Below are positions 1-44,765 of a stretch of 44,765 nt of DNA, piece by piece. Position numbers and translations under genes: made by a program. The notes under the pieces were generated by a model, which was not told the origin of the DNA, did no database searches, and worked only from the letters and a program-made list of their open reading frames with translations. The stretch comes from a virus, in the IMG/VR virus record IMGVR_UViG_3300037502_001568, positions 1-44,765 of that record, one strand, 5' to 3'. Positions within the stretch are counted from its first letter, which is position 1. Every line of letters begins with the position of its first letter.

Positions 1-127
1 TTATCTATTATTTCTCATTCGAGATTATCTTATTTTTTAGTTTTGTTTATCTTTTAGTTATCTATTATTTCTCATTCGAGATTATCTTATTTTTTAGTTT
101 TGTTTATCTTTTAGTTATCTATTATTT
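1..127. repeat. 57-bp tandem repeat, left end
   Basis: Two full copies of a 57-bp AT-rich unit (1-57 and 58-114) are followed by 13 bp of a third (115-127). The same unit ends the window at 44639-44765. The last 71 bases of the window equal its first 71 bases, so the map probably closes into a circle here and the true copy number is unresolved. Each unit contains the short inverted repeat TCTCATTCGAGA. The block lies between the end of the replication operon and the start of the terminase operon. An iteron-type origin, a packaging site or a late control region are all possible; the sequence does not decide. Confidence 0.95.
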
Positions 128-172
128 ATCTATTAAACTATATGTAACGCCCCCCAGTGATTTTGCTAGTTT
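128..172 (-). repeat. Leader element beside the tandem repeat, left copy
   Basis: This stretch continues from the tandem repeat and contains CCCCAGTGATTTTGCTAG (152-169), whose exact reverse complement occurs at 35056-35073. The flanking bases (128-150) also match the inverted copy with a few differences. On the minus strand the order is this motif, then the 57-bp repeats, then the terminase operon. At 35 kb, on the plus strand, the order is the same motif, one diverged repeat unit, then a promoter and plus-strand genes. The element therefore has the same polarity relative to the operon it precedes. Confidence 0.8.
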
Positions 173-181
173 CTCCAAAAA

Positions 182-231
182 TAAATAAAAAAAGAGCAAT
201 AAATAAGTCCGAAGACCTACTTACCACTCTC
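182..231 (-). terminator. Intrinsic terminator of the replication operon
   Basis: On the minus strand an 18-bp uninterrupted stem (with G-U pairs) is formed by 214-231 and 192-209, closed by a UUCG tetraloop (210-213) and followed by a U-rich tract (193 down to about 176). It begins six bases after the stop codon of the last minus-strand gene. This is the strongest intrinsic terminator in the window and would insulate the terminase operon from replication-region transcription. Confidence 0.93.
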
Positions 232-236
232 AAATC

Positions 237-590
237 TCACAAACTATCCAAAAAGTCTCTAACTTTCTTGGCATCCTTCGTCTTTAACTTGACACGAGCA
301 ACGGTTACGCCTTGCTTGTTTACCAAGTTAACAAATGAGCGTCTTCCTGATTTGCGTGTCATAGTAGCATAACCGAATTGCGACCTCGGCATTGACACAA
401 CACCAATTCGCCCCTTCGTGTAAATCATTTTATCATCCACGAAGACTCTCCCCTTGTAGTACACGTTAAACAGATGGCCGATCTTGATAGAACGCTTCCC
501 AGAAGCTCCAGAATGGCCCGTATCGCGCGCTAACTGTCTGGCGAGTATAATAATACCTCCGACGATCAAAATTGGCAGAATGAGCTCCAT
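237..590 (-). CDS. Small membrane-anchored protein
   Basis: 117 aa. Residues 2-17 form one hydrophobic segment rich in Ile and Leu, giving an N-terminal anchor. The remainder is basic and beta-rich (many Arg, Lys and Val) and should face the cytoplasm. The start is supported by GAGGTGA placed eight bases upstream. It is the last gene of the long replication transcript, directly before the strong terminator. I do not recognise a family and assign no function. Confidence 0.75.
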   Translation of the reverse strand: MELILPILIVGGIIILARQLARDTGHSGASGKRSIKIGHLFNVYYKGRVFVDDKMIYTKGRIGVVSMPRSQFGYATMTRKSGRRSFVNLVNKQGVTVARVKLKTKDAKKVRDFLDSL

Positions 591-618
591 ATGAGTTCAC
601 CTCACTTTCTTATTTTGA

Positions 619-1260
619 TTATATATCAAATACTTTCACTTCAGACCTGTGTAATGTCTTTGCGTAGTATGGTACATATTGCAATGGACGGTCATCCGTA
701 TATACCATCAAATTCCTTAAGTCATTAAACTTGTGGGGATCATTCAACCTGCCCATTTGAGCATTAAGGATGTCCATGGCTGTTACCGCGTCATGTTCTG
801 CATCATGGTGTTTTCCAATATCAATTCCATATCGTTCTGCGGTAGGCTTCAAGCTGATTGACTCATTTGTGAAGTGGGCCTCAATTGAGCGAGTACAAAA
901 GAAACTCTTTGGGTAAACTCCATACCTAGCGAGGAAGCCAAGGTCGAAGGTCGCATTATGGATGACAAAGATTGTCCCCATTTCGGCGTACGTCCTCATC
1001 TCATCCATAATTTCTTGAACCGGTTGCCCCTCTTCTTCAAGAATTTCATCAGTGATACCTGTTAGCTCAGTAATAAATTCTGGAACCGTTTCGCTTTTTG
1101 GAAGCTTACAATAGACCATACCGCTACCACACTCCCCAAAAATATTAATTACTGCAAGCCCAAGTTGTATCACGTGGTTTTTCCCGTGATTTAGCCCAGT
1201 AGTCTCCAAGTCAATCGCGGCCATTCCCAAAGGTAAAACATTTGCTATTCTTTTACTCAT
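619..1260 (-). CDS. dnaQ: DnaQ-like 3'-5' exonuclease
   Basis: 213 aa DEDDh exonuclease of the DNA polymerase III epsilon family. Exo I is IDLETTGL (catalytic D17, E19), Exo II is HNATFDLGFL, and Exo III is HHDAEHDAVTA with the His-x4-Asp signature. The phage DnaE-type polymerase at 3894-7016 has no exonuclease domain of this type, so this protein is the likely separate proofreading subunit, encoded in the same transcript. Some phage DnaQ-like proteins act in repair or RNA turnover instead. Confidence 0.9.
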   Translation of the reverse strand: MSKRIANVLPLGMAAIDLETTGLNHGKNHVIQLGLAVINIFGECGSGMVYCKLPKSETVPEFITELTGITDEILEEEGQPVQEIMDEMRTYAEMGTIFVIHNATFDLGFLARYGVYPKSFFCTRSIEAHFTNESISLKPTAERYGIDIGKHHDAEHDAVTAMDILNAQMGRLNDPHKFNDLRNLMVYTDDRPLQYVPYYAKTLHRSEVKVFDI

Positions 1261-1327
1261 TATTAAATCATCCTCTCGAGTTTTTTGTGCTCCGTCTAGG
1301 AGTGTATATTCTTAATGCATCCCAAGT

Positions 1328-1525
1328 TTACCAGACGGTTATTCCTCCTGTTATCGCAATCATCATAAATATTAAAAACGTTGTCAAGAAGATAACTAGC
1401 AACGCTTGAGTTATTCCTACTCGGCCTTCATCTCGCGCTTGCCCTGTTATCAGCAAAGCCATTGTGCCCAAAGTTGCCATTGCATATAATCCAGCGAGTA
1501 TCAAAATAACAATTCCTATTATCAT
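1328..1525 (-). CDS. Two-helix small membrane protein
   Basis: 65 aa with two predicted transmembrane helices (about residues 2-25 and 38-62) and a short charged loop containing QARDEGR. It has a GGAGGTGA-type ribosome site. The size and topology resemble a class II holin, but it lies in the replication region, and two better holin candidates flank the endolysin. A role in membrane association of replication or in superinfection exclusion is possible; neither is shown by the sequence. Confidence 0.65.
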   Translation of the reverse strand: MIIGIVILILAGLYAMATLGTMALLITGQARDEGRVGITQALLVIFLTTFLIFMMIAITGGITVW

Positions 1526-1574
1526 TCTTTATCACCTCCCCATAATTTGTGCCATATCCATCTCAAGTCATCCC

Positions 1575-1886
1575 TCAAACATACCCAGTACCCCCACATT
1601 TGTGGCATTTCATTTTCTCTTGGTTATTCATGAATCGTATCATCACTTGACCTATTCCACCACATTGCTTGCATTTCGCTTTTACCTTCTTGGCTTCAGT
1701 CTTTTCATCAGCAAACCTGATTTCGTCGGTCTCCTCCATGAAGTAGCCGCACTTCGGCTGCTCAAGGATATTCACCCACCGTTCGCCTCCAAAAAGCTCC
1801 TCAGCAATTGCGCACCTGGCCTGTTCATCGTTTCTAACGTGGTTTCTAAATTCCTTTACATGCTTGCAGCCGAAACAGCTCTTCAT
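1575..1886 (-). CDS. Zinc-ribbon / DnaJ-type cysteine repeat protein
   Basis: 103 aa. The C-terminal third carries two CxxCxGxG repeats (CKQCGGIG and CHKCGGTG) as in the DnaJ zinc domain, so one zinc site is expected. A second Cys cluster (CFGC, later Cys26 and CGYF) lies near the N-terminus. There is no J domain. It sits directly after the sigma-like gene (12-bp gap), which suggests a regulatory or RNA-polymerase-related role, but that is inference from position only. Confidence 0.7.
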   Translation of the reverse strand: MKSCFGCKHVKEFRNHVRNDEQARCAIAEELFGGERWVNILEQPKCGYFMEETDEIRFADEKTEAKKVKAKCKQCGGIGQVMIRFMNNQEKMKCHKCGGTGYV

Positions 1887-1897
1887 AGTCTTTCCTC

Positions 1898-2632
1898 CTA
1901 ATTGAGTTTAGTTTCTAGCAACTTACTCATTCTATTTTTCGCAGCATACCAAGTGTTCTCTGCGTCCTTCTTCGTAATGCCCATTGTTTCGGCCACCAGA
2001 GCGTGTGAATAGTTCTCAAAGCATTTTAGCATTACAACTTGTCTTTGCTTCTCTGTGAGCTCATTATAAGCCATGAGAGCAAACATTTGTTCTTCAGTCA
2101 GGTTGTTCTTTGTTGGCTCGATGAATAAGTTCTCAGTAGACTCTTCACTAACGACAATCTCGTCATTATATTCCTCTTTCAGTTTATAAGTGCGGTCGTC
2201 AGCAACGCTTCTGAAATAGTTATCCCTGACTCGGATTGGGAGATTATACCAGATGAAGTTTGCGAATGTCCCTTTGCTGTCATCATAGGCGTGAACACAT
2301 TCCACAAAAACAGTATAAATTTCACTGAATAAGTCCTCCTTATCCTCGGCCGTTTCATCGGTCAGCTTAAACCCCGGCAACTTACAACCATTTACTTGAG
2401 GTGGCTTTCCTGGGTTGTGATACACATAAGCAATTAGATCATTATAATCTTCAATCAATTCGAAAAGCGCTTGCTCGTTTCCGTGTTCCGTATATTCCTT
2501 GACTCTTAACTTATCCAGATCATTGTTTCTCTCGCTGACCCATGGTATATTACGCTCCTTTTGTATTTTTGCTCTTCGCCTCATAAGTTCCGTAGGGGGA
2601 GCGAGAAACTCCCCTTTTCTAGCTTTTGGCAT
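1898..2632 (-). CDS. Sigma-70-family-like RNA polymerase sigma factor
   Basis: 244 aa. Residues about 100-150 resemble sigma region 2 (DLFSEIYTVFVECVHAYDDS followed by GTFANFIWYNLPIRVRDNY). Residues 191-240 resemble region 4, with a helix-turn-helix after LTEKQRQVVMLK. This is the arrangement of phage and ECF-like sigma factors. The start has AGGGGG upstream. Since replication genes carry host-like promoters while the late operon starts near 34.9 and 44.6 kb do not, a role in switching host RNA polymerase to late promoters is a reasonable inference. It could also be a replication or DNA-binding protein with a sigma-like HTH. Confidence 0.8.
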   Translation of the reverse strand: MPKARKGEFLAPPTELMRRRAKIQKERNIPWVSERNNDLDKLRVKEYTEHGNEQALFELIEDYNDLIAYVYHNPGKPPQVNGCKLPGFKLTDETAEDKEDLFSEIYTVFVECVHAYDDSKGTFANFIWYNLPIRVRDNYFRSVADDRTYKLKEEYNDEIVVSEESTENLFIEPTKNNLTEEQMFALMAYNELTEKQRQVVMLKCFENYSHALVAETMGITKKDAENTWYAAKNRMSKLLETKLN

Positions 2633-2652
2633 CCCGTTTACCCCCTGCTGTT

Positions 2653-3063
2653 TTAGTCTGTATTTTCTCCGAAAGGCTCCAGGCCCTTAGATAAAGCTTC
2701 ACGTATAGCCACAATATCAGATTTCTCAAGAACATCACCTGCCCTCTTAATTATTAACTTTTGTTGCCAACCTTTTCTGTCAACCCAGACCCAGGCCTCA
2801 CATTGTACGTCACGTGGCATTGCAGGTAGTGCATCAAGTATTCCATTCAAGTCTTCTTCATATAACTTTTCAAACTTGATGTCAGTCTTTGACCTCTTCG
2901 CTTGAATGAATACCACATACTCGGTTGGCTTTACGGCGATAATATCGAACATACCATGCGAGCCCGCTGTCCGACCAGCATTTATGAAACCATGGTTGGT
3001 TAGTTCTTTGATTATCTTGTATTCTGTCTCTCGTCCCCGGTCATAGTTTGTTCGCTTTGCCAC
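2653..3063 (-). CDS. Hjc-like Holliday junction resolvase (PD-(D/E)XK)
   Basis: 136 aa. The N-terminus reads RGRETEYKIIKEL, then AGSHGMFDIIAVKP and VVFIQAKRS, matching the RG-x3-E / S-x(n)-D / (E/Q)-x-K pattern of archaeal-type Hjc resolvases, with Gln in place of the usual Glu before the catalytic Lys. It would cut branched replication intermediates before packaging. GTG start at 3063 overlaps the TAG stop of the upstream nuclease gene (TAGTG), indicating translational coupling. Confidence 0.8.
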   Translation of the reverse strand: MAKRTNYDRGRETEYKIIKELTNHGFINAGRTAGSHGMFDIIAVKPTEYVVFIQAKRSKTDIKFEKLYEEDLNGILDALPAMPRDVQCEAWVWVDRKGWQQKLIIKRAGDVLEKSDIVAIREALSKGLEPFGENTD

Positions 3064-3890
3064 TATATATCACCCCAGCCTTTTAGTTGAGTTCCTCCAG
3101 TTGGCCCGTCGCAAGTCTCCATCTTGTACTGAGCACAGAACTTTTCACAGAAGAAAGTGTCTGCTGTATTCTTCTCAAAGTTGCCAACCTTAATCTGTTC
3201 AATAATTTCTCGAATAGTTACAATAACCTCAGCGCAATTAATTTCCAAGACTGGCTTGCGTTGATTTTGATAGCGATACTTTCCAGGCCCAACCTTTACT
3301 GCTGTAACGAACTTATTTGGGATTGGAAAGTAATACTTAACAGCAGCTGGCCACTCACCATATTTTGCATGAGCCATTAGAGCGTACAACCCAAGTTGGA
3401 ACTCATCGCGTAATTTGCTCTTTGGCCATACTGTGTTAGACGTTTTGTAGTCAGTGATAATATACGTCTCAGGTTTTCCCTCTTCTCCGTCAATTCTGTC
3501 AATAAACCCTTTTGCAGGTGGAAGGTCTTCAGCAATTCTAACCTTGAACTCTTCCTCAACTGAAACTGGAACATCTGCATCTTTGTAAGTCTGCCCAAAG
3601 TTACGCATTGCATTAACACCTTTATTAAAGAACTCCTGTCTCTCGTGGCTATCTGCAAACATCTCAACCGGGATAGCATTGAATTCCCTCAGGTATTTTG
3701 CTTTCATACCCTCGATGTCATCGGCTACAGGGAACGCCTCCGCAACGCTGTGAAAGGCGTTCCCAAACTTAGAATACTTGTTTCCATCATCCTTGTGCTT
3801 CATCACATAGTTCAAGTAAAAACTCATTGGGCACTTTTTGTAAGTCGATATTTGGCTATAAGAAAAGTATGGTATTGGGTATTTCCCCAT
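3063..3890 (-). CDS. RecB/Cas4-like PD-(D/E)XK nuclease
   Basis: 275 aa. It has the RecB-family core: FSYSQISTYKKCPMSFYL at the N-terminus, GNAFHSVAEAF, GFIDRID, then ITDYKTS as the D-x-K active-site strand and the QLGLYALMA (QxxxY) motif. A Cys at residue 20 and three more near the C-terminus (FFCEKFCAQYKMETC) suggest a Cas4/AddB-type iron-sulfur cluster. It follows the polymerase by three bases and probably acts as an exonuclease in recombination or in degrading host DNA. Confidence 0.88.
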   Translation of the reverse strand: MGKYPIPYFSYSQISTYKKCPMSFYLNYVMKHKDDGNKYSKFGNAFHSVAEAFPVADDIEGMKAKYLREFNAIPVEMFADSHERQEFFNKGVNAMRNFGQTYKDADVPVSVEEEFKVRIAEDLPPAKGFIDRIDGEEGKPETYIITDYKTSNTVWPKSKLRDEFQLGLYALMAHAKYGEWPAAVKYYFPIPNKFVTAVKVGPGKYRYQNQRKPVLEINCAEVIVTIREIIEQIKVGNFEKNTADTFFCEKFCAQYKMETCDGPTGGTQLKGWGDI

Positions 3891-3893
3891 AAG

Positions 3894-6800
3894 TTATCTC
3901 TCCAATTCTTCGAATGAATTTGCGAGGATTTTCTCCCCGTCTTTCTTGCCCCTAATCATGACAAGGTTGCCTTCCTGGATAATAGCCTTATACTTGCTAT
4001 ATACATTTGAGAATACAACTCCTTCAAAGACACCATGTAGCGTTTCAACAGTTACGAAAGCCATTTGTTGCTGCCGCTTGTCTCTGAATGTTTTAACCTT
4101 GATAAGATTTCCACCCATTAAGGCGTCTTGGCCATCTCGGTACTCAGTTGCGAAGTTACGGAAGCCGTATTTGTCCATTGGGTGCTTCGTGATATAAACT
4201 CCTATATATTCCTTCTCGTATTCCGCCATTACTGTGTCATTCCATTCTGTTTTTTTCCAGGCTTCAACATTCTTCTTTGTTTCCTTCTTGGCGGCGAAGT
4301 ATTCAAGCATGATTTCCTTTCTTGTCATACCTGGATACATGCTATCGAAAGCACCAGCGAGAATAAGGGGTTTGATTGCCCTGGCTGAAACTTTTCGCTT
4401 GTCTATTCCGCTTTCGAGTAATTGTTTGAAGTCTGTAAACGGGCGATATTTCAGGAGCTCATCAACCGCACTATCACCAACGCCTTTCACTGTTCCAAGT
4501 GGAAAGACGATAGTGTCCCCTTGAGCTGTGAAGTAACGGTCCGCTTTATTGACATTCGGCGTCTCAAACTTGAAGCCTCGCTTCTTAATATCCTCGAAAG
4601 CTTTTGCAATCTTCTCCTGCTCGCCCATGTTAACTGTCATCTGAGCTGCCAACCAGTGAGTGGGATAGTGAACTTTGAGCCAAGCTGTTGCATAAGTTAT
4701 CATCGTGTATGAAACTCCATGACTCTTGTTGAAACCATAACCCATATATCGCACGATACGGTCCCATAATTCGTTCATAACCTCTTCTGAGTAGTTTCTA
4801 CTTAGACCATCGCTTACGAACTCATCGCGAAGCTCCTCGAGCTGTTCAGCGCTCATCTTACGAAGTTTATCACCTCGACCAAAGTCCCAGCCAGCGAACT
4901 TGTTAACCAGGAGCATAACGTGTTCTTGATAAGTGATAACGCCGTAAGTTTCTCCAGTGATTGGTTCCTCATCTGGATGTGTGTACGTGATTTCCTCTTT
5001 GCCAACTTTTAGGTCCGCATATCTCCAAGTGTCTCCTGAGGCTAATGCTGGAGGCCGGTATAGTGCTGTAATAGCCACAACATCTGCAAACTTCGTTGGC
5101 TTTACCTTCTTACACAATTGCTGCATTCCATCAGAATTGATTTGGAACAAGTCTGACGTGTCACCAGAAGCAATTAACTTATAAACTTCTGGGTCATCTG
5201 CTTTTCGCATTATTTCATTCATGTCAATTCGCTCTCCAGTCTCGTTCTCGATTGAACGAACAGCCAAGCCAATCATATTCATTGTCTTTAATCCAAGCAA
5301 GTCAAACTTTACCCCGCCCAGATTTTCCAGGTCATCTTTGTCGTATTGTGTCACTCGCTCTCCCTTCGTTCCGTGAATTGGGAAGAAGTCGTCAACGGGC
5401 CCAGGTGTGATAAGAACACCGGCAGCGTGTTTTCCGATTTGGTCAACAACAAACTCAAACTTTTCAGCTGTCTCAAATACTTCGGATAGTTTGACAGTTT
5501 TACCATCATTCCGTTTGACTGTTTTCTTTTTCATTGCGACGAGCTCTGGGCTCATCTTGTACGCTTTATCGATAGTAATTCCTAACTCATCTGGAATTAA
5601 ACTACTGATATGGTTAGCGTCTTTGAATGGGACATCATACACCATAAGCGCATTCTTAAAAGCTTTCTTGGCTGTCATCTTCCCATAGTTAGCAATCTGA
5701 GCAACCCGTTCCACTCCATACTTTTGCTGGAGATATTCATACACTTCATGGCGTCTGATGTCTTCAATATCAACATCAATATCTGGCATCTTTTGACGAG
5801 TAACATCTAGGAAACGCTCAAAGAGCAATCCGTGCTCAATTGGGTCGACCTCAGTAATATCTAAAAGATAAGAGATGAGTGAGCCAGCCGCACTGCCTCT
5901 TCCTGGACCAACGGCAATTCCTCGTGATTTTGCGAAGCGCATAAAGTCGGATACGATAAGGAAATAGTCTGCATACCCTTTTGACTTAATAACTTCAAGC
6001 TCATACTTAGTGCGCTTTTGATATTCCTTAAACAACCGCTTATCAGTTTTTGCAATTGGGACCACTTTTCGCTTAAAACCTTCAGTAACTTCTCTACTAA
6101 GTTCACTGTTTAGTTCCTCCTTTGTCAATCCTAAATCTGGAAGCAAGTCTTTTTCCTTCTTAAGATTAAAATTGATTTTATCTGCAACCTTGCCTGTGTT
6201 GTTCATCGCTTGAATAATAAAGTCTTGAGGTAAGGTTGCCTGTTTCCTAAAGTTCAAATAGATTTCCTTTGGCGTCTGAACATAGTAAGTGTTCTCGCCA
6301 CCATAACCAGGGGTGTTGTCATTGAGCATTCTTCGTTGCCTGCCAAGGCAAAGCATAGCTTGGTGGACTTTAGCGTCTTCTTTGTTCAAATAGTGTGCAT
6401 CAGCCGTTGCAACAACCTCGATGTCAAGTTCTTGGCTCAGCTTGTAAATACCCTCATTCACGAGCTGTTGTTCTGGCATCGTGTTACACTGAATTTCAAG
6501 ATAGAAGTCATCACCAAAAATACCTTTATACTTTTGGGCATATTCTTTTGCCTTATCATACTCTCCAGCCATTAAAGCCCTTGGGATACGAGCAGCTAAA
6601 CAAGCAGACGTGCATATAAGGCCCTCAGAGTGCTTCTGAAGCATTTCCCAATCAGTTCGGGGCTTACTATAGAAGCCATTCATAAAAGCGTCAGAAACAA
6701 TCTTTATGAGATTATGGTAGCCAGTCTGATTCTTCGCTAGAAGTATCATATGGAAGTGCTTGCCTTTTTCGAATCTGTTATCAGTCTCATAGACCTCGCA

Positions 6801-7016
6801 ACCTGCAATTGCTTTGACACCGTTTTTCTTTGCCTCATTGAATAGCATTGGAATTCCGTGCATGACTCCATGATCTGTTAAGGCGACAGATTTCATTCCA
6901 GCATATGCCACCTTTTTCACCATGAGGTCAATCCTTGTATGAGCATCACGACGAGAAAAGCAAGAATGGTTGTGGAGGTGAGCGTAGTCTATTTTAACTT
7001 TGCTCAAGTCAATCAT
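3894..7016 (-). CDS. dnaE: DNA polymerase III alpha subunit, DnaE type
   Basis: 1040 aa family C replicative polymerase. Residues 11-208 are a PHP domain with intact metal-binding motifs (HLHNHSCFS, LTDHG, TADAHYL). The polymerase core holds GPGRGSAAGS (370-379) and the catalytic acidic motif PDIDVDIED (D412, D414, D416), followed by KHAAGVLI. The C-terminus ends in an OB-fold-like segment. It is shorter than bacterial DnaE (about 1100-1160 aa), mostly by loss of C-terminal sequence. The SD abuts ATG 7016; a TTG three codons downstream is better spaced and may be the true start. It makes the phage largely independent of the host polymerase. Confidence 0.96.
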   Translation of the reverse strand: MIDLSKVKIDYAHLHNHSCFSRRDAHTRIDLMVKKVAYAGMKSVALTDHGVMHGIPMLFNEAKKNGVKAIAGCEVYETDNRFEKGKHFHMILLAKNQTGYHNLIKIVSDAFMNGFYSKPRTDWEMLQKHSEGLICTSACLAARIPRALMAGEYDKAKEYAQKYKGIFGDDFYLEIQCNTMPEQQLVNEGIYKLSQELDIEVVATADAHYLNKEDAKVHQAMLCLGRQRRMLNDNTPGYGGENTYYVQTPKEIYLNFRKQATLPQDFIIQAMNNTGKVADKINFNLKKEKDLLPDLGLTKEELNSELSREVTEGFKRKVVPIAKTDKRLFKEYQKRTKYELEVIKSKGYADYFLIVSDFMRFAKSRGIAVGPGRGSAAGSLISYLLDITEVDPIEHGLLFERFLDVTRQKMPDIDVDIEDIRRHEVYEYLQQKYGVERVAQIANYGKMTAKKAFKNALMVYDVPFKDANHISSLIPDELGITIDKAYKMSPELVAMKKKTVKRNDGKTVKLSEVFETAEKFEFVVDQIGKHAAGVLITPGPVDDFFPIHGTKGERVTQYDKDDLENLGGVKFDLLGLKTMNMIGLAVRSIENETGERIDMNEIMRKADDPEVYKLIASGDTSDLFQINSDGMQQLCKKVKPTKFADVVAITALYRPPALASGDTWRYADLKVGKEEITYTHPDEEPITGETYGVITYQEHVMLLVNKFAGWDFGRGDKLRKMSAEQLEELRDEFVSDGLSRNYSEEVMNELWDRIVRYMGYGFNKSHGVSYTMITYATAWLKVHYPTHWLAAQMTVNMGEQEKIAKAFEDIKKRGFKFETPNVNKADRYFTAQGDTIVFPLGTVKGVGDSAVDELLKYRPFTDFKQLLESGIDKRKVSARAIKPLILAGAFDSMYPGMTRKEIMLEYFAAKKETKKNVEAWKKTEWNDTVMAEYEKEYIGVYITKHPMDKYGFRNFATEYRDGQDALMGGNLIKVKTFRDKRQQQMAFVTVETLHGVFEGVVFSNVYSKYKAIIQEGNLVMIRGKKDGEKILANSFEELER

Positions 7017-7021
7017 CCCCC

Positions 7022-7585
7022 TTAGACATAGTTTTCGTCATAGGCTTCATTGAAGCTTGGTTCCGCTAGTTTTCGAGCATTGTTAATTCCGTGGTGTTGA
7101 ACAAGTTGAGCAAACTGTTCCGAGAAACGTCTATATCCATAGTAATTCATCCAGCGCGAGACAGTCTTAGGGTGAACACCAAAGATTTCCGCCATGTCTG
7201 AAAGTGAGAAACCTTGGGTATAATAGAAGAAGGACAGCATATTGGGATTGCGATAAGAACGCTCATAAACCCAACCACGATATGAAGCTTCCACTTGTCG
7301 CTCAAAGAACTCTTCTTCTGAAGCGGGCGCTCCAAAGTTCTTCTTATAGTAATTTTTTTCATATTTCCAGGAAGATGGGCGTTTTTGTGTATATTTCATT
7401 TCAGTCTTGTCTATAATAGTGGTGGTTGAGGGATATTCGCGAGCAGAGACTGTGGCGAGTCCTCCATCCGGAGTAATATCGCGAATTATTACCTTGTCGC
7501 CAGCTTTGTATGGGAATACGTCTGAAGTAATTTCTACAGTCTTTCCTAAGTCAGTCTTTCTGAATTTGTTTGAAACGCTTGTCAT
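7022..7585 (-). CDS. Helix-turn-helix protein
   Basis: 187 aa. The C-terminal half contains a clear HTH at residues about 125-150 (FSLSDMAEIFGVHPKTVSRW). The N-terminal 60 residues form a small beta-rich, SH3-like region. It lies between the kinase and the polymerase with five-base spacing to the latter. It could be a transcriptional regulator or an origin-binding or initiation protein for the adjacent polymerase. No characterised family is recognised. Confidence 0.75.
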   Translation of the reverse strand: MTSVSNKFRKTDLGKTVEITSDVFPYKAGDKVIIRDITPDGGLATVSAREYPSTTTIIDKTEMKYTQKRPSSWKYEKNYYKKNFGAPASEEEFFERQVEASYRGWVYERSYRNPNMLSFFYYTQGFSLSDMAEIFGVHPKTVSRWMNYYGYRRFSEQFAQLVQHHGINNARKLAEPSFNEAYDENYV

Positions 7586-7614
7586 AAAGCATTAACCCCT
7601 TTCATATAATTAAA

Positions 7615-8154
7615 CTAGATACCGAGAAACTTAAATAGCTTTTCATTTTGTTCAGCAATGACTTTTTCGTCATGATTATCTGAATGGTAGATAAAAGTTG
7701 GGATTTTGCTCAAGCCAATAACAGACGAATACTTATCATAAACATCTCGAACATCCTCAATCTTTATAAACCAATCACCACGTTGTCTCAAACGACGTTC
7801 GATAGTATGAGGCGAAGCTACTACATAAACCATTTTCCAACCGTCTTGATATAGCCTATGGTCATACCACCAAGAGCTTGGATTTTCACCCCCTGAGAAT
7901 AATGGAAGATAAACCAAGTCAGAAATATGGAAACGGTCAAAGATGATATGATTTTTAAGCGTCCTGGATAACTTTAAGCCTTGCTCGTGGACCTTGTTCA
8001 TGTAAGCTATTTTCTCCTGAAGAGAAAGTTCCCGGGGAGGAGCGGTCCAATGAGCAAAGAAAGTGTTGCCATCGAACCGCTCTTCAATAAGCTTACACAA
8101 GGTTGACTTGCCAGCACCATCCATTCCTTCGACGAGTATCTTGTGTTGGGTCAT
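7615..8154 (-). CDS. tmk: Deoxynucleoside monophosphate kinase (thymidylate-kinase-like)
   Basis: 179 aa P-loop kinase. Walker A is EGMDGAGKSTL (residues 9-19), and IIFDRFHISDLVY matches the DR(Y/F/H) substrate motif of thymidylate kinases. A lid-like Arg-rich stretch ERRLRQRGDW follows. It phosphorylates a dNMP to a dNDP. Given the predicted dCMP-type ThyA homologue at 37179, a modified dCMP is a possible substrate, as with the T4 dNMP kinase; that is inference. It starts one base after the stop of the upstream gene. Confidence 0.85.
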   Translation of the reverse strand: MTQHKILVEGMDGAGKSTLCKLIEERFDGNTFFAHWTAPPRELSLQEKIAYMNKVHEQGLKLSRTLKNHIIFDRFHISDLVYLPLFSGGENPSSWWYDHRLYQDGWKMVYVVASPHTIERRLRQRGDWFIKIEDVRDVYDKYSSVIGLSKIPTFIYHSDNHDEKVIAEQNEKLFKFLGI

Positions 8155-8155
8155 A

Positions 8156-8506
8156 TTAGTGGAGGCCTCCTTCTAACATCTGGAAGATTTCATCAATGTG
8201 CTTTCCAGTAGCCGCTTCTAAAGCCTCGATAACAGGATTTTCCAACTCAGTGATATGAATTGGTGGCGCACCAGCATCCAACTCACAAAGAATTTCATTG
8301 ACTACTCCAACAGATTCGTTTGTTGCAACCGCGAATGCTAAGCCAAATTGCATACCTTGGGTCATCAAGCGGTCGAGTATAGCAATAGCAGCTAGTCGAG
8401 ACTCTCGTGTTAAATGCTCAAGCAATGAGTTGCGAAGGTCATTCCCTTTCTCCATTTCGCGACGGGCTAAGTTCTCAATTGTGTTTTTCAATTGTACTTT
8501 ATCCAT
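8156..8506 (-). CDS. Hypothetical helical protein
   Basis: 116 aa, mainly alpha-helical, with an amphipathic N-terminus (ENLARREMEKGNDLRN) and an acidic C-terminal half. No motif is recognised. It is the first gene after the promoter at 8566-8594 and is followed after one base by the kinase, so it leads the kinase-HTH-polymerase transcript. The start has GAAAGGA upstream. Confidence 0.7.
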   Translation of the reverse strand: MDKVQLKNTIENLARREMEKGNDLRNSLLEHLTRESRLAAIAILDRLMTQGMQFGLAFAVATNESVGVVNEILCELDAGAPPIHITELENPVIEALEAATGKHIDEIFQMLEGGLH

Positions 8507-8565
8507 AAATACAACATCCTTTCAAGTTTTTGTGATTAGAAGCGGTAAAAGCAGCTTCTTTAAAT

Positions 8566-8594
8566 ATAATAATTCATTTTTAGACGTTTGTAAA
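8566..8594 (-). promoter_or_regulatory. Sigma-A-like promoter for the polymerase operon
   Basis: On the minus strand TTTACA (8589-8594) is separated by exactly 17 bp from TATTAT (8566-8571). The -35 is preceded by GTG, giving the GTGTTTACA form also seen at 18.6 kb. It points at the gene ending at 8156 and so at the kinase, HTH protein and polymerase behind it. The rest of the 8507-8631 gap holds nothing else I can identify. Confidence 0.8.
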
Positions 8595-8631
8595 CACCTT
8601 TTCTCAAATTCTTAAGATTTCTTTCTAAACC

Positions 8632-9123
8632 CTATAGTTCATTGTTTAGAAAATGGTCCAGGTCATAGCCGTCATCTTTAAAAATAACAATTGTGTTGTG
8701 TTCAGGGCCCTTGTCTGAAATGATGTAACGCTTAGAACGTATTAAGCTCCTCACGAACTCAAATGGTATAACCCGCGTATATTTCTCCTTATTACGAACT
8801 ACTTTAACGATAAAGAAACCATTATCATAATTCTGAGCCTTGTCGTCTGAGCTCAATAACCAGTTTTCATATTTTATAAGGCAATAATAGTTCACTCTGA
8901 AGACTTCGCTCGGGTCTTTGCCAAAAAGGTATTTTCTCATTATGATTGGGGTTTCATCTACTTTGGCGTCAATAATAGCGCGGCGCGTTGGAAGCCCAAA
9001 ATCAACCCCTCGTGTATTATCAATCTTTGCTAACTTTTCATATACGATACCATTAAGTCGTAATTTATTTTCTAGTTCGTCTTCGAAAGCAAATCCTAGT
9101 TTTGAATTAGTTTTCCATGCCAT
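8632..9123 (-). CDS. Putative RecU-like PD-(D/E)XK nuclease
   Basis: 163 aa from ATG 9123, chosen because AAAGGGG lies eight bases upstream; a longer reading to 9168 lacks a ribosome site. The N-terminus GFAFEDELENKL followed by NTRGVDFGLPTRRAIIDAKV fits the E / D / (D/E)xK arrangement of RecU and related resolvases, with Asp-Ala-Lys at the last position. It stands alone between a terminator and the next promoter. Identification rests on motif spacing only; another nuclease of the same fold is possible. Confidence 0.6.
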   Translation of the reverse strand: MAWKTNSKLGFAFEDELENKLRLNGIVYEKLAKIDNTRGVDFGLPTRRAIIDAKVDETPIIMRKYLFGKDPSEVFRVNYYCLIKYENWLLSSDDKAQNYDNGFFIVKVVRNKEKYTRVIPFEFVRSLIRSKRYIISDKGPEHNTIVIFKDDGYDLDHFLNNEL

Positions 9124-9145
9124 TGTTATCGCCCCTTTTAAGTTT

Positions 9146-9164
9146 TTGAGGAAGATGTCCTCAA
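9146..9164 (-). promoter_or_regulatory. 5' leader hairpin of the RecU-like gene
   Basis: A perfect 7-bp inverted repeat (TTGAGGA / TCCTCAA) with a 5-base loop lies just downstream of the -10 box at 9170-9175, so it would form at or very near the 5' end of the mRNA. Such hairpins can stabilise a transcript or act as an operator. No U-run follows it, so it is not a terminator. Confidence 0.6.
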
Positions 9165-9169
9165 TCAAA

Positions 9170-9178
9170 ATTATAACA
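9170..9178 (-). promoter_or_regulatory. Extended -10 promoter
   Basis: Minus strand reads TGTTATAAT: a TATAAT box (9170-9175) with the TGn extension. The -35 region falls inside the upstream terminator stem and has no TTGACA match, as is usual for extended -10 promoters. It would drive the RecU-like gene. Confidence 0.6.
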
Positions 9179-9179
9179 G

Positions 9180-9202
9180 AAAAGGGCTCCCAAAGGAGCC
9201 CC
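9180..9202 (-). terminator. Intrinsic terminator after the ribonucleotide reductase gene
   Basis: On the minus strand GGGCTCC and GGAGCCC (9184-9190 and 9195-9201) form a 7-bp stem with loop TTTG, followed by TTTT. It lies 14 bases beyond the ribonucleotide reductase stop codon. Confidence 0.88.
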
Positions 9203-9215
9203 TAAATTCTGAGGG

Positions 9216-11693
9216 TTATAGTCCGCACTTTAACTGAGCTCCACAGTTAGAGCACTCGTGACAACCACCTCTGTCAATAACTTTACCCTCACGGCAAAGC
9301 GGACAAGTATTGCCAATTTCGTTTCCATAATTCACACCAGTTTTTTCAAGTGGCTTGACGGTGTTTTCCATTACAACTTTTTTCTTCCTCGGTTGCTCAT
9401 CTTCAAAATCATTTTCTCTGTCCGATAATGAAAGGACTTGAGCATCGCGACTTCCGTCCACATAAACGGTACCGCCTTTCGCCCCACCTTGGTGGAGTCT
9501 CTCATACACAGACTGCACTTGTTCCACAGAATAGCCACGTGGAGCATTAACTGTCTTCGATATGCTGGAGTCAACCCATCTTTGGATAATACACTGCACA
9601 TCCGCATGAGCTTCTGGGCTAAGCTCCATTGCTGACACGAAGAATGGTGGAAGATTTTCGGCATCTGCATCAGGGTTGGCATTCAAATATTCCTGAACAA
9701 TTGGAGCGTTCACCTCGATGAACTTACCAAGCCGACCAGACCGGAAATATTTGAAAGCAAAGTAAGGCTCAAGTCCAGTTGCACATCCAATCATCGTCCC
9801 AGTGCTTCCGGTTGGAGCAACGGTCAGCAAGTGAGAATTTCGTATTCCATTAGCAAGAATTCCTTCTCGGATGTGTTCCGGCATTTTTTGCATATACCCA
9901 GACTGAACAAATTTCTCACGATTGCCTTCTAAGAATGGGAACTCACCTTTTTCAGCAGCCAAGTCAATAGATGTTTCATAAGCTGTTACTGCGATTGCTT
10001 CAAAAACATCATTGATAATTTGGTTACCTTCTTTTGAACCATATTCAACTTGGCAATAGATCAGCAAGTCTGCGAGTCCCATAACTCCTAGCCCAATCCG
10101 GCGCTCGCCAAGAGCTTGTTGAGTATTTTCTTCCATGAAGTACGGTGTAGCATCAATTACGTTATCACCCATTCGAACACCGACGCGCACAGTGTTCTTT
10201 AAACGCTCCATATCAACTTTTTTAGACTTCTTATCAACCATATTAGCTAAATTGATCGCAAGCAGGTTGCAGACTGAATATGGGGCCAATGGCTGCTCTC
10301 CACATGGATTTGTAGCGACTACTTTCTGACCATACGCTTTCGCATTAGTCATGTTGTTTGCGTTATCGATGAAAAAGATACCAGGCTCAGCTGAGTACGT
10401 GGCACAAATATTGATGAGTTGCCATATATCCTTGGCTTTTACTTTCCGGTATGTTTTCACCGGAAGTGGCCATTCTCTCACATCACCACATTCTTGCCAA
10501 TGTTCATCATAATAAGCTTTCTGTTCTTTGTCATAGTTGTCGATGTCAGGAAATTGAAGTTCATATTCCTCGTCGTTTTCAACAGCAGCCATAAAGTCAT
10601 CTGTCAGACACACTGAAATATTAGCGCCAGTTAAGAAGTCTGGATTATTGACTGAATATATTCCGCCGTCTTTGATAAGCTCTTGCGCATAAGGGTTTCC
10701 AAAGTCTGCAGCTAATTCATACATTGCTTTTTCTTTTTCAGTGAATGGTGTAAACTTCAACTTGTCATTCGCCAAGCGAACAACTTCTGGGTCATTATTC
10801 GTTTCAGCCAGAAAGCGCAATATCTTAGGATTTTGTATCTTAGAGATGACAAACTCAATCACGTCCGGGTGCCAAGAACTTAGCATAATCATTTGTGCGC
10901 CACGTCTTGAACCGCCTTGTTCAACAAGATGAGTCAGTTTTGCTATATCGTCAAGCCAACCAACTGCACCAGAAGACTTCCCATTGACGCCTTTTGCAAG
11001 TGCTCCTTTAGGCCGCAAGGTTGAGCCGTTTGTTCCAACTCCACCACCGCGCGACATAATCTCCATAACTTTCTTTCTATGCTCACCAATGCCCTCTCGT
11101 GAGTCATGTGGGTGAGGCATCACATAACAATTAAAATAGGTAACTTCTTTACCTGAGCCAGCTCCGTATAATACACGCCCAGCCGGGACAATATTTTCAC
11201 TTGCTAACTCGCGGTTAAATTCTTCTTCAGTAACTTCTTTCTTGAATTGGTCCGTCTCAACATCAGCTAAGCCACGAGCAACTCGAGCGGCAATTTGTTC
11301 GTAGTATATTTCCATAGGCTTTTCGAAGTCTCGATATTGTCTTTTAACATGGCCAGCTTCTCCATTATAGCTCTGGTCATCGGCTGGATCAATTTGTGCT
11401 TTGAACTCTTCATCAACCTTGATAATTGCTGTCTCAGCATTGCGGTCAAGTTCAGCAATATAACCAATTCCACGAGCTGGGAACTTAGGGTCTTCTTTAA
11501 CAGTTAGAACAACCAGATCACCTTGTTTCAATGTTTTCTTTTCAATATCCTTAAAGGTGTATCGGTCTAACATTACTAACCTGGAAACGCCGTCTCTTGC
11601 ATTTTTCATATCACTTGTAATTTGTTTCACTTCTGGAAAGTATTCCGCAATGTCCTTATTCAACGACTCAATCAACTCTGTGCTGTACGCCAA
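9216..11693 (-). CDS. nrdJ: Class II (adenosylcobalamin-dependent) ribonucleotide reductase
   Basis: 825 aa. Active-site landmarks are present: FNCYVMPHP, RGGGVGTNGSTLRP, LVEQGGSRRGAQM, the NPCGEQPL radical-cysteine loop and TVAPTGSTGTMIGCATGLEP. The C-terminus has a Cys-rich tail (CPLC, CHECSNCG, KCGL) that serves as redox and zinc-ribbon segment in NrdJ. No NrdB-type radical subunit or activase is encoded nearby, which supports class II. It reduces ribonucleotides for phage DNA synthesis and needs host B12. TTG start at 11693 with AGGAGGGG eight bases upstream. Confidence 0.94.
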   Translation of the reverse strand: MAYSTELIESLNKDIAEYFPEVKQITSDMKNARDGVSRLVMLDRYTFKDIEKKTLKQGDLVVLTVKEDPKFPARGIGYIAELDRNAETAIIKVDEEFKAQIDPADDQSYNGEAGHVKRQYRDFEKPMEIYYEQIAARVARGLADVETDQFKKEVTEEEFNRELASENIVPAGRVLYGAGSGKEVTYFNCYVMPHPHDSREGIGEHRKKVMEIMSRGGGVGTNGSTLRPKGALAKGVNGKSSGAVGWLDDIAKLTHLVEQGGSRRGAQMIMLSSWHPDVIEFVISKIQNPKILRFLAETNNDPEVVRLANDKLKFTPFTEKEKAMYELAADFGNPYAQELIKDGGIYSVNNPDFLTGANISVCLTDDFMAAVENDEEYELQFPDIDNYDKEQKAYYDEHWQECGDVREWPLPVKTYRKVKAKDIWQLINICATYSAEPGIFFIDNANNMTNAKAYGQKVVATNPCGEQPLAPYSVCNLLAINLANMVDKKSKKVDMERLKNTVRVGVRMGDNVIDATPYFMEENTQQALGERRIGLGVMGLADLLIYCQVEYGSKEGNQIINDVFEAIAVTAYETSIDLAAEKGEFPFLEGNREKFVQSGYMQKMPEHIREGILANGIRNSHLLTVAPTGSTGTMIGCATGLEPYFAFKYFRSGRLGKFIEVNAPIVQEYLNANPDADAENLPPFFVSAMELSPEAHADVQCIIQRWVDSSISKTVNAPRGYSVEQVQSVYERLHQGGAKGGTVYVDGSRDAQVLSLSDRENDFEDEQPRKKKVVMENTVKPLEKTGVNYGNEIGNTCPLCREGKVIDRGGCHECSNCGAQLKCGL

Positions 11694-11733
11694 AACAACC
11701 CCTCCTAGTGATTTATATTAAAGAGCCAGAGAC

Positions 11734-12021
11734 TTATCCGCGAGGGATAAAGTCATCCAGCTTGCTAGCTAGTGCTTTATTGGCTTCGATGTTAGCTTGC
11801 GCGCTCTCGATAAGTCGCTTCTTATCGTCCATCTTGGCTTGAAGAGCTTTTACTTCATTCTCGAGCTCAATTTGGGCAACCATAATTTCCTCGTTAGCTG
11901 TCTCAATTTCATTCTTGAGCATGGAGAACGTTAGGAACGCCTCGTCAATTCTACCTTTAGCAGCTTCAATCCTCTCTTGGGCATCGATAATGATTTGCTT
12001 ATTTTTAGTGAATAACCCCAT
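11734..12021 (-). CDS. Coiled-coil protein
   Basis: 95 aa from ATG 12021 (GAGAGGA nine bases upstream; an earlier TTG is less likely). Residues about 10-85 are a continuous charged helix with heptad-like spacing (IIIDAQERIEAAKGRIDEAF through LENEVKALQAKMDDKKRLIE). It lies between the dCTP deaminase-family gene and the ribonucleotide reductase. No function can be assigned. Confidence 0.75.
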   Translation of the reverse strand: MGLFTKNKQIIIDAQERIEAAKGRIDEAFLTFSMLKNEIETANEEIMVAQIELENEVKALQAKMDDKKRLIESAQANIEANKALASKLDDFIPRG

Positions 12022-12047
12022 CTCGCAACATCCTCTCAAATTTTAGT

Positions 12048-12635
12048 TTACTTGCGATATTCCTTGTCTTGCTTCCAACCATATGGGCGAACTTCAACTT
12101 GAACGCCAGCATATTTTGAAGAAGGCCGTTTGTCATAACTTACTTCGGGCTGCTCTCCTTTATAGAAAGCTATGTGGCCTATTCTCCAACCTTCTTTGAG
12201 CCAGATTTTGTAAGGCGATTGGTTATAAATCTCAAGGGTAATATAACCTTCAAATCCTGTGTCAATGAATGGGCCCTCGGAAATACATAGTCCCAACCGA
12301 CTAATATTGCTACGTCCAAAGATAAGGGCGGATAAGTCTTTATGAGTTCCAATCTTCTCCTTAATAACCGCAAGGACAAACCCTCCTGGTTTTAATAAAT
12401 ATGGTCCCTGGAACTCTTTATATTTGATTTCTGTTCCCGGCTCTGTTGGGTCAATCGCTAACTCGTGGACTTTACCATTCGGTTGCACTGTATAATCCAC
12501 CACAGGCTCCAGGAAGATGTTTCCGAGCCTGATGTCATACGTGTTAGGTCCGAGTTGTTCGGGGTTAAATGGCTCAATCACCAAGTTCCCTTTTTTAATT
12601 TCTTCTTTAACTTGCCAATCAACTAATTTACTCAT
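12048..12635 (-). CDS. dcd: dCTP deaminase / dUTPase-family enzyme
   Basis: 195 aa. The family signature GRSNISRLGL is followed by IDTGFEGYITLEIYN, corresponding to GRSSxARLGL and IDPGxxGxxxLE in Dcd, so the catalytic Glu (in TLE) is kept. The N-terminal PNTYDIRLG motif also fits Dcd. It would convert dCTP to dUTP or hydrolyse dUTP. The residues between the two motifs (CISEGPF in place of MVHVTAH in E. coli) differ, so specificity is uncertain. It overlaps the primase stop by ATGA. In a phage that modifies cytosine it could help deplete dCTP; that link is inference. Confidence 0.85.
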   Translation of the reverse strand: MSKLVDWQVKEEIKKGNLVIEPFNPEQLGPNTYDIRLGNIFLEPVVDYTVQPNGKVHELAIDPTEPGTEIKYKEFQGPYLLKPGGFVLAVIKEKIGTHKDLSALIFGRSNISRLGLCISEGPFIDTGFEGYITLEIYNQSPYKIWLKEGWRIGHIAFYKGEQPEVSYDKRPSSKYAGVQVEVRPYGWKQDKEYRK

Positions 12636-13651
12636 TTAGCCATTCTCCTCTCATGATTGTGTCCATATTTTTGCCGCCACTCTCGTGGTCTTAGTCTTGT
12701 TGCGTAAGCCTCAAGTATTTCCTCATGATTGAGGTCGCCTGGGTCCTTACCTTCCGGTAAGTTTAGGATACGAATATCTGCGATGGGCTCAAGTTTTTCT
12801 AAAGCCTTTCTGGTTGCGTTTCGACCAGCTAAATCATTGTCATATCCTAAAACAATCGTGAATGCTACTTTCTGAATTTCCCTCACTTGTTCATCTGTCA
12901 AATTGGCCGCCATCGTTGCTCCTGTATGTTGCAAGCCATGTTGCCATAAGTTCATACAGTCAAATAATCCTTCACAAATAATCACCTCCCCTAACTCGAT
13001 AATCGACTCACGATTGCGCCCGAGTCCGGGGACTATCCTGCCCATTTCGAGGCCACTTGGCTCATGTTTCCATTTAGCATTCATATGGGCTTTGATACGA
13101 CGTCCTGAATAGCCCACGGTTCGCTTGTTTGTATCTTCGAGGGGTAATATAAGCCGGTTAGCTAAGACTCCCGTTTTGGCCACTCTGAGGCCCCAGAAGT
13201 CTATTGCTTCGGGTGAATAAGTACGAAAAGATTTCACTTTGACTGTTTCGGCATCAAGCTCATACAGGGGAAGTTCTCCCTTCGCTCGCCGTTTAGTCAT
13301 CGCAATGAAGTCCTTTGCTTCGTCCTTGAAAGGATTTTCCTCGATTGTTTCATTGTCCCAATCAACTTCCACTTCAAACATCTCAGCCAATAATTCAGCA
13401 GCTTGCCGGAAGTTAACACCATCCATTTTTTGAACAAAGTCAAATACATCGCCACCTTCGCTGCAACCAGTGTGGCAATACCAAAGTTTCTTATCATCAT
13501 CGAAAACGAATGCGCTCGGATTGTCACCTGCATGAAGCGGACAACAAGAACGGACATGGACTCCAGTTCTACGAATACGACTAGCATTATAGTGCCTGAG
13601 AAGTTCCTCGACGTCGACCGCCTCACGGACTCTCTCAGCGACTTTGCTCAC
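12632..13651 (-). CDS. dnaG: DnaG-type DNA primase
   Basis: 339 aa. The N-terminal CHC2-type zinc site is CPLH (C37, H40) plus CHTGC (C59, C63). The Toprim core is IICEGLFD (catalytic Glu) and LGYDNDLAGR (DxD). The C-terminal helicase-interaction domain of bacterial DnaG is short or absent. GTG start at 13651 overlaps the helicase TAG stop (TAGTG), so helicase and primase are translationally coupled and probably made in a fixed ratio. Confidence 0.95.
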   Translation of the reverse strand: MSKVAERVREAVDVEELLRHYNASRIRRTGVHVRSCCPLHAGDNPSAFVFDDDKKLWYCHTGCSEGGDVFDFVQKMDGVNFRQAAELLAEMFEVEVDWDNETIEENPFKDEAKDFIAMTKRRAKGELPLYELDAETVKVKSFRTYSPEAIDFWGLRVAKTGVLANRLILPLEDTNKRTVGYSGRRIKAHMNAKWKHEPSGLEMGRIVPGLGRNRESIIELGEVIICEGLFDCMNLWQHGLQHTGATMAANLTDEQVREIQKVAFTIVLGYDNDLAGRNATRKALEKLEPIADIRILNLPEGKDPGDLNHEEILEAYATRLRPREWRQKYGHNHERRMAK

Positions 13652-15021
13652 TAGCCTTCAACCTCCGTCTGCCTTAGGATTGGTCTATCGAAGTTTATGT
13701 TGAACTCATCAACGTCAGAAGCTCCGCCACGTTGGAAAGCGATTTTGAACTTCTGATTGCCACCGACTTGGCCACCTTCAAGAGCAAATTCCTCTTCCGT
13801 CTTGTTCCTTAGGAAACAAAGTCTGTTTGCTAATTGCAGGATACGGTCGGACCCAGCAACCATTGACTCATCCATTTTTTCGGCATTGACCGCTGCTCTA
13901 TTTAATTGAACACCGGAAATAACCGGGATTTCAAGTAGTCCAGCAAGGTCTTTTAAGCCACTCGTAAAGTATCCTAAAAGCTGATATTCTTGAGCACTGT
14001 TTGATGAGTCAGATGAAGGGAGCTTGATATAATCAAAGAATAGTGACTGAATACTTTCCTTGATTTGATACTTCCTAGCTAACGCCATAACTGTCTCAAT
14101 TGTAAAGTGAGGCATATAGATGTGGAATAGTTTGCCTTCGCGTATCTTCTTGGAAGCCTCCTGAAGTGCTTTAATTTTGTCCCTCGCTTTCCCAGCCCAC
14201 GTGTCTTTCGTGAACATACCCGTCTTAATTTCAGACTCAGGAACTCCAGATACCATTGCAAGTAATCTGTCTTCCTGTTCATCTTCGGTCATTTCCGTAT
14301 CGATGTACAAGGTTGGGACCTGGTCATCAATACCAATCTTCTTAGCCCAATTCATTAGAGTGACTGACTTTCCGACTTTGGAACGAGCACCAACAATAGT
14401 GAGTTCACCAGGCTTCAGCCCAAGCGTTGCCTTGTCAAAAGATTTCCACCCGACCTTTAGTCCAGGAATTGGGTCAGGATTGGTTGCACGTTGCTTCAAC
14501 TTTTCTGATAACCTGTCGCCCATCTTGTAGACTTCTTTATTGCTGGTATATTTTAGAGAGACTTCACGAACATCATTTTCGGCTTCGCCGAGATATTGGC
14601 TAAGCTCGGTGTCTTCATCTTCAAGAGCTCGCTTTTTCATTTTCTCAGCTTGTGTGTATATTGCTCTTCGAGCTGCTGCCTGCATTATATGGCCGACATA
14701 TAGTTCCAGGTTAGGGTTGACGTGTGATTGTGTCATTGCCTCAATATAATCAATTCCGCCAACTTCGTTTATTGCGTTCTTAGCGTCGTCCGAACTGAAT
14801 ACATTAAGAATAGAGACTGGGTCAACTTGTTGGTCCCTAGAGGTTAAATACTGCATAGCCATATAGATGTAACGGTGAGCAGGGCTTGCAAACATATCGG
14901 GGGTCAATCCAAGTGAAGCCACTTCAATCAACTTATTTGGATTGGTCAAACAAATCGTTATCAAAGCTCGCTCTGAACCATTTCGGTGTATCAGCTTGCT
15001 TACGTCTGTTTGTTGGCTCAT
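13651..15021 (-). CDS. dnaB: DnaB-type replicative helicase
   Basis: 456 aa from ATG 15021, chosen for GAGGGGG seven bases upstream; a longer frame to 15066 has no ribosome site. The N-terminal domain (about 1-110) is followed by a linker and a RecA-like ATPase with Walker A GARSKVGKS (211-219), YIDTEMTEDEQEDR and SLFFDYIKLP as Walker B. It unwinds the fork ahead of the phage polymerase and pairs with the adjacent primase. Confidence 0.95.
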   Translation of the reverse strand: MSQQTDVSKLIHRNGSERALITICLTNPNKLIEVASLGLTPDMFASPAHRYIYMAMQYLTSRDQQVDPVSILNVFSSDDAKNAINEVGGIDYIEAMTQSHVNPNLELYVGHIMQAAARRAIYTQAEKMKKRALEDEDTELSQYLGEAENDVREVSLKYTSNKEVYKMGDRLSEKLKQRATNPDPIPGLKVGWKSFDKATLGLKPGELTIVGARSKVGKSVTLMNWAKKIGIDDQVPTLYIDTEMTEDEQEDRLLAMVSGVPESEIKTGMFTKDTWAGKARDKIKALQEASKKIREGKLFHIYMPHFTIETVMALARKYQIKESIQSLFFDYIKLPSSDSSNSAQEYQLLGYFTSGLKDLAGLLEIPVISGVQLNRAAVNAEKMDESMVAGSDRILQLANRLCFLRNKTEEEFALEGGQVGGNQKFKIAFQRGGASDVDEFNINFDRPILRQTEVEG

Positions 15022-15283
15022 ATTGTTCCCCCTCTCTAACTCTTTTTTGCAATTGTGTAACTTCAAATCTTATCATAATTTTGTCCCGATGTGCGTATAT
15101 TAAATCGAGACTTCGGAAAGAATAATAGTAATGCTTCAGACACCAATTGATTGCAAAGTAAAGCTCCTCGACCGTGAACTCAGCAAGCAGCCGAGAAGCT
15201 TGGGACACTATTTCCTCATAGGTGCAATCAGATGAATGACATTTTCTGAAGAAATAACTAGCAATTTCTTGAGGGGTAGTCAT
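14933..15283 (-). CDS. Hypothetical protein overlapping the helicase start
   Basis: 116 aa, rich in aromatic and charged residues, with no recognised motif. Its last 89 bases overlap the helicase gene in another frame, so the helicase ribosome site is inside this gene and the two are likely coupled. Its place directly before a DnaB-type helicase suggests a helicase loader or a fork accessory factor, but no loader motif is seen. The ribosome site is weak (AAGGGTGGG). Confidence 0.65.
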   Translation of the reverse strand: MTTPQEIASYFFRKCHSSDCTYEEIVSQASRLLAEFTVEELYFAINWCLKHYYYSFRSLDLIYAHRDKIMIRFEVTQLQKRVREGEQYEPTNRRKQADTPKWFRASFDNDLFDQSK

Positions 15284-15298
15284 TCAGACCGCCCACCC

Positions 15299-16075
15299 TT
15301 AAAATTCAAGATTTTCTAGTTCTTCTTCAGAAACACCATCTTCATCAGTTGACTCTTGTTCGGAAGTTGGCTCATCAGCTTCTGTTGCAACGTCCTGGTC
15401 ATCCTCATCTTTGCCCTCGTTCAGAACATCTTCCCAAGTCTCACCTTTAGCGATACGAAGAAGTTGCTCAGGTGTTACATATGAGTGGTCTTTGACTTCT
15501 TCTAAATCGAATAGCTCAAGCGCTTGTTCCTCAGCTGTTAGAGGGATGTTGTTACGAGCTGGAATAACTGTATACTCGGTTTCTAACCCTTCGCCAGTAC
15601 GCTCAAGAGTCACATCATAGTTACGAAGGTCGCCATATTCAGCGTCCTCTTGGTACTTACGAAGCTCCTTGAATACTGCCAAACCTTTGTCGAGAATTGC
15701 AACTTGACCTGTCGCACGGTCTAAAACATTGATGGCAAACTTCTTACGACGTTTCCAAGGCTGACCTTGATAAACTTTTCTCATAGCAGCCTTGCGCTTT
15801 TTCTCATCCTTAATTTGCTTAGCTTTCGGAAGTTCTCTATCCAAGTATTCTTTATTCTCTTTCTCAAGCAAGCAATCTTTTCCTTTGTATGGGATAGAAG
15901 TTCCTTTGCCACCGTTTCCTTTGCTGCTCCAGTATTCTTCATAAGCATAAGGTGCGGCATCTAGCACGCGAAATTTTGTTTTCCCAATCGGTACTTGTAG
16001 ATAGTTAACCTCTTTCTTATCTCCTGAACTTTTGCTGCCGTTATCTTTAACTGCGTCCCAACTCATAATAGACAT
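15299..16075 (-). CDS. ssb: Single-stranded DNA-binding protein, T4 gp32-like
   Basis: 258 aa. The order is a basic N-terminal segment, a central OB-like region with a zinc-knuckle-poor core (RKKFAINVLDRATGQVAILD, GLAVFKELRK, NYDVTLERTGEGLETEYTVI) and a long acidic C-terminal tail (from about residue 205, ending EEELENLEF). This matches gp32-type phage SSBs, which use the acidic tail to bind replication partners. It has its own promoter at 16132-16160. Confidence 0.85.
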   Translation of the reverse strand: MSIMSWDAVKDNGSKSSGDKKEVNYLQVPIGKTKFRVLDAAPYAYEEYWSSKGNGGKGTSIPYKGKDCLLEKENKEYLDRELPKAKQIKDEKKRKAAMRKVYQGQPWKRRKKFAINVLDRATGQVAILDKGLAVFKELRKYQEDAEYGDLRNYDVTLERTGEGLETEYTVIPARNNIPLTAEEQALELFDLEEVKDHSYVTPEQLLRIAKGETWEDVLNEGKDEDDQDVATEADEPTSEQESTDEDGVSEEELENLEF

Positions 16076-16131
16076 TCTCCTTTCAGTTCATCAATTTAGA
16101 TTTTGTCGTCAGCAATGTGCCAACAAAAATA

Positions 16132-16160
16132 ATTTTACTACACAACTTGACATTTGTAAA
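16132..16160 (-). promoter_or_regulatory. Sigma-A-like promoter for the ssb-helicase-primase operon
   Basis: On the minus strand TTTACA (16155-16160, preceded by TG) is spaced 17 bp from TAAAAT (16132-16137). It reads into the SSB gene and then the helicase, primase, dCTP deaminase-family and ribonucleotide reductase genes. Confidence 0.75.
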
Positions 16161-16190
16161 CAAAAATTTTCAACATTTTAAAATTAGCCT

Positions 16191-16523
16191 TTAATCACCC
16201 CTTTCAAAGTCCTCAAGTTCTAAGTCTACATGGCAAGCAACTTGTTGAACTATGATCTGATAGCGAAGCCGATCTGGGCCAGACGCTACTCGACGATGAC
16301 TAATGACAATACCGTCTTTCGCTAGAGTAGCCTTCATTGCGTCCAGGTCCTCCTGTGTGGGATTTTCCGGAAGTTCATAACCTAATTGCTTCAGAACATT
16401 CTCGGACGCCTCATTGAGAGCGTGAGCAATCTTTTCTTGCATCTCAGCTGATACTCTGTTCTCTCTCTCACGCTCCAACATTTCATCCCTTGTTAAACGC
16501 TTCAACGGCTTTTTTGTATTCAA
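16191..16523 (-). CDS. Hypothetical protein of the amidoligase cassette
   Basis: 110 aa. TTG 16523 is preferred as the start because a full AGGAGGTG lies six bases upstream; an ATG at 16547 lacks a site. Its first 41 bases overlap the end of the GGCT gene. The protein has a charged helical N-terminus (TRDEMLERERENR) and a compact C-terminal part (SHRRVASGPDRLRYQIIVQQ). No family is recognised. It is the last gene of the cassette before the SSB promoter. Confidence 0.7.
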   Translation of the reverse strand: MNTKKPLKRLTRDEMLERERENRVSAEMQEKIAHALNEASENVLKQLGYELPENPTQEDLDAMKATLAKDGIVISHRRVASGPDRLRYQIIVQQVACHVDLELEDFERGD

Positions 16524-16908
16524 TCCAATCACCTCCTGGAACAACATTCTCAGCTGTCATGTATTCCTTCATTAGAGGATGTTCTGTGTTGCCAACATAC
16601 ATATAGAAGTCATCAGCCAACTTAGCAAGATGGTATAGAGGCGGATTGCCATGGACACCCTCATATTGATTTAGGACCATCATGACCGCATCTTGATTGC
16701 TTAAGTGGCTTAAAGCATTCCCAACATATTTGAACTCAATAATGGAGCCGTGGACCTCATTGTCACCTCCTTTAATGGCAGGATACCAATCACGGATTGA
16801 ATATAATTCCACGCCTTTTAATAAACCAGGCGAAATGGATGTGGGTTCAAGCTTTAGTTCTTTCATAATAGAATAATCTTGCAAAGTTCCATACACGAAA
16901 AACTTCAT
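16483..16908 (-). CDS. Gamma-glutamylcyclotransferase-like (GGCT/AIG2) protein
   Basis: 141 aa. It has the FVYGTLQ substrate-loop motif at residues 4-10, GGDNEVHGSIIEF, and the catalytic Glu83 in LNQYEGV, followed by the usual Pro-Tyr segment. Family members release 5-oxoproline from gamma-glutamyl amines or peptides. Pairing with the amidoligase at 17193 suggests that one enzyme forms and the other trims or releases an amide-linked group. The TAA stop of the preceding gene abuts this ATG, with GAGGAGG upstream. Confidence 0.85.
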   Translation of the reverse strand: MKFFVYGTLQDYSIMKELKLEPTSISPGLLKGVELYSIRDWYPAIKGGDNEVHGSIIEFKYVGNALSHLSNQDAVMMVLNQYEGVHGNPPLYHLAKLADDFYMYVGNTEHPLMKEYMTAENVVPGGDWIEYKKAVEAFNKG

Positions 16909-17115
16909 TTAATTCGCCTCCTCATATTCGGATGGGGTCAAGCATCCCATCTCATTATCTTTATTCTTCACCCATACAACGCCAGTTTCCTCGAAGTAGT
17001 TGGGAATGAGCTCAAATACTTTGACCTCTTCGCCTTTTCTGAATGGGTGTTCTGAGGAGCTTTCAGTTGTCACTCGTAATTTTTTTCCTTTGTATAAATC
17101 AATTTTGCTTGTCAT
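16909..17115 (-). CDS. Small protein between amidoligase and GGCT
   Basis: 68 aa from ATG 17115; an ATG nine bases earlier sits directly on the AAAGGA ribosome site and is unlikely. The sequence is a small beta-rich domain (GKKLRVTTE, EEVKVFELIPNYFEETGVVW) resembling SH3-like or KOW-like folds. It is tightly packed between the two enzymes. Its role is unknown; a substrate carrier or binding partner is one option. Confidence 0.65.
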   Translation of the reverse strand: MTSKIDLYKGKKLRVTTESSSEHPFRKGEEVKVFELIPNYFEETGVVWVKNKDNEMGCLTPSEYEEAN

Positions 17116-17192
17116 GTTAGTCATCCTTTCGAATATATTTAGTAATGGACAGGTAGCTTGATTTTTAGAGGGGTGGAGCTTGGAGAGCCATC

Positions 17193-18488
17193 TTACACGA
17201 AGATGACCGCTCCTAAATCCTTGTCAAAATCAATCTTTCTTGAATGAGATAACTTCCATACTCGATTGTTAGCCACTTTGTAAGTAACTCCAAGCTTTTC
17301 TGCAAGTTGCTCTTCCCATTCTTTCTTTGAAGTACAACCTAAGATTTGCATTGAGTCAATAACTTCTGCGATTGCTTCGTTGTTTTCATTGTCTCTAGCA
17401 TCCTTTGGAATTAATTGCTTTTCAATTTTGTCAAGGTCATCATTCTCTTGACGTCTAATTGATACAGGCTTCTCAGCCAACTTCTTTAGAACTTCTAAAG
17501 CATTATCATCAACTTGCTTGATTGTATTCGTGAAGTAAAGGACCATTGTTTTTGCTCTTTCTGCAAGTTCAACTTTTAGGTCATCATTGATTGGTGTTGA
17601 TAATCTATCTTGACCTCTATTGCAAATTGCATTTAGAATTGCTTTTTGTTGGTTCCAAAGTTGGTCATTCCCAGCGGCATTCACAATTCCATACTTGCTA
17701 AATTCAACCGCTTTTAGAAGCATTGCCATGAATAGAACTTGTTGAGCGGCTACTTGACTTGGATTTAGTGTACAATCTGGGAAGCGAAGTTCACAGTGAA
17801 AGCGAGTGATTTCATTTCCTCTAGCTTGCATACCAGCCATTCTCACGAATGGGTAACTTCTGCTTCTAAGTCTATCAATGAATTGCTCAACAGTACGACC
17901 CTCAATTGTTGGTGTTGTGCTCATCATCACATCATGCCTTCTGAAGCCGTCCATTCTAGTGATTGAGTCACCGCTTTTAACAGTTGATGTCAACCATACA
18001 AGCTCACTTGCAAATCGTCTAATAAGTTGCATGAAATTCTTGAAGATGATACCAGGCATTGGAATTTCCATTTCATTAGTGTGACGATTATAAGATAGAA
18101 GCATGTGATTGTGTGTCCCCGCTCGTTGGTGAATGTAAGCGCCATGCTTTTTCATTTCATTAATAACTTTTTCTGCTTGGCTTAAGTTACTCCAGAAGTG
18201 AACCCGGCGACCAACTAGTGGAATTTCAAGACCATGCATCAAGCTTTCGTCGCTAGTGATTGTTTGAACGCCATTATCACCAAAGTTATACATTGAATCT
18301 GAAGGATTAAGTGTTTCAGCCATGTTTTGCGCAATTTCTTGGAGACTTTTGTTGCGGTCAAATTCGCTTTCAAGTTCAACACCAATCTTCAAATTTTTTT
18401 GGATGATTGACTTCCAATATTCAACTTGCTTAGTATCAATCTCTTCACCAGTCTTGTAGAAGCCATTCATCATCAATTCGCGTTTCAT
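17193..18488 (-). CDS. Putative amidoligase (COOH-NH2 ligase, glutamine-synthetase-like fold)
   Basis: 431 aa from ATG 18488 (GGAG nine bases upstream; the first ATG is only three bases away). Landmarks of the phage and bacterial amidoligase family are GVELESEF near residue 35, the His-rich GTHNHMLL strand near 120 and ELRFPDCTLNPSQV near 240. They match the metal/ATP-binding Glu strands and the HxH-type motif of glutamine-synthetase-like ligases. A C-terminal extension of about 100 residues looks helical and HTH-like (TSKKEWEEQLAEKLGVTYKV). The gene has its own promoter and opens a cassette with a GGCT gene. The substrate is unknown. Confidence 0.75.
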   Translation of the reverse strand: MKRELMMNGFYKTGEEIDTKQVEYWKSIIQKNLKIGVELESEFDRNKSLQEIAQNMAETLNPSDSMYNFGDNGVQTITSDESLMHGLEIPLVGRRVHFWSNLSQAEKVINEMKKHGAYIHQRAGTHNHMLLSYNRHTNEMEIPMPGIIFKNFMQLIRRFASELVWLTSTVKSGDSITRMDGFRRHDVMMSTTPTIEGRTVEQFIDRLRSRSYPFVRMAGMQARGNEITRFHCELRFPDCTLNPSQVAAQQVLFMAMLLKAVEFSKYGIVNAAGNDQLWNQQKAILNAICNRGQDRLSTPINDDLKVELAERAKTMVLYFTNTIKQVDDNALEVLKKLAEKPVSIRRQENDDLDKIEKQLIPKDARDNENNEAIAEVIDSMQILGCTSKKEWEEQLAEKLGVTYKVANNRVWKLSHSRKIDFDKDLGAVIFV

Positions 18489-18554
18489 TTTCATTCGCTC
18501 CTTTAAGTTAGAGAATTTATTTTTAGTAAGTCATAGATTAAGTATCTAATATTT

Positions 18555-18583
18555 ATTATATCTGTTTTTCTTCAAAAGTAAAC
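18555..18583 (-). promoter_or_regulatory. Sigma-A-like promoter for the amidoligase cassette
   Basis: On the minus strand a perfect TATAAT (18555-18560) is placed 16 bp from TTTACT (18577-18582) or 17 bp from GTTTAC (18578-18583), within GTGTTTAC. Upstream lies a run of A/T tracts with imperfect palindromes around TTTTAAAA (about 18584-18625), which may be an UP element or an operator. The rest of the 18489-18787 gap contains only this promoter and the terminator at its far end. Confidence 0.82.
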
Positions 18584-18713
18584 ACTTTTTTTAAAACCTT
18601 TTAAAAGTTTTTTAAAGCCTTTAGTTTTTGAAGATGTTGTTTCATTCTATGGATAATATTATCAAGAAGTGAAGAGAATGTAAGCAATTAAATTGTGGAT
18701 AATTTGCGAACAG

Positions 18714-18745
18714 CAAAAGACCCTTCCAATTGCTCGAAAGGTCTT
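18714..18745 (-). terminator. Intrinsic terminator after the SANT-like gene
   Basis: On the minus strand AAGACC and GGTCTT (18740-18745 and 18717-18722) pair, extended past a bulge, and are followed by TTTT. It lies 43 bases after the stop of the upstream regulator gene and separates it from the amidoligase promoter. Confidence 0.75.
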
Positions 18746-18787
18746 CTCATTTATGTGTGGGTATACTTAATATAGAAGAAAGTAGCT

Positions 18788-19147
18788 TTATTCAGCTTCA
18801 TCGGCGGTAGCCGTCTCATCATCATTAGATGTTTGCTCCACTACTTTCTCTTTCATTTCACTCAAGACACTGTGCTCTAGTTGCAATCGTTCGATTTTGT
18901 CTTCTAACTCAATCATCCGTTTCGTGATATACTCTAGCAAGTTCATGTTGTTGGCTGTCGAACTAGGCGTCACGTCCATTTCATTTGCAATCTCACGTAG
19001 CTTGTGGTAAGTACCAGTGACACCGCGGTCTAGTTCGCTTGCTAGCTCCCTTGCGATGGCTTGCATTGAGTCACCACGAATTCGGCCGTCACGAATACGC
19101 TCCTCAGCAAGCTTGATTTCCTCTTGTGTCCAGTGTGCTCTTGTCAT
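18788..19147 (-). CDS. SANT/Myb-like DNA-binding regulator
   Basis: 119 aa from ATG 19147, with AAGGAG nine bases upstream. The N-terminal part (AHWTQEEIKLAEERIRDG to GTYHKLREIA) resembles the RsfA/SANT-like HTH proteins of Bacillus and its phages. It is followed by a coiled coil (YITKRMIELEDKIERLQLE) and an acidic tail. It forms a single-gene unit between the lysis genes and the amidoligase cassette, as expected of a regulator. Its targets are unknown. Confidence 0.75.
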   Translation of the reverse strand: MTRAHWTQEEIKLAEERIRDGRIRGDSMQAIARELASELDRGVTGTYHKLREIANEMDVTPSSTANNMNLLEYITKRMIELEDKIERLQLEHSVLSEMKEKVVEQTSNDDETATADEAE

Positions 19148-19191
19148 ATTGACCAACTCCTTAAATAAGTTTTGTTTGTCTTACACTACTT

Positions 19192-19197
19192 ATTATA
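19192..19197 (-). promoter_or_regulatory. Isolated TATAAT -10 box
   Basis: TATAAT on the minus strand lies 45 bases upstream of the SANT-like gene, after the lysis-operon terminator. No TTGACA or TTTACA is found at 16-18 bp, so activity may depend on an activator or on another sigma factor. Confidence 0.45.
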
Positions 19198-19256
19198 GTA
19201 AGGAGGCGTCCAAAATATACCTGCTTGCTCAAAATTTTTTTTATTAGTATGTAGAA

Positions 19257-19272
19257 ACCCGCTGAAGCGGGT
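19257..19272 (-). terminator. Intrinsic terminator of the tail-lysis operon
   Basis: A 6-bp GC stem (ACCCGC / GCGGGT) with loop TTCA is followed by TTTCT on the minus strand, seven bases after the holin stop codon. The U-run is short. It marks the end of the late transcript. Confidence 0.75.
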
Positions 19273-19278
19273 CGCTCG

Positions 19279-19506
19279 TTACATATTTATATGATTGTCA
19301 GTTTTGCCTTCTTTGTGCTTCGCATCGACAATTGACTCACCGAGGATATAAGCAGAAGCTACACCGACGAGCTGCCAGTATAGTTCCGGGTCAACACCTA
19401 TTCCTAGTACTTCATTTAATACAATAAGAAGTAGCGCGAATACAGCCACTAGAAACTTTCTTGAACTCCATTTCGACTCTGCGAATTTCTCAAACCACTT
19501 TCTCAT
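19279..19506 (-). CDS. Holin candidate (two transmembrane helices)
   Basis: 75 aa from ATG 19506 (AAGGTGA seven bases upstream). A charged N-terminus (RKWFEKFAESKWSSRK) precedes two hydrophobic helices at about 19-37 and 45-62, and a hydrophilic tail (DAKHKEGKTDNHINM) follows. This is the layout of small phage holins. It lies downstream of the endolysin. It would form membrane lesions that release the endolysin, alone or together with the BhlA-like protein on the other side of the endolysin. Confidence 0.78.
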   Translation of the reverse strand: MRKWFEKFAESKWSSRKFLVAVFALLLIVLNEVLGIGVDPELYWQLVGVASAYILGESIVDAKHKEGKTDNHINM

Positions 19507-19548
19507 AATTATCACCTTATAATCCTTTCTATTTTTTTATTTGGGCTG

Positions 19549-19563
19549 CCACTTAATAAGTGG
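19549..19563. repeat. 15-bp palindrome between endolysin and holin
   Basis: CCACTTAATAAGTGG is a perfect palindrome apart from its central base. It lies in the 95-bp gap between endolysin and holin. A second inverted repeat (19592-19599 with 19606-19613, 8-bp stem) overlaps the endolysin stop codon. Neither is followed by a U-run on the coding strand, so mRNA processing or stability is more likely than termination. Confidence 0.6.
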
Positions 19564-19601
19564 ACTTACAAATGTTTTACCTCGTTAGAGGGAGAGAGTT
19601 A

Positions 19602-20330
19602 CTAGACTCTCTCAATTTTAACTTCTTTGACGCCTTGGTCAAGTAAACGCTTCACATGATTTGCTGTGTTCTGATTAACTCCATAAGCTCCAACTTGCTT
19701 ACCATCCGCAATCACTCGATAAAGTGCATCATTGTTGTTAGCTGGCGGATTAACTGGTTTTGGAGTCGGTTTTTTCTTAAGCTTAAAGATTTTCACCAAC
19801 CCCTCAACATGACCTCGAGCAATCTTTTCTACAAAGTCATTTCTCTTGATTAAAGCTGCATCTTGAGTATTATCGATGAACAGATTTTCTGAAAGAATTG
19901 CAGGCATACGAGTCTCGCGAAGAACATGGAAGTTCGCACGCTTTTTTCCTCGATTTGGAGTATTGCCCAATGAACGAACAGCTTTGATGATTTCATCGTG
20001 CATGATATTTTGGCGGTCACGAGTGGCCTGCGAGACATTGCCATTGAAGATAAAGTCTTCATAACCACGAGCACTTCCGTTGAACGCGTTCAAGTGGATT
20101 GATACGAAATAATCAGCATCCCAATTATTTGCATCGTTTGTTCTCCAAGCTAAAGTTCTAAAGATGTCTGTCTCACGTGACATTCTGACTTGAACTCCTT
20201 CATACTCGTCAAGAAGAATATCCCTAATCTTTAAACCAATTTGAAGAGCAACTGTTTTCTCCTGTAATCCGTTACCGACAGCGCCTGGGTCATTACCACC
20301 GTGTCCTGGGTCGATATAGATTTTAGTCAT
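19602..20330 (-). CDS. Endolysin: N-acetylmuramoyl-L-alanine amidase (Amidase_3)
   Basis: 242 aa from ATG 20330 (GGGAGAG nine bases upstream). The Amidase_3 zinc site is complete: H10 in DPGHGGNDPG, E24, H79 in SIHLNA and the catalytic E148 in SENLFIDN. A Pro-rich linker (KKKPTPKPVNPPANNN, about 184-200) leads to a C-terminal wall-binding, SPOR-like repeat (LYRVIADGKQVGAYG). It cuts the amide bond between MurNAc and L-Ala. There is no signal peptide, so it needs a holin. Its start overlaps the BhlA-like gene by eight bases. Confidence 0.95.
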   Translation of the reverse strand: MTKIYIDPGHGGNDPGAVGNGLQEKTVALQIGLKIRDILLDEYEGVQVRMSRETDIFRTLAWRTNDANNWDADYFVSIHLNAFNGSARGYEDFIFNGNVSQATRDRQNIMHDEIIKAVRSLGNTPNRGKKRANFHVLRETRMPAILSENLFIDNTQDAALIKRNDFVEKIARGHVEGLVKIFKLKKKPTPKPVNPPANNNDALYRVIADGKQVGAYGVNQNTANHVKRLLDQGVKEVKIERV

Positions 20331-20736
20331 TTTCATCTCTCCCTTTAGTTTGTTTTGACTCAATTTTGCCGAACTGTCTCCAGACGGCATGGAAGTTGTT
20401 TTCCATTCTATGCTCCAGTTTTTCTAAGCTGGATTGCACATCTTTCAGTGTGTGTCCAATCTTTTCTTGCTGGTTGGTGTTCCTTTCTAGGTGCCGCATA
20501 AGCTCATCTTCTCGACGACGTGAGTCATTCTTTGTCTCTTCGATATTGCGCTTAAGTTCCTCTTCACGAGCTCGGTGAAGTTCCATAATATAGTCTTCAC
20601 GCCGCTGCCCATCTTCCTTAGCATCTCGGATAATCTTTTCGACCCCTTTAACGACTAACCAAGCAAGAACAATGAAGAGGATACCAAAAGTGAACTCACT
20701 GCTGAGAATTGCTTCAATGATGTTTAATTCCTCCAT
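20323..20736 (-). CDS. bhlA: BhlA/UviB-type holin-like protein
   Basis: 137 aa. One N-terminal transmembrane helix (about 13-30) is followed by a long charged coiled coil with KEDGQRREDYIMELHRAREE, then a second helical segment. This is the BhlA/UviB architecture of Bacillus and clostridial phages, usually longer than the 70-90 aa norm because of the extra coiled coil here. The start is supported by GAGGAGGG. It may act as a second holin or as an antiholin with the gene at 19279. Confidence 0.8.
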   Translation of the reverse strand: MEELNIIEAILSSEFTFGILFIVLAWLVVKGVEKIIRDAKEDGQRREDYIMELHRAREEELKRNIEETKNDSRRREDELMRHLERNTNQQEKIGHTLKDVQSSLEKLEHRMENNFHAVWRQFGKIESKQTKGRDEND

Positions 20737-20754
20737 GGTATTCCCTCCTCTTAA

Positions 20755-22967
<2,213 letters not shown>

Positions 22968-22984
22968 GCGTCTTCACCTCCTCT

Positions 22985-23821
22985 TTACATGTTTTGTGTT
23001 CTCGTTCTGAAATAGTGGTCCATATATTTGAAATATATATAAAGCTGGGACATCCCCGCTGCCATTATCTCAGGTCGAGTAAAATAAACACCGTTGTCAG
23101 TTTCTCTAGTGATTTCCGAGATAAAACTAATTGGCGGGCCAAAAATCCATGGACTTTGAACTTCCCTTGCAACAAAACTTCTAAGCAATCCGCTATCAGG
23201 TGCGCTCGAAGGCGGCCAACGCCTAACTGGCTCGCCATTCATATACATCTCCCAACTCTTTGCCATATTGTCCTGGATGTGCATGTGATTATAATCACCT
23301 ACTCCAAAGATAAGCTCATGTGAGTTGTATAGGATTTGCATAAGGTGGACGTCTAAATTGCAAAATGGTTTATCCGCCAGTATTCGCGCTGTTAGAACTT
23401 GTGTCTCAATTTCTTCTTTATAATAAAAGTCTCGATTGAGGTCAACATCATTTGCGTAATTATGTCTAATCTGATTATGATACCCCCATGGATTTGCTGC
23501 TGGTATCCATACGATATGATAGTTCGCGAGTAAATGATTGCGGAAACTCCTATCGATAAAGGTACCATTTTGCAGCTCTTCCAGAAACCTTAGAGTGAAT
23601 ATCGTGCCTTCCCATTCTGAACCATGCAGGGAAGTTGTGATATAAATCATAGGCTTACCAATTGTGCCAAGCTCAACTTTGAGGAAGTCCATTCCAGCCG
23701 AGTCTTGGCCGAATACACTCACATGGTCAAAGTTGTTGTACAGCCTGGTTGTCAATTGGTTATATGGGATGTGCTCATAATCTTCCGCCCAACTAAATGG
23801 AGGTACTCGGAAGAATGACAT
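22985..23821 (-). CDS. M14-family metallocarboxypeptidase-like tail protein
   Basis: 278 aa. Zinc ligands of the M14 family are visible: H66 and E69 in SLHGSEWEG and H159 in NLDVHLMQ. The substrate-binding NPWGYHNQIRHN (NPDG-x-R-like) and DVDLNRDF (N129, R130) precede H159, and Glu236 or Glu240 in SEITRETD can be the general base. The order and spacing fit an active enzyme. No signal peptide is seen. Placed among tail-tip genes, it may be a virion enzyme that trims peptide side chains of the wall or a protein/polyglutamate surface layer during entry. The ribosome site is GGGAGG. Confidence 0.85.
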   Translation of the reverse strand: MSFFRVPPFSWAEDYEHIPYNQLTTRLYNNFDHVSVFGQDSAGMDFLKVELGTIGKPMIYITTSLHGSEWEGTIFTLRFLEELQNGTFIDRSFRNHLLANYHIVWIPAANPWGYHNQIRHNYANDVDLNRDFYYKEEIETQVLTARILADKPFCNLDVHLMQILYNSHELIFGVGDYNHMHIQDNMAKSWEMYMNGEPVRRWPPSSAPDSGLLRSFVAREVQSPWIFGPPISFISEITRETDNGVYFTRPEIMAAGMSQLYIYFKYMDHYFRTRTQNM

Positions 23822-23824
23822 TTG

Positions 23825-24328
23825 TTAAACCTCCCTTACAACAATATGGTATGCAACCAGCGTTTCTGTGTCATGGTCGCCCAAATAACCAAAACGAATA
23901 ACTGCTCCAGCTGGCATCTCAATTGGCCGCTTCAACGAGAATGCGTACCTATGAAGATTAGCGTCATAGTGCCGGATGTCAAACCAATTTGTGCCGTAGA
24001 TTCCAATTTGTCTAGCTGTGATTGAAGTTCGGTAAGCTAGATGATTGGTAAATACAAATAGATTTGTGAAGCCTCCACTACCTCCGTATTGGAAAACTTG
24101 TGGTGAAACGTCCATTGGGCCATTTACACTAAATTCTAAGCTCTCAATCACACATGGACCTTCTCCTTCATAGACAATTAGTCCGCCTTCAGGAAGGTTA
24201 TATCGAGCATGGCTAAAAGTACGAATACCTCTTCCAATTCTATCTGGCATCCATTCGCCATTCGGGTGTTGTTTATAGTTGCGTGTGTTCAAAAACTTAT
24301 TGACGATTTGAGAAATACTAAAAGCCAT
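23825..24328 (-). CDS. Tail-tip accessory protein, beta-rich
   Basis: 167 aa without recognised motif. It is Gly/Tyr/Phe-rich with alternating hydrophobic strands (GGLIVYEGEGPCVIESLEFS, AGAVIRFGYLGD), as in adhesin or baseplate accessory folds. It is packed three bases before the M14 peptidase gene and directly after the YD-like gene, so the three form one cassette within the tail-tip region. Confidence 0.7.
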   Translation of the reverse strand: MAFSISQIVNKFLNTRNYKQHPNGEWMPDRIGRGIRTFSHARYNLPEGGLIVYEGEGPCVIESLEFSVNGPMDVSPQVFQYGGSGGFTNLFVFTNHLAYRTSITARQIGIYGTNWFDIRHYDANLHRYAFSLKRPIEMPAGAVIRFGYLGDHDTETLVAYHIVVREV

Positions 24329-24330
24329 TT

Positions 24331-24651
24331 TTATCGCTCCTCCCTAACAATACTTTGAATGTTTCCATCATCATCGTAATTGACACTATACTCAATTATT
24401 CTGTTCCCAACAGATTGAATAATGCTGATTACTTCATCGCCATCATATTCCAGACCGATAGTCGCACCTTGTGAAGTGATTGTAGTCACTCGACCATCAT
24501 CATCATAACTAATATTGATTGTACCTCTTTGAAGTACTTCACCAAAGGCGGCATCGATTGCTCGGAAGTTCTCAGCGAGTGAAGTGTCAATATCAATGTC
24601 ATCATTCCTGTCTGGTAGGTATAAATCTATAAGCTCACTACGGTTTGCCAT
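24331..24651 (-). CDS. Small tail protein with YD-like repeats
   Basis: 106 aa. The N-terminus (LPDRNDDIDIDTSLAENFRA) is the short helix-forming segment common at the start of tail fibre proteins. The rest holds three short repeats (ISYDDDGRVTTI, LEYDGDEVISI, VNYDDDGNIQSI) of the YD/RHS type, giving a small beta-sheet shaft. ATG overlaps the upstream stop (TAATG). Confidence 0.75.
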   Translation of the reverse strand: MANRSELIDLYLPDRNDDIDIDTSLAENFRAIDAAFGEVLQRGTINISYDDDGRVTTITSQGATIGLEYDGDEVISIIQSVGNRIIEYSVNYDDDGNIQSIVREER

Positions 24652-24929
24652 TATAATTCACTCCATTTCTTAGCCCCTAACATGGACCAAGTAAAATATT
24701 TGCCTTCTCCATACGTGAAGTCCTGGACTGTAAACTTTGCTTGTCGCTTAATAGTTCTAAAGGAGCCAAAATCAATCGAGCCTGACTCGATCGTCGGGAC
24801 GTGCGTTAAGAAGTTCCCATCACGGTCGAATAGCTCATATCGGAAAGATAACTGCCTCGAACCTTGCTCAGCGTGAAGCATAGCCTTGACTTCTTCTTCG
24901 GTATACCCATTCCTTGCAAGTGGCAGCAA
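24651..24929 (-). CDS. Tail hub N-terminal-domain-like protein
   Basis: 92 aa, TTG start at 24929 with GGAGGGG upstream. RQLSFRYELFDRDGNFL, then ESGSIDFGSFRTIKRQAKFT, corresponds to the N-terminal beta domain of siphophage hub proteins (DUF5047/5048 type). In those proteins it is followed directly by the DxLxPY..PLGVF part. Here that part is encoded 1.7 kb further on at 22029-22967. The protein therefore looks like the detached N-terminal half of an ancestral hub. It ends in LGAKKWSEL; the downstream half begins ARWSDL. Confidence 0.7.
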   Translation of the reverse strand: MLPLARNGYTEEEVKAMLHAEQGSRQLSFRYELFDRDGNFLTHVPTIESGSIDFGSFRTIKRQAKFTVQDFTYGEGKYFTWSMLGAKKWSEL

Positions 24930-26987
24930 CTAAATCCCCTCCTTATAATCAACTTCTTTAAGAACAAAACTGACTTCAAATCCGTGAACGGGTCTATCAG
25001 ATACTTGCACGTTATTCGCTACCACCCAATATCTGCGACCATTCGCATCACGATATAGGAACACTGACCTTAATTGAACTTTCGCCTGGAATTGCATCAA
25101 TTCAGGATAGCGGTCAATCACAATGGTCATTGCTACTTCGTATTCATCGATTTCACCAAACTCAACTACTGGTCTTTTTCTACCATCAAACAGGAAGAGC
25201 TCCATGTCAACGCCAAGATTAGTCTGTCGCTGTGATACGATTTCCAGGAACGTTTTATCACTCAAATTATTTGCAGGCTGTAAGACATTCCAGTCAAATT
25301 CAACTACTCCTAAAACGACCTCGGACTCGCTTGTGGAGCCATTATCGCCTACTGCAATCATTCTATACTCATAAGTCATTCCACTTGCTGGTGTGTGGTC
25401 TGTGTAGCGCCCTGTGAGTGCTGTTGTTTGGTGAACGGTCAGCCATTCTTCACCATTGATTTGTAGCCTACGTTGCAGCTCAACACGAATAGTGGAAGTA
25501 GGATAACTTGCATCGTAAGTGGCGTTCCAGCTAATCTCAATATAGTCCACTTCTCCTTCGTGATCGAGCACTTGAATCGTTGGTTGTTGGGGTGGTGTGA
25601 ACTCAGCACTAAATTCTACTGAACTCCAGTCAGACCAAAATGGGTTTTCATGTGTCTTGACTCTAACCCGCAAAGCATAACTGCTTCCGTCTTCCAGCTT
25701 ATAATCCGGATAAAATGACCGCCTTGAACTTCGTTCTTCCTCTTCATGTAAGAGTTGAAAAGTTTCTTGATGACGTAGCTCGAATTGGAAGTCGGTTTGC
25801 GTTCCTGATACACTCCAATTTACGAACAAGTCCGGTGAGTTAAGTTTTTCATTCGCTTGTGGTGCCAGAATATCTGGGGCTGCAGCTTTACTTACTAATT
25901 TGAATGAAGCCACTGTTGACCATGGTGAGACTTCTCCATATTGGTCTTGCGTCATTACTCTCCATTCAATTGTGTCCTCAGGCATTGTGCCAGCTTCGAT
26001 CGTAACGCTCTCAGAACTCGTTGAGACAAACGAACTTGCACTTGGGATATAATTCCAAGTAGAGCTACCGCGGACTCTCCAGGATAGCCTATAACCAGCT
26101 TGCGGTTGTCCCCGGTCGTTATGGTCCCAGCTAAACTCAATTTCACTTTCTACATTTAATATTTCATTGTTCGCTGGCGATAAGTTTGTTGGTTGGCTTG
26201 GCGGTTGGTTATGCTGGATAGTAAAGTTCGGACTTGTTCTCCAGCTTGATGTCAGCCCTTCTGGGTCAATTGCTCTAACCCTCAAACGAGCGGTAGAAGT
26301 TTCAGGGATTGAAGATGTGTTGATGGTAGCTGATGTGACTCCTGGGCTCGTTATGATGACTGTTTGCCAACTTCCAGCGTTATCTATCTGAACCTCGTAT
26401 CTAAGTTGATTAGAGGAATATGTGGAGTCAGTAGAAGCGCCCCAGCTTGCCGTAACACTTTCGCTAACTACTTGGCCTCCCGTTGGACTTGTGAAACTTC
26501 CTGGTGTTGTTGGTGGCTCATTCCAAGTTCCTTCAACAATGAAAGTGAAGTGATTACTGTTATTCGTCGCGCCATATGCTTCAGCTCGAGCCACGCTTGG
26601 GCCATTGTATAATACGATACCTTCTAAGTTGCCAGACATATATTCCGAGCGAAATTGGCTTGAAATATCATACTCAACCCATCCAGAAGAGGGTGAAAAG
26701 GAACGGCCTAACCATTTATACCAAGGTAACCCTGAAGTCGGTGGCAAACTTGACCATCTGTGTCCACCTAGCGAGAACTGACGACCACTTGTAATCGCCC
26801 TAAATCTGATGAATATTCTCGGCGTTGTTTTTGAGTCTTGCATAGCTTTACGGACATCAGATGGAATACCAATGAGAGAGTTCCTACCACCTGAACCGCC
26901 GGCTTGAATTGGCGAGCCAGTTGTGATATGAGTTCCTGCGTCATTCCAGACACGGACCCAGCTGGCTCTAAATTGTCGTCTTGCCAT
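24930..26987 (-). CDS. Distal tail protein with four fibronectin type III domains
   Basis: 685 aa. After an N-terminal beta domain (1-157), four FN3-like repeats follow at about 158-258, 262-365, 369-462 and 465-560. They are recognised by PPS/TP starts, Trp in SW strands and RVRA(I/V) or YRMIAV strands. A C-terminal domain (561-685) follows. FN3 repeats on tails bind cell-surface carbohydrates weakly. It lies between the tape measure gene and the hub genes, so it is probably a tail-tip or side-fibre protein. Confidence 0.85.
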   Translation of the reverse strand: MARRQFRASWVRVWNDAGTHITTGSPIQAGGSGGRNSLIGIPSDVRKAMQDSKTTPRIFIRFRAITSGRQFSLGGHRWSSLPPTSGLPWYKWLGRSFSPSSGWVEYDISSQFRSEYMSGNLEGIVLYNGPSVARAEAYGATNNSNHFTFIVEGTWNEPPTTPGSFTSPTGGQVVSESVTASWGASTDSTYSSNQLRYEVQIDNAGSWQTVIITSPGVTSATINTSSIPETSTARLRVRAIDPEGLTSSWRTSPNFTIQHNQPPSQPTNLSPANNEILNVESEIEFSWDHNDRGQPQAGYRLSWRVRGSSTWNYIPSASSFVSTSSESVTIEAGTMPEDTIEWRVMTQDQYGEVSPWSTVASFKLVSKAAAPDILAPQANEKLNSPDLFVNWSVSGTQTDFQFELRHQETFQLLHEEEERSSRRSFYPDYKLEDGSSYALRVRVKTHENPFWSDWSSVEFSAEFTPPQQPTIQVLDHEGEVDYIEISWNATYDASYPTSTIRVELQRRLQINGEEWLTVHQTTALTGRYTDHTPASGMTYEYRMIAVGDNGSTSESEVVLGVVEFDWNVLQPANNLSDKTFLEIVSQRQTNLGVDMELFLFDGRKRPVVEFGEIDEYEVAMTIVIDRYPELMQFQAKVQLRSVFLYRDANGRRYWVVANNVQVSDRPVHGFEVSFVLKEVDYKEGI

Positions 26988-27000
26988 TCGTTTTCACCTC

Positions 27001-29175
27001 CTACCTACTTCTCATAATTTGTCTAAGTTTCTCGGCATCGATTGTTCTGTCGTCTACATAGTCTTGAAGCTCACGCTTAAGTTCCTCAATTTCTTCTGGG
27101 CTTAATCTGTTTCCGTCTCCGTTTAATTCAATAACAACTGTTGAGCGACCTGAGACATGGAAATTTACTCGTTGGCGCCCACCAGTAAATTCGGTTGACA
27201 AGTCAATGTCATCTAGTCCTTGGCGCGCAACTTTTTGTGCAGCATCTACTTGCTTCGCCATACCTTCCGCAAAGGTTGGGAAGAAGCTTTCACCTGATTT
27301 GTCTAAGTCGCTTAAAGGACCTTCCTTTGCAGGTGAGAATGGTAGTAAGTTTCGGACTGTTTTTAACCCATTAGATACAGCGTCTCTTGCAGCTCCGAAA
27401 GCGTTCTTAATACCATCAGCAAATCCCGTGATTAACCCTTTACCAGCATCAAAGAATTGCGTACCAAAACTGAGAATAGTGTCAATAACCGTATTAATTC
27501 CATCAGTTACTGCTGTCTTCGCATTGTCCATTGCTTTGTTAAAGCCTTCTCGAACTTTGTTGGATACTTCTAGCACTTTCTCCCAGACTTTACCTGGCAA
27601 TTCTGAGAAGAATTCTATTACTTTATCAATTCCGTTTCGGACAATTTCCTTCACTCTTTCCCACATATCAGAGAAACCTTCTCGAACATCAATTCCAAAG
27701 TTGGAAAGGATATTGATAAACGTATCAACAAATCCAGTAAAGAAGTTCTTAATAGCTTCCCAGATGTTAAGGAAGAACTCTTTGGTAGCTTCAACGGCTT
27801 TATTCCAATATTCAAGTGCAGCGTCCATATCACCAGTTAGTAGTGCGACAATTGTCATTACGACATTAACTACTACCTCCATGATATTGATAAAGGCATT
27901 GATTAGTGGCCCAATCGCGGCGATCATACCATTGAATACAGCCAAAGCGGTCACCAATAAGACTCCTAGAACAGCCCCTACCAGCTCAATGATTGGTGTT
28001 AGGCTTTCGAATAATCGTTTCAGACTTTCCCAGATTGGCTGGAAGCTTTCCCATAATATTCCAACTGAGTCCATGAACGTGTCAAAGAAACCAACGGCAA
28101 CGTCCTTAACTATACTAAACATGGTAGAGAACATTGGCTCAAATTGTTCCCAGTTTTGATAGATGGTATATGCTAACGCTCCGAGTGCTGCACCTGCTGC
28201 TAAGAACGGAAGTAGTGGCGCTAATGCCGCCCAGACACCCGCGGCCATTGACCAAAGAGCTGGAACCAATCCAATTGCGATTGCTCCACCAACAGCCCAT
28301 ATAATTCCGTCCATTTCCTCTGGGAAGATTGTTCTAAGCGCTGTTTTAAGTCCATCTTGTTCAACCACCGCTGTGAAGTCCCAAAAAATTTCTGTCAGTG
28401 TGTCTAATCCGTCTTTGAGCCAATCTAACACTCCAAACCCATCCGCGATTGCTTGCCAGATGTCTGCAAAGGCCATTTTAGCGATTTCCAGTTTTCCGAC
28501 GAATGTTTCGCCAAGTGCTTTAGCTGAACCTCCATATTGAGTTTCTAATTCCTCTAAGATTAACTTCTGAGCGCCCATGATGTCTCCAGCTTCAACCATA
28601 CTCTCAACCATTTCTCTTTGCTCATCAGTAAAGCTAACACCAACACGGGAAAGCGCTGTGATACCTTGTTTTGGGTCATTCAAAGCTTTGCCTAGCATTG
28701 TTGCAGCCGAAGTCGAGTCAATCCCCATTGCAACAGATAAGTCAGTCATAATTCTAACGGCCTGATTAAAGATGTCATTTCCTTCTCCAGCTTCATTCCT
28801 AATATTAGTAAATGTGAGGAGTAAGTTTGCACCTTGCCGAGTAGCTTCATGAGCAACGGAAGTCTCCCATTGTAAAGCTAAAGCCATGTCTTCAATCTCT
28901 TTTGCGGTAACATTCGCGGCTCCACCAGTTGAGGCGATTACAGCTTCAGTTTGAGCATTTATTCGTTCGATTTCGGCAAGCTCGAAAACTGCTTTGGTCC
29001 CAAGTGCTGCGAATGCGGCTGTTGTTGCAACGACGCCGCCCATCAACATTTTTGAACCTTGCTCAGCGTTCTTCATACTTCGCCCGATACCTTCCATCGC
29101 ACCACCAACAGATTTGATGGTCGCTGAGGCTTTATCCAAGGCATTAATAACAATAGTTACGGCGTTATTTGACAT
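27001..29175 (-). CDS. Tail tape measure protein
   Basis: 724 aa. The N-terminal 230 residues match the TP901-type tape measure core (ASATIKSVGGAMEGIGRSMK, LLLTFTNIRNEAGEG, MGKAL-like MLGKALNDPKQGITALSRVG). A hydrophobic middle (about 290-470) contains several membrane-type helices, and a helical C-terminus follows. It sets tail length. At about 0.15 nm per residue it predicts a tail near 110 nm (calculated from length, not measured). It directly follows the G/GT chaperone genes, as in other siphophages. Confidence 0.94.
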   Translation of the reverse strand: MSNNAVTIVINALDKASATIKSVGGAMEGIGRSMKNAEQGSKMLMGGVVATTAAFAALGTKAVFELAEIERINAQTEAVIASTGGAANVTAKEIEDMALALQWETSVAHEATRQGANLLLTFTNIRNEAGEGNDIFNQAVRIMTDLSVAMGIDSTSAATMLGKALNDPKQGITALSRVGVSFTDEQREMVESMVEAGDIMGAQKLILEELETQYGGSAKALGETFVGKLEIAKMAFADIWQAIADGFGVLDWLKDGLDTLTEIFWDFTAVVEQDGLKTALRTIFPEEMDGIIWAVGGAIAIGLVPALWSMAAGVWAALAPLLPFLAAGAALGALAYTIYQNWEQFEPMFSTMFSIVKDVAVGFFDTFMDSVGILWESFQPIWESLKRLFESLTPIIELVGAVLGVLLVTALAVFNGMIAAIGPLINAFINIMEVVVNVVMTIVALLTGDMDAALEYWNKAVEATKEFFLNIWEAIKNFFTGFVDTFINILSNFGIDVREGFSDMWERVKEIVRNGIDKVIEFFSELPGKVWEKVLEVSNKVREGFNKAMDNAKTAVTDGINTVIDTILSFGTQFFDAGKGLITGFADGIKNAFGAARDAVSNGLKTVRNLLPFSPAKEGPLSDLDKSGESFFPTFAEGMAKQVDAAQKVARQGLDDIDLSTEFTGGRQRVNFHVSGRSTVVIELNGDGNRLSPEEIEELKRELQDYVDDRTIDAEKLRQIMRSR

Positions 29176-29177
29176 TC

Positions 29178-29453
29178 TTATTCACCCCCTGGAGCGCGTC
29201 TATTCCTCCCTCCGTATTTCTTCTTAAGGCTGTCTCTACCCTTTTTCTTTTGAATATTTTCTTGCTCTTCTTTCTCATGAGCATTGATTGCATTCATAAT
29301 AACAATTAGCTCTTGAATTGTCTTATTGTCTTCTTTGTCTAACTGAGAAGGTAAACAATGGAACTCTTTACAAAGTTGGTACAAAGTTAAGGCCTCCGGG
29401 GGGTTATCATTCTTTTTTCCCTGGAGGCTATTTTTGACAGCTGTCTCTAATCT
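29178..29453 (-). CDS. Tail assembly chaperone GT, frameshifted C-terminal part
   Basis: This -1 frame has no convincing start of its own. It is reached from the G gene by slippage on the A8 run at 29453-29460 (codons GAA AAA AAA GAT), giving AGA TTA GAG and then continuing in the open frame to 29178. The G-T fusion would be 115 + 91 = 206 aa. The T part is charged and helical (LYQLCKEFHCLPSQLDKEDN, basic end). This is the G/GT arrangement of lambda, where the T part binds the tape measure protein. Confidence 0.85.
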   Translation of the reverse strand, partial: RLETAVKNSLQGKKNDNPPEALTLYQLCKEFHCLPSQLDKEDNKTIQELIVIMNAINAHEKEEQENIQKKKGRDSLKKKYGGRNRRAPGGE

Positions 29454-29797
29454 TTTTTTTCGGACTCAGTGACAGCAATATCCTCCGCAACGTTGGCTTT
29501 CTGAAGTAACTCATTCACGAACTCTTCTGAGAGCATGTCAAGAGTATCCAAGCTTATTGGAAGCTTCTCGTCGTTCTCGTCAGTAATGTCCCAGTCTTTA
29601 ATCCGGTACAAAGTTCGCAATAGTCCCATCAGGCCCGCATCCATCTCGACTTTTCGAGTGAATGGGTCAACCTTCATTGACGCTTGAGTGGCTCGGCGTG
29701 ACATTCCGTAAGTGAACGGCTTGAGTGTTACCTTAGCGCCCATCACCTCAATTACTTCTTCACCTTCGTTGCTTTTAAGCCATGGTTTATTTGCCAT
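29447..29797 (-). CDS. Tail assembly chaperone G
   Basis: 116 aa, helical, with the conserved layout of tail chaperones: a short beta N-terminus (EVIEVMGAKVTLKPFTYG) and a helical body. It ends SEKKD at a slippery A-run and is followed by an out-of-frame continuation. It binds the tape measure protein during tail assembly and is not in the virion. It lies between the tail tube gene and the tape measure gene. Confidence 0.87.
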   Translation of the reverse strand: MANKPWLKSNEGEEVIEVMGAKVTLKPFTYGMSRRATQASMKVDPFTRKVEMDAGLMGLLRTLYRIKDWDITDENDEKLPISLDTLDMLSEEFVNELLQKANVAEDIAVTESEKKD

Positions 29798-29814
29798 CTA
29801 TACTCAATCCTTTC

Positions 29815-30720
29815 TTATAATAAATTAGTCGTGCCTTTTGCTTCAACTTCAATGTCTGTGAAGATAACATCTAATTGCTGTTCTTGCAAATCCTCAGCAG
29901 CTACACCAATTTCGTTTGTATCATACATTCCACCTGTCAGTTTTACCTTGATATAGTGGTCTGCATTTGCTGTGTCAATTAAGCTCAATTCAACTTCGAG
30001 AACTTCACCATTTTTGAACTTATCCCACTGATCCAAGTTAGTAAAGTCTAAAGTTAGAGAAGCTGTAATTTCAAGCGCGCCTTCCTCAATTCGAGTTGCT
30101 GCACGGCCAGCTTGATTGACTGTGAAACGTCTTTCTAATCCGTTTCCAATCTCAACTTCAAATTCTGAAACGTCTGCAAGCTCCGAGCCATTTACTGTGA
30201 CCGCTCCCTCATAGAACATGAAGTAATTGTCAAGCTCAGCTGCAACTGTCTCAGCATTTCCATTGTCCTGAACATCTTTGAACATGAAGTCAACATCAAC
30301 TGTGACAGCCTCCTCTGCAGAAGCCGAAATGGTTAGTGTGTCTACTTTACCGCCAACATAGTCGCGTGTGAAGTTCAGCAAGCTGTTATGGTTATGGACA
30401 GTAACCGAAGGAAGTTGGTCACCAGCTTTTGCTGGAGTGATTGTATGAACATCTCCATCAGTTTCAACATTTCCAAGCGCCATTGCAATTAAGCGAGCAT
30501 TTTGAAGTGCAACTGTCATTGACCCATCAACTTCTTTTTGCCCTTGCCGTAACATGAAAGGAGCTCGAACTCCAACAGAACGACGTGTGTCTGTGTTGTT
30601 ATTCTCAGATGGATCAAAGCTTTCTACAATTCCAGGCCAATTAAAGCTACTCGCACGAGTTCCTGGAGTTGTCTCGGTACCGATAACAACTGTATTGTCA
30701 AATCCATGTGCTTGAGCCAT
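29815..30720 (-). CDS. Major tail tube protein
   Basis: 301 aa, beta-rich, beginning AQAHGFDNTVVIGTETTPGT, which is typical of siphophage tail tube proteins (IGxExTPGT motif). The C-terminal half (DVSEFEVEIGNGLERRF, EITASLTLDF, VELSLIDTANADHYIKVKL) forms the tube beta-sheet core. The place between tail terminator-like genes and chaperones supports this. It has a strong GAGGAGG site, as expected for an abundant virion protein. Confidence 0.88.
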   Translation of the reverse strand: MAQAHGFDNTVVIGTETTPGTRASSFNWPGIVESFDPSENNNTDTRRSVGVRAPFMLRQGQKEVDGSMTVALQNARLIAMALGNVETDGDVHTITPAKAGDQLPSVTVHNHNSLLNFTRDYVGGKVDTLTISASAEEAVTVDVDFMFKDVQDNGNAETVAAELDNYFMFYEGAVTVNGSELADVSEFEVEIGNGLERRFTVNQAGRAATRIEEGALEITASLTLDFTNLDQWDKFKNGEVLEVELSLIDTANADHYIKVKLTGGMYDTNEIGVAAEDLQEQQLDVIFTDIEVEAKGTTNLL

Positions 30721-30722
30721 TC

Positions 30723-30902
30723 TTATTCAACCTCCTCGTCTTTCTTTTTCTTCTTTTTATCTTCGACTATTTCGAAGCCTAAAACAAGCAACTGGTCAAC
30801 CAAAGCGTCCGAAGTTACTTCGACAGTATCACCTTGCTTGAACGTTTTATCGAATGGAAATAAGATACGAATATCTTTTTTTTCCTTATAAATCATCGTC
30901 AT
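30723..30902 (-). CDS. Small Lys-rich tail-region protein
   Basis: 59 aa from ATG 30902 (GGGGGTGG seven bases upstream; an earlier GTG is less well placed). The N-terminal 45 residues are a small beta/helix domain (FKQGDTVEVTSDALVDQLLV). The end is a highly charged tail with seven Lys in eight positions and then Asp/Glu. It is tightly packed between the tail terminator-like and tail tube genes. No family is recognised. Confidence 0.68.
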   Translation of the reverse strand: MTMIYKEKKDIRILFPFDKTFKQGDTVEVTSDALVDQLLVLGFEIVEDKKKKKKDEEVE

Positions 30903-30914
30903 GTCTTCCACCCC

Positions 30915-31337
30915 CTAGCGAATGCGCTTCTGAACCTGCAATCTAATTTTTGCGCCTTGTAAGAAAACCCCTTCAGACTCAACTACTCCGAACTCCATTT
31001 CATCATCAACTGATAAATAGTGAGCTGTTCCGCTTAAAGTTTTATCAGACTCAATTGCAGCTTCAACAATCTCAGCAACTCTAAGTGCTTCCGACTCAGC
31101 GTCTTCATAGTCGAGTAACTTCACATAAACCCAGATAATCATATCTAACTCCAATTGTCGTACACCGACTCCAACTTTTTGTTTTCGCCGTCGGTCCATT
31201 TCAATTGTTACCGCTGGGAACCATGCTAAGTTTTGACCATTGACTTTATGAACATCAACGTCTTCTTCCCGGTCTTCAAGAAAGCTTTTAATCTGGTCAT
31301 GAAGCGCGTCTTTAATTTCCCTATACAAATGTTGCAT
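30915..31337 (-). CDS. Tail terminator / completion protein
   Basis: 140 aa. MQHLYREIKDALHDQIKSFL followed by FPAVTIEMD and a beta sheet (LELDMIIWVYVKLLDYEDAE) matches the fold of siphophage tail terminators that cap the tube and join it to the head. It stands in the usual place between the gpG-like gene and the tail tube gene. It begins within the stop of the preceding gene (TAATG). Confidence 0.75.
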   Translation of the reverse strand: MQHLYREIKDALHDQIKSFLEDREEDVDVHKVNGQNLAWFPAVTIEMDRRRKQKVGVGVRQLELDMIIWVYVKLLDYEDAESEALRVAEIVEAAIESDKTLSGTAHYLSVDDEMEFGVVESEGVFLQGAKIRLQVQKRIR

Positions 31338-31789
31338 TATCCGAACACTCCCTTCACATAGTCGTCAAATATGCGCTCAATGGCTTCTGTGTCTTCAGTC
31401 TGGAATAATAAGTAAGGTCTAGCAGGGATATGCTTATAACCATATTGGTGAACTCCAGCATGCTTTTTAGACGAACCGAACTCGTATTGAACTTTAGTCA
31501 ACCGCTTAACGTCAACATTAGAAGTAACCGACTGCTTCAGTTGCCCGCTATCCTGGAGTATTCTCCCACCTGCTCCACCTTTTCGTCTACGAGCTAGTGT
31601 TGCTGGCTGTAAAGGACGCCAGTTATTCGGACGACCACCTGAACTAAAGTTCTTACTAACTGATTTTTCCATATGAATACCAGCTTGCTTAAGCGGCTCA
31701 GTAAAGTCTGTTAACCTTTTCGGTGCTATATCCTGAAAGAGTTCCTTGACCCCTCCCCACTCGATAGACCATTCAATTCTAGCACCCAT
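31337..31789 (-). CDS. Virion morphogenesis protein (Mu gpG / P2 gpS-like)
   Basis: 150 aa. SGGRPNNWRPLQPATLARRR, then GGRILQDSGQLKQSV, and the C-terminal HQYGYKHIPARPYLLFQTED are the signatures of the Phage_tail_S / Mu gpG family, which acts in tail completion and head-tail joining. The ribosome site is modest, and it may depend on coupling to the upstream DUF1320-like gene four bases away. Confidence 0.87.
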   Translation of the reverse strand: MGARIEWSIEWGGVKELFQDIAPKRLTDFTEPLKQAGIHMEKSVSKNFSSGGRPNNWRPLQPATLARRRKGGAGGRILQDSGQLKQSVTSNVDVKRLTKVQYEFGSSKKHAGVHQYGYKHIPARPYLLFQTEDTEAIERIFDDYVKGVFG

Positions 31790-31792
31790 GCC

Positions 31793-32203
31793 CTACCACT
31801 CCGGCTCTTCGTATGTGAAGATTGGGTCCATCCCTGCGGTAGTGCTTCCGTATTTTTCTCGACGGTCCATCAGCTTGATTGCACCCGGTAAACTAATCCT
31901 ACTGTTCGCAATGTCAGAAAGTGTTTCCATCGCTCGCTCATATCTCTTCTCCTGGTATTCATCTAAGTTGGGCGAATTAGAGCTATATAATGACTCCATA
32001 AGGAAGAAAACAGCGAGGTCAGTCGCAACAACTTGAATTAATTTTGGGACAGTTTTAAAAGGCAGCGCATAAACTTCAGAAAGCGCTCCATCAATATAAG
32101 CCTCAGCTCTAGCAATATAGTGCTTAATCTCTTCATCACTAATTCGATTTGGTGGCAGATGACGAACTATATTACGAACTTTTTCAGGTGTAGTATATGC
32201 CAT
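31793..32203 (-). CDS. Head-tail connector (DUF1320, Mu gp36-like)
   Basis: 136 aa from ATG 32203, preceded by AGGAGGTGAG. AYTTPEKVRNIV, then ISDEEIKHYIARAEAYIDGAL, is characteristic of DUF1320/gp36-type connector proteins that bind below the portal. It is helical and follows the capsid genes, as expected. Confidence 0.82.
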   Translation of the reverse strand: MAYTTPEKVRNIVRHLPPNRISDEEIKHYIARAEAYIDGALSEVYALPFKTVPKLIQVVATDLAVFFLMESLYSSNSPNLDEYQEKRYERAMETLSDIANSRISLPGAIKLMDRREKYGSTTAGMDPIFTYEEPEW

Positions 32204-32204
32204 C

Positions 32205-32504
32205 TTACTCACCTCCTAGAAGTTCAATCAGCTCTTCTTTACCTTTCGTTGAAAAACCTTCAATCCCTCTCTCCTTGGCAAGTTTGCGCAGCTTATTTTG
32301 GCTCAATTTTAAGAGGTCCTGCTTAACACCCTCGGACTTTGTTTCTGTCTCATCTGGGGTGTTCTGTGGCCCCCGGATATGTTCTGCAAACCCCTTCTTA
32401 ATTAAACCATCAACATTAGCTTCTGGAACCTCAATAATAGCTCCAACAGGATTGCCATGTTTTTGAAGAGAAGGGACGAGGCTTCGGACTTTAATCATCT
32501 TCAT
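32205..32504 (-). CDS. Head-associated protein with Rho-N/SAP-like C-terminus
   Basis: 99 aa. The N-terminal half is a short beta domain (HGNPVGAIIEVPEANVDGLI). The last 35 residues (LLKLSQNKLRKLAKERGIEG, then a Lys-rich helix) match the Rho N-terminal/SAP helix-extended-loop-helix that binds nucleic acid. The gene follows the major capsid gene. A DNA-contacting head-completion role is plausible. Confidence 0.75.
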   Translation of the reverse strand: MKMIKVRSLVPSLQKHGNPVGAIIEVPEANVDGLIKKGFAEHIRGPQNTPDETETKSEGVKQDLLKLSQNKLRKLAKERGIEGFSTKGKEELIELLGGE

Positions 32505-32522
32505 TCCTCATCCCTCCTAAGA

Positions 32523-33404
32523 TTAGCCTAAAAGGTTACCAAGTTGGTAAACAGCTTTCGGGTCAGTTAAATATGCAGCTGTGAAACGAGTAGCTCGAAC
32601 AATAGTTCTGTCGTTGCTGTCCTCGTTATATACTTTCGTGCGCATTGCTTCGGCGTCAGCAATCTCGCCGATGTTTCCGCGGTCAACAAGTAAGAAGTGG
32701 TCTTCCTTGAAGTTCTCGTCAACTAGGAAACTAATTCCCATGAAGTCTCCAATATAACCTCTCATAAGTGTTATATCAGTGTTGTTCTCACGGAACGCGT
32801 CGCGGATACTTTTGTTCTTCAACATTTCAGCTTCAATCTCAGGATTGATAACAGCTGTATTTGCGTTGTACCCGAACTTGCGAATTGCACGACGAGCGTC
32901 AATGATGTCCTCAATCATGTTATCCGCCGCGTTAGTTCCAGTCCAGAAATTATCAGTCTTTTGAAAACCTTGAGTCCCATTTGCGCCCGGTGTATAGTCA
33001 GCGGTAGCAACTTTATAAGCCATACCATCAACCATCGCGAGTACGTTCTGAGCGAGACGCTTGTAAGCTCTCTCGATTTGAGCACCGTCTCCGAACTTTT
33101 GCATCTCATAAGTGATTGCAGCCTCGAGACCGTACTTCTTAATCATTTCAGAACGTTGCTCTTCTGTTAAACCAATACGCTTATAGTTTGAGCCTTCTCC
33201 GACTTCTGGTACTTCATCGTGAGCACGGAAACCGAATTCATCCTTGCCAGCGTCTTCCACTCCGAACTTGATAGCTAGAGCATTAACAGAAGTTTTAGTG
33301 AAGAGCGTATCGGCCTTGAATTGACGGTCAGTCAAGTCTTTGAAGCGGCGGTCAACAAACTCTTTTTTCAATAGTGGGTGTGCGCCCAATGTAATGTCAG
33401 CCAT
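32523..33404 (-). CDS. Major capsid protein
   Basis: 293 aa with the HK97-fold pattern: an N-terminal segment, a long spine-helix region (YGLEAAITYEMQKFGDGAQIE, ALRRAQNVL-like helix), a beta strand INPEIEAEML and the C-terminal A-domain strands (GISFLVDENF, DHFLLVDRGNIG). The gene follows protease/scaffold and decoration genes and has an AGGAGG site. At 293 aa it is compact, fitting maturation without a large delta domain because scaffold is encoded separately. Confidence 0.92.
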   Translation of the reverse strand: MADITLGAHPLLKKEFVDRRFKDLTDRQFKADTLFTKTSVNALAIKFGVEDAGKDEFGFRAHDEVPEVGEGSNYKRIGLTEEQRSEMIKKYGLEAAITYEMQKFGDGAQIERAYKRLAQNVLAMVDGMAYKVATADYTPGANGTQGFQKTDNFWTGTNAADNMIEDIIDARRAIRKFGYNANTAVINPEIEAEMLKNKSIRDAFRENNTDITLMRGYIGDFMGISFLVDENFKEDHFLLVDRGNIGEIADAEAMRTKVYNEDSNDRTIVRATRFTAAYLTDPKAVYQLGNLLG

Positions 33405-33435
33405 TTATATCTCCTCCTGTTCCCTTGTTTTTTAA

Positions 33436-33822
33436 TTAACCAATTACGGCGATAATTTTGTCGCCTTCTGCAGCAGCGGAAGTGATAGCCATTCCCATTT
33501 TTGCAGCAAGATTTTCTGCGGTAGCTACTTTACCATCAGCAGCGGCGGCAATTGCATCGCCAGACGCGATTGGGCCTGCAGCGGTTAAGTATACGAAAGG
33601 CTTTAGAACAACTACAGTGACTACGTCACCAGTATCAAACGTTTCCTTTCCAACAGTTCCACCGTAAACGACTCCAACAACTTTCTCTGAACCTGCTTCA
33701 GCAACAGCAACTTCTCTGTCACCAACAAGCTCAACTACTTGACCAATCTCAATTGGACCTTCAGCTTTAAATGTGAAGAAGCCGCCGGATTGAATGTGAT
33801 ATTCAACTTTATTTCGAGCCAT
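33436..33822 (-). CDS. Capsid decoration (cement) protein, DUF2190-like
   Basis: 128 aa, beta-barrel type, Gly/Ala/Val-rich (GPIEIGQVVELVGDREVAV, VVGVVYGGTVGKETFDTGD). It begins ARNKVEYHIQSGGFFTFKAE and resembles DUF2190-family decoration proteins that sit on the capsid surface. Its position between protease/scaffold and the major capsid gene is standard. Confidence 0.85.
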   Translation of the reverse strand: MARNKVEYHIQSGGFFTFKAEGPIEIGQVVELVGDREVAVAEAGSEKVVGVVYGGTVGKETFDTGDVVTVVVLKPFVYLTAAGPIASGDAIAAAADGKVATAENLAAKMGMAITSAAAEGDKIIAVIG

Positions 33823-33846
33823 TAGTATCTCCTCCTATTTCAATTA

Positions 33847-34242
33847 TTATAGAGACTTACCGAACTTGTTGACATGCTCTTCATAGAACTTGTCGAACTC
33901 AGTTTTCTCATCATCTTGTTGCTCGCCATTCTCTTGCTCAAATTCACCTTGTTCTTGGAAGTCAACCTTAGCTTGAGACTCCATGAACTTTTCGAACTCA
34001 GTCATTTGCTCTTCTGTGAATGATTTCATTAATGCCGTTAAGCATTCTTTCTGAGCCGGGACAATTTTGCCTGCTTCAGCGAACTTTTCAACTTTATCCG
34101 TGATTTGCTTTTCAGTAAAGTTAATCTTTAAGTCACGAAGTTGCTTAAGTTCAGTTTCCATTTCAGAATACTGTGTCTTAATTTCGTCTTCGATTTCAGC
34201 CTTAAGCTGGTCACGCAGCTCTTTCAAATCTACTTTTTCCAT
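33847..34242 (-). CDS. Separate scaffolding protein from an internal start
   Basis: An in-frame ATG at 34242 (Met166 of the protease) is preceded by AAGGAGGG ten bases upstream, one of the best ribosome sites in the window. Translation from it gives a 131-aa coiled-coil scaffold identical to the C-terminus of the protease, as in lambda C/Nu3 and Mu I/Z. Both forms would be needed for prohead assembly. Confidence 0.75.
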   Translation of the reverse strand: MEKVDLKELRDQLKAEIEDEIKTQYSEMETELKQLRDLKINFTEKQITDKVEKFAEAGKIVPAQKECLTALMKSFTEEQMTEFEKFMESQAKVDFQEQGEFEQENGEQQDDEKTEFDKFYEEHVNKFGKSL

Positions 34243-34737
34243 TTGCTCTTCACCCTCCTTGTTATTCTCTGGCTCTGTGTATGTTGATACGTAATTATTC
34301 CCTTCTGAGAATAAACGTGCAGACTTTACTTGTGGGAATGCAACTAATGATACCTCACGAAGTTTGAATGGCTTGATACCTTCTTCCGTCTCGTGAAGAT
34401 AGAAGGAAATTGAAAGCTTTTTGTTCAGCCCTTTCTTCACGCGATCAATCGCGGTTTCATCAGCCAGTGCAACCTCTCCCATAAGTTTGCCGTCTTTAAC
34501 GCCAACACTCTTTAGGAAACCAATCGTATCCTTTGCTGACTCGGAATGGTCCCATTGGATTGGAACTTCATCAGCAGCGCTAAAGTTGTTTTTTAATACT
34601 ATTAAATCATCTTCGGTATAATCAACTCCTCGGTGCTTACCGACTGAGAATAACTCAGCTTTCTTGATAAGCATTCCGTCTTCTTCAGCGAAGGACTCAA
34701 CATCAAGCGAGCCAAGATAAAACAATTTTTCTTCCAT
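33847..34737 (-). CDS. Prohead protease with C-terminal scaffold
   Basis: 296 aa from ATG 34737 (GGAGGTGAG six to eight bases upstream). The Mu gpI-type protease core occupies residues 1-165, with H64 in IQWDHSES, a candidate Ser in KLSISFYL (109-111) and the conserved LREVSLVAFP. Residues 166-296 are a charged coiled-coil scaffold rich in Glu/Gln, with a C-terminal tail of FDKFYEEHVNKFGKSL type. It processes the prohead and is itself cleaved. It is the first protein gene after the tRNAs. Confidence 0.9.
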   Translation of the reverse strand: MEEKLFYLGSLDVESFAEEDGMLIKKAELFSVGKHRGVDYTEDDLIVLKNNFSAADEVPIQWDHSESAKDTIGFLKSVGVKDGKLMGEVALADETAIDRVKKGLNKKLSISFYLHETEEGIKPFKLREVSLVAFPQVKSARLFSEGNNYVSTYTEPENNKEGEEQMEKVDLKELRDQLKAEIEDEIKTQYSEMETELKQLRDLKINFTEKQITDKVEKFAEAGKIVPAQKECLTALMKSFTEEQMTEFEKFMESQAKVDFQEQGEFEQENGEQQDDEKTEFDKFYEEHVNKFGKSL

Positions 34738-34762
34738 TGTCTCACCTCCGGCAGACTTCATT

Positions 34763-34836
34763 TGGCACCAGGACCAGGATTCGAACCTGGAGAACTAGTT
34801 TTGGAGACTAGTATGTTACCATTACATCACCCTGAT
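34763..34836 (-). tRNA. tRNA-Trp (CCA)
   Basis: 74 nt with encoded CCA. The acceptor ATCAGGG pairs with TCCTGGT (one T-G and one G-T wobble). D stem is ATGT/ACAT. The anticodon stem CTAGT/ACTAG encloses loop CTCCAAA, so the anticodon is CCA. T arm is CCAGG TTCGAAT CCTGG. It is co-transcribed with tRNA-Arg and the head genes. Confidence 0.93.
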
Positions 34837-34842
34837 ATATTT

Positions 34843-34918
34843 TGGCAGACTAGGTAGGACTCGAACCCACAATCCTCAGGGTAGAAACCTGCTGCTCTAT
34901 CCGTTGAGCTACTAGCCT
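34843..34918 (-). tRNA. tRNA-Arg (UCU)
   Basis: 76 nt with encoded CCA. The acceptor AGGCTAG pairs fully with CTAGTCT. D stem is GCTC/GAGC, and the T arm is GTGGG TTCGAGT CCTAC. The anticodon loop TTTCTAC gives UCU, reading AGA/AGG. The anticodon stem has one end mismatch (G-A). It stands seconds from the start of the late transcript and may supply AGA decoding for AT-rich phage genes. Confidence 0.92.
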
Positions 34919-35055
34919 ATATAATAGAACGTCACTTCAGATGGAAAGGGGGAAACATCCTCCGCAACGTCCTTCATATAACAATATGTATAGGCCCCCA
35001 GTAATTTAAGACATTTTGCAAAAATAAATAAAAATAAAAAATTTTTTTCTTAAAA

Positions 35056-35165
35056 CTAGCAAAATCACTGGGGTTAACTACATATCTTTTAATAGATAAA
35101 GATAACTAAAAGATAAATAAAAAATAAAATAAAAATAATCTAAAGGATAAAATAATAGATAAATA
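35056..35165 (+). repeat. Inverted copy of the leader element and 57-bp repeat
   Basis: 35056-35073 is the exact reverse complement of 152-169. The following 90 bases match the reverse complement of 44639-150 with gaps: AATAGATAAAGATAACTAAA aligns with the tandem-repeat unit, and one diverged copy ends near ATAATAGATAAATAA. Only a single unit is present, in contrast to the tandem copies at the ends. It precedes the promoter of the plus-strand cassette just as the other copy precedes the terminase operon. Confidence 0.8.
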
Positions 35166-35195
35166 AAAGAACTTATAAAAATATTAAAAAAGATG

Positions 35196-35224
35196 TTTAC
35201 ATTATATAATAAAAAGGTTATAAT
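35196..35224 (+). promoter_or_regulatory. Strong sigma-A promoter of the plus-strand cassette
   Basis: TTTACA (35196-35201) is spaced exactly 17 bp from a perfect TATAAT (35219-35224). AT-rich sequence upstream may add an UP element. The start site would be near 35231, giving a leader of about 40 bases before the first small gene. Confidence 0.88.
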
Positions 35225-35269
35225 AATTAAAGAGTAATAAATAAAATATTTAAAGGGGGTGTTTATTAA

Positions 35270-35449
35270 ATGACTAATGGACAAATTAAACAAAGAATAA
35301 ATGAATTAGAAATAAAGTATGCAAAAAGAGAGGATCAAATTCTTGAGCTAAATCGACACGGATATGATTGCACACAATATGTAAACGAATTGGCTAACAT
35401 ATTAAATGAGATAAATCGTTTACAAAATCTCGCTAATCGGATTATGTAG
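35270..35449 (+). CDS. 59-aa coiled-coil early protein
   Basis: A 59-aa frame starting at ATG 35270 after AAAGGGGG and ending at TAG 35447-35449. It is helical and charged (NGQIKQRINELEIKYAKRED, ILNEINRLQNLANRIM). It is the first gene behind the strongest promoter, the usual place for host-takeover proteins; that role is inference. Very AT-rich codon use. Confidence 0.75.
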   Translation: MTNGQIKQRINELEIKYAKREDQILELNRHGYDCTQYVNELANILNEINRLQNLANRIM

Positions 35450-35490
35450 TGGAAAACAAATTGGGACATTTTACCGAAATAATAAATGTT

Positions 35491-35513
35491 GCACAGTAGA
35501 CATATATAGCGAA
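35491..35513 (+). repeat. CATATAGCGA-type intergenic motif, copy 1 of 3
   Basis: GCACAGTAGACATATATAGC (35491-35510) followed by GAA resembles 35745-35768 and 35880-35902. Each copy occurs in the gap before or after a very small gene, close to a ribosome site. The shared core is CATATA(G/A)CGA. It could be a regulatory RNA or protein site, or a relic of gene duplication. Confidence 0.6.
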
Positions 35514-35525
35514 GGAGTGGAAACT

Positions 35526-35744
35526 ATGAAAAAAAGTTATTTAGGTAAAAAAGAAAGTGGAATTTTAAAAGTACAAGAAAAAGATTATGACCATCTTTTA
35601 AAAAAGATTGAACGTTATGAATTAGCATTAGAAGAGATTACATTAGTCGGTTATTCTGAAAATTTTGGTGGAGGTTGGACTTATACAGGGGAATATCACG
35701 CAAAGTGTATGAATATTGCAAGAGAAGCATTAGAAAATAATTAA
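35526..35744 (+). CDS. Hypothetical 72-aa protein
   Basis: 72 aa from ATG 35526 (AAGGAG eight bases upstream). A basic N-terminus (MKKSYLGKKESGILKVQEKD) is followed by a helix and an aromatic Gly-rich turn (FGGGWTYTGEYHAKCMNIAR). No family is recognised. AT-rich early-type gene. Confidence 0.75.
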   Translation: MKKSYLGKKESGILKVQEKDYDHLLKKIERYELALEEITLVGYSENFGGGWTYTGEYHAKCMNIAREALENN

Positions 35745-35768
35745 GTCGCAGTACGATCATATAACGAA
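35745..35768 (+). repeat. CATATAGCGA-type intergenic motif, copy 2 of 3
   Basis: GTCGCAGTACGATCATATAA followed by CGAA is related to 35491-35513 and 35880-35902. It directly follows the stop codon of the preceding gene and precedes the ribosome site of the 25-aa gene. Confidence 0.6.
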
Positions 35769-35786
35769 ATGTGAGGGAGTGAAAAA

Positions 35787-35864
35787 ATGAAAGAAGGCAT
35801 AGGTTGGTTTTTGGGTTTTGTTTGTGGAGTTTTATTTACGTTAATCATTATGGGTTTGTTCTAG
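35787..35864 (+). CDS. 25-aa membrane microprotein
   Basis: ATG 35787 follows GAGGGAG by seven bases. The frame encodes 25 residues, nearly all forming one transmembrane helix (MKEGIGWFLGFVCGVLFTLI and IMGLF), and ends at TAG 35862-35864. The ribosome site and position within a row of small genes support translation. It could insert in the host membrane to alter transport or block superinfection; nothing in the sequence decides. Confidence 0.6.
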   Translation: MKEGIGWFLGFVCGVLFTLIIMGLF

Positions 35865-35879
35865 AACGAACAAATTAAT

Positions 35880-35902
35880 GCACGTTTCGACCATATAGCG
35901 AC
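35880..35902 (+). repeat. CATATAGCGA-type intergenic motif, copy 3 of 3
   Basis: GCACGTTTCGACCATATAGC followed by GAC is related to the copies at 35491 and 35745. No gene starts directly after it, and a gene may have been lost here. The rest of 35865-36055 contains GGCGTC words but no convincing coding region. Confidence 0.55.
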
Positions 35903-36055
35903 ATAACAAAAACAAAGGGTATTCCACCAGATAATCCGAATATCCCAAAATCTATTGAAATAATTGGTAAACATTAGTAGTGTAAAAAATGGCGTCTTCC
36001 GTGATATGATTAATCAGTACCAACAAATTATACTTCATTGGGAGGCGTCTTTTTT

Positions 36056-36268
36056 ATGGACAAAATAACTAAACAGCAGCTAATACGTGCACTTATTGCT
36101 TATCATGAAATGGCACATCGTCTTGATGTTGCGCTGGCTCGCTCGTGTGACACATTAAACGATAATAGCGAGTTAATACATTCGATTGAGCAAACAATCC
36201 ACCACGGACGAAACAGGAGCCAATTAGCATCGATTGTCCGCGCTATTGAACAAGTCAAACGTACATAA
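36056..36268 (+). CDS. Hypothetical 70-aa helical protein
   Basis: 70 aa from ATG 36056 (GGGAGG about nine bases upstream; a longer start at 36038 overlaps that site). It is entirely helical and His/Arg-rich (QQLIRALIAYHEMAHRLDVA, SIEQTIHHGRNRSQLASIVR). HEMAH superficially resembles a metalloprotease HExxH motif, but the protein is too short for such an enzyme. No family is recognised. Confidence 0.72.
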   Translation: MDKITKQQLIRALIAYHEMAHRLDVALARSCDTLNDNSELIHSIEQTIHHGRNRSQLASIVRAIEQVKRT

Positions 36269-36488
36269 TATGGAACAAGCCCGGGTCCGCTATTTGGTGA
36301 GCTTTTTATTTTGGCGTCATACTTTATCAACTCACTCAATATGATTAAACTGTGAGACGTCTTCTCCTCCCCTTTAATCTGTTTGTTTGCTTGTTTTCAG
36401 CCACGGATAGCTGATTTCGCTAGAAGAGAGGGGCGACGTCAGGGAGGGGCGTCACGCAAATATCATTTTACAAAGGAGTTGACGCCAC
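36269..36488 (+). other. Gene-poor stretch with repeated GGCGTC/GACGTC words
   Basis: No convincing gene. It contains GGCGTC at 36313, GACGTC at 36356 and 36435, GGCGTC at 36448 and its complement GACGCC at 36481. Two more GGCGTC lie just before (35991, 36044). The base composition is richer in G and C than the flanking early genes. The words may be binding sites for a regulator. Confidence 0.5.
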
Positions 36489-36965
36489 TTGTACCGACCA
36501 GGCATCAGGATGGATAATGTGTACAAAGAATGGGTGGATGAATTGTTTCATGCAAGCAAGCTGGATAGGAACCAGATTTTCCGGCTAGCTCTATTTGTAG
36601 CAGCTCATTCAAATGAGTTTCGTCAGGAGTTAGAGCCTTACATGAAACCAGGCAAAGCATTTCCTGTGAAATGGCAGCTAAGTGAGTCCGACTTATGGCA
36701 AAAACAACAAAGGAGCGAGCTGAATGAACAAACAACAAGAGAAGCCGATTTGGGCCCAGTTAGACGAGTTGGAAAGAGCGAGCGAGCAATACCGCAACCA
36801 GTTCAACGAAATGAGCGACACGGAGAAACTACGCCTCCTGGGACAGTCGAAAGAGCTCCAGCAGCAACTTGGTATGCTCCGGAAACAAGACGAAATACGA
36901 CGACGAATGGCGGAATTGGAAGAGGAGTCAAAATCAATTTCGGTGGAATGGGTACCAATCAATGA
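36489..36965 (+). CDS. Hypothetical protein, C-terminus overlapping the next gene
   Basis: 158 aa from TTG 36489 (AAAGGAG ten bases upstream). Residues 1-75 look like a genuine small helical domain (NVYKEWVDELFHASKLDRNQ, FRLALFVAAHSNEFRQELEP) and could bind DNA. The last 80 codons overlap the next gene in another frame. Their Arg/Pro/Thr/Gly-rich composition suggests a by-product of that gene, so the functional part may be the N-terminal half only, or a frameshift may have extended it. Confidence 0.6.
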   Translation: MYRPGIRMDNVYKEWVDELFHASKLDRNQIFRLALFVAAHSNEFRQELEPYMKPGKAFPVKWQLSESDLWQKQQRSELNEQTTREADLGPVRRVGKSERAIPQPVQRNERHGETTPPGTVERAPAATWYAPETRRNTTTNGGIGRGVKINFGGMGTNQ

Positions 36966-37068
36966 CTATACATTTGTAAGACGCGAGCGCAAAAAGAACG
37001 CTATAGACTTGGTAGACGTCGCATGGCTCTTGGCTTTTGCTGGAATACTCGCCTTTATCGTCTTTTAG
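36724..37068 (+). CDS. Coiled-coil protein with C-terminal membrane anchor
   Basis: 114 aa from ATG 36724, with AAGGAG eight bases upstream. Residues 8-80 form a charged coiled coil (LDELERASEQYRNQFNEMSD, KELQQQLGMLRKQDEIRRRM). A single hydrophobic helix (VDVAWLLAFAGILAFIVF) ends the protein, so it is a tail-anchored membrane protein facing the cytoplasm. Its 5' two-thirds overlap the previous gene. Function unknown. Confidence 0.78.
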   Translation: MNKQQEKPIWAQLDELERASEQYRNQFNEMSDTEKLRLLGQSKELQQQLGMLRKQDEIRRRMAELEEESKSISVEWVPINDYTFVRRERKKNAIDLVDVAWLLAFAGILAFIVF

Positions 37069-37089
37069 AAAGAATTTTCATTTTAGGGG

Positions 37090-37118
37090 TTTACAAACCT
37101 TAAATACTTCAGTATATT
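37090..37118 (+). promoter_or_regulatory. Sigma-A-like promoter of the thyA-like / DHFR pair
   Basis: TTTACA (37090-37095, preceded by GGG) is spaced 17 bp from TATATT (37113-37118). It begins in the gap after the membrane-anchored gene and drives the two folate-linked genes. Confidence 0.8.
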
Positions 37119-37178
37119 ATTAGTAGCTGCTTTTTAGTGGCTACTATATTTTTATTATTTGAAAGGGGAAATGCAGAT

Positions 37179-37967
37179 ATGCGTCAATATCATGACTTAG
37201 TACAAGAGGTTTATGAGACAGGCCATGTTGTTAAAAACGATAGAACTGGCACCGGAATGATTGAAAGCTTCGGTCATCAAATGAAGTTTGATTTGTCAAT
37301 GGGGTTTCCATTAGTTAACACTAAGCGAACCTTCTTCCGTGGGGCCATCACAGAGCTCCTGTGGATACTTTCGGGATCAACTAATATTAGAAGTCTCCAA
37401 GAGCAAAAAATCCATATATGGGACGAATGGGCGGACGAGAATGGCGACCTTGGTCCTACTTATGGTTATCAAGTGCGAAATTACAATGGCCAGGGAGTGG
37501 ACCAGCTGAAAAACGTGCTACATGATTTGAAATACAATCCACATTCACGTCGTCACATTATTAATTTGTGGAACCCAGTTCAAATTGACCAGATGAGGTT
37601 GCCACCGTGCCTTGCGATGTATCAATTCAATGTTCGTGGCGATAAACTAAATATGATGGTCACGCAACGTTCAGCAGATTTATTCTTAGGGTTGCCTTTC
37701 GACATTGCAGCTGGAGCTGCTTTCGTTCATTTAGTTGCTCGTCATGTTGGATTACAACCAGGAATACTAACTTATTCAATCGGGTCTGCGCATATTTATT
37801 TGAACCATACGGAGCAAATCGAGCTTCAACTTAGCAGACAACCACGGCCATTGCCAACTTTAATTCTAAATGAGGATAAAATTGACTTGTTCGATTTCAC
37901 TTTTGAAGATTTCAAGCTTGAAAACTATAACCCATACCCAGCTATTAAAGGAGAAGTGAGTGTATAA
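37179..37967 (+). CDS. thyA: Thymidylate-synthase-family methylase, predicted dCMP-specific
   Basis: 262 aa from ATG 37179 (AAAGGGG upstream). It aligns with ThyA without gaps around the active site: R-T-G-T-G, ELLWILSGSTN, LGPTYGYQVRNY, nucleophile C144 in LPPCLAMYQF, RSADLFLGLPFDIA, and H205/Y207 in SAHIYLNH. The residue aligned with Asn177 of E. coli ThyA, 31 positions after the nucleophile, is Asp175 (codon GAC). In this family Asn selects dUMP and Asp selects dCMP, as in T4 dCMP hydroxymethylase and in the L. casei N229D mutant. The His after the catalytic Cys is Leu. Predicted product: 5-methyl-dCMP, or dTMP if the Asp is tolerated. Confidence 0.85.
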   Translation: MRQYHDLVQEVYETGHVVKNDRTGTGMIESFGHQMKFDLSMGFPLVNTKRTFFRGAITELLWILSGSTNIRSLQEQKIHIWDEWADENGDLGPTYGYQVRNYNGQGVDQLKNVLHDLKYNPHSRRHIINLWNPVQIDQMRLPPCLAMYQFNVRGDKLNMMVTQRSADLFLGLPFDIAAGAAFVHLVARHVGLQPGILTYSIGSAHIYLNHTEQIELQLSRQPRPLPTLILNEDKIDLFDFTFEDFKLENYNPYPAIKGEVSV

Positions 37968-38455
37968 TGAAGATTGAAATGATTTTAGCTAGCTCGCAAA
38001 ATGGAATGATTGGCCATGAGGGTAAACTTCCGTGGCCTTTCATCAAAGAAGATATGGCATTCTTTAAAAAGATGACACTCGGAAAACACATTGTAATGGG
38101 CAGAAAAACATATGACAGCTTAGGTGGTCCGCTTCCGGGTAGGGTCCACCACGTATTGACATATGACTTTGACTTCAAAGCTCCGAGCCCCAATGTCATT
38201 GTTCACAGGTCTGTCGAGAGTGTCTTGGTTTACGCACTTAAGAATAATGTCAGTTTGATGATTGCAGGCGGCCTGAAGCTCTATAATCAATTCAAATATC
38301 ATGCTGATACTGTTTACCTCACGATTGTTGAAAAAGATTATGATGGAGACACAGAAGCTCCTGATCTTAGTATCTTTACCCATCGTGAGGAAATTGGTGA
38401 AGCAATGAATATGAGTGAAGATGTCAAACTTACTTTCTATAAATTAGCGCGTTAG
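37967..38455 (+). CDS. dfrA: Dihydrofolate reductase
   Basis: 162 aa. Motifs are ILASSQNGMIGHEGKLPW, EDMAFFKKMT with the catalytic acidic residue, the NADPH-binding MGRKTYDSLG-PLPGR and the C-terminal IAGGLKLYNQF. It regenerates tetrahydrofolate from dihydrofolate, which is produced when a ThyA-type enzyme methylates its substrate. Start and upstream stop overlap as TAATG, so the pair is coupled. The coupling argues that the partner is a methylase rather than a hydroxymethylase, since hydroxymethylation does not oxidise the folate. Confidence 0.95.
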   Translation: MKIEMILASSQNGMIGHEGKLPWPFIKEDMAFFKKMTLGKHIVMGRKTYDSLGGPLPGRVHHVLTYDFDFKAPSPNVIVHRSVESVLVYALKNNVSLMIAGGLKLYNQFKYHADTVYLTIVEKDYDGDTEAPDLSIFTHREEIGEAMNMSEDVKLTFYKLAR

Positions 38456-38464
38456 AACGTTCCG

Positions 38465-38486
38465 GACCCCAGAAGGGGTCTTTTTT
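38465..38486 (+). terminator. Intrinsic terminator after the DHFR gene
   Basis: GACCCC AGAA GGGGTC forms a 6-bp GC stem followed by six T residues, nine bases after the DHFR stop codon. Confidence 0.93.
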
Positions 38487-38494
38487 ATTTGTGT

Positions 38495-38530
38495 AAATAA
38501 AAAGAGGACCCAATCAAGGGTCCTTTTCTT
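38495..38530 (-). terminator. Bidirectional terminator between converging operons
   Basis: GGACCC (38506-38511) and GGGTCC (38518-38523) form a 6-bp stem that is followed by T-rich sequence on both strands: TTTTCTT on the plus strand and TCTTTTTATTT on the minus strand. It ends the terminase-portal-MuF transcript and backs up the DHFR terminator. Confidence 0.85.
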
Positions 38531-38612
38531 ATTCGGCTCTTTCTCTGTTATTTCGAACATTACTGATGGCCTCTGGAGCTGGTGACAAGACACGAAGCTC
38601 TGCAATTGTCAT
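38529..38612 (-). CDS. 27-aa tail of MuF, by reinitiation or frameshift
   Basis: ATG 38612 overlaps the MuF stop (AAAAAATGA). The frame encodes MTIAELRVLSPAPEAISNVR and seven more residues, ending at TAA 38531-38529 just before the terminator. The preceding codons CGA AAA AAA form a slippery run whose -1 reading leads straight into this frame, so it may be a C-terminal extension of MuF. It could also be a coupled microprotein. A homopolymer error in the sequence is the main alternative. Confidence 0.5.
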   Translation of the reverse strand: MTIAELRVLSPAPEAISNVRNNRERAE

Positions 38613-39616
38613 TTTTTTCGCTGGACAAGTGGTTCTTGAATGTTGTTTGTTAAGCGACTAATTCCGACGTCTCGCTTAAAGCCATCCATTGGCTCCATAT
38701 TGATCGAGTCAACATCTGAGGACCATTCTTCATAGCGAGTGACCGGAAGCCATGCAGCACGGCACTGGTAGTGATTTGGCGGCGTATATTTGTTGATGGT
38801 GGCTTTATCTGTGATTGGGACTATCTTGTTTGCCATGTGTTGACAAATTTCAGTAGTTCTGGCGTCCAGGACTGAGTCGTATTGTAACGCTTCAACGAAA
38901 CCATTGATGTCAGGGTCAGAATATCTAGCAATTCTGCCCGCGTTATACATCTTCGTTGCTTCTGTTCTAGCAATATTCTCAGCTCTCCAGTCGGATAACC
39001 AGGTCCCAGTTGCATCTTGGATTTGTTTCTTCATTTCAGAAAGGGTTGCTCCTTCGTCTAATCCACGACTGATGGCAGCTTTAATTCCATCAAGAGTAGT
39101 CTCGTCAGTGATGTCTGCAATAGCAAGTGAATAAGAGTTTAAGAATTGAATTGCTTCTTTCGGTAAAACGACCTCGCGGTCATACTTACCAGCTCTGCCA
39201 AGTGGCCTTTGAATAGTGGAAGCGATACTGTCATCGAAGTTATGGTAGTTCTTGTTGCTTTCATAGTGATTGCTGATTTGGATTAGCTCCTCGTCAGCTC
39301 TGAGTATCCCAGTTTCAACCGATACAAAGTTCAAACGCTTTACTATCTTGCCCCATTCTTTGCTTGCTGGCAACTGTTTATAGGTCTTTAGAACACGCTT
39401 CCTGTCTGATACCTTCTCGGATTGATACATTTCCTCAACAAGTTCATTTAGCTCTTTAATGATAAGCTTCTTTCTCTTCCGGTTAAACTTCCGGGCAGCA
39501 GATACGAAAGACTTTTCGATGTTTTCCATATCCCGCACTAATAAAGTTGGGTTAGCACGGCGACGTCGCTCACTATAGGTCAGATATTGCTTCGCCTCGT
39601 GCCCGGAATTATCTAC
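38609..39616 (-). CDS. MuF-like (SPP1 gp7-like) minor head protein
   Basis: The recognised part begins near 39538. From residue 150 of that part it shows the gp7/MuF core: DEGATLSEMKKQIQDATG, RAENIARTEATKMYNAGR, and the C-terminal zinc-like DARTTEICQHMANKIV with PPNHYQCRAAWLPV. It is injected or head-associated in SPP1-like phages. No ribosome site precedes the GTG (39538) or ATG (39529). Instead the frame is open without a stop back to 39616, where the portal gene ends at a slippery AAAAAAAG. I therefore annotate the whole open frame, which would be translated as a portal fusion (335 aa of this frame). Confidence 0.85.
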   Translation of the reverse strand, partial: VDNSGHEAKQYLTYSERRRRANPTLLVRDMENIEKSFVSAARKFNRKRKKLIIKELNELVEEMYQSEKVSDRKRVLKTYKQLPASKEWGKIVKRLNFVSVETGILRADEELIQISNHYESNKNYHNFDDSIASTIQRPLGRAGKYDREVVLPKEAIQFLNSYSLAIADITDETTLDGIKAAISRGLDEGATLSEMKKQIQDATGTWLSDWRAENIARTEATKMYNAGRIARYSDPDINGFVEALQYDSVLDARTTEICQHMANKIVPITDKATINKYTPPNHYQCRAAWLPVTRYEEWSSDVDSINMEPMDGFKRDVGISRLTNNIQEPLVQRKK

Positions 39617-40917
39617 TTTTTTTCGTCATCATCGCCCTCTTCTTCCTCATCATTGTTATTCTGTCCTTGACTTGCGAGAAGCGCTTCACGTGCAGCTTTC
39701 CCCATTGCATCACGTTCTTCACGTTTAGCAATAACCTCCTTAGTAGCAGCAGGGAAACCGAGCTCTTCTCTAATCCATTCTTCTTCTGGTTCGATGACTT
39801 GCGCTGTTATCATCTTATCAACAACATTAGCAATTCTCTCGATGTCTTTTTCAGCAAGGGGTTTGAAGTTAAACGCTGGGAAACTTGTGGCATTCGGGAA
39901 GTTCAATTCTACAAGTGGCCTGATAAGCTCCTCTTCAATTAAAGCTTTAATGTCACGCTGCAAAGCTTCAAGGCGATAGAAGAATATATTGAGCTGGTTA
40001 GAGCTCAGGTTATAGCTTCCACCCTGCCCCTCATTGATGTTTAATAACATCGGTGGTACTAACATACTCGTCATGATTGCTTGGTTGTGGTGGTTGATAT
40101 AGGTAGTAAAGTCGGCAGACTGACCACCGATTGACTCAATCTTATCTTCACCACTGATTGCCAAGCCAGTCATGGAGTTTATAGTCTTTAGAAGTCTCGT
40201 CATTTTGGGAATGTCCTTGCTGTCTCTTGTTTGGCCTACAAGTAAAGGTGTCCCATAACGCTCATATGCGATGTTTGCGAAGCGATAGATTTTGTCCTTA
40301 ATAAACCAATGCTTGTAGACAGGACGCAGAATGGAGTTGCCGTATGGCTGTCCGAAGCGTTTATCGAATGAATACCAGATAATTTTTTCTGGCTTAATCT
40401 TAATCTCCTTACTTCCAACTCGTTGTATGATATATTCGGTGTCACCGAACTTGTTTGTTTTGATACGGACTTGATGTGGATTAAGTGTCTTGAGCTTCTT
40501 CAGCATAATATGACCATCTTGGTATTGGAACACCTTCTCAGTTGCAGAATAACCATATTCAAGTGCTGTAAGTATCTCACCAATCGCGTCTTCCACATTG
40601 CCTCTCATTCGTTCGAAGTTCTCATTGATAAACTCTGCATATTGCTCCGTTTCAGGAGTATCACCATGGACTCCATAACCTTTTGCAAGAACTGAAAGTT
40701 TGATAACGTCAAGCGCAGCTTTAACCTGGCCATCAGTCAACATCTTCTCAAAGACATCGATGTCAATATCGGAAGGGTTGAAGTCCTCCATATATTGATA
40801 CGCGTCATCTTTGTAAACACCTTGCTCCTGGAAGAACTCTCGCGCCAGATCAACCAGTTCATTCTCCTTCTTCGCCGCATAAACATTGTACGGAATAAGC
40901 TTCTCATACCATTTCAT
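39613..40917 (-). CDS. Portal protein (DUF935 / Mu gp29-like)
   Basis: 434 aa from ATG 40917, with GGAGGGG eight bases upstream; a GTG at 41004 overlaps the previous stop but has no ribosome site. DUF935-like features are GYSATEKVFQ, LNPHQVRIKTNKFGDTEYI, then FDKRFGQPYGNSILRPVYKH and ANIAYERYGTPLLVG. The C-terminus is very acidic (DEEEEGDDDEKK). It ends in A AAA AAG TAG, the dnaX-type slippery heptamer, with an SD-like AGAGGG about 12 bases upstream. A -1 shift would fuse it to MuF (769 aa). Confidence 0.92.
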   Translation of the reverse strand: MKWYEKLIPYNVYAAKKENELVDLAREFFQEQGVYKDDAYQYMEDFNPSDIDIDVFEKMLTDGQVKAALDVIKLSVLAKGYGVHGDTPETEQYAEFINENFERMRGNVEDAIGEILTALEYGYSATEKVFQYQDGHIMLKKLKTLNPHQVRIKTNKFGDTEYIIQRVGSKEIKIKPEKIIWYSFDKRFGQPYGNSILRPVYKHWFIKDKIYRFANIAYERYGTPLLVGQTRDSKDIPKMTRLLKTINSMTGLAISGEDKIESIGGQSADFTTYINHHNQAIMTSMLVPPMLLNINEGQGGSYNLSSNQLNIFFYRLEALQRDIKALIEEELIRPLVELNFPNATSFPAFNFKPLAEKDIERIANVVDKMITAQVIEPEEEWIREELGFPAATKEVIAKREERDAMGKAAREALLASQGQNNNDEEEEGDDDEKK

Positions 40918-40945
40918 AAAATATCCCCTCCAATTAGTTTTCTCA

Positions 40946-40977
40946 GATAGCTCCCTCGGTGTGAGTTCGCAGCTATC
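40946..40977. repeat. Inverted repeat upstream of the portal gene
   Basis: GATAGCT (40946-40952) and AGCTATC (40971-40977) form a 7-bp stem, with an inner CTC/GAG pairing. It fills the gap between the SleB-like gene and the portal ribosome site. No U-run follows on the coding strand, so it is more likely an mRNA structure or processing site than a terminator. Confidence 0.65.
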
Positions 40978-41000
40978 TCCAACCATTATATCGTAGTTTG

Positions 41001-41531
41001 TCACTTCTTGAAAGTATGATTGCCAATAACTTTGGTTGTTTCTCTCTCATCGAGCCATCTGGATGTTGCGATTGCCGGGTTATAAAAGAACAAGCTCTCA
41101 GTTCTTTCAGCGTTCAGCGCAGCGTCAGCAGCTTTATAACTTCTTTCTGATGGGTTGTTGTTGATTGCTCCATTAGACACCGGTTGGAATTGGCCCGGCT
41201 CATAGATAACATCTCTCACCGTGTTGGGAAATTCTGAGCTCTCAACACGATTAAGAACAACAACACCAACTGCAACCTTGCCTTCAAATGGCTCTCCCTT
41301 AGCTTCAGCGTCAATAATTTGTGCCAGGAGGTGTCTGTCTGGATGTTCAGCTGGCTCTTCCTCAACAATTTCTTCTTTAACTTCAGGGGTTTCATATTCT
41401 TCCTGTGTGACTTCTTCTTCTTCCTGGGTGCTAATATATTCGGTGTACTGCAAAGGCTCCATACAGAAGTAATGTGGGGCCTCTGGGTACGTTCCGAGCA
41501 AAATCATAAGTGTAAAACAAAAACTAGTCAT
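41001..41531 (-). CDS. SleB-type cell wall hydrolase with signal peptide
   Basis: 176 aa from ATG 41531 (AAAGGAG seven bases upstream). Residues 1-20 are a signal peptide or membrane anchor (TSFCFTLMILLGTYPEAP). A Glu-rich linker (about 34-65) follows. Then the Hydrolase_2/SleB domain begins LLAQIIDAEAKGEPFEGKVA with the catalytic Glu in DAEAKGEP, and continues VVLNRVESSEFPNTVRDVIY and EPGQFQPVSNG. In bacteria SleB and CwlJ cleave spore cortex peptidoglycan. Its place between terminase and portal, away from the lysis genes, is unusual. Confidence 0.88.
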   Translation of the reverse strand: MTSFCFTLMILLGTYPEAPHYFCMEPLQYTEYISTQEEEEVTQEEYETPEVKEEIVEEEPAEHPDRHLLAQIIDAEAKGEPFEGKVAVGVVVLNRVESSEFPNTVRDVIYEPGQFQPVSNGAINNNPSERSYKAADAALNAERTESLFFYNPAIATSRWLDERETTKVIGNHTFKK

Positions 41532-41546
41532 CAAATCTCTCCTTTT

Positions 41547-43217
41547 TTACCAGTCTGGGAGGTCTGCATCATCACCAATGAGTATTGCTAGCTCATCATC
41601 TTCTCGCATTACGCCTTCATATTCAAAGGTCATATTGATTTCAGCGATTGCTTCCCGCAGGTAGTTGAGTGAGTGGAACGCGTCATCAGGAGTTCTGTGT
41701 GTGTATAGCTTACGACCTGAATTAACTTTTGACTCGGTGAGTTCCATCTCAAGGCTCATATAGTGGTCAAAGAACTTCTCAATCTCACCAGGATTTTTGT
41801 ATGGGAAGACGAAACGGTGCTTCTTGAACATATCGATTGTCTTATCCATCGAGAAAGTACGGTCGACCTGGATAATTCTCCCTTCTTTAACCTCTCGCTT
41901 TGTTGGGTCATTAGCATAAGACACATATCGCATGCTGTTTGCCATTGTTCCATACATCTGGAATAGTTTCTGACCTTCATATGAGCCATAACCAGCATCC
42001 CCAACTATCTTTTGAACATTGTATCTGTTAACTAAGGTTGCAATGTGCTGGATGAGCTTCTCATGGTCTGTGATTGCACAGTCCTCAATATAGTCTATCA
42101 CAATCTTGTCTACTCCGTCAATCCTTTCTTCGTGTCCGATAGTGATTATTGTCTTAGAAGTTGTTCCTCCACCGTAGTCAATCCCCATTGCTGTCTCATA
42201 ATCAACAACACGGGTTTGCATCTCACGCGCCTTATCAGCACAAGCAAGAATATCTTCAAGGCTTACTGGCTTTGCAGCTCCAGTATAGAACTCACCAAGT
42301 ACCTCATTCCTGAAAGTAGCTTCATCCATTGTCTCGTAGTCACGCATAATCTGGTTGGCACTAATCCAACTCGCATTAAGCTGTGTCAAATGATAACCTG
42401 AGTACAATCTATTCTCTGGCTTAGTAGCGATCCAGCGTCCCTGCGTTCTATCCAACTCGCTGCCGCACTTGTTACAAGCAAAATAGTAATTCTTCCCATC
42501 ATCGCGCTTCTTGATTGAGCTAGGGAAGTGTAGTAATTGCTCTTCGCCGCAGCTGCAAGTAACGTGCCACTTCTTCTGGTCTGACTTTTGCCACAACACG
42601 CGGTCATAGTACGTACCCGCAATCTTTGGTGTTCCTGAATAAATACAACGCCCATTAAGTTCTGTCTCCGGGTCCTTGATTTCACTATGTGATACGGCTT
42701 TTTCGATTGCCTCAATAGCTTGCTGCGTCATATCCTGGACTTCGTCAAAAAATACTTCATCCCCAGGAATACCACGGAGCGCATCACCATCGGACCAGGC
42801 TGAGCCGAAGTAATAGATTGACTTGTTCGTAAGCCCTATTCTCGTTTTAGCGTCTTTCTCTTTGTCAACAGAAGCTTCCAGGAGCCCCTGTATGGAGTCT
42901 TTGATAGCACTCCTAAATCTTTCACCTTGGAAACGTGTTACTTGCTCCTGACGGGGTGCTGTGTAGACCAGGGTTGTGTATGCTCTTGAGTACCCGTCAT
43001 GAATTAACTTCCTGGCAATCGTCTCAGTTTTTTCTTGCTGTCTTCCTGCTACCAATACAATTCGAGGGTGCTTATCTCTATAGATGAACTCCAGGTGAGG
43101 TCTGCCGCGGAAGCTGAACCGTTTGCCTTTCACCTTCCCGGTTGTTTCCGTGAATACTACTGGGTCCTTGAGCCTTCGTTTGAGTTCCATTAGTTGCTTT
43201 GGATTAAGTTCCTTCAT
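41547..43217 (-). CDS. terL: Terminase large subunit
   Basis: 556 aa. The N-terminal ATPase has Walker A GRQQEKTET (58-66) and Walker B VFFDE (155-159), followed by an SGTP-type coupling motif (IYSGTPKIAG). A zinc-ribbon insertion with CSC and CNKC (about 222-255) lies between the domains. The C-terminal RNase-H-like nuclease has MGIDYGGG, IVGDAGYG and TPDDAFHSLNY as the acidic residues. It packages the genome into proheads through the portal. Confidence 0.95.
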   Translation of the reverse strand: MKELNPKQLMELKRRLKDPVVFTETTGKVKGKRFSFRGRPHLEFIYRDKHPRIVLVAGRQQEKTETIARKLIHDGYSRAYTTLVYTAPRQEQVTRFQGERFRSAIKDSIQGLLEASVDKEKDAKTRIGLTNKSIYYFGSAWSDGDALRGIPGDEVFFDEVQDMTQQAIEAIEKAVSHSEIKDPETELNGRCIYSGTPKIAGTYYDRVLWQKSDQKKWHVTCSCGEEQLLHFPSSIKKRDDGKNYYFACNKCGSELDRTQGRWIATKPENRLYSGYHLTQLNASWISANQIMRDYETMDEATFRNEVLGEFYTGAAKPVSLEDILACADKAREMQTRVVDYETAMGIDYGGGTTSKTIITIGHEERIDGVDKIVIDYIEDCAITDHEKLIQHIATLVNRYNVQKIVGDAGYGSYEGQKLFQMYGTMANSMRYVSYANDPTKREVKEGRIIQVDRTFSMDKTIDMFKKHRFVFPYKNPGEIEKFFDHYMSLEMELTESKVNSGRKLYTHRTPDDAFHSLNYLREAIAEINMTFEYEGVMREDDELAILIGDDADLPDW

Positions 43218-43235
43218 TGCAGCCCCACCTCCTTT

Positions 43236-43916
43236 CTATGAGTCCTTTTCGTCAGCACCACCTAAAAGGCTTGCAATGTCAATTTGAGCTGCTTGATTGT
43301 CTTTGTGGTCCTTAGACACGTTGAATTTGCGGTCTAAACCAAGTAGCTGCATATATTTAGCGAATTTTGAGTCATTGTCGGTGTAGCTTTCTGTTTCCGC
43401 AACCTGTTCATCTGCTGCCGCCATCTCTCTCCGCTTGTTGATAATGAAGTTTCGCAGCGCTCTGTCGAGAAGCATCACATTTGCTGGATCCAAGTCAAGC
43501 TCCTCAATGTAGTGATTCATCATCTCGATGTAGAAGCTTTCCTCTTCAGAAGTCATAATAAACGAAGCCGCATATAATCCATGGACCATTGCTGCTCTCG
43601 GGTGCAGATTTGCTTTTGCCACCTTCTTCCCCTCCTCCGTTTGCGGTCCGGTAGACTTTCCACCATGCGCAATACATCTTCCGTTAGTATTTCCTTCCTC
43701 GTCATAGTATGGTTTGTTGAAACAAATCTTGCCTTTATCCTTTATATAAGCACCACAAATCTTTTCAGTGCGTTTAGTCTGCTGAATTAACCTCTTCACT
43801 AACTTATCGCGCTCTTCACCAGTTGCTTCAGCGGCTTCTTTTGCCATTGTCCGCATCATTCGTAGTGAAGGGTCTTTCTTATATTGAGTGTTTCCTTTGT
43901 TTTTCTTGTCTGTCAT
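43236..43916 (-). CDS. terS: Terminase small subunit candidate (HGGxSTGP protein)
   Basis: 226 aa. CGAYIKDKGKICFNKP, then RCIAHGGKSTGPQTEEGKKV, forms a zinc-binding HGGxSTGP domain found in phage proteins encoded just before terL. The C-terminal half is helical (FYIEMMNHYIEELDLDPANV), with a LGLDRKF segment for oligomerisation. Gene order and size fit the DNA-recognising small terminase. Family membership is from motif and context. AAAGGAGG precedes the ATG. Confidence 0.72.
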   Translation of the reverse strand: MTDKKNKGNTQYKKDPSLRMMRTMAKEAAEATGEERDKLVKRLIQQTKRTEKICGAYIKDKGKICFNKPYYDEEGNTNGRCIAHGGKSTGPQTEEGKKVAKANLHPRAAMVHGLYAASFIMTSEEESFYIEMMNHYIEELDLDPANVMLLDRALRNFIINKRREMAAADEQVAETESYTDNDSKFAKYMQLLGLDRKFNVSKDHKDNQAAQIDIASLLGGADEKDS

Positions 43917-44070
43917 GGCTTATTCCTCCTTTATACGACGTTATGCAATGGTTATACAGTTCTGGTTTGTCAGAATTGAAGGGGGACCGCAGGGGGAGCC
44001 GGCTTACAAGTTTAGCACCCGTCTCAAGACTACCTAGCTGCAACCTCTCAGCCACAGCATCCTTTTGGCA
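43917..44070 (-). ncRNA. Possible structured RNA upstream of terS
   Basis: 154 bases without a gene, unusually rich in G and C runs. Transcribed from the minus strand it contains GGATGCTGTGGCTGAGAGGT, which resembles the 5' half of a class II tRNA (acceptor and D arm of tRNA-Ser type). Further down is a 5-bp hairpin TTCTG/CAGAA (about 43960-43976). The T arm and a matching acceptor 3' strand are missing, so a functional tRNA is not supported. It may be a tRNA relic, a leader RNA or a packaging-site region. Confidence 0.35.
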
Positions 44071-44220
44071 CTAGTATTCCCTGATTGGTACCCTCGTCAC
44101 GTTTCTGCACTTAGAACAAAAAATGACAATCACCAGTTCACCAGTTACTTTGACTTTCTTGGAGTGCTCTACTGCTACTATCACCTTTTGACACTTACTA
44201 CACTTAATAGACTCGGCCAT
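44071..44220 (-). CDS. com: Com-like zinc finger protein
   Basis: 49 aa from ATG 44220 (AAAGGAGG nine bases upstream). Two CxxC pairs (KCSKCQKVI and IFCSKCRNVT) separated by a beta hairpin make a single zinc finger, as in phage Mu Com and its relatives. Mu Com binds mRNA to allow mom translation. Here a post-transcriptional role is possible but not shown. The start lies inside the preceding nuclease gene (17-base overlap). Confidence 0.75.
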   Translation of the reverse strand: MAESIKCSKCQKVIVAVEHSKKVKVTGELVIVIFCSKCRNVTRVPIREY

Positions 44221-44584
44221 CTTGTTCATCCTCCTTTGCTTTAGAGGCAGCTTCAATCATCCTTTTCAATAGTATTGGCTCTTTTAGAATACACTCATAT
44301 TCAACTTGTTCTAAGATTATAAAGCTTTTATCTTTATGGTACTTCATGAACAGGTCACATCTTCTTCTGCTTCGTTTATCCATCCACCCCTTAATCTCAA
44401 TCCAGACATCATATTCTGGAATATACAAATCGGGTAAATAGCTTTCTCGTTCTTTTCTAAAGTAGAAACGTCTGGGCTCATACATATACTTGATGTCGAG
44501 TAAGTCGAGGATCCGTATTATGTCAACTTCCCAGCTCGACCTAACATATTGATGTAGTTCCTTACTCCAAAACCTCTTTCCCAT
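44204..44584 (-). CDS. PD-(D/E)XK endonuclease
   Basis: 126 aa. SSWEVDIIRILDLL supplies the first acidic residue. SYLPDLYIPEYDVWIEIKG follows with the D and E-x-K active-site residues, and SRRRCDLF completes the core. This is the pattern of small phage PD-(D/E)XK nucleases encoded near terminases and of T7-endonuclease-I-like and TnsA-like proteins. It is the first gene of the terminase transcript and may nick or resolve DNA at packaging. Start supported by AGGAAG. Confidence 0.82.
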   Translation of the reverse strand: MGKRFWSKELHQYVRSSWEVDIIRILDLLDIKYMYEPRRFYFRKERESYLPDLYIPEYDVWIEIKGWMDKRSRRRCDLFMKYHKDKSFIILEQVEYECILKEPILLKRMIEAASKAKEDEQDGRVY

Positions 44585-44765
44585 ATCATCTCACTTCCTA
44601 TAGGTTATCTATATATTATCTAATATAGATATATTTTGTATCTATTATTTCTCATTCGAGATTATCTTATTTTTTAGTTTTGTTTATCTTTTAGTTATCT
44701 ATTATTTCTCATTCGAGATTATCTTATTTTTTAGTTTTGTTTATCTTTTAGTTATCTATTATTTC
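44585..44765. repeat. Terminase operon leader and right-end tandem repeat
   Basis: 44639-44694 (56 bp), 44695-44751 (57 bp) and 44752-44765 (14 bp) repeat the unit found at 1-127. Bases 44585-44638 are an AT-rich segment with several TATA-like words (for example near 44612-44630) just before the first terminase-operon gene. None has a good -35 partner, so a promoter for the phage sigma-like factor could lie here. No gene is present. Confidence 0.85.

Follow-up and report, generated by a model that had tools for sequence, protein, structure and literature searches.

A ThyA-family enzyme with predicted dCMP 5-methylase activity, encoded in an overlapping gene pair with dihydrofolate reductase on a siphophage-like genome

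Complete substitution of cytosine by 5-methylcytosine (5mC) is documented in the Xanthomonas phage XP12 and inferred in its relatives. XP12 DNA, in which 5mC replaces all C, resists about 90% of the type II enzymes tested (PMC7653180). XP12 further encodes a specific, host-independent deaminase that converts 5-methyl-dCTP to dTTP, as summarized in PMC12088426 with reference to Wang & Ehrlich 1982 and Kuo et al. 1982. In our comparisons XP12 is represented by its relatives AXL1 and PaMx28. The AXL1 operon holds together a pyrophosphohydrolase, a thymidylate synthase (TS) family enzyme with Asp at position 177 (D177; E. coli ThyA numbering), a zinc deaminase and a dihydrofolate reductase (DHFR). 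The AXL1 "dCMP deaminase" (locus L038, 11147-11623) is probably a 5-methyl-dCTP deaminase, judged by its operon position and the XP12 literature. Another dCMP-specific member of the TS family, the dCMP hydroxymethylase gp42 of phage T4, has Val in place of Trp83, lacks the C-terminal tail and carries residues Asp145, Val85 and Ser94; its hydroxymethylase signature consists of an Asp three positions before the catalytic Cys and a Ser two positions before the active Tyr (PMC6400193).

The T4 genome also encodes a TS that acts on dUMP, and this gene, td, overlaps the DHFR gene frd. In dUMP-converting enzymes position 177 is Asn, and ThyA can be turned into a dCMP-methylating enzyme by the exchange N177D (Liu & Santi 1992, as cited in PMC8670742); the same source describes the single Asn to Asp mutant N229D of the L. 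casei TS as a dCMP methylase. In an association study, residues 177 and 147 were the top two linked to modified-cytosine phage contigs, most of which have Asp177 (PMC8670742). The His at 147 supports dUMP turnover in the mouse and E. coli enzymes, and mouse TS without it shows lower dUMP turnover and tighter binding of N4-hydroxy-dCMP (PMC7962005).

The stretch of DNA analysed here, called the window, comprises all 44,765 nucleotides of IMG/VR record IMGVR_UViG_3300037502_001568. A second IMG/VR contig, 3300035670_000833, runs from the window end into the window start across a 57-bp terminal repeat, so that the window amounts to a complete genome in circular assembly and gene absences are meaningful. 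The terminase groups it, at 55-60% identity, with vB_BpsS-36, PS1, Jayan, 276BB001 and Eoghan of Bacillus and GBK1 of Geobacillus; the phage is an Andromedavirus-like siphophage whose hosts are probably Bacillaceae. Copies of the AT-rich repeat stand in tandem at both window ends (1-127 and 44639-44765), and a diverged inverted copy (78%) is found at 35053-35191. The features of the TS-DHFR locus are:

37090..37118, plus strand: sigma-70-like promoter candidate, TTTACA-17-TATATT, a consensus match not above chance
37121..37146, plus strand: hairpin of 11 bp with a T-rich tract behind it, terminator- or attenuator-like (z -2.9), in the thyA leader after the promoter candidate and before the start codon
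37179..37967, plus strand: ThyA-family enzyme (P0001), predicted dCMP 5-methylase, 262 amino acids (PF00303, NCBIfam, AlphaFold)
37608..37613, plus strand: catalytic Cys (C146 of E. coli ThyA) and the next residue, Leu (H147L), by alignment
37701..37703, plus strand: GAC codon for the Asp that occupies the dCMP/dUMP-selecting position (N177D), by alignment
37785..37787, plus strand: Ser codon at D205 (D205S), by alignment; likewise Ser in T4 dCMP hydroxymethylase
37967..38455, plus strand: DHFR (P0002), 162 amino acids (Pfam DHFR_1, 135 bits)
38464..38524, no strand assigned: two back-to-back terminator hairpins, seen in the sequence, closing the TS-DHFR cassette and the opposing head-gene operon

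The ThyA-family enzyme scores above the Pfam and NCBIfam cut-offs (349.5 bits for PF00303; NCBIfam thymidylate synthase), and it has the fold, the catalytic Cys and the phosphate- and folate-binding residues of the superfamily. Its AlphaFold model has a pLDDT of 93.5 and superposes best, among PDB entries, on E. coli ThyA (TM 0.97, rmsd 1.2-1.4 Å), which was one of the comparisons proposed in an earlier note on this DNA. Alignment with the E. coli enzyme showed conservation of E58, R126, R127, R166, S167, D169, Y94, H207 and Y209. Because the reading frame is intact, the tested catalytic residues are kept and the family cut-offs are exceeded, the gene is no drifting dead copy. The Asp codon is real and no sequencing error, since contig 3300035670_000833 carries the identical gene, the single mismatch to the window in 16,150 bp lying outside it. 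As described in the note, the two genes overlap as TAATG, the stop codon of the first and the start codon of the second having one base, the A, in common (GTATAATGAAG). The shared promoter proposed in the note comes down to an upstream consensus match; such matches show no excess in the region, with 4 found and 4.1 expected from shuffled sequence. The hairpin and T-rich tract, together 37121-37156, could terminate the upstream transcript (36724-37068) or be an attenuator.

The cassette is flanked by the genes for a minor head protein (38609) and the head protease (33847) and is encoded on the strand opposite to theirs. This looks like a cargo site, because vB_BpsS-36, Eoghan and 276BB001 have different inverted genes in the corresponding position. 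Genes for tRNA-Trp(CCA) and tRNA-Arg(TCT) are located beside it (34763-34918, minus strand).

The window enzyme was aligned with E. coli ThyA, T4 gp42, the XP12 relatives, 80 ThyA genes of cellular origin, and viral relatives collected by pattern and profile scans. The catalytic Cys is residue 144 (motif LPPC, codon 37608-37610), and exactly 31 positions further, as had been noticed before, residue 175 is Asp in the motif LGLPFDIA; these residues align with C146 and N177 of E. coli ThyA. H147L and D205S are two further active-site changes that the note had not mentioned. Among the 135 N177 enzymes in the alignment, His147 is found in all and Asp205 in 133. At positions 147, 177 and 205 the window enzyme has Leu, Asp and Ser, T4 dCMP hydroxymethylase has Thr, Asp and Ser, and AXL1 and PaMx28 have Pro, Asp and His, while most other viral enzymes with the LPFDIA motif retain His147. 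More D177 ThyA genes that adjoin a DHFR gene, with His147 kept, occur at loci L129 and L130 (IMG/VR 2706795394 and 2706795401) and L126. The L. casei N229D enzyme, a laboratory single mutant unlike the natural window enzyme, keeps its native His199, which corresponds to position 147. The window enzyme thus has the Asp177 of the XP12-type methylase and the T4 hydroxymethylase and not the Asn177 and His147 of dUMP-specific TS. Since positions 177, 147 and 205 are all changed, and in view of the published association of 177 and 147 and the effects of losing the His at 147, the base pocket is, as judged from the alignment, rebuilt and contains more than one odd residue. The dCMP preference proposed in the note is therefore supported by three substitutions at sites also changed in known dCMP enzymes, and we consider it likely that the protein is a dCMP 5-methylase, a prediction from sequence. 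In a phylogenetic tree the enzyme formed a long branch adjacent to the N177 clade, and the other D177 lineages fell outside; this placement does not establish a separate gain of N177D. Standard pipelines give such a protein the name thymidylate synthase, and dCMP systems of this kind are hence overlooked.

The best phage homologs of the DHFR are Bacillus phage DHFRs of about 40% identity. The partner is fitting because methylation takes the folate hydride and yields dihydrofolate. As an argument for dCMP over dUMP, the DHFR coupling emphasized in the note fails to discriminate and was rejected: 27 of 55 viral N177 enzymes have a DHFR gene within 1.5 kb (45/80 for genome loci), and in T4 td-frd it is a dUMP enzyme that is so paired. 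Outside the cassette, the following window genes act on the nucleotide pool:

7615..8154, minus strand: thymidylate kinase-like dNMP kinase of a family unlike the related phages' kinase (PF02223, phrog_761)
9216..11693, minus strand: vitamin B12-dependent ribonucleotide reductase, a dCDP source (NF005991, 1384 bits)
12048..12635, minus strand: dCTP deaminase (DCD) family protein (PF22769, 109 bits; TIGR02274 above cut-off; alignments)

The six related phages all have a TS in the replication region: the records of BpsS-36, Eoghan, PS1 and 276BB001 call it ThyX, and those of GBK1 and Jayan give no type. The kinases of BpsS-36, Eoghan, PS1 and GBK1, the four tested, match the T4 gp1-type DNMK family, and some of the six phages carry dCMP deaminase and MazG. 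ThyX, zinc dCMP deaminase (PF00383) and MazG (PF03819) are absent from the whole window genome, in a search that covered these families. A clear dCTP pyrophosphatase was likewise not found in it, so that dCTP removal would rest on the DCD-family enzyme or the host. The DCD-family enzyme itself has no counterpart in the fetched sequence of the six related phages, and an IMG/VR search for relatives of the DHFR and DCD proteins returned nothing beyond the second copy of this phage. The DCD protein contains Ser, Arg and Glu at the positions that we take to be catalytic in E. coli DCD, and its base-contact loop is divergent. A one-residue deletion in this loop was considered as a marker for 5-methyl-dCTP use and rejected: halovirus HF2 has a DCD beside ThyX with a loop of the same length, and loop length is for that reason not diagnostic. 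Besides removal of dCTP, the role given to this enzyme in the note, it may by analogy with XP12 do more: since XP12 encodes a 5-methyl-dCTP deaminase making dTTP, the window enzyme could convert 5-methyl-dCTP to dTTP and stand in for ThyX.

Taken as a whole, we regard it as probable that the cassette provides a dCMP 5-methylase with a cofactor-recycling DHFR and that 5-methyl-dC enters the phage DNA. In the proposed mechanism Asp177 would bind cytosine and protonate it at N3/N4, and Leu147 and Ser205 would substitute for the His/Asp pair conserved near the C4 group in dUMP enzymes. Methylene-tetrahydrofolate would give the carbon and hydride transfer would produce 5-methyl-dCMP and dihydrofolate, which the DHFR would turn back into tetrahydrofolate. 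Kinases would convert 5-methyl-dCMP to 5-methyl-dCTP, probably the phage thymidylate kinase-like protein followed by host NDP kinase. The 5-methyl-dCTP would take the place of dCTP in phage DNA and block host restriction, and the DCD-family enzyme would remove dCTP and/or deaminate 5-methyl-dCTP to dTTP. If it takes the latter roles, the absence of ThyX and dCMP deaminase would be explained. The wider proposal that one D177 enzyme feeds both pyrimidines, with 5-methyl-dCTP used instead of dCTP in DNA and a non-zinc DCD making dTTP from 5-methyl-dCTP in replacement of ThyX and dCMP deaminase, appears doubtful to us; if it is true, a protein architecture that is not known to deaminate 5-methyl-dCTP would do so in a Bacillus-type siphophage.

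The same gene set can be read as plain dTMP synthesis, in which dUMP is still methylated, Asp177 is a tolerated oddity, and DCD, ThyA, DHFR and the thymidylate kinase replaced ThyX and dCMP deaminase through the route dCTP to dUTP/dUMP, dTMP and dTTP. These four proteins do form the textbook dTTP pathway, a ThyX such as related phages carry is missing, N177 enzymes too are often paired with DHFR, and the proximity of DCD and ThyX in viruses such as HF2 shows that a DCD can take part in ordinary dTTP synthesis. However, three residues are replaced here, N177, the H147 that is invariant in the N177 enzymes and the near-invariant D205, all at sites where dCMP enzymes differ as well, and N177D makes ThyA a dCMP methylase in the work cited by PMC8670742; we therefore hold this reading to be improbable. 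Decidedly improbable, in our view, is that 5-methyl-dCMP serves mainly as a dTTP route via 5-methyl-dCTP and DCD, with little or no 5-methyl-dC left in DNA. XP12 runs such a branch with a zinc deaminase, according to the account in PMC12088426, and the window lacks both ThyX and the zinc dCMP deaminase, but XP12 also retains 5mC in its DNA, and an indirect dTTP supply alone offers no obvious advantage over ThyX.

The active site gives the best evidence on methylation versus hydroxymethylation. A dCMP hydroxymethylase forming 5-hydroxymethyl-dCMP as in T4, with the DHFR incidental, would agree with the three specificity sites, which are as in T4 gp42, Ser205 included. Yet the hydroxymethylase signature (Asp/Glu at Cys-3, Ser/Thr at Tyr-2, absent tail) is not found: the window enzyme resembles E. 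coli ThyA in having Leu at Cys-3, Pro at Tyr-2, Trp83 and a full tail, and Leu143, Trp80, Trp83 and the C-terminal tail, by which hydride transfer is supported, are intact. Moreover, among those proteins of the genome that were scanned, none was recognized as of glucosyl-, carbamoyl- or TET-type, and we consider hydroxymethylation very unlikely. The note had preferred methylation on account of the DHFR; the preference stands, although the active site, with hydrophobic Leu143, Trp80 and the tail and without an acidic residue at Cys-3, is the better argument. The XP12-type group is not uniform at this methylation site, since AXL1 has Asn143 and its tail could not be aligned.

Similar to the window, AXL1 and PaMx28 of the XP12 group (AXL1, DLP4, PaMx28) have a TS with D177 and a residue other than His at 147 near a DHFR. 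Unlike the window enzyme, theirs belongs to another TS lineage (28% identity for AXL1), and a zinc-type deaminase and a PRA-PH/MazG-like pyrophosphohydrolase are encoded near the TS, whereas the window has neither and carries a DCD elsewhere; the viruses are different and their host groups probably so. Because the zinc deaminase and the MazG-type pyrophosphohydrolase are absent, the window pathway is outside the XP12 gene set in the strict sense, but most likely works like that system. If the prediction of 5mC is true, this would be a second, unrelated group of 5mC viruses with a differently built pathway, and 5mC substitution would have arisen or spread more than once. The cassette would then be a compact pair of dCMP methylase and DHFR for producing 5-methyl-dCTP precursors, and the enzyme is a test case for whether residue 147 acts with 177 in specificity. 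Elsewhere in the genome, a GGACT (gamma-glutamyl cyclotransferase-like) protein (16483-16908) adjoins a protein of 433 amino acids (17193-18494) that is without Pfam or PHROGs match, both on the minus strand.

Avoidance of restriction sites was compared as the dispersion of C-containing 6-mer palindromes, which is 1.10 in the window, 0.91 in T4 and 0.87-1.58 in the XP12 relatives. In eight Bacillus/Geobacillus-type phages (the six related ones and two of Geobacillus type) it is 1.99-4.98, that is, these palindromes are depleted. Between 20 D177 and 20 N177 IMG/VR contigs, median observed/expected ratios (O/E) were 0.88 and 0.85 (p=0.02) and median dispersions 0.98 and 1.13 (p=0.30). Palindrome avoidance fails as a general proxy for modified cytosine, the N177 IMG/VR contigs also being without depletion; its support is weak, the signal being host-dependent and non-depletion common outside Bacillus phages. 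Among 4-mer palindromes only GATC is strongly avoided in the window (O/E 0.22) and most other C-containing ones are near expectation; the 4-mer profile of T4 is nearly identical (GATC 0.28).
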